A DNA stretch of 42,258 bases, from the NCBI GenBank assembly GCA_020441005.1, contig JAGRNA010000005.1, positions 1 to 42,258 on the forward strand, read 5' to 3'. Origin of the DNA: Leptospiraceae bacterium (lineage in GTDB: Bacteria; Spirochaetota; Leptospiria; Leptospirales; Leptonemataceae). Below are positions 1 to 42,258 of this stretch, in pieces. The notes beneath the pieces are model-generated. The model saw nothing but the letters and a program-made list of their open reading frames with translations. It did not search any database and had not been told where the DNA came from. The translations under genes were made by a program, and so were the position numbers. Each line of letters starts with the position of its first letter. Position 1 is the stretch's first letter.

Positions 1-2
1 TG

Positions 3-1577
3 GATCTGGACGGCTTCAAGCCGGTCAATGACAGCTGGGGGCATGACAGTGGCGACGCGCTATTGGTCAAAATGGCCCAGCGGCTAAAGGGCTGTCTACG
101 GATCGGCGATACAATTGCCCGTATTGGCGGCGATGAATTTGCAATGCTGTTACCTGATTTCGAAAACCAGGCTGAATGCGAAAATACTCTGCGACGTATC
201 CTGGCGGTAATCCGCCAGCCAATTCATGTGCATCATCAAATGGTCAGTCTTTCCGCCAGTATTGGCGTGTGCTTGCATCATGAGGGCACCGATGAACCGG
301 ACACTTTATTGCGCTACGCGGACCAGGCCATGTACCAAGCGAAGGAATCCGGTCGCAATCGTTTCTGCATATACGACGCTGACGCTGATCGCGGCAAGCA
401 GCATCTGCACATTTTTTTGCAAACTGTGTCGCAGGCCATCCAGAATGATGAGTTCGTGGTTTATTACCAGCCACGAGTGAATATGCGGTTGGGCATTTTG
501 ACCGGAGCCGAGGCTCTGGTCCGCTGGCAGCATCCCCTGCGCGGACTCTTGAGTCCGGCAGAATTCTTGCCCTTGATCGAAGATACAGACCTGATTATTG
601 AGCTGGGCTGGCTGGTCTTGCGCAAGGTCTTGCAACAAATGGATGCATGGCACCACAACCAGCTACCCCTGCGCCTGAGTGTAAATATCTCGGCCCGCCA
701 CCTGCAGGCCAATGATTTTATCGCCCGCTTGCAAGGCTTGTTACAGGAGTACAATCGGGTCAGCCCCTACTGGCTAGAACTGGAGATTGTGGAATCCGCA
801 GGCCTGGAAGACATGCAAGGTGTTTCGGATGTGATTCGGGCCTGTCAGCAAATGGGAGTCAGTTTTGCGCTGGATGATTTTGGAACAGGCTACTCTTCTT
901 TGACCTATTTGCGCTATTTGCCGGCCAATACGGTCAAGATAGATCGCAGCTTTGTCAAGGATATGCTGTGGGATCCGGACGATATGGCGATTGTGGAGTC
1001 CGTCATTAGCCTGGCGAACGCCTTCCGGCGCCTGATTGTAGCCGAGGGGGTGGAAAGCGTCGAGCATGGGCAGTTTCTAATCAGTCTGGGTTGCGAAGAA
1101 GCCCAGGGCTTTGAAATCGCACGTCCCATGCCAGCCGATGAAATACCGGGTTGGGCCAGCAACTGGAAAGCCGATCCGGTTTGGCTGCGCACGCAGCGCC
1201 ATCGTTGGTCGCGTGAAGACCTGAGCCTGCTAATTGCAGACAATGAACATCAAAAATGGATCCAGGCCCTGGAGCAATATGTGCAGAACCCGCAGTTGTA
1301 TCAGACACCGACCTTGAATACAAATAATTGTCGCTTTGGTATGTGGTTTAACGGAGTGGGCGAGTCCCGTTACGGACATTTCAATGAATTCCAGCAGCTA
1401 GGCATTTCGCACCGTAAACTGCATGAGCTTGGACATATCATTATTGAGCTGGCTGGATCGGACACCGCTGATCCGGATCAAATCGCCAGGCAAATCGCCG
1501 AATTGCATACGCTAAAAAACCAGCTTTCGCGCGAATTGTACGCCCTGCTGGAACTCTTGACCAGCGAACAAAGTTAG
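3..1577 (+). CDS. GGDEF-EAL diguanylate cyclase/phosphodiesterase with C-terminal CZB domain (5' truncated)
   Basis: The frame is open from the window edge, so the N-terminus (any sensor domain and the start of GGDEF) is missing. Counting from the methionine at 63, an intact GGDEF motif lies at residues 22-26. The EAL domain has EAL at 150-152, DDFGTGYSS near 271-279, the KIDRSFV segment near 292 and an AEGVE segment near 327, so both catalytic domains look active. Residues about 385-500 resemble a chemoreceptor zinc-binding (CZB) domain: His396, the CRFGMW motif with Cys423, and His450/His454 fit the 3His/1Cys zinc site. GGDEF domains make and EAL domains hydrolyse cyclic-di-GMP; CZB domains are known to sense zinc or hypochlorous acid. 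I infer a cytosolic redox- or zinc-tuned c-di-GMP enzyme. Its stop codon overlaps the stop of the converging acyltransferase gene by 3 bp. Confidence 0.93.
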   Translation, partial: DLDGFKPVNDSWGHDSGDALLVKMAQRLKGCLRIGDTIARIGGDEFAMLLPDFENQAECENTLRRILAVIRQPIHVHHQMVSLSASIGVCLHHEGTDEPDTLLRYADQAMYQAKESGRNRFCIYDADADRGKQHLHIFLQTVSQAIQNDEFVVYYQPRVNMRLGILTGAEALVRWQHPLRGLLSPAEFLPLIEDTDLIIELGWLVLRKVLQQMDAWHHNQLPLRLSVNISARHLQANDFIARLQGLLQEYNRVSPYWLELEIVESAGLEDMQGVSDVIRACQQMGVSFALDDFGTGYSSLTYLRYLPANTVKIDRSFVKDMLWDPDDMAIVESVISLANAFRRLIVAEGVESVEHGQFLISLGCEEAQGFEIARPMPADEIPGWASNWKADPVWLRTQRHRWSREDLSLLIADNEHQKWIQALEQYVQNPQLYQTPTLNTNNCRFGMWFNGVGESRYGHFNEFQQLGISHRKLHELGHIIIELAGSDTADPDQIARQIAELHTLKNQLSRELYALLELLTSEQS

Positions 1578-2710
1578 TTGTTCTTACGCATACCCAGCCC
1601 ATGCCGGGAAAGCAGCATGGGCCACCCGTAAAAGGGGGTATGATAAGCCAGTATGCCCGGGTGACTCCAAAGGGCCTTGAGGTAGCTGAGGTTGTCATGC
1701 GACATACTGGCCGTGGTATCGCGCAAGAATAAACGTTCATGCTCCTTAAATAGCAGCGGCCAACCGGATGGGAAAATATATAGAAACTGGTCCCGATTCT
1801 CTATCCAAATCTGCAGCAATTCTTCCACGGCAAAGGGATCCTTACCGTAATCCGCCACCGCCTGATCCAGATCGGTCTGTATACTCTCCTGGACTTTGAT
1901 TCGGATCTGGTTCAATTCACGCTGCCCCATTTGATCGTAGTCTGTCCCGGCGATCTCGCGCAAGGAGATCCGCCGTCCTTGCAGGTAGGTCAGGCGAGCC
2001 GGCAAGCCGAAGTAAAAAGACCAGGGAAACAGGGTGACCAGGGCTGTGATGGGCCCTACGGGCACAAAGGGAATGCCGACCTTTTGCGCCAGGCTATTCA
2101 AAAAGTCAGATTTATAGCCCATCGGGTTGATAAATTCACCATTGACTGTCAACACCGGCACAATGTCGGTTTTAAACTTAAGCGCCATCCGAATAAAGGA
2201 ATTCGAGAAGCGTTGCAATTGATAGCGCTTCTCGAAGCCCTTGCCTATTCCGGCGATTCCCTCCGGATAGATCAATACCGCCGCGCCCGGACGTTGCAGG
2301 AGTTCCTCGAAATTCCCCAGTGAGGCGTCCACACCGCCGGTCTTCTTCCAAAAATTGTCGATGAAATAGGGATTCATGATGCTCGTCAGGGAGAGCGCCG
2401 GCGCCACCAGAGCGCGACAGGCATCCTGCATTTCATAGCCTCGTTTGGCGTACAGACTGGCGCTGAACATAATGGCATCCCAGGGAAAGGACATGCCGCT
2501 GTGATTGCCGGCGTAGATCAGCGGTGTTCCGCTCGTAGCCGGAAAATCGGGCTCATCAAAGCCGATCAAACGCGGTCGAAAGTAATTGCGACCTAAAAAT
2601 TCGAGTACATTTTTGGACAGGCTGCGCGCGTATTCATGATCGAAATAACGGTCTATGGAATCTAATTTGGAAGCATCTAGCAGCTGTTGAATTCGTTTTA
2701 CGCGTGACAT
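1574..2710 (-). CDS. MGAT-like lysophospholipid/diacylglycerol acyltransferase (PlsC superfamily)
   Basis: The 378-residue protein has a glycerolipid acyltransferase core: an AGNHSG block (an NH.D-type active site, here with a longer HSGMSFPWD spacing), then YPEGIAGIGKGF, matching the PEG substrate-binding block, followed by a KFKTDIVPV segment. The HSG...PWD and PEG...KG arrangement is typical of the MGAT/DGAT-like LPLAT subfamily rather than classical PlsC. The likely role is transfer of a fatty acyl group onto a hydroxyl of a glycero- or glycolipid at the membrane. I chose ATG at 2710; a TTG 54 bp upstream extends the frame but adds an unlikely Cys-rich leader. It is the last gene of a six-gene minus-strand run, 79 bp after the glycosyltransferase, which suggests it finishes the lipid made there. 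The exact substrate cannot be read from sequence. Confidence 0.85.
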   Translation of the reverse strand: MSRVKRIQQLLDASKLDSIDRYFDHEYARSLSKNVLEFLGRNYFRPRLIGFDEPDFPATSGTPLIYAGNHSGMSFPWDAIMFSASLYAKRGYEMQDACRALVAPALSLTSIMNPYFIDNFWKKTGGVDASLGNFEELLQRPGAAVLIYPEGIAGIGKGFEKRYQLQRFSNSFIRMALKFKTDIVPVLTVNGEFINPMGYKSDFLNSLAQKVGIPFVPVGPITALVTLFPWSFYFGLPARLTYLQGRRISLREIAGTDYDQMGQRELNQIRIKVQESIQTDLDQAVADYGKDPFAVEELLQIWIENRDQFLYIFPSGWPLLFKEHERLFLRDTTASMSHDNLSYLKALWSHPGILAYHTPFYGWPMLLSRHGLGMRKNN

Positions 2711-2789
2711 GGAACCGACCGTACTCTGCTCGCAGCAGGCAGCAGTGCGCCATGCTGCTTGCAAGCTGATCAGAAATCGAGTAAAAAAA

Positions 2790-4091
2790 TCAGGTCGCAG
2801 CGTCTAAATCGGTGAAATCATCATTCGCCCGCACTAGATAGCGCCGACGACGCCAATAGATCACATTCGAAAAGAGAGCCTGCTGCAGATGCAGGATTTG
2901 CAACAGCTCGGATAACTCCGAAAGCAGCGGGCGATAGCGAATCCGCCGATCCAGACGAAGCTGCAAGCTGACAATCCAGATCACCCGCAAGACCAGCACA
3001 GTTCCGAGCAACCAAATTCCCCACAGTAGATGCGATCCGGCAAACAACAGCGCTCCGATCACTGTGACACCAAGCAAGATTGGCGGCAATCCTTGTAAAA
3101 ACCAAATGACAGCTTGCATGCCGAAGCTTTCCTTTTTTAATAGCAAAATGGCAAAGCAAAACCAGCGTTGCATTTGCCTGCGATACTGCTTGCAGCCAGT
3201 CAAACTGGTTTGAATATATTGCACCAAGGGCAGCTGCTGAATGCGGCCCGCATGCGGACCATGGCGTTTCAGCCAATCACTGACCGCCAGATCATCTGTC
3301 AGATGACTAAGCAAGGGCTCAAAATTACACAGGGCTCGCAGACTAGCCTGGCTGAGGGCATAGCACATGCCGTTAATGCTGATTGGCGGCAGCAATGGCG
3401 CCAGCGGCAGATAGGTCAGAGCGGCATTGTTGTTCACAAATTGGGCCAACAGGCGCGTAGCCAGACGGCCATCGGTCCGGTAGACAGGCAATCCGGTAAC
3501 GAGTGCATGTTGGGACAAGCCGGCTTGCAGGGCTTGCCGAGTGCGATCCGGCAGCAAGGTATCATCATCAAGGACAATCAGACATTCGGTCGAATAGAAC
3601 TGGCGGGCAAAATGCAGCTTGAACAGCTTGGGATTGGTGCCATTGGGACAAGGCGGACAAATCACGATGCGCAACTCTGCTTTTCCTTGCCCGCCGGAGC
3701 CATCAGATTGCTGCTCGAGTCGCGCTCGTTCGCGTTCTTGAATAAATGCGGTAATGCGCCGACCTTCCGCATCATCCTCATCCACCAGCCATAGAAAGCG
3801 GCAGTGCGGGTTCGACCTGATGTTAGCCTGCAAGGTTTCGGACAGCAAAGGGTCGCCACTCAGTATGGCTTGCACAATGGTCACCTGCGACGGGTCGCTG
3901 TATGCTCTGGTCGCCGTTGCAATGCTATTTTGGCGGGAGGCCGCGGTGCTGAGATCAGAGTCTGACTGCAAGCGTGCAAGCATGGGCTGATACTGCCGTT
4001 CGTACAGATTGATATAGTAAAAAGCGAGCGCAGTTTTTCCCAGTGATATGCAAACATAGGCCAGCGCACAAATCAAGACCAGTTGCATCAT
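2790..4091 (-). CDS. Membrane glycosyltransferase, family 2/21 (ceramide glucosyltransferase-like)
   Basis: 433 residues. An N-terminal membrane helix (about 1-25) precedes a GT-A domain with a DDD metal motif at 175-177, a TDD...D block at 265-267 corresponding to the D3 acceptor motif, and Q-x-Q-R-W at 306-310 following RR. Two or more hydrophobic helices follow (about 315-375). The D/D/D/(Q/R)xxRW order is that of GT21 ceramide glucosyltransferases and HpnI-type enzymes, so a sugar is probably transferred from a nucleotide donor to a lipid at the cytoplasmic face. ATG at 4091 is chosen because AGGGGGA lies 5 bases upstream and the start is 1 base after the stop of the preceding gene; the longer frame would run back into that gene. 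Translational coupling to the upstream reductase is therefore likely. The lipid acceptor is unknown. Confidence 0.86.
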   Translation of the reverse strand: MMQLVLICALAYVCISLGKTALAFYYINLYERQYQPMLARLQSDSDLSTAASRQNSIATATRAYSDPSQVTIVQAILSGDPLLSETLQANIRSNPHCRFLWLVDEDDAEGRRITAFIQERERARLEQQSDGSGGQGKAELRIVICPPCPNGTNPKLFKLHFARQFYSTECLIVLDDDTLLPDRTRQALQAGLSQHALVTGLPVYRTDGRLATRLLAQFVNNNAALTYLPLAPLLPPISINGMCYALSQASLRALCNFEPLLSHLTDDLAVSDWLKRHGPHAGRIQQLPLVQYIQTSLTGCKQYRRQMQRWFCFAILLLKKESFGMQAVIWFLQGLPPILLGVTVIGALLFAGSHLLWGIWLLGTVLVLRVIWIVSLQLRLDRRIRYRPLLSELSELLQILHLQQALFSNVIYWRRRRYLVRANDDFTDLDAAT

Positions 4092-4092
4092 G

Positions 4093-5073
4093 TCATTCCC
4101 CCTGCCTGCGTTGCCATTCCAGGAAGGCGGCGACCCCGTCCGCGATGCTGACACGCGGTGGCCCTAGATCCCGAATGGCCTTATCGACCAGAAAGGTCTT
4201 GGAAAGACCAAATACCTGCACGCCAAAGCGGGTCACTGGCGGTTCGCTTTGGATGCCCAATGTGCGGTAGACGCCTTCGATCAGACTGGCAGCCCATAAG
4301 GCCTGGCGATACGAAACTCGCCGCGTTGGCAGGGGCAGACCCAGCCGTTCAAAGATTGCGCACACAAAAGCGATGATCGGCACTGATTCATTATTGGTCA
4401 GATTATAATCGCCCTCTATCCCGGGCTGGACGGCCGCCGTGTAGATGTATTCGATCAGATTATCAATATAGATCAGGTCCCCGCGGGCTTGTGGATCGGG
4501 TCTGGTAATCAGCGGTAGTTTGCCCTGGCGCGCTGCAGTCAGCATGCGCGGAAACAAAACGGTGTCGCCCGGACCAAAGACAGCCCGGGGGCGCAGGATC
4601 GCCGAGCGACCAGTCCATTGCCGAACAAGCATTTCACCCTCAAATTTTGTGCGCGCATAATGATTGATGAATTCGGGCCCAATGGGCGATTCTTCTGTCA
4701 AATCGAATTGATCGCGGTTCGTGTAATAGACCGAGCTGGAAGATATGTACACCAGCTTTGGGACCCCGACCGCCTGGCAAAACTCAATCACATTTTGAGT
4801 CGCCTTGACATTATCAGCCCTGAATTCTGCCAGCGAGCCCCACGGAGAAGCTTTCGCAGCGGCATGCACCACTACATCGATCCCGCCCGCCGATGCAATT
4901 GCTGCTGGCATTGCCTCGCGCAAATTGTGTTGCACGTAGCGTACGTCTGGCGGCAGACTCGCTGGTCGCGCTCGGCGGCCCAACCCGATCAGCTCGAGTC
5001 CGTCCTGGCCGGAATAACGGCGCACAAAAGCGCCGCCCACAAACCCGGACGCGCCGGTCACCAACATCCGCAT
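4093..5073 (-). CDS. NAD(P)-dependent epimerase/dehydratase, extended SDR (3-beta-HSD/OleD-like)
   Basis: 326 residues. The N-terminus has the Rossmann signature TGASGFVG at 6-13. A Ser-rich strand at 111-114 and Y139-x-x-x-K143 provide the SDR catalytic triad. Sequence style (KASPWG near 74-79, PRAVFGPGD about 160-168) matches the 3-beta-hydroxysteroid dehydrogenase/epimerase group, which includes the ketoreductase OleD of olefin biosynthesis. In this context a ketone reductase acting on the beta-keto product of the upstream synthase is attractive, but a sugar epimerase serving the adjacent glycosyltransferase is equally compatible. It starts 36 bp after the adenylating enzyme and ends 1 bp before the glycosyltransferase, clearly within one transcription unit. 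Confidence 0.87.
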   Translation of the reverse strand: MRMLVTGASGFVGGAFVRRYSGQDGLELIGLGRRARPASLPPDVRYVQHNLREAMPAAIASAGGIDVVVHAAAKASPWGSLAEFRADNVKATQNVIEFCQAVGVPKLVYISSSSVYYTNRDQFDLTEESPIGPEFINHYARTKFEGEMLVRQWTGRSAILRPRAVFGPGDTVLFPRMLTAARQGKLPLITRPDPQARGDLIYIDNLIEYIYTAAVQPGIEGDYNLTNNESVPIIAFVCAIFERLGLPLPTRRVSYRQALWAASLIEGVYRTLGIQSEPPVTRFGVQVFGLSKTFLVDKAIRDLGPPRVSIADGVAAFLEWQRRQGE

Positions 5074-5109
5074 GCGGCCACTGTACCGGGCCAGCGCTCT
5101 TTGGCAAGA

Positions 5110-6516
5110 TTAGATTCGGTCGACCGCTTTGATCAAGCTGCGTATACGAATCTGCTTGGCGCCTGGTTCTCTTGCTTGCCAGGCCTGGATGACAATTGGC
5201 GGGCACATCAGCTGCAATTGTTTCAGGCGTTGTTGCCAGTCCTTCCGGATGCGGGCAACAACCTGGTCCGATTGGGCCGTTGTCGGCAGATCTAGCTGCA
5301 ACACAAGCCGATCGGCGTATTGAGTAATTTGATAATCGCGAATCACTGCAGCGCTGCTATACATCAACTGGCGCACAGAATCCGGAAACAAGGGTTGCCA
5401 TGCAGAAGCATCGCCAGGCGCACCTGGGCCACCGGATGAATCCCGGGCGGCGCTGCGTTGGAAATAGAGCACCTCATCAGCGCGACCCACCACCTGCTTG
5501 ATGCGCAAACGGCTCGTTTGACACGGACAGGGTCGCGGATCTATTTCCAGAATATCATCCAGTCGGTAGCGGATGAAAGCCTGGCTGCTGCGACTAAAAT
5601 CGGTCAAAACAGGATGAAAGCGACGCTCATCCAGCCATTCCTTTTCAAAATAGATAAAATCCTCGTTTAAATGCAAATTACCAGACTGGCAGCTGATACC
5701 CAGCAAGCCCTCCGTGCATTGATAAATTTCTTGCGGCCGGACACCAAAACGTTTTTCAATAGCAAGACGATCAGCGGCCGGCAATACCTCGGCTGCGTTA
5801 AAGATTTGACGCAGCGCACGCAATGCCAAAAGACCGTCACTCTCTTTGGATAACCAGACCAGTACGCTGGCTGGTGCGACCAGGATATGCGGCTGAAACT
5901 GTTGCAAACGCTCCCGCAGCTGCTGCGGCTCAGCCAGTAAATCAAACCAGGCGAACTGTAGTCGACGACTGCCCAGACCTTCATATAAATTGCTGTTGGC
6001 CCGCAAAAAAAGGGCGATGCGCAGCGGTTGAAGCCAGGGAAGCAAGAGCTGACGCAGGGATATCGAATCCAGGCCGCGTGCCAGGATTACCGCTGCCCAG
6101 GTCAATCGTTCCACCGGACTGACCAAAAACAGCCCGGGTTTCCCGGAAGTGCCGCTCGATAAACCGATTGTCAACGACTGCAGCTGGGGCCGAAAATCCC
6201 GCTCCGCTTCCGCACGGCGCGCGATTCCAAGAGCGCTCTGACGATCGAGTCCAATCGCATTCAAGGCGCTGAATTCGGCTTGCATAACAGCCTTGTTGAT
6301 TGGAGGCCAGTCTTGCAGCAACCCGGCCGGATCGCCATTTGGTATCGGGCTAAAGTGGTGGGCTGATTTGGGGCCGGCCTGGTTGCGATAAAATTGAAAC
6401 CGAATCCTGGCCTGGCGCAGAAACTGCCGCAGACGGCGGTACTGCCAACGCTGCAGGCTGGATCTTAGCTTGAAACGCTGCAGCCAGCGCGTACGCCCAA
6501 AAATCCAGACCGCCAT
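5110..6516 (-). CDS. F390-synthetase-related adenylate-forming enzyme
   Basis: 468 residues from ATG 6516; a TTG start at 6567 would add 17 residues and overlap the upstream gene. No good ribosome-binding site is seen at either. The AMP-binding P-loop SSGTSGKPG lies at about 120-128 and YQCTEG (adenine/acyl pocket block) at about 265-270. A Y-R-L-D-D-I-L segment leading to PRPCPC is typical of the phenylacetate-CoA ligase/coenzyme F390 synthetase/CapK branch of the ANL superfamily. It presumably activates a carboxylate as acyl-adenylate; whether the acceptor is CoA, an amine or internal (as in beta-lactone synthetase OleC) is unknown. Its position between a hydrolase and a reductase, 17 bp after the hydrolase stop, marks it as a core gene of the cluster. 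Confidence 0.85.
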   Translation of the reverse strand: MAVWIFGRTRWLQRFKLRSSLQRWQYRRLRQFLRQARIRFQFYRNQAGPKSAHHFSPIPNGDPAGLLQDWPPINKAVMQAEFSALNAIGLDRQSALGIARRAEAERDFRPQLQSLTIGLSSGTSGKPGLFLVSPVERLTWAAVILARGLDSISLRQLLLPWLQPLRIALFLRANSNLYEGLGSRRLQFAWFDLLAEPQQLRERLQQFQPHILVAPASVLVWLSKESDGLLALRALRQIFNAAEVLPAADRLAIEKRFGVRPQEIYQCTEGLLGISCQSGNLHLNEDFIYFEKEWLDERRFHPVLTDFSRSSQAFIRYRLDDILEIDPRPCPCQTSRLRIKQVVGRADEVLYFQRSAARDSSGGPGAPGDASAWQPLFPDSVRQLMYSSAAVIRDYQITQYADRLVLQLDLPTTAQSDQVVARIRKDWQQRLKQLQLMCPPIVIQAWQAREPGAKQIRIRSLIKAVDRI

Positions 6517-6533
6517 CAAAGCATGGCGCAGTT

Positions 6534-7415
6534 TCAGGCAAACAGCTCCTGCCAGGTAGCCAGGCAATGCGAAGGGATCAGGTGTGGTGCAGCAGGTTCA
6601 GAAAGCAGTTGGGCCAGTTGGTCAAAGGTTTGATCATAGCGCCGACGATTGTCGAAGACCAGACTGGTGATTGCCATCGGTTTGCGATCCTCTTGTAGCG
6701 CCCGCCGGCTCCAGGCGGCGTCGCCAATCAGGAAGAATGATCCTAGGCGTTCATCACAACCAACCAAACCAAGCTGGCTGCGGGTATGACCCGGCAAATC
6801 AATGCCAAGCAGGCTTTGATCCCCCAACAGATCATAAGCCTGCTGAAAGGGATGCAAGCGGGGACCGGGATCCAGAACAGCACAATCCTCGACAAACTCC
6901 AGGCGTTCATCCAGATCCAGGGGCAAGAGTTCCTGTAAAAAAGCGCGTTGTAAGCGTTGCAGGCGCCCCATGCGGCGCACAGTTTGCACCTCAGCGCGCA
7001 TGGCCAGCAGACGAGCCCTGGGAAAATCACGCAACCCGGCAATATGGTCGGCGTGAAAGTGGGAGATACAGATCGTATCAATATCACTGGCTTGAATACC
7101 GCGGTCCGCTAGCTGACGCAGCAAGGTTTCCTCGGGTTTCAGATGAACTGGAGTCACCCGAGCGTACAAACACTCGGGCAGCTTGCGCGTGGCCCTGAAA
7201 AAATGCTCGGCGTAACCGGTATCGTACAACAGGTAGCCCCGCGACGGATGGCGGATCAATCCCACCAGCGCCGGAAACTCGACTGAACGCAGGCTGCCGC
7301 CGCGCATGGCGACACACTCCGGATGATTACAATAACCAACTCGCAGGACCTCGAGGGAAACCCTGGTTTCTTGCCGGCGCGGCTGTGCGGCGGGTGGCTC
7401 TTGTACTACTTGCAT
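6534..7415 (-). CDS. Metallo-beta-lactamase-fold hydrolase
   Basis: 293 residues. The di-zinc motif H119-F-H121-A-D123-H124 is present, with H210 in LPGHT, the bridging D232 in LIGDAAW and a final H283 in IPSHC, so all metal ligands of the MBL fold are intact. The layout resembles the N-acyl-homoserine-lactone lactonase/glyoxalase II branch: a YDTGYAE strand near 64, then the HxHxDH loop. No signal peptide is seen. It lies 20 bp after the FabH-like gene and 17 bp before the ligase start. I infer a thioesterase or lactone/ester hydrolase serving the pathway, the position that OleB (an alpha/beta hydrolase) occupies in ole clusters. ATG at 7415 has no clear ribosome-binding site, so coupling to the upstream gene is plausible. 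Confidence 0.88.
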   Translation of the reverse strand: MQVVQEPPAAQPRRQETRVSLEVLRVGYCNHPECVAMRGGSLRSVEFPALVGLIRHPSRGYLLYDTGYAEHFFRATRKLPECLYARVTPVHLKPEETLLRQLADRGIQASDIDTICISHFHADHIAGLRDFPRARLLAMRAEVQTVRRMGRLQRLQRAFLQELLPLDLDERLEFVEDCAVLDPGPRLHPFQQAYDLLGDQSLLGIDLPGHTRSQLGLVGCDERLGSFFLIGDAAWSRRALQEDRKPMAITSLVFDNRRRYDQTFDQLAQLLSEPAAPHLIPSHCLATWQELFA

Positions 7416-7435
7416 TGAATTGACAATATAATAAA

Positions 7436-8428
7436 TTAGTATACTAAAATCATGCCGCCGATCGTCAGACCCGCACCCGTACCCAGCAGCATGATCTTGT
7501 TGCCGCGCTGAATTCCGTAGTTTTGCAGACCGTGGTGCAGGGCCGTGGGCAGCGATGCCCCGACTTGATTACCGTGTTCTGCAAAAATATCGACACATTT
7601 GTCCCTGGAAATCTGCAAGCGTTCCATCATGTGATCCAGGGCCAGACGGCTGGCTTGATGGGGCACAACCAGATCAATCTCATCCAGGCTGCAGCCGGCG
7701 TCTGCCAGCAGTTGCTCCACAAATGCGGGCATCTCACGGGTTGCCAAAGCAAAAACAGCACGTCCGTTCATGCCGAAGAAGGCTTCGCTATTGGAACCCG
7801 GCACCCGCCGATGATAGCGCGTCCCGCCGGCATTAATGTGGCAATAGTCAACTCCCGCCGAAATGGTGATACTGTTCGCCGCCAGAATGGCGCTACCAGA
7901 GTCCTGGGGAGCAGCGCGGACTACGACGGCCGCCCCTCCGTCCCCGAAGATGCCGTTCTCGCGCAAGTTGCGATAATCGACTGTGAACGTCGAGATATCC
8001 GCGGATACCAGCATGACATTCTGAAAACGACCGGCCCCAATCGCATAGCTAATGATATCCAGTGCACTCAAAAACGACAGGCAGCTGGCCCCCATGTCCA
8101 TGGTCATGGTGCGATGTTGCAGCAAACCCAATTCTGCGTGAATCATGGCCGCATTATAGGGCAATGCCTTGTCCATAGTGGCGGACGCAGCCACCAGACA
8201 ATCAATGTCAGCCCACTGCAAGCGGGCGGCCTGCAATGCTGCCTGGCAAGCCGTTGCGGCTAACTGGGCAGCGGTTTCGGTATCGCTTTGATAACGCTGC
8301 CTGATGCCGGTAATTCTTTCGCTCTCACCGGCCATTAAACCCAGTCGTTCATCCAATTGCGACGCCCTGAGCAGCTGGCTCGGGCTGGCTACCGCTGTGG
8401 AACAAATCTGCAGGGGTCTTGGTGTCAT
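7436..8428 (-). CDS. 3-oxoacyl-ACP synthase III-like condensing enzyme (FabH/OleA superfamily)
   Basis: 330 residues from ATG 8428. The thiolase-fold Cys-His-Asn triad is intact: Cys116 in MGASCLSF, His257 in VPHQAS and Asn287 in HGNQVGAS. An in-frame ATG at 8464 would add 12 residues; 8428 is preferred because it puts the active Cys near its usual position (112 in E. coli FabH). FabH enzymes condense an acyl thioester with malonyl-ACP; OleA-type relatives perform head-to-head Claisen condensation of two acyl-CoAs. This protein is first in a run of six lipid-type genes with no acyl-carrier gene nearby, so a secondary-metabolism role is more likely than housekeeping FabH. That is inference; substrate preference cannot be read here. 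Confidence 0.88.
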   Translation of the reverse strand: MTPRPLQICSTAVASPSQLLRASQLDERLGLMAGESERITGIRQRYQSDTETAAQLAATACQAALQAARLQWADIDCLVAASATMDKALPYNAAMIHAELGLLQHRTMTMDMGASCLSFLSALDIISYAIGAGRFQNVMLVSADISTFTVDYRNLRENGIFGDGGAAVVVRAAPQDSGSAILAANSITISAGVDYCHINAGGTRYHRRVPGSNSEAFFGMNGRAVFALATREMPAFVEQLLADAGCSLDEIDLVVPHQASRLALDHMMERLQISRDKCVDIFAEHGNQVGASLPTALHHGLQNYGIQRGNKIMLLGTGAGLTIGGMILVY

Positions 8429-8572
8429 AGCGTGGGACTTTTTCCCCGCAGGGCCGGATTCCATCCTTGCTGTTGTAACTGCGTCATCTCATACCGGTCC
8501 GACCGGGCTGCATCCAGGCAGATGTCTGCATCGATTGAAACTAATCAGTCTAAAACCATGCCTGAGACAACC

Positions 8573-8601
8573 ATAAAAACATAGAATTTCTACCTTGTCA
8601 A
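8573..8601 (-). promoter_or_regulatory. Putative sigma-70 promoter of the FabH-like gene cluster
   Basis: On the minus strand, TTGACA (8601-8596), a 17-bp spacer and TTTTAT (8578-8573) fit a sigma-70 promoter, giving a leader of about 140 bases before the FabH-like gene. The -35 box overlaps the -35 of a plus-strand promoter. Confidence 0.45.
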
Positions 8602-8622
8602 TCCAGGTCGCATGCTTATACC
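8595..8622 (+). promoter_or_regulatory. Putative sigma-70 promoter of the chemoreceptor gene
   Basis: TTGTCA (8595-8600), a 16-bp spacer and TATACC (8617-8622) precede the chemoreceptor ATG by about 37 bases. The -35 hexamer is almost coincident with the minus-strand -35 (8596-8601), so the two promoters would compete for RNA polymerase. Confidence 0.4.
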
Positions 8623-8659
8623 GGACGATATTTAAGAAGCCACCCAGGGCGGGCATCGT

Positions 8660-9940
8660 ATGAGCTCAGGCAAAAGCATCATCAGGCGTTTTTTGTACTA
8701 TTCCGTTGGATTTGGAATTCTGATGGGACTGGTCTTCCCCTTGTATGCCATCATCTTTGTGGCCGGCTGGAAAAGCGACCTGATGTTTATTTTCTTTGCC
8801 GCTGGTTGTATCCTGGCTGGCATCATGGTCGGGCTGGTCAGTTACCAAATCCACAAGAGCACTATCATGAAGGTAGTGAACGACCTTTCTCGTCAAATGC
8901 ACAATATTGCCGCAGGCGATGCCGATTTACGCATGCGCATGGATTGTGATTCCCAGGATGAGCTCGGGCATTTGACAGACAATTTTAATCAATTTGTAGA
9001 ACGCATTCATGGCGTGATTCGCGAAAGCCAGTCGATGATCCAGGTCCTCGGTGAGGCCACGCGCAGCATGTCTGATGCGGCCAACGAATTGTCGGACACA
9101 ACCCAGGGAGAGGCCGCCACTGCCGAGCAAATTTCTGCCGCTGTGGAAGAGATTTCACGCGAGATTGTAAACGTAGCCCGCAGCACCCAAAAACAGAATC
9201 AACTGGTGAATGGTATGCTGCAGAATATGGCTGTAGCCAGTAAAGGGATCATCACTGCCGACGAACAAACCAGATCGGCGGCCGAATTATCGCGCACCAT
9301 TCATGCCGACACCCAGGCGGGTAGCGAGGCCTTGCAGGAGCTGGGCGACCGCATGCAAGCCATCCGCAACTCGTCCAGTGAAATGACGAAAGTGATAACC
9401 ATCATCAATGAAATCTCCGCCCGGATCAATTTACTATCACTGAATGCTTCAATTGAAGCGGCCCGGGCGGGGGACGCGGGACGCGGCTTTGCCGTTGTGG
9501 CCGACGAGGTTGCCAAACTGGCCGACGAAACCGATAAGGGGCTCAAGAACATCGAAAAAATGGTTCAATCCAACGACGAAGGCATCCTGGTAGCCCTGGA
9601 GAAATCGCACACAACCAGACTGGTTATTGAACAAATCACCCAGGGCATTAGCGCCATTGAAACCCGGATGGAGCATATCCAGAGCATCATGAGCGATTCG
9701 GTGGCCAGCAACCAAAAGGTCGAAGAAGAAGCCCGGTTGCTCGGCACCATGAGTTCCGAAATTGACCGGGTGACAAATGAGGAAAAACTGGCCTTTGGCG
9801 ATATTTCTTCCTCGATGAGCGAAATCGACAAGCTATCGCAGGCGGTGGCCTTTTCTTCGGAACGGCTAGCCAGTCTGTCTAATGATATTTCAAAGAGCGC
9901 GTCAAACCTGGAATCAAGGGTGAACTTGTTCAAGGTCTAG
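8660..9940 (+). CDS. Methyl-accepting chemotaxis protein lacking a large sensor domain
   Basis: 426 residues. Two hydrophobic helices (about 12-35 and 40-62) with almost no periplasmic loop are followed by a HAMP-like segment (about 65-115) and a long coiled-coil signalling domain. The receptor hairpin that binds CheA/CheW is clear near residues 255-300: the [20 protein letters not shown] stretch, then [20 protein letters not shown]. With no periplasmic or PAS sensor, it may sense membrane state, proton-motive force or a signal through HAMP, or pair with another receptor. The ATG has an AGGGCGGGC stretch upstream as a weak ribosome-binding site. The last 27 bases overlap the converging perR-like gene. 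Confidence 0.92.
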
Positions 9941-10351
9941 TTGCTTGCGTCGTCCCTTGACGATCACACTTACATCTTCAATGCAGGCGTTAATGTTCAT
10001 TTGTGAAATTTGCAGCGCGCAATTGGGTATATCCTCGATTTTACCGGTATCCAGGTCTAAAAAATGATGATGCGGGTTGGGATTGGAATCGTAGTAAATA
10101 CGATCGCTGGAAACGATCAATTCCTGAACGACGCCCTTTTTGGCAAATAGTTTGAGATTATTATACACAGTGGCCTGACTGACCTGCTCGTATTCCTGGT
10201 TCAGCATCAGTCGAATTTCATCGGCGCTCAGGTGCTGCGGGCGTGACAATAAACACCAGGCCATCTCGATCCGCTGGGCGGTGGGATGAATATCCTTGCT
10301 TCGTAATAGCTCCGCGATCTCGCGTTTGCTTTTGCCGTAGAGTTTGCTCAT
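9914..10351 (-). CDS. perR: Fur-family regulator, PerR-like
   Basis: 145 residues. A winged-helix domain with the recognition helix [11 protein letters not shown] (about 59-69) is followed by a dimerisation domain. By alignment to B. subtilis PerR the regulatory metal ligands are kept: His40 (PQHLSADEI), Asp88 (YYDSN), His94/His96 (HHHF) and an acidic residue near 101-107. The two CxxC pairs of the structural zinc site are absent; only isolated Cys33, Cys111 and Cys123 remain. This resembles leptospiral PerR, which as I recall also lacks that site. The expected role is Fe/Mn-dependent peroxide-responsive repression. A Fur or Irr paralogue is the alternative. It converges on, and overlaps, the chemoreceptor gene. 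No clear PerR box was seen in its own upstream region. Confidence 0.8.
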
Positions 10352-10429
10352 TTTTTCGCACGCTGATCCGTTTTTTTTATCAATCGTAGCTCTAAAAAAT
10401 AAAAAAAACGAATATGTGACAATGATTTT

Positions 10430-10954
10430 TTAGGGCGGCACAAAGATATGACGATGTGCTGACCCCTCCACAGGCAAGACAAGCAGTTCCAGGGTATTAT
10501 TCTGATAAGTGAAAATGAGGCGGTCTGAGGGCTTGATGACACCCATCAGGGGCGGCAGGGCATTTTCCGTCCGGGCCGGTGGATTACCAAGGGTTTTGCG
10601 CGGCACGGTCACTTCCTTTTTTGGCGGGTCGGCTGCTGCAACAGGCGCAAAAATCGGATGAACCGGATCCTTTGTCGCTTGCAGATCTGTGCGCACAACT
10701 TTGGTCCAGATCTCTTGCCGCACCCATTGCTCAACGACCAGTTGACATTGCTCAACAGGCGCCCGGGCGCCGGCCTGCATTAGAATCAGGCCGGTGGATT
10801 GCACCACAAGACGTAAATTGCCGTCCTGTTCGACGTAGATCCCATTGCGTAATTCGCGGGCCCCAACCGGGCCCCAGGCCAAAGCAAGGCAGCCAACTAA
10901 AATGAGAATGGTGTTCCGGGATCCAGGCCCTTGCCGCCCGTCTAATACGGGCAT
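10430..10954 (-). CDS. Secreted hypothetical protein
   Basis: 174 residues from ATG 10954. The A of this ATG is the last base of the upstream TGA (TGATG), a classic coupling junction; a GTG one codon earlier is also possible. An N-terminal hydrophobic segment (about 15-32) ending ...GPVGARE looks like a signal peptide, followed by a beta-rich region with an IYVEQDGNLRLVVQ stretch and a Pro-rich linker (about 100-135). Family not recognised. It is probably exported to the periplasm and is co-translated with the YaaR-like gene. Confidence 0.7.
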   Translation of the reverse strand: MPVLDGRQGPGSRNTILILVGCLALAWGPVGARELRNGIYVEQDGNLRLVVQSTGLILMQAGARAPVEQCQLVVEQWVRQEIWTKVVRTDLQATKDPVHPIFAPVAAADPPKKEVTVPRKTLGNPPARTENALPPLMGVIKPSDRLIFTYQNNTLELLVLPVEGSAHRHIFVPP

Positions 10955-11421
10955 CACTGACGATAATCCAGTAAAACACCCCGGATTTCGGATGTTGTTC
11001 GTAGTAAGTAAAAAGCCGGCAAATCCGGGTTCAGGATCGCTTCGGCCATTTTACGCAGCTTGTGGTTGACAAATTCCAGCAGGGTCAATTCCACCTTTTC
11101 CTTGCGCGAATTCTGGCGGAACACCTTGCGCACCTTGACATTCTGCTGTAGTACTTCGCGCGCAATTTGCAGCACGGTTTGGCGATAACGATCCAGATTG
11201 GCATTGCTAGGGTGCTCCAGCAGATCGCGTTCCACTGCGGGCAATTCCAGCCACAAATCCTGCAGGTCTGCAGACTGCGGCGTGCTGGCGGGGAGCACTT
11301 CTTCTAGCAGGCTCTGAAAAGGGCTTTTCTCCACGGGCGAACTGGCGCTGTTTTTGGCCGCCTTGCGTCCCTGGCGCGTTGCAGTCCGGTGGCTATGCTG
11401 ATTGGTGATTTGAACCTGCAT
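10954..11421 (-). CDS. YaaR/DUF327-like protein
   Basis: 155 residues from ATG 11421; a longer frame exists but would run back through the preceding lipoprotein gene. After a basic, Ser-rich N-terminus (about 1-35) the protein is helical, with a SPFQSLLEEVLP entry and a C-terminal ending NPDLPAFYLLRTTSEIRGVLLDYR. The order resembles the YaaR (DUF327) family, about 140-150 residues long and of unknown function in Firmicutes and spirochaetes. No membrane segment or catalytic motif is seen. Its stop overlaps the start of the next gene, and it begins 38 bp after the upstream lipoprotein gene, so the three probably share a transcript. Confidence 0.65.
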   Translation of the reverse strand: MQVQITNQHSHRTATRQGRKAAKNSASSPVEKSPFQSLLEEVLPASTPQSADLQDLWLELPAVERDLLEHPSNANLDRYRQTVLQIAREVLQQNVKVRKVFRQNSRKEKVELTLLEFVNHKLRKMAEAILNPDLPAFYLLRTTSEIRGVLLDYRQ

Positions 11422-11459
11422 ATGGTTGTTATCGGCGGCAGCGACAACAGCTGAACGGC

Positions 11460-11831
11460 TTAGTAGACGTATCCATTGATTTCTGTAAACACCGGCGAAA
11501 TCAGGAACGAAAAGGGAGGCAGGATAAACCATAGATTGGTTCGGTCTACATTGGTAATGCGCGTCGATTTGGCGTTCTTTTTGCGGGCCTCTTTTTCAAA
11601 GTTCGCGATGGCCTGATCCAGACTGGCGTCGCCGAGTAAAGGCTGCACACCCAGAGCCAGATGTAATGCGCGTGTAGTCGTGCTTTGATAGCCGCGCGGA
11701 CGGCCCTCCGGCGTGGTGGCACCCTCAACAACAAATTTTCGGGCGTAACTGGTAGTCTCACAGGCAGCTAACAGCATAGATAGAAGCAAGAGCGCGCTGA
11801 CTCCGGCCAGATTTCGATTCAGTTTCAACAT
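11460..11831 (-). CDS. Small putative lipoprotein
   Basis: 123 residues from ATG 11831, chosen because GGGAAGAA lies about 8-9 bases upstream and the next residues form a signal peptide (positive MLKLNRN, then a Leu-rich core) ending in the lipobox LLAAC at about residue 24. The mature part has two hydrophobic stretches near the C-terminus (LWFILPPFSFLISPVF), which may insert in or lie against the outer membrane. Family not recognised. It is upstream of and close to the YaaR-like gene. Confidence 0.72.
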   Translation of the reverse strand: MLKLNRNLAGVSALLLLSMLLAACETTSYARKFVVEGATTPEGRPRGYQSTTTRALHLALGVQPLLGDASLDQAIANFEKEARKKNAKSTRITNVDRTNLWFILPPFSFLISPVFTEINGYVY

Positions 11832-11996
11832 TGTGCAATTCTTCCCTGGTAAAGGCCTATCAGGCCGCAGCGTACCTGGAACGACACAATGCGGAGCTAA
11901 TAAGCGACATAATCCTAAAGAATGGGAATGCGGTCCTTTGTCAAAGAAATTCAGCACATCCGCTGGCGGAGGGGCGGACAGGCCAGAAAGTCGAAG

Positions 11997-12018
11997 GCCC
12001 GGGGTGCGCACCCCCGGG
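11997..12018 (-). terminator. GC-rich hairpin downstream of the coiled-coil gene
   Basis: CCCGGGGTGC (11998-12007) pairs with GCACCCCCGGG (12008-12018) with one bulged C. It lies about 30 bases after the coiled-coil gene stop. There is no strong T run, so it may be a weak or Rho-assisted terminator. Confidence 0.4.
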
Positions 12019-12046
12019 TCGGACTGGAATGAGTTGCTAAAATCGA

Positions 12047-12547
12047 TCAGCGCACCAATTTCAGACGCTTGGTAGTTTGGCGGGTAACCAGCTCGGCTTC
12101 CTGTTGCAGGGCCCGTAAATCATGATCTGTTTTACGCAGAAGCGAGGCTTCTTTTAACACCCGATCGCTGATCAGGCTGCGGCGAGCCTCTTCCACCATG
12201 GCCTGCTCGGTGATCTGGCGCAAACGGCTGATTTCTTCGTCGCGTACCAGCAGGGTTTGATCCAGCTGGGCTATTTTAGCCTCCAGGCGCTGGTTGATGT
12301 TATCGGAATGACGCTGAATGGCGCTGATCTCGCGCTGGTAATTGCTTTCCAGCTGTTTCAGGTTTTGCAGGTGACGTTTACTTAAGTCAGCCAGGTTCTG
12401 CTGCTGGGCTTTGGCCATAGAGTCAATGCTTTGCTTGTGACTGGCTTCCAGGGCCTCCAATTCGCGTTGAAATTCGCTCTGGGCCTTGCGATAAGCCTTC
12501 ATTTTGGCTCGCTGCACCATTTTTCGGATACGCAATATTGAGAACAT
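12047..12547 (-). CDS. Coiled-coil hypothetical protein
   Basis: 166 residues from ATG 12547, supported by a strong GGAGGGG ribosome-binding site 6-8 bases upstream. After a short hydrophobic/basic start (MFSILRIRKM) nearly the whole protein is heptad-like, rich in Gln, Glu, Lys and Leu (about 15-150), with a basic tail TTKRLKLVR. It is probably a cytoplasmic rod-like dimer. No enzyme motif. Family not recognised. It diverges from the tandem hemerythrin gene, with about 195 bp between the chosen starts, so a shared regulatory region is possible. Confidence 0.72.
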   Translation of the reverse strand: MFSILRIRKMVQRAKMKAYRKAQSEFQRELEALEASHKQSIDSMAKAQQQNLADLSKRHLQNLKQLESNYQREISAIQRHSDNINQRLEAKIAQLDQTLLVRDEEISRLRQITEQAMVEEARRSLISDRVLKEASLLRKTDHDLRALQQEAELVTRQTTKRLKLVR

Positions 12548-12742
12548 ACTCACCCCTCCGGGCACGGCAATGTGCACCGCACCATCTTTCTGCCCATATT
12601 TGTGCAATGCACTAGGCCGTCAAGCAAAATGGTAAAAAAGCAATCAGGTCTCCTGCTCCGCATTTGGCGCTGCCGCAATGTTTTTTTCCCATCTGCTCAC
12701 GTTTCTGTTTCTTTGCAACCTTCCCTACAAATTGTGGTCGAA

Positions 12743-13849
12743 ATGCATATCCTGGAATCCTTACCGGTCAAACTGGATTCAGTGGTTGTGGATCGGGTGA
12801 GCGCAATTTGGGAGCATACCGGGCTCCGACTGGATCTGGATGTAATCGACGCCCAGCATGCCTGGCTGGTAGCTCTTGTACTGGAGCTAGAATGGACCCT
12901 CAGCCATCAAGAGGGCTCCGTGCCGCAGCGCTTTCACCAGATTATGCAAGAAGCCATTCGCTATACCGAAACCCATTTTAAAACCGAAGAGGCTTTAATC
13001 AAACAATTCGGTTTTGTCGAAGAGCATTCGCATATCAAATCACACCGCAAATTCAATGATATCCTGGCCCAGATTTATGGTGAGCGCAAAATCAACGATT
13101 GGGATGGAGCCCAAAAACTGTATCGCTACTTGCGTAAATGGCTCTTGCAACACATCCATATCGAAGACCGCAAATACGCCGACTTTTTCAAGCGTCGCAA
13201 ATTGAATGGGCAGGCGAACGCTTATTTGTCAGAAGACGCCCCTCTGCCTGATACCACCGCCCTGCAGTTACGCTTCCTGAAACTGATTCAGCGCGAAGTC
13301 ACTTTAATCGAAGTGACAACCCCTGAGCTGCTAAAAGATATCACTTCCATCTGGAAACGACTCAACCTGGCAACCGGGATCCCGATTCTTGATATACAAC
13401 ACCTGTGGCTGATCAAGATCATTGTCGAGGTGGACGAGGCGATGAAAGAAAGCCCTTTGACTCGCGAAGCGGTTCTGGCACGCACGATCAATGAGGCGAT
13501 CCGCTATGTGCAGGTTCATTTCCGCACTGAAGAGGATTTGATGCGCCTGCTCGAATTTGACGACCTGGAAAATCACCTCAAGATGCACCGCAAGTTCGAA
13601 CAATTTGTAATCGGGCGCAAGAATGAACTGGCGGCCGGTAAATCCAGATCGGCGGCTACAATTGTACATGAGCTGCGCGAATGGTTAAGCAGCCATATTG
13701 CGCTGCAAGACCGGCAAATGGTGGCCAGTTATCGGGATCATAAAGACGCCGTGCTGGATTTTTCGAAAAACGCAATCAGCTCCGGCGACGCCGATATCTT
13801 TCAACCGCAAATCAGTTTGTATCGCACCATTGTGAAACAAGGCAACTAG
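12743..13849 (+). CDS. Tandem bacteriohemerythrin (two di-iron domains)
   Basis: 368 residues from ATG 12743; the frame stays open further upstream but that part has no hemerythrin similarity. Two hemerythrin four-helix domains are present, about 181 residues apart, each preceded by an extra ~30-residue helix ending in (A/S)IW. Domain 1 keeps all seven ligands: His39, His78, Glu82, His97, His101, His137, Asp142. Domain 2 keeps His220, His259, Glu263, His278, His282, His318, Asp323. Such domains bind O2 or NO at a di-iron centre and serve in oxygen supply or sensing. There is no signal peptide, so it is cytosolic. Single-domain bacteriohemerythrins are about 130-150 residues; the duplication with conserved linkers is unusual. 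The start has only a weak ribosome-binding site; GTG at 12734 is an alternative. Confidence 0.9.
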   Translation: MHILESLPVKLDSVVVDRVSAIWEHTGLRLDLDVIDAQHAWLVALVLELEWTLSHQEGSVPQRFHQIMQEAIRYTETHFKTEEALIKQFGFVEEHSHIKSHRKFNDILAQIYGERKINDWDGAQKLYRYLRKWLLQHIHIEDRKYADFFKRRKLNGQANAYLSEDAPLPDTTALQLRFLKLIQREVTLIEVTTPELLKDITSIWKRLNLATGIPILDIQHLWLIKIIVEVDEAMKESPLTREAVLARTINEAIRYVQVHFRTEEDLMRLLEFDDLENHLKMHRKFEQFVIGRKNELAAGKSRSAATIVHELREWLSSHIALQDRQMVASYRDHKDAVLDFSKNAISSGDADIFQPQISLYRTIVKQGN

Positions 13850-13857
13850 CGCCTGCG

Positions 13858-13874
13858 GGCCTGGAGTCCAGGCC
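13858..13874. other. Perfect inverted repeat between converging genes
   Basis: GGCCTGG-AGT-CCAGGCC lies in the 37-bp gap between the hemerythrin and phosphoglycerate-kinase-like stops. It could end transcription from both sides, but no T tract follows on either strand. Confidence 0.4.
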
Positions 13875-13886
13875 AGGCAAATCACC

Positions 13887-15071
13887 CTATGCCTGGTCTG
13901 CCTTGCGCAGTGCGTCCAGAGCCGGGGTGGCCTCTTTTAAAAGAATAGCCAAAGCAGCAGCGCTAGAACAGGCATTCAGGCTGACCTTGTTGCTATTGCC
14001 GGACTCATGCACTATGCGCACGGTGTCTTGTCCCATCACCACGCTGCGACCCTTGTGCTTTGCCAGGCTTTTGGCGAGGCCCTCGCTGCCCTTGCGGGCC
14101 TGATCGAACTCAATCGCTCCCATCGGTCCGTACCATAACACTGTTTGAGCCTGCTTTAAGATCTTGTCATATTGCGCTACAGTTTTGGGACCAATGTCCA
14201 TGCCAAACCAGCCGTCCGGTATAGCGGCTCGCGCAAATGCCCTCGGTTTGGCCTTGCGCGAGAATTGATCGGCTGCCAGGTGATCGAGGGGAAATACGGT
14301 TTCAGCTTCGGAAAGCTCGGCTCGTTCAATGGTCTGAAAGCTGCTTACTTCAGCCTGGCGATCAACCAGTGAAGCGCCGATCGGCAGAGCGCGGCCTTTC
14401 ATAAAGGTATAGGCCGTCGCGCCACCCAGCAGGATCACCTGCACGCGCTCTAAAAAGCGTCGAATGATCCTGTTCTGCCGTTCTACCTGGTTCCCGCCGA
14501 GCAGCAGCACCAAAGGTCGGGAATCAAGCTGATCCAGACTATTGATATGCTCCAGAAATTTATGAAATTCCAGACCCATGTATCCGGGAAGCAGGCCCGG
14601 CAGATGGATGAGCGAGGAGCGCTGCAAATGCAGGTTGCCGGGCGCATCATTCACGTATAAGTCCGCTAAAGCAGCCAGCTCATTGGCAAATGCTTTTTCT
14701 GCCTTACTCTCGGATTCGCCGCCCACGCTCATCAGGTTTTCCAATAGACAGATCGAACCGCCGGCGCGGCTCTCCAGATTGGCCCGACCGTTACCCAAAG
14801 GATCGGTAATATAATCGACTGGCTGCTTCAATAAATCACTCAGGCGTTTAGCGGCTCTGCTTAAATCAAGCGCCCGTCCGCCAGACGCGGCTGAGGACAC
14901 AAGCAACACCGTGGCGCGTCGATCCACCAGCAATTCAATGCTCTCCTGCGCTTGACGCAGGGAGACATCGTGAATCAACTCACCATCCGGTGCGAGGATC
15001 GATTCGCAGTCAATGCTCATCAGCACGCGCTTGTTTTGCACCGGGGCGCTTTCCAGTCGATTTCCAGCCAT
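13887..15071 (-). CDS. Phosphoglycerate kinase-like protein with degenerate active site
   Basis: 394 residues, the normal PGK length, and the whole two-domain fold is recognisable (SICLLENL, YVNDAPG, LLGG, GMDIGPKT, VLWYGPMGAIE blocks). Nearly every substrate-binding residue is replaced. The usual RVDFNVP is SIDCESI; the second-strand Arg is Ser; SHLGRP is SSAASG; the ENLR Arg is Met; AHRAH is LHLQR; the two lysines of GGAKVxDK are Gln (GGNQVERQ); the GGGD phosphate loop is MGQD. Normal PGK converts 1,3-bisphosphoglycerate and ADP to 3-phosphoglycerate and ATP; this protein should not. The frame is intact, so it is probably a pseudoenzyme with a regulatory or structural role, and a canonical pgk should exist elsewhere. 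ATG 15071 lacks a clear ribosome-binding site; Met18 is an alternative start. Confidence 0.85.
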   Translation of the reverse strand: MAGNRLESAPVQNKRVLMSIDCESILAPDGELIHDVSLRQAQESIELLVDRRATVLLVSSAASGGRALDLSRAAKRLSDLLKQPVDYITDPLGNGRANLESRAGGSICLLENLMSVGGESESKAEKAFANELAALADLYVNDAPGNLHLQRSSLIHLPGLLPGYMGLEFHKFLEHINSLDQLDSRPLVLLLGGNQVERQNRIIRRFLERVQVILLGGATAYTFMKGRALPIGASLVDRQAEVSSFQTIERAELSEAETVFPLDHLAADQFSRKAKPRAFARAAIPDGWFGMDIGPKTVAQYDKILKQAQTVLWYGPMGAIEFDQARKGSEGLAKSLAKHKGRSVVMGQDTVRIVHESGNSNKVSLNACSSAAALAILLKEATPALDALRKADQA

Positions 15072-15200
15072 CTTGTCTGTTTATTCTGATTTGATGCCCT
15101 GGCAAGGCCTTTTAGCCCCGCCGCCCCGGTCGAACCCTGCAGAGGCTAGCGACCGCTCGTCTGGCAGCTAGCAGGACAGACAGGTCTGCCAAATTGCAAA

Positions 15201-16055
15201 CTAATTCGCTGCCAGCCGGGCCTGCCAGCGTTTATGAAACTGAATCGAGCGATAGTAGACCAACGCCACGCCGCAGGCCGATGAGACCGGCGCCACAACC
15301 AGACCGACAACCGGGATCAACAGCAGCAGCAAAAAAGCCAGACCATGACCCATGATCTCGGGCCGAAACTCACGAATCAGCATTTCACGTTGGCGCAAAA
15401 GCGGCGCCTGCTTTTCAAAAACCAGATCAAAAGCACTGCGGCCCAGCACCCAGCTCTGAAACAGAATGGTCAGCACCAGTTCAAAGGGGCCCAGACAAAA
15501 ACCGGCCAATAAAACCAGCAAGCCAACCAGGGCAAACTGAACACCGACCCACATGGATCGCAGCGTATTCTGTGCATCCATGATCCAGCCGGTTTCGATC
15601 ACTTCACCGAGCTCATGCATTTCAATCTGGTTTAAGAGCGGACCCAGGAACGGCAGCACAGTCACCGGAATAAAAACGCGATACAAAAGCAGTGTTATAA
15701 AGCCGGCCAACAAAAAGCGGATCAGGATACCCAGCCAGCCAAAGACGCCGTCGAGCCCCGCTGACTCTTGCACCAGCCACTCGGCGGCAATCGCAAACCA
15801 GGTCTCCGGGCGCGAGACGACTACCGCCTGCCATTGCTCCGCGAGGACAACACTCAGCCAGCCAAAAAGCAGGTAAAAAGCGGCCAGCAAAAGCAAACCA
15901 GTCAATATGCTGAAGAGCGAGGGCAGAAAAATAAAGCGCAACAGCTGCTTGTCGATGATATATAAAAAACCGCGCAATACTGATTTGAATCCGCGCTTGA
16001 ACCGCTTATACCAATTGCGGGCATCATAGTATCTGGATTTGAAAATCTTGAACAT
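15201..16055 (-). CDS. EI24/CysZ-like integral membrane protein
   Basis: 284 residues. After a basic, aromatic-rich N-terminus (about 1-35), several long hydrophobic helices (about 38-70, 105-135, 165-205, 240-275) alternate with amphipathic segments. A RVFIPVTVLPFLGPLLNQIE region and a C-terminal SIQFHKRW are typical of the EI24 domain family that includes the sulfate permease-like CysZ. CysZ supports sulfate uptake for cysteine synthesis; many EI24 relatives have no known substrate. No sulfur genes are nearby, so transport function is not asserted. ATG 16055. Confidence 0.78.
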   Translation of the reverse strand: MFKIFKSRYYDARNWYKRFKRGFKSVLRGFLYIIDKQLLRFIFLPSLFSILTGLLLLAAFYLLFGWLSVVLAEQWQAVVVSRPETWFAIAAEWLVQESAGLDGVFGWLGILIRFLLAGFITLLLYRVFIPVTVLPFLGPLLNQIEMHELGEVIETGWIMDAQNTLRSMWVGVQFALVGLLVLLAGFCLGPFELVLTILFQSWVLGRSAFDLVFEKQAPLLRQREMLIREFRPEIMGHGLAFLLLLLIPVVGLVVAPVSSACGVALVYYRSIQFHKRWQARLAAN

Positions 16056-16161
16056 GAACAGCGTTATTCACCTTGCGCGCGCAGCAATTCGACGGCAGCA
16101 ATTGCCTGCCTGGCGACGGTCAGAATTTCCGGTAAGATTACACTGCCGTGGCTGGCTGCCT

Positions 16162-16201
16162 ATAAAAAAAGCGCCGGGCTGAAATTCATCAAACCCGGCG
16201 C
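16162..16201 (-). terminator. Rho-independent terminator of the duplicated secreted protein gene
   Basis: GCGCCGGG (16171-16178) pairs with CCCGGCGC (16194-16201). On the minus strand the hairpin is followed by TTTTTTTATA. It lies about 40 bases after the stop of the gene at 16239-17327. Confidence 0.85.
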
Positions 16202-16238
16202 GCAATGCTACAAGGATGTGTCCAGCACCGCTGGACGA

Positions 16239-17327
16239 TTATGATTGATTACCGACCACGGCCGTTTTCATGGCTGTCTGCGGGGCGTACATGATATTGG
16301 TCAGCCAGTTGGCCACATTGTCGACTGTAACGTTCTTGTTATAGTCCTCATTCATCAATCGTTTGCCGTCCGGTGTGTATCCAAATCCCAGGTGATAGAT
16401 TCCGTCGATCACAGTGTTGACTGCGTTCTGACCAAAAAGCTTTGTATTGGCGCCGTCATTCTGTACCAAATGATAACCGGTTTCTTCTTTATTCTCCTTA
16501 TCATCGTCGCCGTGGTATTTGATCCACTCGCCATAATGATGCACAGCAATGTAATCGCTCAACTGCCGCACTTCGGCCGCTGTGATTTTGCGGTCTTTAC
16601 CAATGCCCAGTTCGGTTATTGACCTGGCAATGATGCTGTTCAAAGCGTTGGCGGCCCGGATGCCGTCGTTGATATCGTCCAGCGATATTTGACGGTGCAG
16701 GCCCTGGTCATTATCGATCAATGTCAGGATTTGATCCAAACCGGTATTGGTGGATCCGGCCACCACCGGCTTTTGGCTTTTCAAAGCAGCCAGATCGGAT
16801 GGTGTTAGTAAATTATTCAAACTGTTCGTCAATTGACGAATGTCAGCCAGGCTATTCCCCTGGGCATCGATCAGGTTATTGCCCTTGATTTGATGATTTA
16901 ATTGATATAGACCGCGCGCCACCTGGTCAATCAGCTTCTGTTTGCCATAGAAAACCGTGTGCGAGCCCTTGCCGACAACCTGCTTGAATCCATTTTGACC
17001 GCTATAGAGCGGCTCCCATTTCGCGGCGTATTTGCTGCGGATATAGCGGTTTACAGCGCGCACACCGCTGATCCGCATTCTGCCAGTATCAGCAGCGCCG
17101 GTCGCACTGATCGCTTCTAAAAGCATGCGATTCATCTGGTTGGCCGCCTGAATAGCTCCATTTCGCTGGCTGGCAGTGGTTTTTTCGGCCAGATTCTGAT
17201 CGTATTGAATTACGGCCGGAATACGGTCCAGGCCGGTGCGTGTGTTGGCCGAGACCAACGCGGGCCAAAGCAGGGCGGCCAGACCAACGAACCATACATA
17301 GCGTGAATAGTGTTGCAGAGTGTTCAT
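16239..17327 (-). CDS. Secreted protein of two tandem ~150-residue repeats
   Basis: 362 residues with a clear signal peptide (residues 1-28, ending LVSAN). The mature protein is an internal duplication. Each copy begins NTxTGLDxI, continues with an AANxxN...I helix, an A(V)R...Y(I) helix, an aromatic segment ending in (H)xxW..., then a phosphate-loop-like G..G.HxVxxxGxxxxFG block, NAVNTV/LIDQVARG(I/L)Y and a final helix with NxLL or NIM. The second copy carries an extra acidic insert, HGDDDKENKEETGYH. It resembles a domain I associate with secreted calcium-binding proteins of marine proteobacteria, but I cannot verify that. ATG 17327 has GAGG 8 bases upstream. The gene is monocistronic: a terminator follows and a long upstream region with a palindrome precedes it. 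Confidence 0.8.
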   Translation of the reverse strand: MNTLQHYSRYVWFVGLAALLWPALVSANTRTGLDRIPAVIQYDQNLAEKTTASQRNGAIQAANQMNRMLLEAISATGAADTGRMRISGVRAVNRYIRSKYAAKWEPLYSGQNGFKQVVGKGSHTVFYGKQKLIDQVARGLYQLNHQIKGNNLIDAQGNSLADIRQLTNSLNNLLTPSDLAALKSQKPVVAGSTNTGLDQILTLIDNDQGLHRQISLDDINDGIRAANALNSIIARSITELGIGKDRKITAAEVRQLSDYIAVHHYGEWIKYHGDDDKENKEETGYHLVQNDGANTKLFGQNAVNTVIDGIYHLGFGYTPDGKRLMNEDYNKNVTVDNVANWLTNIMYAPQTAMKTAVVGNQS

Positions 17328-17413
17328 TTTTTTTCCTCAAGTCTTTCAAGCGTGTGCAGCCTTGGCCGCACCTGATAATCGACTGGCGGCTTCTGGATTG
17401 GTTTGAAAAAAAA

Positions 17414-17427
17414 GTACAGCCCTGTAC
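17414..17427. promoter_or_regulatory. Palindrome GTACAG-CC-CTGTAC upstream of the secreted-repeat gene
   Basis: A perfect 6-2-6 inverted repeat lies about 87 bases before the start of the secreted protein at 17327, in an A/T-tract-rich stretch. Position and size fit a dimeric repressor or activator site. No clear promoter hexamers could be placed around it. Confidence 0.4.
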
Positions 17428-17501
17428 CCAAAGGGGCGCGACTGGTTCACAAAAAGCAAAAAAAAGAATTACACTTTTTTAAAAAAAGGGGAACCGGCAG
17501 A

Positions 17502-18155
17502 TCAAGAGCCTGAGTGGTCCGACGGTAGCATTCCAAGGCTGGTTAGCTTGAGCACATACTTGCCAAGCATGTCAAATTCAAGGTTTACCCGGTCGCCAGT
17601 TTGCAAGCGGCCAATGTTGGTCTTCATTGTGGTGTGGGGTATAATACTGACTGTCAGGGTATGTGCCGCTGGATCGTTGCGGGCCACGGTTAAACTGATC
17701 CCATTAATACAGATACTGCCACGCCCGATCACCAGAGCTTCATCATCTGCGGGGTAACGAACGGTGTAATCGGTGCTGCCGTCGCGGGAGTTTATTTGAC
17801 TGACAGTGCCGACTGTGTCCACATGCCCCTGCACAAAGTGGCCGTCCAGCCGGCCATTGGCTGCCAGGGCTTGCTCCAGATTTAAAAAATCACCGGCCGC
17901 CACATCTCCGAGCATGGTCTTGGATAAGGTTTCCTCTATTGCAGTGACCTGGTATTGCTGCTTTTGCGGGTCCACCTGTTCTACAGTCAGGCAGACTCCA
18001 TTGTGCGCCACACTTTCATCAACCCGGAATTGCTGTGCCAGGCTGCTTTGTAGAACAAAGATTCGATTCGTACGATCGTGGGTTACAGAGATGACCTCTG
18101 CCTGTTCGGCGATAATTCCGGTAAACACAAATCCAGATTTGGCAATGGCGGCCAT
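17502..18155 (-). CDS. ribE: Riboflavin synthase, alpha subunit
   Basis: 217 residues from ATG 18155. Two lumazine-binding beta-barrel repeats are clear: repeat 1 starts FTGII (about 11) with HNGVCLTV (about 51-58), repeat 2 contains GHFVQGHVD (about 105-113) and INGISLTV (about 148-155). The C-terminal helix ends the trimer-forming protein. It converts two 6,7-dimethyl-8-ribityllumazine molecules into riboflavin plus a pyrimidinedione in the cytosol. The family usually starts directly with (M)FTGI, so GTG at 18128 may be the true start, shortening it by 9 residues. No other rib genes are adjacent and no FMN riboswitch consensus was seen in the 205 bp upstream. Confidence 0.95.
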   Translation of the reverse strand: MAAIAKSGFVFTGIIAEQAEVISVTHDRTNRIFVLQSSLAQQFRVDESVAHNGVCLTVEQVDPQKQQYQVTAIEETLSKTMLGDVAAGDFLNLEQALAANGRLDGHFVQGHVDTVGTVSQINSRDGSTDYTVRYPADDEALVIGRGSICINGISLTVARNDPAAHTLTVSIIPHTTMKTNIGRLQTGDRVNLEFDMLGKYVLKLTSLGMLPSDHSGS

Positions 18156-18360
18156 TTGGCAACCAAACCGGGCTACGCATTTTATAAAGTTAACTGCCTG
18201 TTAGCGATCGGTGGGTGATGAAAAATGCCAGTAGAGCGAGCGAAATGCAATGCATTGTAAATCAAGTTTACCACATGCCTCTGCAACAAGGTGACTCGTT
18301 GAAAGAGCTTTTCTTACCAGGCAGCCGCTAAATACTAGTAGTACAGGTTTATTATACAGT

Positions 18361-18768
18361 ATGACGAATCAGAGCCATTCCATGCAGCTAACAGTATCGA
18401 TAGATGTACCCACAATAGAAGCCGGCTTATTGTTTTACGGCGCCGTTTTCGGTTTTGTAGAAACGGCGCGGCCGCATCCCGCCTTTGTTGTTTTGAAGGC
18501 CGGCGAATCAACAATCAGCCTGTTGGCCAAGGATGCCGGCACGGCGCCGGCCAAAGGCAGTGCTGACATCCGCAAGTATGAGCGGCATTGGACCCCGGTA
18601 CATATCGATTTTCGCGTTGCAGACTTCGAAGCCACCCTGGAAAAGGCGCTGCAAGCCGGTGCCCTGGCGGAGCAAATTCACCGCGTAAAGGGTTATCCCC
18701 CGGTCGCGTTTTGCAGCGACCCCTTTGGCCATGGCTTCTGCATTGTCGGCCAGGACCACCTCTCTTGA
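18361..18768 (+). CDS. VOC-family (glyoxalase/dioxygenase fold) protein
   Basis: 135 residues. Two beta-alpha-beta-beta-beta modules are visible: IDVPTIEAGLLFYGAVFGF (about 14-32) and IDFRVADFEATLEKALQAGA (about 81-100), closing with SDPFGHGFCIVG near 118-129. This is the glyoxalase/bleomycin-resistance (VOC) fold, of one-domain length. Metal ligand identity is uncertain: His12/His80-type positions are not all conserved, and His124 in FGHGF may take part. The substrate cannot be assigned. ATG 18361; Met8 (18382) is an alternative. An AT-rich TTTATTATACAGT sits immediately before the ATG, so the message could be nearly leaderless. It is divergent from riboflavin synthase. Confidence 0.85.
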   Translation: MTNQSHSMQLTVSIDVPTIEAGLLFYGAVFGFVETARPHPAFVVLKAGESTISLLAKDAGTAPAKGSADIRKYERHWTPVHIDFRVADFEATLEKALQAGALAEQIHRVKGYPPVAFCSDPFGHGFCIVGQDHLS

Positions 18769-18966
18769 ATATCAGTAAATTGATCCGCGCCCGGCTGCTC
18801 ATCGAGGGTCACAGATCGAGAAGGACCTCTATTTGTGGCGTACTCTCATATACAGATGGCCAATGACAGGCGGATCAAAATCTCAACAGATGGACTCTGC
18901 TCGTACTGTGCGCAAAATGGCAACAGACCATTTCGCAACGGCATGTCCCGGCTGGTTGTGCCGGTA

Positions 18967-19953
18967 TCACATCTGCTCTGAAATAAAATCCTGCCGGATG
19001 GAATTCAGTTTGTACACACACGCTTCCAGTCTTTTTTGGACCGACGGCTGAGCGCACTCCCGGGCGGCAGAGACCAGGTCGTCCACTTCCGTCTCCACCG
19101 CGGCACCAAGGCTGGAAACCAGACTGTTATAGCGGTTCATGAGCGCCTCATGTTTTTGCTCCAGATTTTTGAGCTTCGTCACCATAAATGAGGACCCAAT
19201 GATCCGTATTACCTTCCCGGAGACTTCATCGACGATCGGGGTCAACCGCGAATACCACCAGCCCTTTAAATCGCCTTCCGGCACCTCAAACTCTGAATGC
19301 ACAGCCTGCTTGCTCTGAATACACTCTGCGTAGAGGCCTTTGATATACGCCAACACCTGCGGTCCGAAGAAATCCGCCAAATCGTCCGGGCTTTTGCCCA
19401 CGACTTCTTCATTGGTAATACCTGTCAACTTTTCATGAACCGGGTTGATGCCCTCATAAACGCAACGGCCATCGTCTTCCACCCGTATCAGGTAGATTCC
19501 CGATTCATTATAATGATAGATCGCGGATAGAAACTCTTCGCTGTCCCGCAGAGCCTTCTCTTTTTGCTGCTCGCTAATTTTGGCTTCAAATAATTTGAAG
19601 GCCATTTTGATAGAGGCCAAGAGCACCGTTTTGCCGCTGTTCTTGACAATGTATCCGTAGGAAGTGATGCCTTCGGTTTTTTGCACGATTTCTTCTTCCG
19701 TGTGGGACGATAGAAACACCAGGGGCAAATCCCGATGGGCCAAAATAATCGCAGCAGCCTGGGTCCCATCGATACCGCTGCCGAGGTCGATATCCATTAA
19801 AACCAGGTGAATATCGCTATGATCTTTTACAAATTGGACGGCATCTTCGCCAGTCGCCGCATGTACGACCTGAAAGCCGGAAAATTCCAGCAATTTGCTG
19901 GTAGTCAGCGCAGTGGAGGGCTCATCTTCCACCAGCAAAATCAGTCTGTTCAT
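18967..19953 (-). CDS. Response regulator with PAS domain, no recognisable output domain
   Basis: 328 residues. The receiver domain is complete: Glu9-Asp10-Glu11, phospho-acceptor Asp54 (LMDIDLG), Ser82/83 and Lys104 (IVKNSGK). A PAS domain follows (about 140-260: a SEEFLSAIYHYNESGIYLI start, a YEGINPVHEKLTG core and a GWWYSRLTPIVD strand). The last ~65 residues are helical and carry no kinase, GGDEF or DNA-binding motif. Similar REC-PAS architectures usually precede a histidine kinase; here the chain ends early. It may act as a phosphate sink or by protein-protein contact. It follows a small lipoprotein gene with a 12-bp gap (the stop is at 19966), so the two are probably co-transcribed. Confidence 0.87.
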   Translation of the reverse strand: MNRLILLVEDEPSTALTTSKLLEFSGFQVVHAATGEDAVQFVKDHSDIHLVLMDIDLGSGIDGTQAAAIILAHRDLPLVFLSSHTEEEIVQKTEGITSYGYIVKNSGKTVLLASIKMAFKLFEAKISEQQKEKALRDSEEFLSAIYHYNESGIYLIRVEDDGRCVYEGINPVHEKLTGITNEEVVGKSPDDLADFFGPQVLAYIKGLYAECIQSKQAVHSEFEVPEGDLKGWWYSRLTPIVDEVSGKVIRIIGSSFMVTKLKNLEQKHEALMNRYNSLVSSLGAAVETEVDDLVSAARECAQPSVQKRLEACVYKLNSIRQDFISEQM

Positions 19954-19965
19954 GCGTTGTGACCT

Positions 19966-20421
19966 TCAGGGTACAATGATCTTTTCAACTGCGGTATAGC
20001 AGGAGTTGTCCGCCTTGCTGCCGCCGCGAGTGCCTTCGAGGCGCACTTTTTGATTAAAGGCCACTGCGTTGCCTTCAAAATCGAAGAGCTTGAAATCAGC
20101 GTCGCTGTAGTTCTCAACTGGTTTGGCCAGGCGGTTCTTGCCGCTACCCACCTTAAAGGAAACCCGAATCGGCTGGCCCCTGCGATTCGGCAACGGGTAG
20201 GCGTTGATGATGGCTGTATCATTCATCATGATCGATCGGGGAAAGGCCGGGTATGCCTCGAAAGAAACCCGATGTTTGATCTCGTAATTGCGCTCATCGC
20301 GACCGCGATCAAAGCTCGCGTCGCAAACCTGGCCCAGATTGGTTGCGACTGCCGGCGGCAAGTCTTCTTCACAGGCCAAAGCCGTCAGCGTAACCAGCAA
20401 TACTGTCATCCAAAGTCGCAT
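19966..20421 (-). CDS. Small putative lipoprotein
   Basis: 151 residues. The signal peptide MRLWMTVLLVTLTALAC places the lipidated Cys at residue 17 (relaxed spirochaetal lipobox ALAC). The mature part is beta-rich, contains a MNDTAIINAYPLP stretch and RVSFKVGSGKNRL, and ends near CYTAVEKIIVP. Family not recognised. It is just upstream of the REC-PAS gene, so the lipoprotein and the signalling protein may work together, although this rests on spacing only. Confidence 0.7.
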   Translation of the reverse strand: MRLWMTVLLVTLTALACEEDLPPAVATNLGQVCDASFDRGRDERNYEIKHRVSFEAYPAFPRSIMMNDTAIINAYPLPNRRGQPIRVSFKVGSGKNRLAKPVENYSDADFKLFDFEGNAVAFNQKVRLEGTRGGSKADNSCYTAVEKIIVP

Positions 20422-20511
20422 AATTATCGAGCTGGCTAATGAACATCCGAACGGTCAAGTAAAATGCGCCGCCTTTGGCGTCTGATTTCCGACCCGCCGT
20501 CCGAACGCAGG

Positions 20512-20744
20512 TCATAACAGATTGATTCCGCCTGAGGCTTCTATCCGCTGGCCGTTAATCCAGGTAGAGGAACGGGAGCAGAGCATTACAATCAAACTGC
20601 CGATATCGTCCGCCTCACCAACCCCGCCCAGCGCAATCAAGTTGGCCAGGCAGGCTTTCATCTACGGATTGTTGCGAATGGCCGCGCCAATGAATCCGCG
20701 TCGGTTTCCATGGGTCCAGGCACCAAAATATCAAGTCCTGTGCC
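20512..20744 (-). pseudogene. Decayed C-terminal end of a short-chain dehydrogenase
   Basis: On the minus strand, GLDILVPGPMETD (from about 20744) is an SDR signature. The frame then shifts near 20690-20700 into FIGAAIRNNP, hits a TAG at 20664-20662, and continues as MKACLANLIALGG, VGEADDIGSLIVMLC, then WINGQRIEASGGINL before TGA at 20514-20512. This is the normal order of an SDR C-terminus (PG.ME/T, GE..DIG..I..LCS, WINGQ, GG). At least one frameshift and one nonsense codon are present and the N-terminal two thirds, including the NAD-binding site, is gone. It fills most of the 390-bp stretch between the lipoprotein and Kir genes. Confidence 0.8.
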
Positions 20745-20811
20745 AGGCAGGCTGCAACAGACCGTTTGACTGGGCAAGGATGAACCTGGCCTGGTCTTGA
20801 ACACGGCGCAC

Positions 20812-21648
20812 TCACATGTCTTTCCATTTGTGAAAATTGTGATAATTAATGACAGTATTGCCCTTTGCGTCCGTTTCGATCACATCTACAAAGTGTTTGT
20901 GCCACTGAATCTCGTCGCCTTGATAGATGTGACGATCATAGACAGTCTGTGAAAAAACCTCGTCAATACCGGTTAGCGAAATAACAAAAGTAATATTCCG
21001 GTTGCTGATTTCGGATTCGCTGAATCCGAAGATGGGGCTATCAGCGTCGATCGTATGCATAACGGTCCAGCCGATACTGAAAAGCGGCGAATTGTTGCGC
21101 ACCAGTTTCAAATCGTAGACCCGTCGGATGTTCTGGCCCTCTTTGGTGATCTGTGGTATAGTGACAACGACCTTTACATTGGCATCAATAATCTGACCGT
21201 TGCGGGCATTCCCCATCCGAAACATTAATACGGGCTGGTCGTCCATCCGCGTCACAATCATATTTCGGCTAAACATCACCCGGGCGGTGGGGCGCGAAAA
21301 TTTGGCAAAGGCAAGACCGGTGGCGATAGCCACAAACAGAATGCCGCTGATCGAATCGAGAATCACCACCACATGCGCGAAATTGTTTTTTGGCAGATAG
21401 TAACCATAGCCGATGGTTGTGCTGGTCTGAAAGCTGAATACAAAGGCCTGCCAAAACGAATCGGGATCGGCATGCAGAATCGTATCACCGCCAACATAAT
21501 AGAGCGCCGCAAACAGGGTATTGATCAACAGATAGGCGCAGGCAAACAAAATAATAAACTGCGGCCAGCCCGGCGGCCGAACAGATATGCAGTCCGGAGC
21601 ATGCCTGTCATGCCCTTTTCTGCCCGAATGGATATCCAGCCGCCCCAT
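20812..21648 (-). CDS. Inward-rectifier-type potassium channel (KirBac family)
   Basis: 278 residues from ATG 21648; TTG 21681 would add 11 residues. An interfacial/slide helix precedes TM1 (FIILFACAYLLINTLFAAL, about 32-50), then the pore helix and selectivity filter TTIGYG (about 77-82), TM2 (about 94-115) ending FSRPTARVMFS, and a C-terminal immunoglobulin-like cytoplasmic domain with a HTIDADSPIFG strand block, as in KirBac1.1/3.1. It should conduct K+ across the inner membrane, gated by the cytoplasmic domain. It diverges from the LytTR membrane regulator at 21776. A strong hairpin covers the region just before the start (see separate entry), and the decayed SDR follows downstream. Confidence 0.94.
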   Translation of the reverse strand: MGRLDIHSGRKGHDRHAPDCISVRPPGWPQFIILFACAYLLINTLFAALYYVGGDTILHADPDSFWQAFVFSFQTSTTIGYGYYLPKNNFAHVVVILDSISGILFVAIATGLAFAKFSRPTARVMFSRNMIVTRMDDQPVLMFRMGNARNGQIIDANVKVVVTIPQITKEGQNIRRVYDLKLVRNNSPLFSIGWTVMHTIDADSPIFGFSESEISNRNITFVISLTGIDEVFSQTVYDRHIYQGDEIQWHKHFVDVIETDAKGNTVINYHNFHKWKDM

Positions 21649-21649
21649 G

Positions 21650-21673
21650 CCAGGCACCGCTGTTGGTGCCTGG
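21650..21673 (-). promoter_or_regulatory. Hairpin at the translation start region of the Kir gene
   Basis: CCAGGCACC and GGTGCCTGG form a perfect 9-bp stem with a 6-base loop (GCTGTT on plus). On the minus strand it ends two bases before the ATG at 21648, where a ribosome-binding site would lie. If the TTG at 21681 is used the hairpin is coding instead. Confidence 0.4.
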
Positions 21674-21775
21674 GCAAGCAAATCAGTGCCCGGCTAAAAA
21701 TCCTTTCCAGGACTGCAGATTACGGAAACCTGGAACGGAGCGAACAATGGTTAGCAGCGTCTCTGATCCGCATCT

Positions 21776-22654
21776 ATGAACGTCTTTTTCAAACACCTTT
21801 TTTTCTGGATCCTGTTTAATGCCTGCCTGGGTCTCCTGGGTGCCATGCTGAGTCTCACCGCCGCCAGGCCGGGTTTTTTACTGCTTCATTTTCTGGTTCA
21901 TCAACTGCTGTTTCAATCAATCTCGCTACCCAGCGCGGCCAGCGGATATCTGACGTTTTACAACCTGCTGGGTCTGTATCGCCGCCCGTTGATGACAGCA
22001 ATTTTGATCGCCAACTCGATTTGCCTGCCCGTCTCACTGATGGTTTCCGGTGCGATCGGTCTGCTACTGGAAGGATTGCAGCCGCAACTCAATTTTATGG
22101 CCGGGCTGCCTTTCGGCTGGCCGCTAGCGCTCGGCTCGGTGAGCCTGCTAATCACCCCCATCATTACAAGCACCGCCACAGCGCTGGTATACCTGCGTGA
22201 AAAACTGGAACCTTCGGTTCGTGTGGTGCAAGCGCTCCATGGGCAGTTGGAATCCAGGGTCGCAGCATCTACGACGGCGCCAGTGCAATCGACTGCCAGC
22301 ATTTCGCGTCCACCCGTCGCCTTTACATTTAAAAATGAGGATTGTCAGCGGGTAGTACCCTACGACAGTCTCAATTATCTCGAAGCCCGTGGCCATCGAA
22401 CTGTGGTGCATACGGACGGCGGCGTATGGGTCGCTTCGGGAAACCTGGGCCAGTTAGCCGCGCAATTGCCAGCAGAACGCTTTTTACGCATCCACAAGAG
22501 CGTGGTCGTGAATCTGGGCCGGATTGCGCATATCCAGTACTTCATGGGCGGCTCCTATTTGGCTTTTTTACGGGACAACGAAGAAAGTTGCCTTAGGGTC
22601 GGGCGCAGTTACGTACCAGCCCTCAAGGGCGCGCTTGGCATACAGCTCAAGTAA
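21776..22654 (+). CDS. Membrane-anchored LytTR-family transcription regulator
   Basis: 292 residues. About four hydrophobic helices fill residues 8-150 (FWILFNACLGLLGAM, LHFLVHQLLFQSI, ILIANSICLPVSLMV, SVSLLITPIITSTATALVYL). A short linker leads to a C-terminal LytTR DNA-binding domain (about 190-292): YLEARGHRTVVHT, FLRIHKSVVVNL and a final RVGRSYVP block are characteristic. LytTR proteins usually carry a receiver domain; membrane-LytTR versions act as one-component regulators. It diverges from the Kir channel and lies 188 bp before the DUF2141 gene; a tandem LytTR-like site in that gap suggests it controls the downstream gene. No clear ribosome-binding site precedes ATG 21776. Confidence 0.9.
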   Translation: MNVFFKHLFFWILFNACLGLLGAMLSLTAARPGFLLLHFLVHQLLFQSISLPSAASGYLTFYNLLGLYRRPLMTAILIANSICLPVSLMVSGAIGLLLEGLQPQLNFMAGLPFGWPLALGSVSLLITPIITSTATALVYLREKLEPSVRVVQALHGQLESRVAASTTAPVQSTASISRPPVAFTFKNEDCQRVVPYDSLNYLEARGHRTVVHTDGGVWVASGNLGQLAAQLPAERFLRIHKSVVVNLGRIAHIQYFMGGSYLAFLRDNEESCLRVGRSYVPALKGALGIQLK

Positions 22655-22686
22655 GGACAGTCCAATTACAATTTCTGCAAAAAAAA

Positions 22687-22729
22687 ACCGTTCAGGCATT
22701 GCCGGTAGCGTTCAGGCATTCAGGGTAGC
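22687..22729 (+). promoter_or_regulatory. Tandem LytTR-type binding site
   Basis: ACCGTTCAG (22687-22695) and AGCGTTCAG (22707-22715) fit the LytTR half-site consensus (W-M-C/A-GTT-N-R-K). They sit in a two-copy repeat of period 20: GTTCAGGCATTnnnGGTAGC. The site is 33 bases after the LytTR gene stop and about 115-155 bases before the DUF2141 gene. A TTTGCA-N18-TCTAAT promoter candidate follows (about 22745-22775). Confidence 0.6.
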
Positions 22730-22842
22730 TTTTGTGGCCTGGCGTTTGCATGGGCTGTCTTTTTATGCTCTAATGGCCAGGTGCTGGTCAGGCTGACAAA
22801 CTAAAGCATCCGCAGTACACGCCCAAATAAGGATCAACAAGT

Positions 22843-23298
22843 ATGAAAAAAATAAGTCGTCAAATCGTCTATCTAACAACGGCACTGTTGATCCTGTCAG
22901 TGCCCTGGAACAAGGGCGCAGCCCAGGACGAAAGTTTCCGAATTGCGGTCTCAGTGCACAACCTGGTTCCGAAACGGGGATATGTAATGGCTGCCTTGCA
23001 TAACAATGGTGCCAGCTACCTGAGCCGCACGGTGCTGCCCTTTAGAAGAATAATGCTGCCTGTTCAGGGAGCGAGTCTGGATTTTCGCTTCGAAAATTTG
23101 CCGCGCGGTCAATACAGCATTACGGTTTATCAGGATTTAAATTCCAATCAACAGCTGGATTCCAACTTCCTGGGCATGCCCCGGGAACCCTTCGGCTTTT
23201 CGCGCAATCCCGTAATCGGGCTCGGACCGCCCGAATTTCAGGAAACCGCATTCAAGCTGAACTCAGATACACGCCTAAAAATCAAACTGAGCCAGTGA
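22843..23298 (+). CDS. Secreted DUF2141-family protein
   Basis: 151 residues with an N-terminal signal peptide (about 1-27, basic start then Leu/Ile core, ending GAAQD). The mature part is a beta-sandwich-like domain with the features of DUF2141: RGYVMAALHNNG near 45-56, LPRGQYSITVYQDLNSNQQLD (about 86-106) and a FLGMPREPFGFS turn followed by GPPEF. The family is periplasmic or surface-located and of unknown function. ATG 22843 has AAGGA about 10 bases upstream. It lies downstream of the tandem LytTR site and 90 bp before the CrtI-like oxidoreductase, so the two may form one regulated unit. Confidence 0.85.
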   Translation: MKKISRQIVYLTTALLILSVPWNKGAAQDESFRIAVSVHNLVPKRGYVMAALHNNGASYLSRTVLPFRRIMLPVQGASLDFRFENLPRGQYSITVYQDLNSNQQLDSNFLGMPREPFGFSRNPVIGLGPPEFQETAFKLNSDTRLKIKLSQ

Positions 23299-23388
23299 TC
23301 GAGAGCGTACTCACTGGCACTAATCAGGATCGCTCAACGGGACGAATGATGACTTCGTAAAACACACAGTCACTACAGGTACAAATAA

Positions 23389-24921
23389 ATGGATACAAAA
23401 AGTTATGATGCTATCGTAATCGGTTGCGGTCTGGGCGGCTTGATCGCGGCGGCCCGCCTGGCCAGGGCCGGTAAAAAAATTCTAATGCTGGAACAGCACG
23501 TTGTGCCGGGCGGATGCGCCACTGTTTTTAAGCGACGCCATTTCACCATGGAAGTTGGGCTGCATGAGATGGACGGTCTGGATGATGCCGACTTCAAGCG
23601 GGAAATATTCGCCCAGCTGGACGTTTTTCAAAACCTGGAGTTTGTTCCCGTACCGGAGTTTTATAGAACCGTGACGGAAGACGGTCGCATTGATGCCGTA
23701 ATACCGGATAACGCCCAAAAGGCAATCCAGATGCTGCAGGCCCGCTTCCCCGAGGAGGGCGCGGCCATCAATGCATACTTTGAGACAATTCATGAACTGC
23801 GCTGCGAGGTGGCCCGCATGAATGCCATGCCCAAGTGGCGCTTTGCGCTCTGTCTGCCGCTTTTTCCGGTGATCTTTCCACGAATAGCCCGGCTGTATAA
23901 AAAAAGTCTGGGTCAGTTCCTGCAATCCATCACCGGTAACGCCGAACTGCGCCAGATATTACTGACCAATCTGGGGTACTACCATGATGATCCCGAAAGC
24001 ATGTCCATGCTGTATTATAGCATGGCCCAGGGCGGTTATTATGCGGGCGGCGGCCACTATATTAAAGGCGGATCACAAAAACTGGCGGACTATCTGGTCA
24101 CTTACATTAAAGAACGCGGCGGCGAGATCCTGTTCAATCAACTGGTCACCAGCATTCTGGTGGAACACGGTCGGGCTGGCGGGGTCGCCTTTGAGCGCCG
24201 GCATGGTCGGCACAAGAACCCGTCCGCTGCGCGCGCGAAAATCATCATCGCCAATGCGGCGATTCCCAATCTACCGGACCTGCTGCCGTCAGCCGAGGCC
24301 TTCAGGCTAAAGCGAAGCATCGCCGGGCAACAAATCGCCTGCTCGCTTTTCAGTATATATGTTGGTTTCAAATCGCCGCCAGCCCCGGCAGATCAAAGTT
24401 GCTATTCAACATTTGTCGCCCCCAAGGTCTTTGACGATCTGCGCCAGATCGCCTTGAATAATCGCGCGCCTTTCCATGAACGCGGATTTGTATTTGTGGA
24501 CTACAGTAAAATTGATTCGGGATTGGCTGAGAGCCCGCGCAGTGTGGGCGCCTTCTGCTGTGTGGACTATCTGGAGGACTGGGAAAATCTGGATACTGAG
24601 GCCTACAATGCGCGCAAGGAAGCAGCCGCGCGGCATTTTTTCGACCGCATGGAGCGATTCATGCCCGGTTTTAAAGAAAAAATTGAAACCTACGAGGTGG
24701 GAACGCCGCGCACCATAAAGCACTATACCATGAATCCCGCCGGATCGGCCTATGGATTTGCGCAGATTCCAGGACAGGACGGTATACAGCGCATAAAAAG
24801 CAAATCTGTGGTCCCCGGTCTGCACTACGCCTCGGCTTATACTTTCCCTGGCGGCGGTTTTACCGGAGCGATTCTGAGCGGCTGGTTTGCCGCAGCCGGC
24901 GTCCTGAAAGATCTGCGTTGA
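23389..24921 (+). CDS. FAD-dependent oxidoreductase, CrtI/retinol-saturase family
   Basis: 510 residues. The N-terminal Rossmann motif GCGLGGLIAA (about 12-21) with LEQH at the end of the second strand (about 34-37) and VVPGGCATVF binds FAD. The C-terminus (about 480-505) carries the second FAD block, ASAYTFPGGGFTGAILSGWF, typical of phytoene desaturases and all-trans-retinol 13,14-reductases. The length matches the bacterial retinol-saturase-like branch. These enzymes saturate or desaturate polyene or other hydrophobic substrates. No carotenoid genes are in the window, so the substrate is open. It starts 90 bp after the DUF2141 gene; an AGGT lies about 9 bases before the ATG. Confidence 0.88.
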   Translation: MDTKSYDAIVIGCGLGGLIAAARLARAGKKILMLEQHVVPGGCATVFKRRHFTMEVGLHEMDGLDDADFKREIFAQLDVFQNLEFVPVPEFYRTVTEDGRIDAVIPDNAQKAIQMLQARFPEEGAAINAYFETIHELRCEVARMNAMPKWRFALCLPLFPVIFPRIARLYKKSLGQFLQSITGNAELRQILLTNLGYYHDDPESMSMLYYSMAQGGYYAGGGHYIKGGSQKLADYLVTYIKERGGEILFNQLVTSILVEHGRAGGVAFERRHGRHKNPSAARAKIIIANAAIPNLPDLLPSAEAFRLKRSIAGQQIACSLFSIYVGFKSPPAPADQSCYSTFVAPKVFDDLRQIALNNRAPFHERGFVFVDYSKIDSGLAESPRSVGAFCCVDYLEDWENLDTEAYNARKEAAARHFFDRMERFMPGFKEKIETYEVGTPRTIKHYTMNPAGSAYGFAQIPGQDGIQRIKSKSVVPGLHYASAYTFPGGGFTGAILSGWFAAAGVLKDLR

Positions 24922-25133
24922 ATTGGCCGACCTGAAAACCAGGGGTTCCATTCAGGCTCAAACGGATCATCAGCCGCAATCAAATACTCGTGGAGGGCTG
25001 CCCAATACCCGGATCGGAACTGATTTATCAGCAAGCAAATCAGTATAGCGAGATAACCCAAAAACCAGCCCGACGGCGCTGCTCCGGAAACAGAATCCAG
25101 CTTTTTCTGCCGCGCTCAAGGCGGGACATCTGA

Positions 25134-25161
25134 TTGACAAAATCGAAAAACCTGTTATGCA
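25134..25161 (+). promoter_or_regulatory. Sigma-70-like promoter of the TPM-domain gene
   Basis: TTGACA (25134-25139), a 16-bp spacer and TATGCA (25156-25161) place a start point near 25168, about 26 bases before the chosen ATG. The -35 box is consensus. Confidence 0.6.
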
Positions 25162-25193
25162 TAACATATAACCTGGCAAGATTCCTTTGTTAT

Positions 25194-26390
25194 ATGCTAA
25201 ACAAATTGCAGATTTCTGTATTTTTTTTCATGGCACTTATGTTGATCACGCCCTTCGCCGGGCAATGGGCCCAGGTCCCGGTCATCAAGCATCCCGTGAA
25301 CGACTACGCCAATATCCTTCCCCAGGCCCGGGAACAAGCCCTGACAAAACTCATCATTGACCATCAGGCCAAAACAGGCGTCCAGATTGCAATCCTGGCA
25401 GTGTCGGACCTGAACCGCATCCCCATCGAGGACTATGCCATGCAGGTCGCCGAGCAGTGGAGCGGCGGTAGCCGCGAGCGCGACGACGGCGTCCTCTTTG
25501 TGATGGCGCTTAAAAACCGGCAAATGCGTCTGGAAGTGGGCTATGGTCTCGAAGGTCTGATTCCGGACTATAAAGCGCGCGAGATCCTCGACAGCGTCAG
25601 AAGCGATTTTCAGGCTCGCAACTATGGTAATGGAATGCAACAGGTTGTCGTCAGCATCATCAAAGAAACTGCAACGCTCAAGGCCGGTGCAAAAATCCCC
25701 CTGGCGACCAGGACTCTGGGATTTGGTTACCGGATCGCGTCACTCTATACGCTGGTTTTTTTAGCCGGTCTCTGTCTTGCCGGCGGCTGGATTCTACTCC
25801 ATGACTGGATGAACAATTTTAAAGCATTCGCTTTCTTCGTGTCCGCTGCCATCTGGATACAAGGGCCTGTTGTACTCTTTTTGTATTTCCGAGGCGTATG
25901 GTTCTGGAACCCAATCGTGTATTTTGTGGGCCTGACAGCCGGGTATAGCCTTGCACAAGCCTGGCTTGTGGAGCAGAAGCTGCCCAACAAAAACAAGAAT
26001 CGGCAGGCCCATTTCGGATTGAGTGTTGCAATGCTACCGGTCGGTATCAGCTTGTTGCTGATCCTTGTATGTCTGGATTTCTTTAGTCCTGATCCGCAGG
26101 GAACAACCCTGCATGAAACCATTGCATTCTATCTACTCATAATATTGGCTTTGGCGCAATTTGTGTTGGGCAGCGTTGAATGGATGACCTTCAGCGAGAT
26201 CAAGGCGGGAGTTTACAATGGTCCGGTTACCTTTGGCGGCGGTTCTGCCGGCAGCGCCGCATATTCCAGTCACTCGTCTGGCGGCACATCTTTTGCGAGT
26301 AACACATCTGCATCCGCATCATCGCCCGCTCCCCTTTGGCCGGGCGGTGGCGGTTCGTTCGGTGGCGGGGGGGCTAGCTCCTCCTGGTGA
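25194..26390 (+). CDS. TPM-domain membrane protein (YgcG-like)
   Basis: 398 residues from ATG 25194, which directly opens a signal peptide (about 1-26); an upstream TTG lies inside the promoter and is rejected. A TPM domain follows (about 30-165) with NDYANILP at the start, GVQIAIL, a SRERDDGVLFVMAL block and GYGLEGLIPD. Several hydrophobic helices occupy about 185-335, then the tail is rich in Ser, Thr and Gly and ends GGGGSFGGGGASSSW, as in many YgcG/TPM proteins. TPM domains occur in envelope proteins and in the plant photosystem II repair phosphatase TLP18.3; here the function is unknown. Its stop lies 208 bp before mazG. Confidence 0.87.
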   Translation: MLNKLQISVFFFMALMLITPFAGQWAQVPVIKHPVNDYANILPQAREQALTKLIIDHQAKTGVQIAILAVSDLNRIPIEDYAMQVAEQWSGGSRERDDGVLFVMALKNRQMRLEVGYGLEGLIPDYKAREILDSVRSDFQARNYGNGMQQVVVSIIKETATLKAGAKIPLATRTLGFGYRIASLYTLVFLAGLCLAGGWILLHDWMNNFKAFAFFVSAAIWIQGPVVLFLYFRGVWFWNPIVYFVGLTAGYSLAQAWLVEQKLPNKNKNRQAHFGLSVAMLPVGISLLLILVCLDFFSPDPQGTTLHETIAFYLLIILALAQFVLGSVEWMTFSEIKAGVYNGPVTFGGGSAGSAAYSSHSSGGTSFASNTSASASSPAPLWPGGGGSFGGGGASSSW

Positions 26391-26598
26391 GGCTAGCTTT
26401 ATCCTCAGGGCTCGTAATCGCGCTCCTGCCAGACTGCTCAAAGATCGACAAGGCTGTTCTGTACCCATCAGCAAGCGCTTATCCCGCCAGCTACTGCGCA
26501 ATTTGCGAGCTGTGCGTCGGCGGTTTTTGTTGAGCTCCCCGGGCATCAGAAACTACATTCCTGCTGGCGAGGAGTGCCGTGCCTGGAAAGCTGGCCAG

Positions 26599-27468
26599 AT
26601 GGCCGACTACTTGCCGGAAATCCAGCGCTTGAAAGAAATTACGGACCAACTGCGCAGCCCCGGCGGTTGCGAATGGGATCAAAAGCAGACAATGGATTCC
26701 ATGCGGCGCGATTTACTAGAAGAAGTTTATGAATTGATTGATGCCATACAGCGGCGCGATATGCCCAACCTGGCTGAAGAAATCGGCGATGTATTGTTTC
26801 TGGTCTGCTTTTATGCCCGCCTGGGCGAAGAAGAAGGTTTCTTTACGCTCGCTGAAATTGCCCGCAATGTTGCCGACAAGCTGGTGCGTCGGCATCCGCA
26901 TGTATTCGGCAGCGCTCAGGTTGACGGAGTAGGCGATATTTTGAACAACTGGGACGCCATTAAAGCCGCAGAAAAAGAAGGGGACCCGGATCAAAAGCCG
27001 AGCTCGCACACATTTGCCTCTCAGGCCTATGGTTTCCTGCCGGCTCTGGATCGGGCCCAAAAACTGGGCGGCAAGGCCGCTCGCCTGGGCTTCGATTGGG
27101 ACAATGCCGACTCTGTTTTTGATAAAATAGTTGAGGAACTAGCCGAACTGCGCAACGCCCGGGATCTGTACACAAAGCCGACAGCCAAAAGCGAAGCAAC
27201 GTCCACAAAAGCGGATAAGGACAGCCGGCGCAAGGCGGACATGGAACTGGAATTGGGAGATTTATTATTTGCCATCAGCAGTCTGGCGCGGCATTTAGGT
27301 GTGAATGCTGAGTTGGGATTGCACCGCAGCCTGGAAAAATTTATCCGACGCTTTCAATCCGTCGAAGATCAGCTCAAAGACCAACAACGGACCCTGCCTG
27401 GCGTCCCAATAGATGAACTCGAGACCCTGTGGGCGGCGGCAAAAGCTGATGCGACCGCCAATTCATAA
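26599..27468 (+). CDS. mazG: Nucleoside triphosphate pyrophosphohydrolase MazG
   Basis: 289 residues from ATG 26599 (MADYLPEIQRL); the frame is open upstream across the end of the TPM gene but that part is low-complexity Arg/Pro and not coding-like. Two MazG modules are present. Module 1 has CEWDQKQT and the EE..E metal motif in DLLEEVYELIDAI followed by EEIGDVLFLVCF. Module 2 has KIVEELAELRNA and ELELGDLLFAISSLARHLGV. MazG hydrolyses all NTPs to NMP and PPi and is linked to housecleaning and starvation responses. Compared with the ~263-residue E. coli enzyme there is an extra ~20-residue Lys/Ser/Thr-rich insert between the two halves of module 2. It precedes murB by 33 bp. Confidence 0.93.
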   Translation: MADYLPEIQRLKEITDQLRSPGGCEWDQKQTMDSMRRDLLEEVYELIDAIQRRDMPNLAEEIGDVLFLVCFYARLGEEEGFFTLAEIARNVADKLVRRHPHVFGSAQVDGVGDILNNWDAIKAAEKEGDPDQKPSSHTFASQAYGFLPALDRAQKLGGKAARLGFDWDNADSVFDKIVEELAELRNARDLYTKPTAKSEATSTKADKDSRRKADMELELGDLLFAISSLARHLGVNAELGLHRSLEKFIRRFQSVEDQLKDQQRTLPGVPIDELETLWAAAKADATANS

Positions 27469-27501
27469 ATTTTTTTAAGTATATGCGAATTGCGCTGACA
27501 A

Positions 27502-28566
27502 ATGAAATTTGAAGAACAAGTCCCTCTGGCTGATCGGACCAGTATTGGCCTGGGCGGTCGAGCGCGCTATTTCTACGCTGCCGATACCCTGGAAGGTTTG
27601 AAAACGGCCCTGCGCGAGGCTCACAAACAAAGCCTGCGCGTGCATATCCTGGGGGGCGGCAGCAATACCGTTTTTAGCGATAACGGCTTTGATGGGCTTG
27701 TACTGCAGATGGCCCTAAAAGGCCGACGTGTGCTCTCTACCCAGGAGAATACGGTCCTCATTGAAGTCGCGGCCGCAGAAAACTGGGATCAGCTGGTCGA
27801 GTGGACCGGTCAACAGGGCTGGCACGGCCTCGAATGCCTGAGCGGCATTCCCGGCCAGGTGGGAGCAGCCCCGATTCAGAATATCGGCGCCTACGGTCAG
27901 GAAGCGGGCGAGCGGATCACTGCGGTGGAATGTCTGGACCGACAAACTCTGGAAATACTGCGCTTTAGCAGTGCAGAGTGCGGCTTCAGCTACCGCCAGA
28001 GCCGGTTCAAGGGCAGCGATCGCGACCGGTTTGTGATTACCGCCATCACCCTGCAACTACCAACGGACGGTGACGTGCAGATTCGCTATCCGGAGCTGGC
28101 CCGTAATATCAGCATGCAAGCCGAGTATTCCAGGTCTGCTGACCTGCGGACCCGGCTGGCATTGATCCGCCGGACGGTCTTGCAAATCAGGGCCACCAAG
28201 TCGATGGTCCTGGATGCAAGCGACCCCCACAGTCGCTCTTGCGGATCCTGGTTCATGAACCCTGTGCTGGAGCAAAGCGAGTGGCAAAGAGTCCGCGAGC
28301 GGCTCGCCAGCCAGGGGATTCATGATCTTCCGGTTTATACGAGCAATGAGCGTTACAAACTACCCGCTGCATTTTTAATTGAAGCGGCGGGTTTTACCAA
28401 AGGGCAGCGGCTCTATGGGGTGGGCATTTCACCCCGCCACGCCCTGGCGCTGGTCAATTACAACGGCAGCAGCGCGGAATTATTAGAACTACAGCAAACC
28501 ATCCAGCAAGGAGTCTTTGATTTTTGCGGCCTCCAGCTGGATGTGGAGCCCAACTGGATCAGCTGA
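27502..28566 (+). CDS. murB: UDP-N-acetylenolpyruvoylglucosamine reductase MurB (type I)
   Basis: 354 residues. FAD-binding blocks GGGSNTVF (about 51-58) and LSGIPGQVGAAPIQNIGAYG (about 113-132) are typical. Catalytic residues are present: Arg165 in YRQSRFK, proton-donor Ser249 in GSWFMNP and Glu349 in the C-terminal VEPNW. The YGVGISPRHALALVNYNG block and overall length indicate the E. coli-like type I enzyme with the extra loop. MurB reduces UDP-GlcNAc-enolpyruvate to UDP-MurNAc with NADPH in peptidoglycan synthesis. It lies 33 bp after mazG, probably in the same unit. There is no strong ribosome-binding site before ATG 27502. Confidence 0.97.
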   Translation: MKFEEQVPLADRTSIGLGGRARYFYAADTLEGLKTALREAHKQSLRVHILGGGSNTVFSDNGFDGLVLQMALKGRRVLSTQENTVLIEVAAAENWDQLVEWTGQQGWHGLECLSGIPGQVGAAPIQNIGAYGQEAGERITAVECLDRQTLEILRFSSAECGFSYRQSRFKGSDRDRFVITAITLQLPTDGDVQIRYPELARNISMQAEYSRSADLRTRLALIRRTVLQIRATKSMVLDASDPHSRSCGSWFMNPVLEQSEWQRVRERLASQGIHDLPVYTSNERYKLPAAFLIEAAGFTKGQRLYGVGISPRHALALVNYNGSSAELLELQQTIQQGVFDFCGLQLDVEPNWIS

Positions 28567-28577
28567 CGCTCAGGGCT

Positions 28578-29069
28578 TCAGGCCGACTGCGAGTGCTGCT
28601 TGCTATTTTCGTCCGACACGCACTCCTGCAAAAATTCCAGCAGGCGCTCATCCACATCGTGCCACTTGAGCGCTCGCGCGGCCTCTTGATACAGGTCGCT
28701 CAGACAGGTAATCTGGTGCACAGGGTGCTCGTTATCCTGGGCGAATAGTTCGCGCTCTGATTGAATGCCATCCTCATGGATCCAGTGTGTGACAAAGTAG
28801 CCCTGCGGATTGGCGTAACGCACAACGACCTCATAAATGTAGCCTGGCCGCTCCCGCAAGCAAACTGTTAAATCCTGATCTACTGCTTGCGTGACGGCTT
28901 TGCGCAAGCAATGCAGCTCCGGATTTTGGTAGTGCTGCACGCGGCCGCGCTTTTCATCGTACTCGGTCAGGATAGCAACGATTTTACGAAAATCGGCCGT
29001 GCGATCATTTAGAATGCGCCAACTCCGGATTGCCTTGCGCAGATTTTGGGTATATTTCCCTTCTTTCAT
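28578..29069 (-). CDS. Hypothetical protein, cytoplasmic
   Basis: 163 residues from ATG 29069, which has AGAGGTGA about 8 bases upstream; the longer frame has no such site. No signal peptide or membrane helix. It begins with a basic helical region (RKAIRSWRILN) and includes a GYIYEVVVRYANPQGYFVTH strand-like segment (about 100-120), then an acidic C-terminal helix. Family not recognised. It converges on murB with an 11-bp gap. Confidence 0.7.
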   Translation of the reverse strand: MKEGKYTQNLRKAIRSWRILNDRTADFRKIVAILTEYDEKRGRVQHYQNPELHCLRKAVTQAVDQDLTVCLRERPGYIYEVVVRYANPQGYFVTHWIHEDGIQSERELFAQDNEHPVHQITCLSDLYQEAARALKWHDVDERLLEFLQECVSDENSKQHSQSA

Positions 29070-29221
29070 TTTTTGGTTCACCTCTACTTGACAAAGGTCG
29101 TCGCGCTGCGGATTGTTGCGCCCTTGCGCGCTTTTTTTTGCAGTGCGCCTGATTTTTATAGGCTGCGGAGTTGGGGCTGCCAATCTAGCATTTGCGCTGC
29201 AGCGGCGCGACAGGAACAAAT

Positions 29222-30217
29222 ATGTTGAAATTATTATTGTTTACCATATCGCTATTCGCGCTGGCCGGCATTTGGTCGGCCTGTCAAATGACCCGGGCCA
29301 AGCCGCAAACCAGAATGACGGCCAATGCCAGTTGGGACGAGGAAGGCCAGCTGTTAGTCAAACTGGACTATGCGTGGCGCAGCGCGAGCCAGGAACCGTA
29401 CTATAACGCCCAAAACGCTGATGATTGGCAGATTATCCTGGAAGAATCTGACCGTAATCTGACAGAGTGGCGGACGCTCATGAGCTGGCCGAATGATTCG
29501 CACGACGGCGGCGGAATTATTCAGGAGGCTGTCTATTGGCTGCACGCAAAAAAACGGCTGGTCTACACCGAAAGCCAGCAGCCAACCTTGCTTGACCTCG
29601 AAAGCCGCAGGGCTGTAGTGCTGCGACCCCCCGGCGACGTTATCCTTGCGATTACGGGACCCGAGCTGGCTCCCGGTGTCAGCGGCGACAGTCCGATTCC
29701 ATCACCCGACGGGCGCACAGTCGCGGTCTGGTTCAATACCAGCTACATCGATGGCGGACCTTTTGGTCCGCAGATCCACACCCATTTCGTTTCGTTTTTC
29801 CGGACCGCTGATGGACGGCACATTCATAGCGTGAAGATACCCTTTGCCAATCAGGAACTGGACCCGCGCCTGCGACACATGGACCCTGCCAATCAGAGCC
29901 GCATGCGCTTCTTGTGGCGACCGGACGCAAGCGGGATTTACATCGTCAGTCGCAAAGAAGCTTTTTTTCTTGGTCGCGAAAACAATAGCACACCGCAGGC
30001 GATTCAATCGGTACCCCGTTGGCCCTTACCAACAAACTGCGGATCGATCAATAAAAGCCTTGAATACCTGTATATCCACAAATCGAAAGCAGAGCCCAAT
30101 CTAACCAGTCTGCAGATCAAGCGCCTGCCGGCTACGGACTTCACTGGATCCAATGTCGATGTGTACAAGTCCAATCCGCTGGTACCGCTCAATCAAATCA
30201 ATTACGCCACGCCCTGA
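29222..30217 (+). CDS. Secreted or lipid-anchored hypothetical protein, propeller-like
   Basis: 331 residues from ATG 29222 with AGGAA 7 bases upstream. An N-terminal hydrophobic segment (LLLFTISLFALAGIW) ends in SACQ, a weak lipobox with Cys at about residue 21. The remainder is beta-rich with Trp-rich strands, SPDGRTVAVW (about 162-171), FLWRPDASGIYIVSRK and SLEYLYIHK, which read like blades of a WD40/TolB-type beta-propeller. Family not firmly recognised. It diverges from the hypothetical gene at 28578-29069. Confidence 0.75.
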   Translation: MLKLLLFTISLFALAGIWSACQMTRAKPQTRMTANASWDEEGQLLVKLDYAWRSASQEPYYNAQNADDWQIILEESDRNLTEWRTLMSWPNDSHDGGGIIQEAVYWLHAKKRLVYTESQQPTLLDLESRRAVVLRPPGDVILAITGPELAPGVSGDSPIPSPDGRTVAVWFNTSYIDGGPFGPQIHTHFVSFFRTADGRHIHSVKIPFANQELDPRLRHMDPANQSRMRFLWRPDASGIYIVSRKEAFFLGRENNSTPQAIQSVPRWPLPTNCGSINKSLEYLYIHKSKAEPNLTSLQIKRLPATDFTGSNVDVYKSNPLVPLNQINYATP

Positions 30218-30250
30218 TTCATGGAAATGTAATGAAACCGTTCCAGGTTC

Positions 30251-30266
30251 GTGATTCGGGAATCAC
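30251..30266. other. Palindrome GTGATTC-GG-GAATCAC in a 329-bp gene-free stretch
   Basis: The stretch 30218-30546 holds no supportable gene. The only structure seen is this perfect 7-2-7 inverted repeat, 34 bases after the propeller-like gene stop. Without a T tract it is not a canonical terminator; it could be an RNA hairpin or an operator. Confidence 0.4.
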
Positions 30267-30546
30267 CTCAAATTAGCCTGCCTGTCATGTAGAAGTCAGA
30301 TTCAACTGCTTGCGTGCCGTCATGCAAACACAACAAAATCGACGCTTTGGTGCTACATATTCTGCCAACACCAGATTGTAATATTTGCAGAACTCTTCGG
30401 CTTCAAAACAAGACCAGGTACAGGTTTTATACGAAAACAGAGCAAAGCGCTGCCCATTTGAGAATTTTGCGCAGAATCCTGACCGTCATAATTGTAAAGG
30501 TCGGTACGATAGGCTGTAAGCATACTAACGCACTATCCGCTACACC

Positions 30547-31350
30547 TCAGTGAACCCGGTAAAAGTCTCCGTCAAAAAAGGCGCGGGCGCCATGCCAGGC
30601 CTGGCAGTTGGTCTCCAGGACCTGGATGCTGTAGCCTTGCCGCCGAAACTCCAGCTGGCAACACTCCACGTCGGCATCCGTTTTGCACTCCCCCTCTTCT
30701 TCGTAAAAGCCGGCGCCATTCCGGATCACAAGCTGTCCGGAGAGATCACCCAGATGCGCGGTCGGTCCCCGCACAACTGCAATGCTGAAATCAAAGCGCT
30801 GTCCAGCCACAAAAGCCGGGATGAGCCGGGGACCAGTTTCTTTCGTTGCCTCATGCACCGCATCACCGTTATTGTCCGCCAGGGCCTTGATCGTAAGGGA
30901 GCCGCCAAAGCCGTCATCATATTCGCCCGCCAGGCCGGCCGGCTGGTGCCGGGTTCCGAAGGCGCGCTGTAAATAAGCCGTGCGCTCTTGCGTCATGCCC
31001 AACAGGCATTCGTAGTACACCGCAGTGTCCTTATCCTGATGGGCTTCCATCTCTGATCGCCAGCCACACTGATATTCCTTATAATGAATCCAGTTGCGAG
31101 ATTGTGTTTGCATGCTCTTGACCAGGTCTGAACTCAGGCGAGCCTTGATTGCCTGATATGTCTTGTTGAGCCGGTTGTCGGCCGCTCGGAACTCCTTCTC
31201 AAAGCAGCCTTTTTGCTGCCCGGGTTTCAGCTTGCTGCAAAAATGGCCCTCATCAGGCTGGGCTGCCAACGGATCGCGGCATTGCCCCCCTGTCACCGCT
31301 AGCAATCCAAATAGCAACAACCAAACTGGAAGCGGGCGGACTTCTTTCAT
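30547..31350 (-). CDS. Secreted LprI/DUF1311-domain protein with C-terminal extension
   Basis: 267 residues. A signal peptide (about 1-22) ends near TGGQC. Residues about 35-130 match the LprI-type lysozyme-inhibitor (DUF1311) pattern: Cys38, Cys49, ADNRLNKTYQAIKARL, the SRNWIHYKEYQC block and Cys114 in ECLLGMTQERTAYL, so two disulfides are likely. A further ~135 residues of unrecognised, Cys-containing beta-rich sequence follow, including GECKTDADVECCQLEF. LprI domains inhibit lysozyme in mycobacteria; here I infer only an extracytoplasmic role. ATG 31350 has CAGGAG 9 bases upstream and a TATAGT -10-like element near 31373. Confidence 0.85.
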   Translation of the reverse strand: MKEVRPLPVWLLLFGLLAVTGGQCRDPLAAQPDEGHFCSKLKPGQQKGCFEKEFRAADNRLNKTYQAIKARLSSDLVKSMQTQSRNWIHYKEYQCGWRSEMEAHQDKDTAVYYECLLGMTQERTAYLQRAFGTRHQPAGLAGEYDDGFGGSLTIKALADNNGDAVHEATKETGPRLIPAFVAGQRFDFSIAVVRGPTAHLGDLSGQLVIRNGAGFYEEEGECKTDADVECCQLEFRRQGYSIQVLETNCQAWHGARAFFDGDFYRVH

Positions 31351-31593
31351 AACGTATAACTCCTGAGCACTATAATCCCCGGATGTAACTCTGTCGATTC
31401 TGATTTTCAGAACCCGGATTTACGGCAATCGAATATGCGACCGGCCGCCCATTTTTGGCACTACCACGGGTTCACTTTTTCGACGCCAGCGCGGCCAATC
31501 TGTTCGCATGGAAACAAAAGTCCGGAATGAAAACTGAGGGGGCCTGAATTCCACTTGCCAAAGAGTGTTTGGCCAGGCACACAGAATGCAGCT

Positions 31594-32901
31594 ATGCATT
31601 GGTCACGATTCGGTCAGCGCTTCACCCAAAGTTCAGGCATCCTCGAGCTCATGCAGGACCTGGATCTGGCTCTCAACCAGTCGGATCAGGATTTGCTGAT
31701 GCTGGGCGGTGGCAATCCCTGTCAGATCCCGGAAATGGAGGATTTGTTTCGGCAGATCATGCAAGCAATTCTGAACACGTTCGGTAGCTTCGAGTCCCTT
31801 GTGGGCATCTATGACCATCCTGGCGGCGATAGTGAAAGTATCGCGCACCTGGCCGATTTTCTGTCCCTGGAACTGGGCTGGCCTGTCAGTCCCGAACATA
31901 TCGCGCTCAGCAACGGCAGCCAGCATTCATTCTTCAACTTATTTAGTATTCTGGCCGGCGAGATGGAAGATGGATCCTTTCGGCGTATTTTACTACCGAT
32001 GTGTCCGGAATACATCGGCTACGCCGATACCGGCATCCATGCCGGACTCTTCCTGACGCGGCGCCCGGCATTTGAGTTTAGCGCCCCCAATGAATTCATC
32101 TATCAGTTGCCTTTTGGATCCCTGCAACAGCTTTGCAACGCGGCGGGCTCATCTATTGGAGCGCTATGCGTTTCCCGGCCCGCGAATCCCACCGGACGCA
32201 TGCTGGCTGACGCGGATGTGGACCGCTTGCTTGACCTGGCAAAATCGATCCATGTGCCCTTGATTGTAGACGGCGCCTACGGATTGCCCTTCCCCGGCAT
32301 CGTATTTGATCCGGCTGGATCGGTGCAGGCCGTCTGGCGGCCGGGGATGATCATGACCCTGAGTCTTTCCAAATTCGGATTGCCGGGCACAAGGACCGGC
32401 ATTGTGATTGCCGAGCCGCACATCATTACCTTGCTCGGCCGGATGAACGCAATCACCAATCTGGCAACCGGCAGCCTGGGCCCCGCACTATTGTCGGAAT
32501 TACTGCAACGAAAACTGCTGTTAGAATGTTCGCGCAACATCATCCAGCCGCACTATGCCGCAAAATCGCGCCAGGCACAAAGCGCCCTGCACGAGGCCAT
32601 GCAAAGCCGTGCTCCGGATGTGGAGTATGCCGTCCACCAAAGCCAGGGCGCATTTTTTCTATGGCTGTGGCTGCGCAATCTACCGGTCACGACACGGGTG
32701 TTGTACAATGAACTAAAACGCAGCGGTGTGTTGGTGGTTCCAGGCGAGTATTACTTTCCAGGCATGGAAGAGGACGACTGGCAGCATAAGCATGAATGCA
32801 TCCGGATCAGTTTTGCGCAGGATCCGCACACCGTCGCCCGGGGTGTAGAGATCATTGCCCAGACCGCGCAACGCCTGGTGGAGACGGGTAATGGCAGGTG
32901 A
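31594..32901 (+). CDS. avtA: Valine-pyruvate aminotransferase AvtA
   Basis: 435 residues from ATG 31594, matching the E. coli start style (MxxSxFGxxFTxxSGI). Fold-type I PLP enzyme: LGGGNPCQIPEM (about 37-48), PEYIGYADTG, SRPANPTG (about 195-202), the PLP-binding Lys260 in SLSKFGLPGTRTG, the GAFFLWLWLRNLP segment and VVPGEYYFPG. These blocks run collinear with E. coli AvtA over the full length. It transfers the amino group from valine or alanine between 2-oxoisovalerate and pyruvate. Its last 11 bases overlap the DnaJ-related gene, so the two are translationally coupled. Confidence 0.95.
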   Translation: MHWSRFGQRFTQSSGILELMQDLDLALNQSDQDLLMLGGGNPCQIPEMEDLFRQIMQAILNTFGSFESLVGIYDHPGGDSESIAHLADFLSLELGWPVSPEHIALSNGSQHSFFNLFSILAGEMEDGSFRRILLPMCPEYIGYADTGIHAGLFLTRRPAFEFSAPNEFIYQLPFGSLQQLCNAAGSSIGALCVSRPANPTGRMLADADVDRLLDLAKSIHVPLIVDGAYGLPFPGIVFDPAGSVQAVWRPGMIMTLSLSKFGLPGTRTGIVIAEPHIITLLGRMNAITNLATGSLGPALLSELLQRKLLLECSRNIIQPHYAAKSRQAQSALHEAMQSRAPDVEYAVHQSQGAFFLWLWLRNLPVTTRVLYNELKRSGVLVVPGEYYFPGMEEDDWQHKHECIRISFAQDPHTVARGVEIIAQTAQRLVETGNGR

Positions 32902-33637
32902 AACCAGGGGCGCGCCAGACAAAGGAGCGATCGGTCAGCCGAACAGCGAAGGCCGGTCGGCAAAACAGACCCGCAAAGCGGGCCCCAATCCCGCTGTGCC
33001 TGTCGACAGCCTGGCAATTCCAGGCACCCTGCAGCTGAGCGCATTAAGCGCCGCGGTCAGCGCCGTCTTGCAGCAGAATCCCACGGGACTCAATCTGTAC
33101 GATTTACTAAAGAAAGCAAAGCACATGGACCTGTTTCCGGTCGCGGCGCAAAAACGGTCTCTGCTGCTGTTTCGGCAACAGTTCATCCTGATGCATGTAC
33201 TCTACGACCTGGCCCTGCAAGGGCAAGCTGATCTACGAGATTCCCCGGTGCGCATTAAACCTGGTGATGGCCGACCAGCACAGCAGCGGAGCACTAACGA
33301 GCACAAGCAGGCTGCTGCCGACACGGAGCTGAGCGACCCGGATCCGCTGCACATCATGGCCGCCTTTTATTTCAACTGGGACAACTACCGTGCAACCGAT
33401 GCGGATCAGGTCGCGGCCTGGCTGCACAGTTTTTGGCGGTTCTATCAAGGGCGCGACAAAGTCTCGCTGGCCTTGCAGACCCTCGGCTACCAGGAACATC
33501 CGGGACTGGAACCGCTAAAACGCAGTTATCGAGCGCTGGTCCACCGGCATCATCCAGACAAGGGCGGCGACCCGATTTTCTTTCTCAAGATCCAGCAGGC
33601 CTGGGAAGTCTTGCGGAGGACCGCAAGCAATCCATAA
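32891..33637 (+). CDS. DnaJ-related protein with C-terminal J domain
   Basis: 248 residues. ATG 32891 lies inside the end of avtA (11-base overlap). A Pro/Ser-rich disordered N-terminus (about 1-50) leads to a helical region similar to the N-terminal domain of DnaJ-related proteins (LYDLLKKAKHMDLFP about 75-90; YDLALQGQADLR about 105-117). A C-terminal J domain (about 190-245) carries the HPD motif in RHHPDKGGD, followed by FLKIQQAWEVL. The HPD loop stimulates Hsp70 ATPase. J domains are usually N-terminal in DnaJ; C-terminal placement is known in this subfamily. The coupling to avtA has no obvious functional reason. Confidence 0.87.
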   Translation: MAGETRGAPDKGAIGQPNSEGRSAKQTRKAGPNPAVPVDSLAIPGTLQLSALSAAVSAVLQQNPTGLNLYDLLKKAKHMDLFPVAAQKRSLLLFRQQFILMHVLYDLALQGQADLRDSPVRIKPGDGRPAQQRSTNEHKQAAADTELSDPDPLHIMAAFYFNWDNYRATDADQVAAWLHSFWRFYQGRDKVSLALQTLGYQEHPGLEPLKRSYRALVHRHHPDKGGDPIFFLKIQQAWEVLRRTASNP

Positions 33638-33704
33638 TCATTAGTGTCCGCAAGCAAACGATCAAATCTGATTCAAAGCCGCTTTTATGAATGCAAGCTG
33701 GCTA

Positions 33705-34634
33705 TTATTGGTATACCAGGGTGATGCCGCCCAGCGCCCCGTAGCCTGTAACCAGATCAGTTAGCTGACTGCCATCGGCTTTTGCCCTTTGTATTTTGCC
33801 CACACTATAATCCGTCCAATAGACAAACTCATTATTGGCATCAAATTCGATGCCCACAAGACCAGCACTGATTCCCGTGACCAAAGCAGATTGCGAGCCG
33901 CCGTTATAATCAGCGCAAGGTAAAGTGCCGCCACCTGATAAAGCAGCCCAGCAAACGCGCTGTGCCGAAGTGTTGACCGCTGCGCTCAAAGGATTCGTAC
34001 CCAGGCCAGTTATAATTGTTGTCTTGGTGGCATTAGGATCCGGGTCACTGAGATTGAAACGGATGATATCACCGGCATCACTAGCCATAAAGAGCAGCTT
34101 CAAAGCGGGATCATAGCCCATGCCGCCGACTCCCGACAAGCCGCTGCCAATCGTAGTAACAGAGGCATCTAGAAAAGAATAGCGCAGCAGGGTCTTCGTG
34201 CTATCTTCACTGAAATAAAGGGCGTTGGCTGATGCCTCATACAACACGCCCGTGGGGTTGGTATAACCGGCAATCAAGGTGGAAATGGAACCGAGATTTA
34301 AATCTGCGGTCCGTACCAAATTTGATGAACCCTGTTCAGTCCAAAAAAGCCGCGAATTTGACGCTGCTATTATTACCGGTGCATCCAGAGTGCTGGACAA
34401 CAAGGTAACATTGCTGCCATCCGGGTTCATTCGGTACATGCTGGAACCAGTATTATCCAGCCAATAAATGGTTGTCAGTTCTGCTGGTTTTTGCCGACTG
34501 TGTTGACTAGTAAATAGAAACACCGGGTTACAAACAGGATCGTTGGGCAGGCAATTAGAATCGACACACGCACCAGGCAGCCCAGCCAGGCCTATTCCAC
34601 ACATTAATATTTGACTGCATAGGATGCGCCACAC
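33705..34634 (-). CDS. Putative lipoprotein with YWTD-type beta-propeller
   Basis: 309 residues from GTG 34634, with ATG 34604 (Met11) an alternative; neither has a good ribosome-binding site. The leader ends in GLPGAC (Cys23), a lipobox. The mature part contains repeated ~42-residue units centred on IYWLDN, LFWTEQ, LYFSED, LLFMAS, VCWAAL and VYWTDYSVGKIQRAKADG, the pattern of LDL-receptor class B (YWTD) six-bladed propellers. Such surface propellers bind proteins or ligands. A pair of Cys near the N-terminus and Cys pairs in blade 5 may form disulfides. It is probably outer-membrane anchored. Confidence 0.85.
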   Translation of the reverse strand: MWRILCSQILMCGIGLAGLPGACVDSNCLPNDPVCNPVFLFTSQHSRQKPAELTTIYWLDNTGSSMYRMNPDGSNVTLLSSTLDAPVIIAASNSRLFWTEQGSSNLVRTADLNLGSISTLIAGYTNPTGVLYEASANALYFSEDSTKTLLRYSFLDASVTTIGSGLSGVGGMGYDPALKLLFMASDAGDIIRFNLSDPDPNATKTTIITGLGTNPLSAAVNTSAQRVCWAALSGGGTLPCADYNGGSQSALVTGISAGLVGIEFDANNEFVYWTDYSVGKIQRAKADGSQLTDLVTGYGALGGITLVYQ

Positions 34635-34939
34635 TGATCCAGACTGGAGACATTGGCGCTGAGGGCAAGATTTTTACTCCACTTTGCCTGATGCGACAAC
34701 AGCCAAGCCATTGCACATTATATCTATCTATTATTTTAATGCAGCGATTATTCAAGGCAACATGCAATTTGCGGGGCGTAGCTGCACCAAATTCACCGAG
34801 CGAGCCTGGGATCGCGCGGCCGCTGTTCCAGAGGAAAATAAAAAAATGCCCGCCCCTTCGGACTGTAAATAAGCGCTATAGAACTTTAATTTGACAAGCA
34901 CCGAAAAGAAGGCCAAATGTTTCGGCTTGCAGAGCGCTT

Positions 34940-34970
34940 CTCTCCGGCTGACGGGCTAGTCGCCGGAGAG
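34940..34970 (-). terminator. Hairpin downstream of the large DUF1554-type lipoprotein
   Basis: CTCTCCGGC (34940-34948) pairs with GCCGGAGAG (34962-34970), 25 bases after the stop of the gene at 34995. No T tract follows on the minus strand. It is the only clear structure in the 360-bp gene-free stretch 34635-34994. Confidence 0.45.
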
Positions 34971-34994
34971 GCTGCAGCAAAATGCTCATCAGAC

Positions 34995-37900
34995 CTATTG
35001 CTCAACACAGATGATGCGCGATAGTGTGTCGCAATTTTGCCGGTTTGTGCTGAGCGCTGCTTGACTCATTACACCGCTTGCCGTTCCATATTGGCCCCAA
35101 TAGTTGATGGTATTGCCGGGGTTATCAGTATAGGTCCAGTCCTCGCAGTTATTCATGGTATTGCTACCATCGATTACAGCGTCCGGCTGTGTCTGCATTG
35201 ACCCACTTTGCATCCCAGTCCAGACTGTGCCATAGTTCGGCCAGGAATAGCCACTCCAGGAACTAATCAAGCTATTAGCATCTGTCTTGAATACCAAAGA
35301 ACTGGATCCTTCATCAATATTGCAGAGTGCACCGGTGCATAAATAGTACGATGTGCTGGCTCCTAGTACCCAGTTATATTGCCCAGTATTCGTAGTGCCA
35401 TTGGTTGTTGCAATGCGACCGTATGCCGGCCCGGTGGTCAAATCATTCACAATCAGCGCCTTGTAGGTCGGACTGCCGCTTTCCACAGCTGCCACTGAGT
35501 TGGTATCGCTGGTATCAGCACAATAGCTGTCAATAGTACTGATCGAACTGGCTGTAAATTCGCCATTGTGGGTTTGATTAGTTACCCACACGCGCTTACG
35601 AGGGCCATCCTGGTCCACATTCGTCACATTGCGTGTGTTCGTTTGTCCACTCGTGAATACACCACCGGAACCGCTGTCACCCGAGTTCACAGTAAAAGTC
35701 ACAGTTATGGTTTTGTCGCCATCAGCCAAATCGGCCACATTGTCATCGCGGCCCGTAACGGTGACACATTTCTCACACGACCCGCCAGTGGCGCAATATT
35801 CTGTAGTCCCGAACGATAAACTAGTCGGACTGACTGACGCACACTCAGTGGCGTCGCCGCAGGTCACATCAACGGTGATGCCTACTTTCGGAGCCGTACC
35901 CAGTTGTAAACACGCCGTGGCAGTACCCCCGCTTTCAGTAGTGCTGCCAGTTCCTTCCGTCTGCCACTTGTATTCATTGTCCGCGTTGCTAAAGCTATAA
36001 CTGGACAAGCCGGTTTTACAAACGCTGCCACCAGCATCCAGACAGCCGCTACAGCTGGCCGCTGAAATAGAGAACGATTTGGAACCATCCAGATCACTGT
36101 CATCCGCACCGGTTACGATCACACGGTTTGTACCGCCATCCAGTTGGGCTGAATTGGCACTCGTTATTGTTGGATTCGTTGTCACCGTACCCTCATCCGT
36201 ATCACCGCCGCTTATATTAAATGTGATACCGCCATCACAGGCTGTCTGGGTAATAAAATGGACATAACCGGTATCACCGCTCTCTGACGTAGCAGTATCG
36301 ATAGCGCCCCCACCAGATTTTTGACAGGCCACAACCTGATTGCTGACATCGTTATCACAGCTATAAATATCAAATGTCGGCCGATTCGGATTGGTCCCGT
36401 TATAATTACTGTCACCGGACGCAAAGCTGGTAGAGATGCGATAGGTCAGATTACCCTCATTGGTGCCATCGGTTGATCCGTTAACAGTAACAGGTTGTGC
36501 AACATTCCAATTATCCGTAGTAAATAGCAACGATGATGTGCTCAGGATGCCGTCCGTGTGTGTTGAATCACTTGAAAGCGTTACAGTTACATTAGCAGTC
36601 GGCTTGGAATAAAGCTTGATCTGCCAGCTAGCATAGGTGGACCCCATCCGATTGCTATCGTCCGTCGCATAGCCGGTAAAGTTCTGCGTGCCGGCTGCTG
36701 TAAGGATTGTCGAATCTACAACTACGCCCACGATATCTTCGTTCTTGTTCGTGACTGTTACATCGCGCGGGTCAATACCGTTGTAGCCCGTATCTGCCGA
36801 AACCACGTTCTTCATCTGAATCACATAGGACTCATTTGTATCCTTGATGTAATCGTTGGTTGGATACACAGTCACCGTCTGTGGTGTGTTCCAGTTGGCT
36901 GGTGTAAAAGTTAGCGTTTTTTGATTCTGATTGCCAGAAAGCGGGTTCGCATCGGCAGAGCCTTCATTATTCAGGATATTGGTTGGATCATATAAATCAT
37001 TGATCTCAATGCTGACATCGGCCGTGGGCGCTTTCGTCAGCTTTACTGTATACGTCGCAGTGACAGCATCAGTATAGCCGCTGCCAGGTGATGCCTCCTC
37101 GGTCTGGTTGGAAAGGTTTGATACCCGGACTCCAGGCCCTTCATCATCACCAATCGTTACCTTGATCTCATCAACCGGTTTACCTCCATAACCGCAGGTG
37201 CCAGTAGCCGCAACAGTAAACTTCACCTGCACGCTGCTATTCGTATTTTCTACCGCATCGTCATTGATTGTAATAGTAAATGTTTTTGTGGTATTGCTTG
37301 TAAATACCAGTGATGTGGGCGAAAAAGACACCCGGCCATCAGCCGGCACTGTGTATGGGGTAACAGTTACAGTCTCACCTGAACAGGTGCCGGTGAAGGC
37401 CTGGTTTAATTTGATACTGGCGGTTGTTTGACAGCTGCCGTATACACCGCACTCAGCCGGAACACCGGTTTCAATGAGTTCGACTTCTAAAGGCGAAGAA
37501 GTAACCCAGGCGTCCTCATCCAGGTTCGTTACCTTAACCGGGTCTGGCACAATACCGTTATACTCGGTAGAAGAACCGCTGGGTGTTTGGGTGGCAGCGC
37601 CATGAGTTACAGTGTATGTTTGCGCTCCATCTTCGATGCTATCCTGCAATCCCGTGACGATGACAGTCTGCGGAGTACTCCAGTTGGACGTAGTAAAGGT
37701 CAGGCTCGTTTTGTCGGCAGAACCTTCCGTGGTATCACCGATTGTAATGGTCGGTATTGTGACGCTGGTAGAAGGGGCAGAGCTCAAGGCAACGACATAG
37801 CTGGCTGTATGATTATATGTGCCGTTACCAGCCGGATTTTCCGTGGTGTACATCGTTTGCGGATACACTATAATACTATAGGACTCGTTGTCGGTCACAT

Positions 37901-38441
37901 TGATGTCTTTGGAGGGACATAGCAAGCCCGAATAGGCGGAATCGGTACTACTAGCATTGCCAAAAATCAGGGAAACTGTCTTATTGCCATCGGCAACATA
38001 TTCGTCCACGCCACTCAGTGTGACCGTTTGGGCCTGATCCCAATTGGTGGTTGTAAAGGTGACGGTAGATGGAGAAACGGTAAATTCTGTCGTATCACCA
38101 CTACTCAGGTTGTAGGTCACATCGCCGGCGGGACGGGCATTCAGAACCACGGTAACCTCGAGGGTCCCACCAGATTCGCTCAGGATATTAGAACCGTTAA
38201 CATACGTTGTTGTACACCCAGGTGTAGAACCCAGCGAGCCGGTTAGCCCAAAAAGTACGGTATCCACCAAGTCTGTACCTTGCTTACATCCAGAAGCGAC
38301 CAAAGCCGCCAGCAACAGCACACCCGCAATGCGCTTGCCTATGACGCGAAAATTCGCTTTTAAAGATGCAGCATGCTTACCCGGGGTTCGATTGCTGAAA
38401 GCCGGGGGAGTATTCTTGTTTGCAGGTGATAATGTTGTCAT
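34995..38441 (-). CDS. Large lipoprotein with Calx-beta-like repeats and C-terminal DUF1554-like domain
   Basis: 1148 residues. After a 35-residue basic leader a hydrophobic core ends in the lipobox LVASGC (Cys52). About seven repeats of ~100-110 residues follow, each with a (L/V)xFTTxNWxxxQTVTV strand, a DxxxDG turn and an NGI.P..V.VTN.DED end, the style of Calx-beta domains. Repeats 3, 6 and 7 are divergent and Cys-rich. The last ~165 residues start VWVTNQTHNGEF and include YCADTSD, YKALIVND, TNTGQYNWVLGASTSYYLC, WTGMQSG, CEDWT and a final ICVEQ. That arrangement is the DUF1554 domain of Leptospira surface lipoproteins, with a C-type-lectin/endostatin-like Cys pattern. A surface-exposed adhesin-like role is inferred, not shown. 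Start ATG 38441 has only a weak ribosome-binding site. Confidence 0.9.
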   Translation of the reverse strand: MTTLSPANKNTPPAFSNRTPGKHAASLKANFRVIGKRIAGVLLLAALVASGCKQGTDLVDTVLFGLTGSLGSTPGCTTTYVNGSNILSESGGTLEVTVVLNARPAGDVTYNLSSGDTTEFTVSPSTVTFTTTNWDQAQTVTLSGVDEYVADGNKTVSLIFGNASSTDSAYSGLLCPSKDINVTDNESYSIIVYPQTMYTTENPAGNGTYNHTASYVVALSSAPSTSVTIPTITIGDTTEGSADKTSLTFTTSNWSTPQTVIVTGLQDSIEDGAQTYTVTHGAATQTPSGSSTEYNGIVPDPVKVTNLDEDAWVTSSPLEVELIETGVPAECGVYGSCQTTASIKLNQAFTGTCSGETVTVTPYTVPADGRVSFSPTSLVFTSNTTKTFTITINDDAVENTNSSVQVKFTVAATGTCGYGGKPVDEIKVTIGDDEGPGVRVSNLSNQTEEASPGSGYTDAVTATYTVKLTKAPTADVSIEINDLYDPTNILNNEGSADANPLSGNQNQKTLTFTPANWNTPQTVTVYPTNDYIKDTNESYVIQMKNVVSADTGYNGIDPRDVTVTNKNEDIVGVVVDSTILTAAGTQNFTGYATDDSNRMGSTYASWQIKLYSKPTANVTVTLSSDSTHTDGILSTSSLLFTTDNWNVAQPVTVNGSTDGTNEGNLTYRISTSFASGDSNYNGTNPNRPTFDIYSCDNDVSNQVVACQKSGGGAIDTATSESGDTGYVHFITQTACDGGITFNISGGDTDEGTVTTNPTITSANSAQLDGGTNRVIVTGADDSDLDGSKSFSISAASCSGCLDAGGSVCKTGLSSYSFSNADNEYKWQTEGTGSTTESGGTATACLQLGTAPKVGITVDVTCGDATECASVSPTSLSFGTTEYCATGGSCEKCVTVTGRDDNVADLADGDKTITVTFTVNSGDSGSGGVFTSGQTNTRNVTNVDQDGPRKRVWVTNQTHNGEFTASSISTIDSYCADTSDTNSVAAVESGSPTYKALIVNDLTTGPAYGRIATTNGTTNTGQYNWVLGASTSYYLCTGALCNIDEGSSSLVFKTDANSLISSWSGYSWPNYGTVWTGMQSGSMQTQPDAVIDGSNTMNNCEDWTYTDNPGNTINYWGQYGTASGVMSQAALSTNRQNCDTLSRIICVEQ

Positions 38442-38678
38442 CGCAGTGGTTCCAGTTTATTTGGCGCAAAAACTTCTTAAAATGAATAATTTCCAGAAAT
38501 TCTATAATAGTCAGGGTCTAGGACGGCGTTTTGCAATCAAAAAATACAATGATGAAGCTATTTTTTGTTAGCACAATGTAAAAAATTTGGCCTTTTCGTT
38601 CTTTTTAGGCATAATTGTTTACATTATGTCACATTTTACACAAGCCTGACTGGGGCTAACCTGACCGACTAGCACCAC
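38442..38678 (-). promoter_or_regulatory. AT-rich upstream region of the large lipoprotein gene
   Basis: This 237-bp stretch is much more AT-rich than its surroundings. It holds AATGTAAA (about 38575) and its inverse TTTACATT (about 38629), a further TTTTACA (about 38634-38642), and a TATTATAG -10-like box on the minus strand near 38505. No single promoter could be placed with confidence. Confidence 0.35.
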
Positions 38679-40148
38679 TCACGGAATACCCTGTAGATTG
38701 CTCAGGTGGTTGTCAACAAAGCGCAGACGGGCAAAGAGAAACATCCCTTGCAATGCGGCCGGCAGGCGCAATTGGCTGGTATAAAGTGCCCCCTTTTTAA
38801 ACCAGGGACTTGTCGGCGCCCGGCGCAAGGCTCCAGGACTGGCTCCCCACTCTAGATAGCGCGGCGGCCGGCTGGATCGCAACGTAATTTTCAATTCCGA
38901 ACCAGACTGTCCTTGCACACGTTGCATGGTCCAGGCAATTTGTTCATTTGTGTCCCGACGACCAAGAAAGTCAAAGACTTGCTCCTCACTTTTGCCGCGC
39001 ACATCGCCGTGACCCGCTCCGGTAATCAATTGGTAGCTGTGACGCAAGGGCACTTGCTCTTCAATGGCCACAGCCGCCATTTGGTTCAGCCAGTAGACGG
39101 AACGCTGCAAGCGGTTCTGGCCCTGCCGATCCGCCGCCGCGCTTTGGTTCAGATTGCTGGTCCGCAGCACATCGCCGTCACCGACGATGATCATCGTCGG
39201 CACTTGCAGGGCCCGTTTGACATCGAAGCGAATGTCGGCCGGTACTCGCGAATCGCGCCCGGTACCGTAGGGATAGGCAAGCGCGAACTCGGGCAAGGTC
39301 CACCAGCCCGGCGCACTGATCACAATGCGGGCCACCTTGTCCGGATGCGTTAACAGATAGCGGTGTACAAACTGACCGCCGGCAGACTGACCATAAAAGT
39401 AAAGTTTGTTTATGTTCGCGCCGGTTTTCGTTTTGACCTCATCCAGGATCTTTTGCAAATGCAGATCTGCGCGCGGCGTATTGCGAAAAATCGTTTGGTA
39501 GCTGAATGTGTCTTTGGGAAAGTAAGGCGCGACCAGCACCATGCGTTTCTTTTGGGCAAAGCCCTTGAACATGTTAAAGTAATCAATGGGATTGTAAGAG
39601 GAGGAATGCACAGCTACAATCACACCCGCCTCCAGATTGGGGGAGTCAGGAGTGAACAGCAGGTGCGTAAAGTCGGCCGCAGTCCGGAACTCAAATTTTA
39701 CGCTGTGCTTGCGTTCGTTATTATAGTAGAAGCGCGCCTGCCAGACACCGCCGCCATGATCAAAAAGAGTCTGGGCGCTCAGGCGCGCCCAAGAGCCGCC
39801 GTTACTGTTTTCGCTGCGGCTGTTTTTGTAAGTGCTGACGATCGTTCCATCGGGCGCAATCCATTCGTATTTATATTCGCTGCCTTTTTGATAATTGCGC
39901 CAGTCGATGCGATAATAGACATATTGATCTTCAATTGAAAAGGGGCCTTTCGACGGATGCCGGCGCGCTTCACCGGAGGGTTCCTGGTTATAGAGCAGCC
40001 CGCTCTCGACCTCGAAAGGACCGGTGGCCGGCAAGGAGACTGAAACGACCAGTCCCGCCCACAGCGCCAGGGCAAAATACCGCCGCGTTTTTGTCTGCCC
40101 GCGCCAGACTGGCTGTTCATGAAAAACCAAACTCACAGGCCAGAGCAT
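38679..40148 (-). CDS. Exported alpha/beta hydrolase (esterase/PHB-depolymerase-like)
   Basis: 489 residues. A basic N-terminus precedes a hydrophobic export segment (about 24-42). Residues about 50-155 form a beta-rich domain (FEVESGLLYN, VYYRIDWRNYQKGSEYKYEW, a GGVWQARFYYNNE strand) reminiscent of an Ig/DUF-type accessory domain. The hydrolase domain (about 165-410) has the nucleophile Ser255 in FYGQSAGG, an acid at Asp324 or Asp326 in VGDGDV, and His380 in GAGHGDV. It probably hydrolyses esters outside the cytoplasm; the substrate is unknown. The C-terminal ~75 residues form another unrecognised beta-rich module. ATG 40148 lacks an evident ribosome-binding site. Confidence 0.83.
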   Translation of the reverse strand: MLWPVSLVFHEQPVWRGQTKTRRYFALALWAGLVVSVSLPATGPFEVESGLLYNQEPSGEARRHPSKGPFSIEDQYVYYRIDWRNYQKGSEYKYEWIAPDGTIVSTYKNSRSENSNGGSWARLSAQTLFDHGGGVWQARFYYNNERKHSVKFEFRTAADFTHLLFTPDSPNLEAGVIVAVHSSSYNPIDYFNMFKGFAQKKRMVLVAPYFPKDTFSYQTIFRNTPRADLHLQKILDEVKTKTGANINKLYFYGQSAGGQFVHRYLLTHPDKVARIVISAPGWWTLPEFALAYPYGTGRDSRVPADIRFDVKRALQVPTMIIVGDGDVLRTSNLNQSAAADRQGQNRLQRSVYWLNQMAAVAIEEQVPLRHSYQLITGAGHGDVRGKSEEQVFDFLGRRDTNEQIAWTMQRVQGQSGSELKITLRSSRPPRYLEWGASPGALRRAPTSPWFKKGALYTSQLRLPAALQGMFLFARLRFVDNHLSNLQGIP

Positions 40149-40335
40149 ACGCAGTCGGCTTGCTTAAGGCAAGCGCTATTTTGGCTGGCCTGATCGTAAT
40201 CGTTGGCTCGAACTCATGGGCATGGGTGGTTGCTGAGATTGTTGGATCAGGACATTGAATCAGATTTGTCGGGCTAAATACCGGCACAATGCGAGCCGCA
40301 ATGGCCATTCACCCTGCGCCGGATTAGACCGCCAA

Positions 40336-40366
40336 CGCAAAAACCCCGTCACCAGGACGGGGTTTG
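40336..40366 (-). terminator. Rho-independent terminator of the thioredoxin gene
   Basis: AAACCCCGTC (40341-40350) pairs with GACGGGGTTT (40356-40365) around a 5-base loop, and on the minus strand the stem ends in TTTTTGCG. It lies about 32 bases after the thioredoxin stop. Confidence 0.85.
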
Positions 40367-40397
40367 CTGCCAGTCGCGCCGAAGCGCACTCTACTGC

Positions 40398-40757
40398 CTA
40401 TAGATCTACTTTTAAAACCTGGCTAATCGCCTGCTTCATGTTTTCTTTGGGCAACGCGCCGACCTGCATCTGCGGTTGCTCATTTGTGGGAATAAACAAA
40501 AGCGAGGGAATACTGGAGATGCCGAACATGCCGGCCAATTCGCGTTCTGCCTCGGTATCAATTTTGTAAAAATCTACCTTGCCCTGGTATTCGCTGGACA
40601 ACTCTTCAATAATAGGCGCGACCATTTTACACGGTCCGCACCAATCGGCGTAAAAATCAATCACGGCCGGGTTTTGGCCCTCAAATTTCCAATCCTTGTT
40701 GGCCTCGAAATTAAATACCTTTGTCTTGAATGTGTCTATTGTGAGATGTTCTACCAT
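40398..40757 (-). CDS. trxA: Thioredoxin
   Basis: 119 residues from ATG 40757, chosen for AGGAG 8 bases upstream; a longer frame adds 18 unconserved residues. The active site WCGPC is at 39-43 (Cys40, Cys43), followed by KMVAPIIEELS and the cis-Pro segment SIPSLLFI near 82-89. It is a cytosolic thiol-disulfide reductant. An extra acidic-aromatic segment (FNFEANKDWKFEGQNP, about 15-30) precedes the usual beta1, slightly longer than E. coli Trx (108). It is divergent from secG. The promoter spacer holds a perfect CsoR/CstR-type palindrome, so its expression may respond to a thiol- or metal-reactive signal. Confidence 0.95.
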   Translation of the reverse strand: MVEHLTIDTFKTKVFNFEANKDWKFEGQNPAVIDFYADWCGPCKMVAPIIEELSSEYQGKVDFYKIDTEAERELAGMFGISSIPSLLFIPTNEQPQMQVGALPKENMKQAISQVLKVDL

Positions 40758-40834
40758 TTCTTGTTCTCCTGTTGCGCAGTCTTGGCCAGTCCCGATTACG
40801 ATCGGCTTCAATGATTCCGCTTTGCGCCATCAAC

Positions 40835-40863
40835 AATATACCCATGGGGGTATACCAGGGCAA
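40835..40863 (-). promoter_or_regulatory. Thioredoxin promoter
   Basis: On the minus strand, TTGCCC (40863-40858), exactly 17 bp, then TATATT (40840-40835) give a good sigma-70 promoter and a ~70-base leader for the thioredoxin gene. Confidence 0.6.
40837..40854. promoter_or_regulatory. CsoR/CstR-type operator in the thioredoxin promoter
   Basis: TATACCC-ATGG-GGGTATA is a perfect 7-4-7 inverted repeat. It fits the ATACCCnnnnGGGTAT pattern of CsoR/CstR/FrmR-family repressor sites and lies in the spacer and over the -10 of the thioredoxin promoter. No gene for such a repressor is in the window. Confidence 0.65.
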
Positions 40864-40960
40864 GCTGTCAAGAAAAAAAACAACTTGTCGCCCGGGCACA
40901 TTGCCGGATTTTGCCCGCTGGACGAAAGAAGCCCGCCAGGGCCGAACGAACGCACTCTTT

Positions 40961-41311
40961 ATGGATATTCTGCAAACCATCACCCTGATTCTGTTTTCCA
41001 TCTGCGCAATCGCGCTGATCTTTCTAGTCATGCTGCAGTCCGGCAAGGGCGGCGGACTCAACCTGGTTGGTGGCGGCAATACCGGCATGCAGCCCACCAC
41101 CGTTGATCCGATCACGAAAATAACCTGGATTGCCGGTGCGGTCTTCTTTTTGTTGGCCATAGGGGCAGCCATTGTCTTTGCCGATATCGGCCCGGGCAAA
41201 ATTGACGCCGACCAGAGCGACGATGCAAGCGGCCTGCCAGTGGACGGCGCCGCGCCAGTAGACTCCGGAGCCAATCCGGCCGTACCGGCCAATAAAGACG
41301 CCGCTCCCTGA
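40961..41311 (+). CDS. secG: Protein-export channel subunit SecG
   Basis: 116 residues from ATG 40961; longer frames would run through the trxA promoter. Two membrane helices (about 4-25 and 55-75) flank a loop with the SecG signature MLQSGKGGGL (about 24-33) and GGGNTGMQP. The C-terminal ~35 residues are acidic and Ala/Pro-rich, an extension common in spirochaetal SecG. SecG assists SecYE in pre-protein translocation. It is divergent from trxA and ends before a strong bidirectional terminator. No ribosome-binding site is evident. Confidence 0.92.
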   Translation: MDILQTITLILFSICAIALIFLVMLQSGKGGGLNLVGGGNTGMQPTTVDPITKITWIAGAVFFLLAIGAAIVFADIGPGKIDADQSDDASGLPVDGAAPVDSGANPAVPANKDAAP

Positions 41312-41340
41312 CACAATCGCTAAAGCCTGGACTTTGGCGC

Positions 41341-41379
41341 AAAAAACCGGCTCCTTTTGCTTTACAGGGCCGGTTTTTT
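41341..41379 (+). terminator. Rho-independent terminator of secG
   Basis: AAAAAACCGGC (41341-41351) pairs with GCCGGTTTTTT (41369-41379), 30 bases after the secG stop. The symmetrical A and T tracts mean it can also end minus-strand transcription. Confidence 0.88.
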
Positions 41380-41506
41380 CGTCTAAATTGTCAAAAAGAG
41401 GGGATTTTTTTTCGTTCGGAACTAAATTTTGACCCCTGGTACAGCCAATAATAAACACACCTGGATGTCTGTATCAACAGGCAGACACCGCGAGGATGGC
41501 AGAATT

Positions 41507-42258
41507 ATGAAACACAGGATGTGGATAACTGTAACTATCACACTGGCTGCTTTTGGCGGCCTCTTGATCGCTCAACCGCGCATGGTTGATCGCAAGACTG
41601 AAAAAGAAGACTTTGAAAGCCTGCAAGTGACCGAACTCAAGCAGGAAGAAAACATCAAACAAGCCTATGATAATCTGGGCAAACTGGGCTGGTTGGTTGA
41701 AATGGCCAAGACAGACCGTAAGACCAAGCTAGAGCAAGAGTTTGATGAAAAGGGTCGCCTTGATTTCAAGAAAACCTTTCGGTTCATTGAATACACCCCG
41801 CGCAATACCTATGTGCGCTATGTCAAGGAAACAGATAAACAAAGCGGCGATAACATCCTGATTGGTCTGGGAACCCTCGATGAAGTCAATGCTCTGATCA
41901 AGGACAAGAACACCAAGGCCAGCGCGGTCGGCGTAAAAACAAAGGACATCAGCTTTCAAAACCGGGAAGGTATTGAACTGACCCACTTTGATTTTATTTA
42001 TGGCGCCGATCCGGATCAGCGCCGCGCTGTGGGTTCACGTCGCAAAAGCCTGGCCTTGTACTTCGATAAAAAGGGCTCAGACCCGAACGATGTTAATAGT
42101 TGGCAACTCACAATGGTCGTCTCCAAGACTGTGCGCGACAACTTTCGTAAGGGTATTCGCGACGTGGAGTTGATTGTGGATTCCAGTCCACAGGATTCAA
42201 CCATGGATGATGTTATTATACTGCATCGTTATAACGAAAAGCCGACAAACGCGATTGT
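41507..42258 (+). CDS. Secreted hypothetical protein (3' truncated by window end)
   Basis: The frame opens at ATG 41507 (GAGGA about 11 bases upstream) and is still open at the window end, giving at least 250 residues. Residues 1-22 are a signal peptide (basic MKHRMW then hydrophobic, ending LLIAQ). The mature part is highly charged: a Lys/Glu-rich helical start (about 28-80), then strands such as TFRFIEYTPRNTYVRYV (about 90-106) and ELTHFDFIYG (about 158-167), and a RRKSLALYFDKKG segment. Family not recognised; in this lineage abundant charged periplasmic proteins include endoflagellar sheath components, but I cannot claim that here. Confidence 0.8.
   Translation, partial: MKHRMWITVTITLAAFGGLLIAQPRMVDRKTEKEDFESLQVTELKQEENIKQAYDNLGKLGWLVEMAKTDRKTKLEQEFDEKGRLDFKKTFRFIEYTPRNTYVRYVKETDKQSGDNILIGLGTLDEVNALIKDKNTKASAVGVKTKDISFQNREGIELTHFDFIYGADPDQRRAVGSRRKSLALYFDKKGSDPNDVNSWQLTMVVSKTVRDNFRKGIRDVELIVDSSPQDSTMDDVIILHRYNEKPTNAI

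Follow-up and report, generated by a model that had tools for sequence, protein, structure and literature searches.

A 42,258-nucleotide stretch of Leptospiraceae DNA (contig JAGRNA010000005.1; the window in what follows) carries on its minus strand a set of genes that we here name the K-M-F-R-G operon. We read it as a lipid-biosynthesis operon of patchy distribution, probably acquired by horizontal transfer, with a core of four enzymes: a ketosynthase (K), a hydrolase (M), an adenylate-forming enzyme (F), and a reductase (R), accompanied in the window by a glycosyltransferase (G). With middling confidence, we propose that it encodes a pathway in which a long-chain lipid formed by head-to-head condensation is reduced, activated again, and glycosylated, with the adjacent gene A encoding a local acyltransferase. 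The cluster is Ole-like in its logic, but it is not an ole cluster.

A compact cluster with a conserved core

The initial annotation described six closely packed minus-strand genes, and the sequence bears this out in full: six uninterrupted open reading frames lie within positions 1574–8428, with ATG starts at 8428, 7415, 6516, 5073, 4091, and 2710, and intergenic gaps of exactly the claimed lengths (20, 17, 36, 1, and 79 bp). The accompanying statement that all catalytic motifs are intact holds for the conserved residues of K, M, F, and G and for the YxxxK of R, and needs correcting for the acyltransferase, whose motif differs from the canonical HX4D. Promoter and terminator scans did no better than shuffled sequences. 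Base composition gives no signal of recent transfer: GC3 of the cluster (0.58–0.63) equals that of its neighbours, and any transfer must therefore be old or have come from a similar genome.

The same genes are found together in many other bacteria. Among the 93 F loci compared, F is accompanied by R in 90, by M in 90, and by K in 87; all four core genes are present together in 84, and in 67 their order is K-R-M-F. The four proteins co-evolve, their distances co-varying with r = 0.70–0.885, a level that none of 999 permutations reached. As a closely spaced block, the core occurs in at least seven phyla; its carriers range from Streptococcus and Fusobacterium to Escherichia coli, Pseudomonas, and Verrucomicrobiota, and include the non-pathogenic Pseudomonas protegens, Paenibacillus polymyxa, and Luteolibacter. 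The exact order of the window, K-M-F-R-GT21, is seen at seven loci in four phyla (Verrucomicrobiota, Acidobacteriota, Gemmatimonadota, and Betaproteobacteria). Because the same set recurs in unrelated phyla, a chance origin is excluded. The search for a conserved neighbourhood that the initial annotation had suggested leads far outside this strain. In the window's own phylum, by comparison, only one of 393 sampled genomes, that of the window itself, carries the cluster. The R proteins of all K-M-F-R loci form one clade (SH-aLRT 100), while the F clade has an SH-aLRT of only 61 and the window F sits on a long branch (1.25).

The ketosynthase groups with MxnB and CorB

K (positions 7436–8428, minus strand; 330 aa; PF08545/PF08541) is a KAS III-fold ketosynthase with another possible ATG at 8464; residue positions in the conservation alignment are counted from the longer ATG start, and 12 must be subtracted to obtain P0001 numbering. 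The catalytic Cys-His-Asn triad (C116/H257/N287 in P0001 numbering) is kept in 86–87 of 87 loci. The top-scoring model is PRK07204, "beta-ketoacyl-ACP synthase III" (325.8 bits, below the cut-off of 402), which matches all 20 of the K proteins scanned and has no specific pathway role. Against the FabH model TIGR00747, K scores 194.7 bits, short of the cut-off of 292.1, and in the alignment it lacks the FabH CoA/ACP arginines R36, R151, and R249. In the tree, K forms a clade with MxnB/CorB (SH-aLRT 99), outside both FabH and OleA. The sub-cut-off score, the missing arginines, and the tree position, which the initial annotation had named as a check, lead us to reject housekeeping FabH as the identity of K. 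No further protein that is clearly FabH turned up in the window's genome, so a housekeeping role for K may be conceivable; several relatives are likewise devoid of FabH, however, and the lineage thus seems not to need one.

The same data bear on a reading in which K serves as a dedicated KAS III of the decarboxylative kind, priming an unusual fatty chain on the host's ACP, and M, F, R, and G modify the fatty acid into a hydroxy-acid glycolipid, with no joining of two chains. Retention of the decarboxylative triad, the score reached with the FabH model, and the lack of another clear FabH in the genome speak for it. That score is nevertheless below the cut-off and the three arginines are absent, K groups with enzymes that join two chains, the relatives without FabH suggest a dispensable function, and the cluster is patchy whereas fatty-acid synthesis is essential; we consider this reading unlikely.

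MxnB and CorB, of the myxopyronin and corallopyronin pathways, are the closest solved proteins to K in both sequence and fold (PDB 4v2p and 4yuc; top fold match, TM 0.92) and have the same active-site make-up. K shares with them the clade, the Cys-His-Asn triad, and the lack of both an OleA-type glutamate and the three FabH arginines, at 31% identity. MxnB accommodates two long chains and links them (PMC5724707), and it lacks the glutamate of OleA and PpyS (PMC4578411). When K is aligned with two above-cut-off OleA proteins (L188 and L189), the catalytic OleA glutamate (Glu117, ahead of the active cysteine) in "EP.TA" is replaced by leucine in the window K. The absent catalytic glutamate and the separate clade rule out OleA-type condensation for the window and the main clade, so that of the original "FabH/OleA-type" designation the KAS III fold stands and the OleA part does not, the best fold match also being MxnB/CorB. 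MxnB and CorB complete the work of large type I PKS lines by joining two beta-keto chains and closing an alpha-pyrone, whereas K lies beside a reductase, an MBL hydrolase, and a ligase; the window cluster contains no PKS gene and, although MxnB uses carrier-bound chains, no carrier-protein gene. As a separate observation, K does carry the glutamate at two actinobacterial F loci (L039 and L065).

The hydrolase and the adenylate-forming enzyme

M (6534–7415, minus strand; 293 aa; PF00753) is an MBL-fold dinuclear-zinc hydrolase of the lactonase branch, with the HxHxDH...H...D...H motif of AHL lactonases; its ligands H119/H121/D123/H124/H210/D232/H283 are kept in 89–90 of 90 proteins. The fold and all zinc ligands are shared with AHL lactonases and 4-pyridoxolactonase (AiiA, GcL, AhlX, 3aj3), but the catalytic tyrosine of these enzymes is replaced by a near-invariant tryptophan (W235; DAxW instead of DAxY), found in 87 of the 90 M proteins. 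M also scores under the cut-offs of all lactonase families, reaching 53.5 bits at best where 390 are required. The presence of an MBL-fold enzyme in place of the alpha/beta hydrolase OleB, as initially annotated, is confirmed, and its position in the lactonase branch suggests a chemistry different from that of OleB.

F (5110–6516, minus strand; 468 aa from the ATG at 6516) scores 314.4 bits against TIGR02304, above the curated cut-off of 251.9. All 22 F proteins scanned match this model, whose name, "F390 synthetase-related protein", conveys only a resemblance to F390 synthetase. The ANL motifs, Lys471, and Cys293/His299/Cys347/Cys349 (P0003 numbering) are invariant, and the closest PDB entries are PaaK-like. 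F had been assigned to a different ANL branch from OleC; this assignment changes, in that no similarity to the genuine OleC of L218 is detectable (E 0.51, no alignment), and the latter matches NF045786 and PF00501, neither of which F matches.

The combination of K, M, and F could also be taken for a pqsABCDE-like signal pathway, in which F would activate a carboxylic, perhaps aromatic, acid, a PqsD-like K would extend it, and a PqsE-like thioesterase M would hydrolyse the product. The trio of enzyme types matches, and the PaaK family to which F is similar includes aryl-CoA ligases. K is nonetheless nearer to MxnB/CorB than to PqsD in sequence and fold, M matches PqsE at only 3e-4 compared with 4e-25 for the AHL-lactonase/pyridoxolactonase branch, and the fatty-acid hydroxylase, desaturase, GT21, and GT1 partners of the core indicate lipids. 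We regard a signal pathway of this kind as highly improbable.

The reductase and the relationship to ole pathways

R (4093–5073, minus strand; 326 aa) is an extended SDR and a NAD(P)-dependent reductase carrying YxxxK. The OleD-like label that it had been given is upheld by 32% identity over 333 columns to OleD of a genuine oleABCD cluster; with the model NF042422 for OleD, a 2-alkyl-3-oxoalkanoate reductase, it nevertheless stays at 166.7 bits, below the cut-off of 580. The oleABCD olefin and oleACD beta-lactone pathways (PMC7064751) share with the core a sequence of condensation, reduction, and ATP activation with a hydrolase partner. The parallel drawn earlier with oleABCD therefore survives as logic and in the OleD homologue, but not in the identities of K and F: K is not OleA, M is a lactonase-branch protein with a tryptophan, and F is unlike OleC, while a GT21 enzyme is added.

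Could the window nevertheless encode an ole-type olefin or beta-lactone pathway, with OleA-like condensation, OleD reduction, OleC-like lactone formation, and M replacing OleB? The four-step logic, the homology of R to OleD, and the lactonase-like nature of M are what it would predict, and a cluster of OleA, GT, OleC, P450, and OleD has been predicted to yield a glycosylated beta-lactone (PMC7064751). It is hard to reconcile with the missing glutamate of K and its place outside the OleA clade, with an F that resembles neither OleC nor PF00501, and with tryptophan in M where lactonases carry tyrosine, and it appears distinctly unlikely to us.

The glycosyltransferase and the acyltransferase

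G (2790–4091, minus strand; 433 aa from the ATG at 4091) is a GT21-type, ceramide glucosyltransferase-like enzyme (PF13506, 76.3 bits) with invariant DDD, TDD, and RW motifs. It shares the Glyco_transf_21 domain and D,D,D,(Q/R)xxRW-type motifs with CAZy GT21 ceramide glucosyltransferases and HpnI, but the HpnI model gives only 35 bits (cut-off 310). Homologues at 10 F loci (26–44% identity) agree with its proposed membership of the set.

A (1574–2710, minus strand; 378 aa from the ATG at 2710; PF01553) is a co-directional neighbour outside the conserved set. Its motif, NHSG(M)(S/A)FPWD, is conserved in orthologues that stand alone, at 56–58% identity, in five same-family genomes without the cluster, and no homologue was found near other F loci. 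A is thereby ruled out as a sixth cluster member: the proposed six-gene unit reduces to a conserved biosynthetic set that includes the glycosyltransferase, next to a resident gene of the lineage.

Proposed pathway

In the head-to-head pathway that we favour, K would take up one acyl chain on its cysteine and join it, head to head, to another acyl thioester, probably beta-ketoacyl or malonyl. R would turn the resulting keto group into a hydroxyl, M would hydrolyse the thioester or a lactone form to the free acid, and F would adenylate this acid and hand it to an acceptor. G would add a sugar at one of the lipid's hydroxyls; A might acylate the product, or be unconnected to the pathway. We infer the substrates and the order of these steps, and the product would be a membrane or secreted glycolipid. 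In agreement with the initial annotation, no described pathway with this set was found in the literature searched. The same literature yielded no paper devoted to TIGR02304, to F390 synthetase-related clusters, or to the gene set, and no assay of a core enzyme.

The core in other lineages

The partners of the core vary. Fatty-acid hydroxylase, desaturase, and PAP2 genes travel with it in E. coli and GT1 and GT21 genes in other lineages, while many clusters have ATP-grasp, GNAT, and Rieske genes in place of glycosyltransferases, so that the product class may differ from a simple lipid. TIGR02304 has a single above-cut-off match among 145 genomes of the phylum of locus L073, which points to a thin distribution of the family even in lineages that have it. 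Two genomes (G004 and G244) each hold a distant F-like gene that stands by itself, lacking K, R, and G as neighbours; the one in G244 adjoins a different MBL gene.

A core retained over such distant bacteria must make something useful. Somewhat tentatively, we suggest that K-R-M-F may be a general platform, not recognised before, by which bacteria of many phyla join two acyl chains. Different lineages would add glycosyltransferases, ATP-grasp/GNAT/Rieske proteins, or fatty-acid desaturase/hydroxylase to it, and the outcome would be a large family of lipids yet to be described, including one specified by about 12% of complete E. coli genomes. MxnB/CorB-type ketosynthases would thereby gain a possible role beyond polyketide antibiotics. 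Since 674 of 5,426 complete E. coli genomes (about one in eight) carry the core and K-12 lacks it at the corresponding position (narI-purU), it is open to testing by standard genetics and lipid mass spectrometry.

Gene content and boundaries of the cluster

Re-reading of the open reading frames in the window confirmed that the six minus-strand genes at 1574-8428 are real and arranged as initially annotated, encoding a KAS III (K), an MBL hydrolase (M), a TIGR02304 adenylating enzyme (F), an OleD-like reductase (R), a GT21 glycosyltransferase (G), and a PF01553 acyltransferase (A). In the translations, the end of A is overlapped by a plus-strand GGDEF/EAL-type gene that stops at 1577, and a plus-strand methyl-accepting chemotaxis-type gene starts at 8660, divergent from K, so that the cluster is bounded on both sides. 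Elsewhere in the window, 13887-15071 reads as a diverged phosphoglycerate kinase with an altered N-terminal substrate motif (RVLMSIDCES), whose product may be a non-catalytic paralog, and 34995-38441 is predicted to encode a 1148-aa protein that has Calx-beta-like repeats and ends in a C-type-lectin-like region.

A core of four genes is conserved across bacterial phyla

A tblastn search of plasmid records with each protein showed F and K as near neighbours, separated by a reductase and an MBL gene, in Paraburkholderia, Paenibacillus, Pontibacillus, Paracoccus, Ketogulonicigenium, Shinella, Pseudomonas, and E. coli. A further 80 F loci came from bacterial genomes scanned with an alignment of F, and in profile searches of all 93, window included, 90 loci had R, 90 had M, and 87 had K. 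The neighbourhood is conserved outside the window's strain, in many phyla, and the cluster is a real orphan pathway, wider than the initial annotation could have known. Four of the six loci missing K end at a contig edge (L041, L043, L048, and L108), and the genome of another (L093) carries a K-clade protein (L169) elsewhere. K-R-M-F is the gene order seen most often (67 loci from Bacillota, Pseudomonadota, one melainabacterium, and plasmid records). The window's order, K-M-F-R-G, occurs in seven loci (three Verrucomicrobiota, two Acidobacteriota, one Gemmatimonadota, and one Betaproteobacterium) and K-M-F-R in three additional Verrucomicrobiota loci; two Bacillota loci have R-M-F-K, and a Fusobacterium record has G-R-M-F-K.

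Pairwise distances of K, R, M, and F are correlated (r 0.70-0.885), with none of 999 permutations as high when shared organismal history is ignored; such history is unlikely to be the sole cause, because the distribution is patchy. All K-M-F-R loci have R proteins that fall into a single group (SH-aLRT 100), but the F tree agrees only weakly (support 61) and some Betaproteobacteria of the other gene order intrude in the K tree, so the five-gene unit may have undergone reshuffling.

Among complete E. coli genomes, 674 of 5,426 carry the core. Together with three further genes it occupies a site between narI and tyrTV/purU, from which it is absent in K-12; in strain LF82 it forms a seven-gene insertion (L217, 5001-11882) comprising KAS III, reductase, MBL, F390-related, PAP2, fatty-acid hydroxylase, and desaturase genes, for which we found no function.

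K resembles MxnB and CorB

In a tree of 85 KAS III proteins, the window's K groups with K of Verrucomicrobiota (SH-aLRT 99). Both lie within a larger set (SH-aLRT 99), comprising 34 K proteins of the clusters, three K-like proteins from the same genomes, MxnB, and CorB, which is separate from both FabH and OleA. As anticipated, K thus falls outside housekeeping FabH, whose Arg36, Arg151, and Arg249 are missing from it and likewise from MxnB/CorB. The proposed OleA type does not hold: the OleA Glu is missing from K, MxnB, CorB, and FabH in our alignment, the position being Val in MxnB/CorB (PMC4578411). The AlphaFold model of K (pLDDT 92) best matches MxnB and CorB (TM 0.92), followed by FabH (about 0.88), with OleA lower (0.85-0.87). 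Tree, alignment, and model together replace the OleA analogy with one to MxnB/CorB; the two tunnels of MxnB bind two long chains (PMC5724707).

Separately, in two Actinomycetota loci (L039 and L065) an F390-related gene adjoins genes for an OleD-like protein and a KAS III. The latter bears the OleA-type Glu and clusters close to OleA; here F is paired independently, for a second time, with a condensing enzyme.

The remaining core enzymes

With a genuine oleABCD cluster (L218) as control, F had no detectable similarity to OleC, and R was 32% identical to OleD. F is PaaK-like in PDB comparison; its invariant Lys471 is consistent with the adenylation lysine, and Cys293-His299-Cys347-Cys349 form a putative structural zinc site. 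A transposon mutant in a coenzyme F390 synthetase-annotated gene (IYO_RS29540), which may or may not belong to this core, was among 91 reduced-virulence mutants of the kiwifruit pathogen Psa (PMC9823363). The catalytic motifs of G are invariant.

The zinc site of M is complete, and the top fold matches of its model (pLDDT 95.9) are lactonases, which its profile finds at 4e-25, and the thioesterase PqsE only at 3e-4. The lactonase Tyr position, however, is Trp in 87 of 90 M proteins. M is likeliest a hydrolase of a lactone or of a thioester.

Probable acquisition of the cluster

Among 393 sampled genomes of the window's phylum, the cluster occurs only in the window's own, two others (G004 and G244) having solitary F-like genes, whereas orthologs of A (56-58% identity) are present in five genomes of the same family, amid unrelated surroundings in the three inspected with flanks. 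None of the other F loci has a homolog of A nearby. K-M-F-R-G therefore looks acquired and A resident, and A was removed from the proposed six-member cluster. The nearest K, R, and M (58, 58, and 57% identity, respectively) belong to one Verrucomicrobiota locus, and base composition gives no sign of recent acquisition. Besides K, no clear FabH was seen in the window's genome (G000), nor in several relatives (G002, G005, G006, G011, G022, and G024); in this lineage, fatty-acid synthesis seems to begin by other means.

Proposed working and lineage-specific tailoring

Probably, K would join two chains, R would reduce the keto group, M would free an acid, F would activate this acid for transfer, and G would add a sugar. 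In an attractive but unproven variant, K, like MxnB/CorB, would release a lactone (pyrone), for whose reopening and re-use a lactonase-type M followed by F would be just what is needed.

Accessory genes vary by lineage: GT21, a small Pfam-less protein, and GT1 in some; ATP-grasp, GNAT, and Rieske in Pseudomonas, Paraburkholderia, and Shinella; ATP-grasp and GNAT in Paenibacillus; and desaturase and hydroxylase in E. coli. This variation points to one core product, decorated differently by lineage. The small proteins (~200 aa) share an SCGLELL-like motif and adjoin GT21, often with GT1 next; examples are L049 (11442-12080), L036, L061, and L073, and L029 encodes a similar protein (6214-6861).
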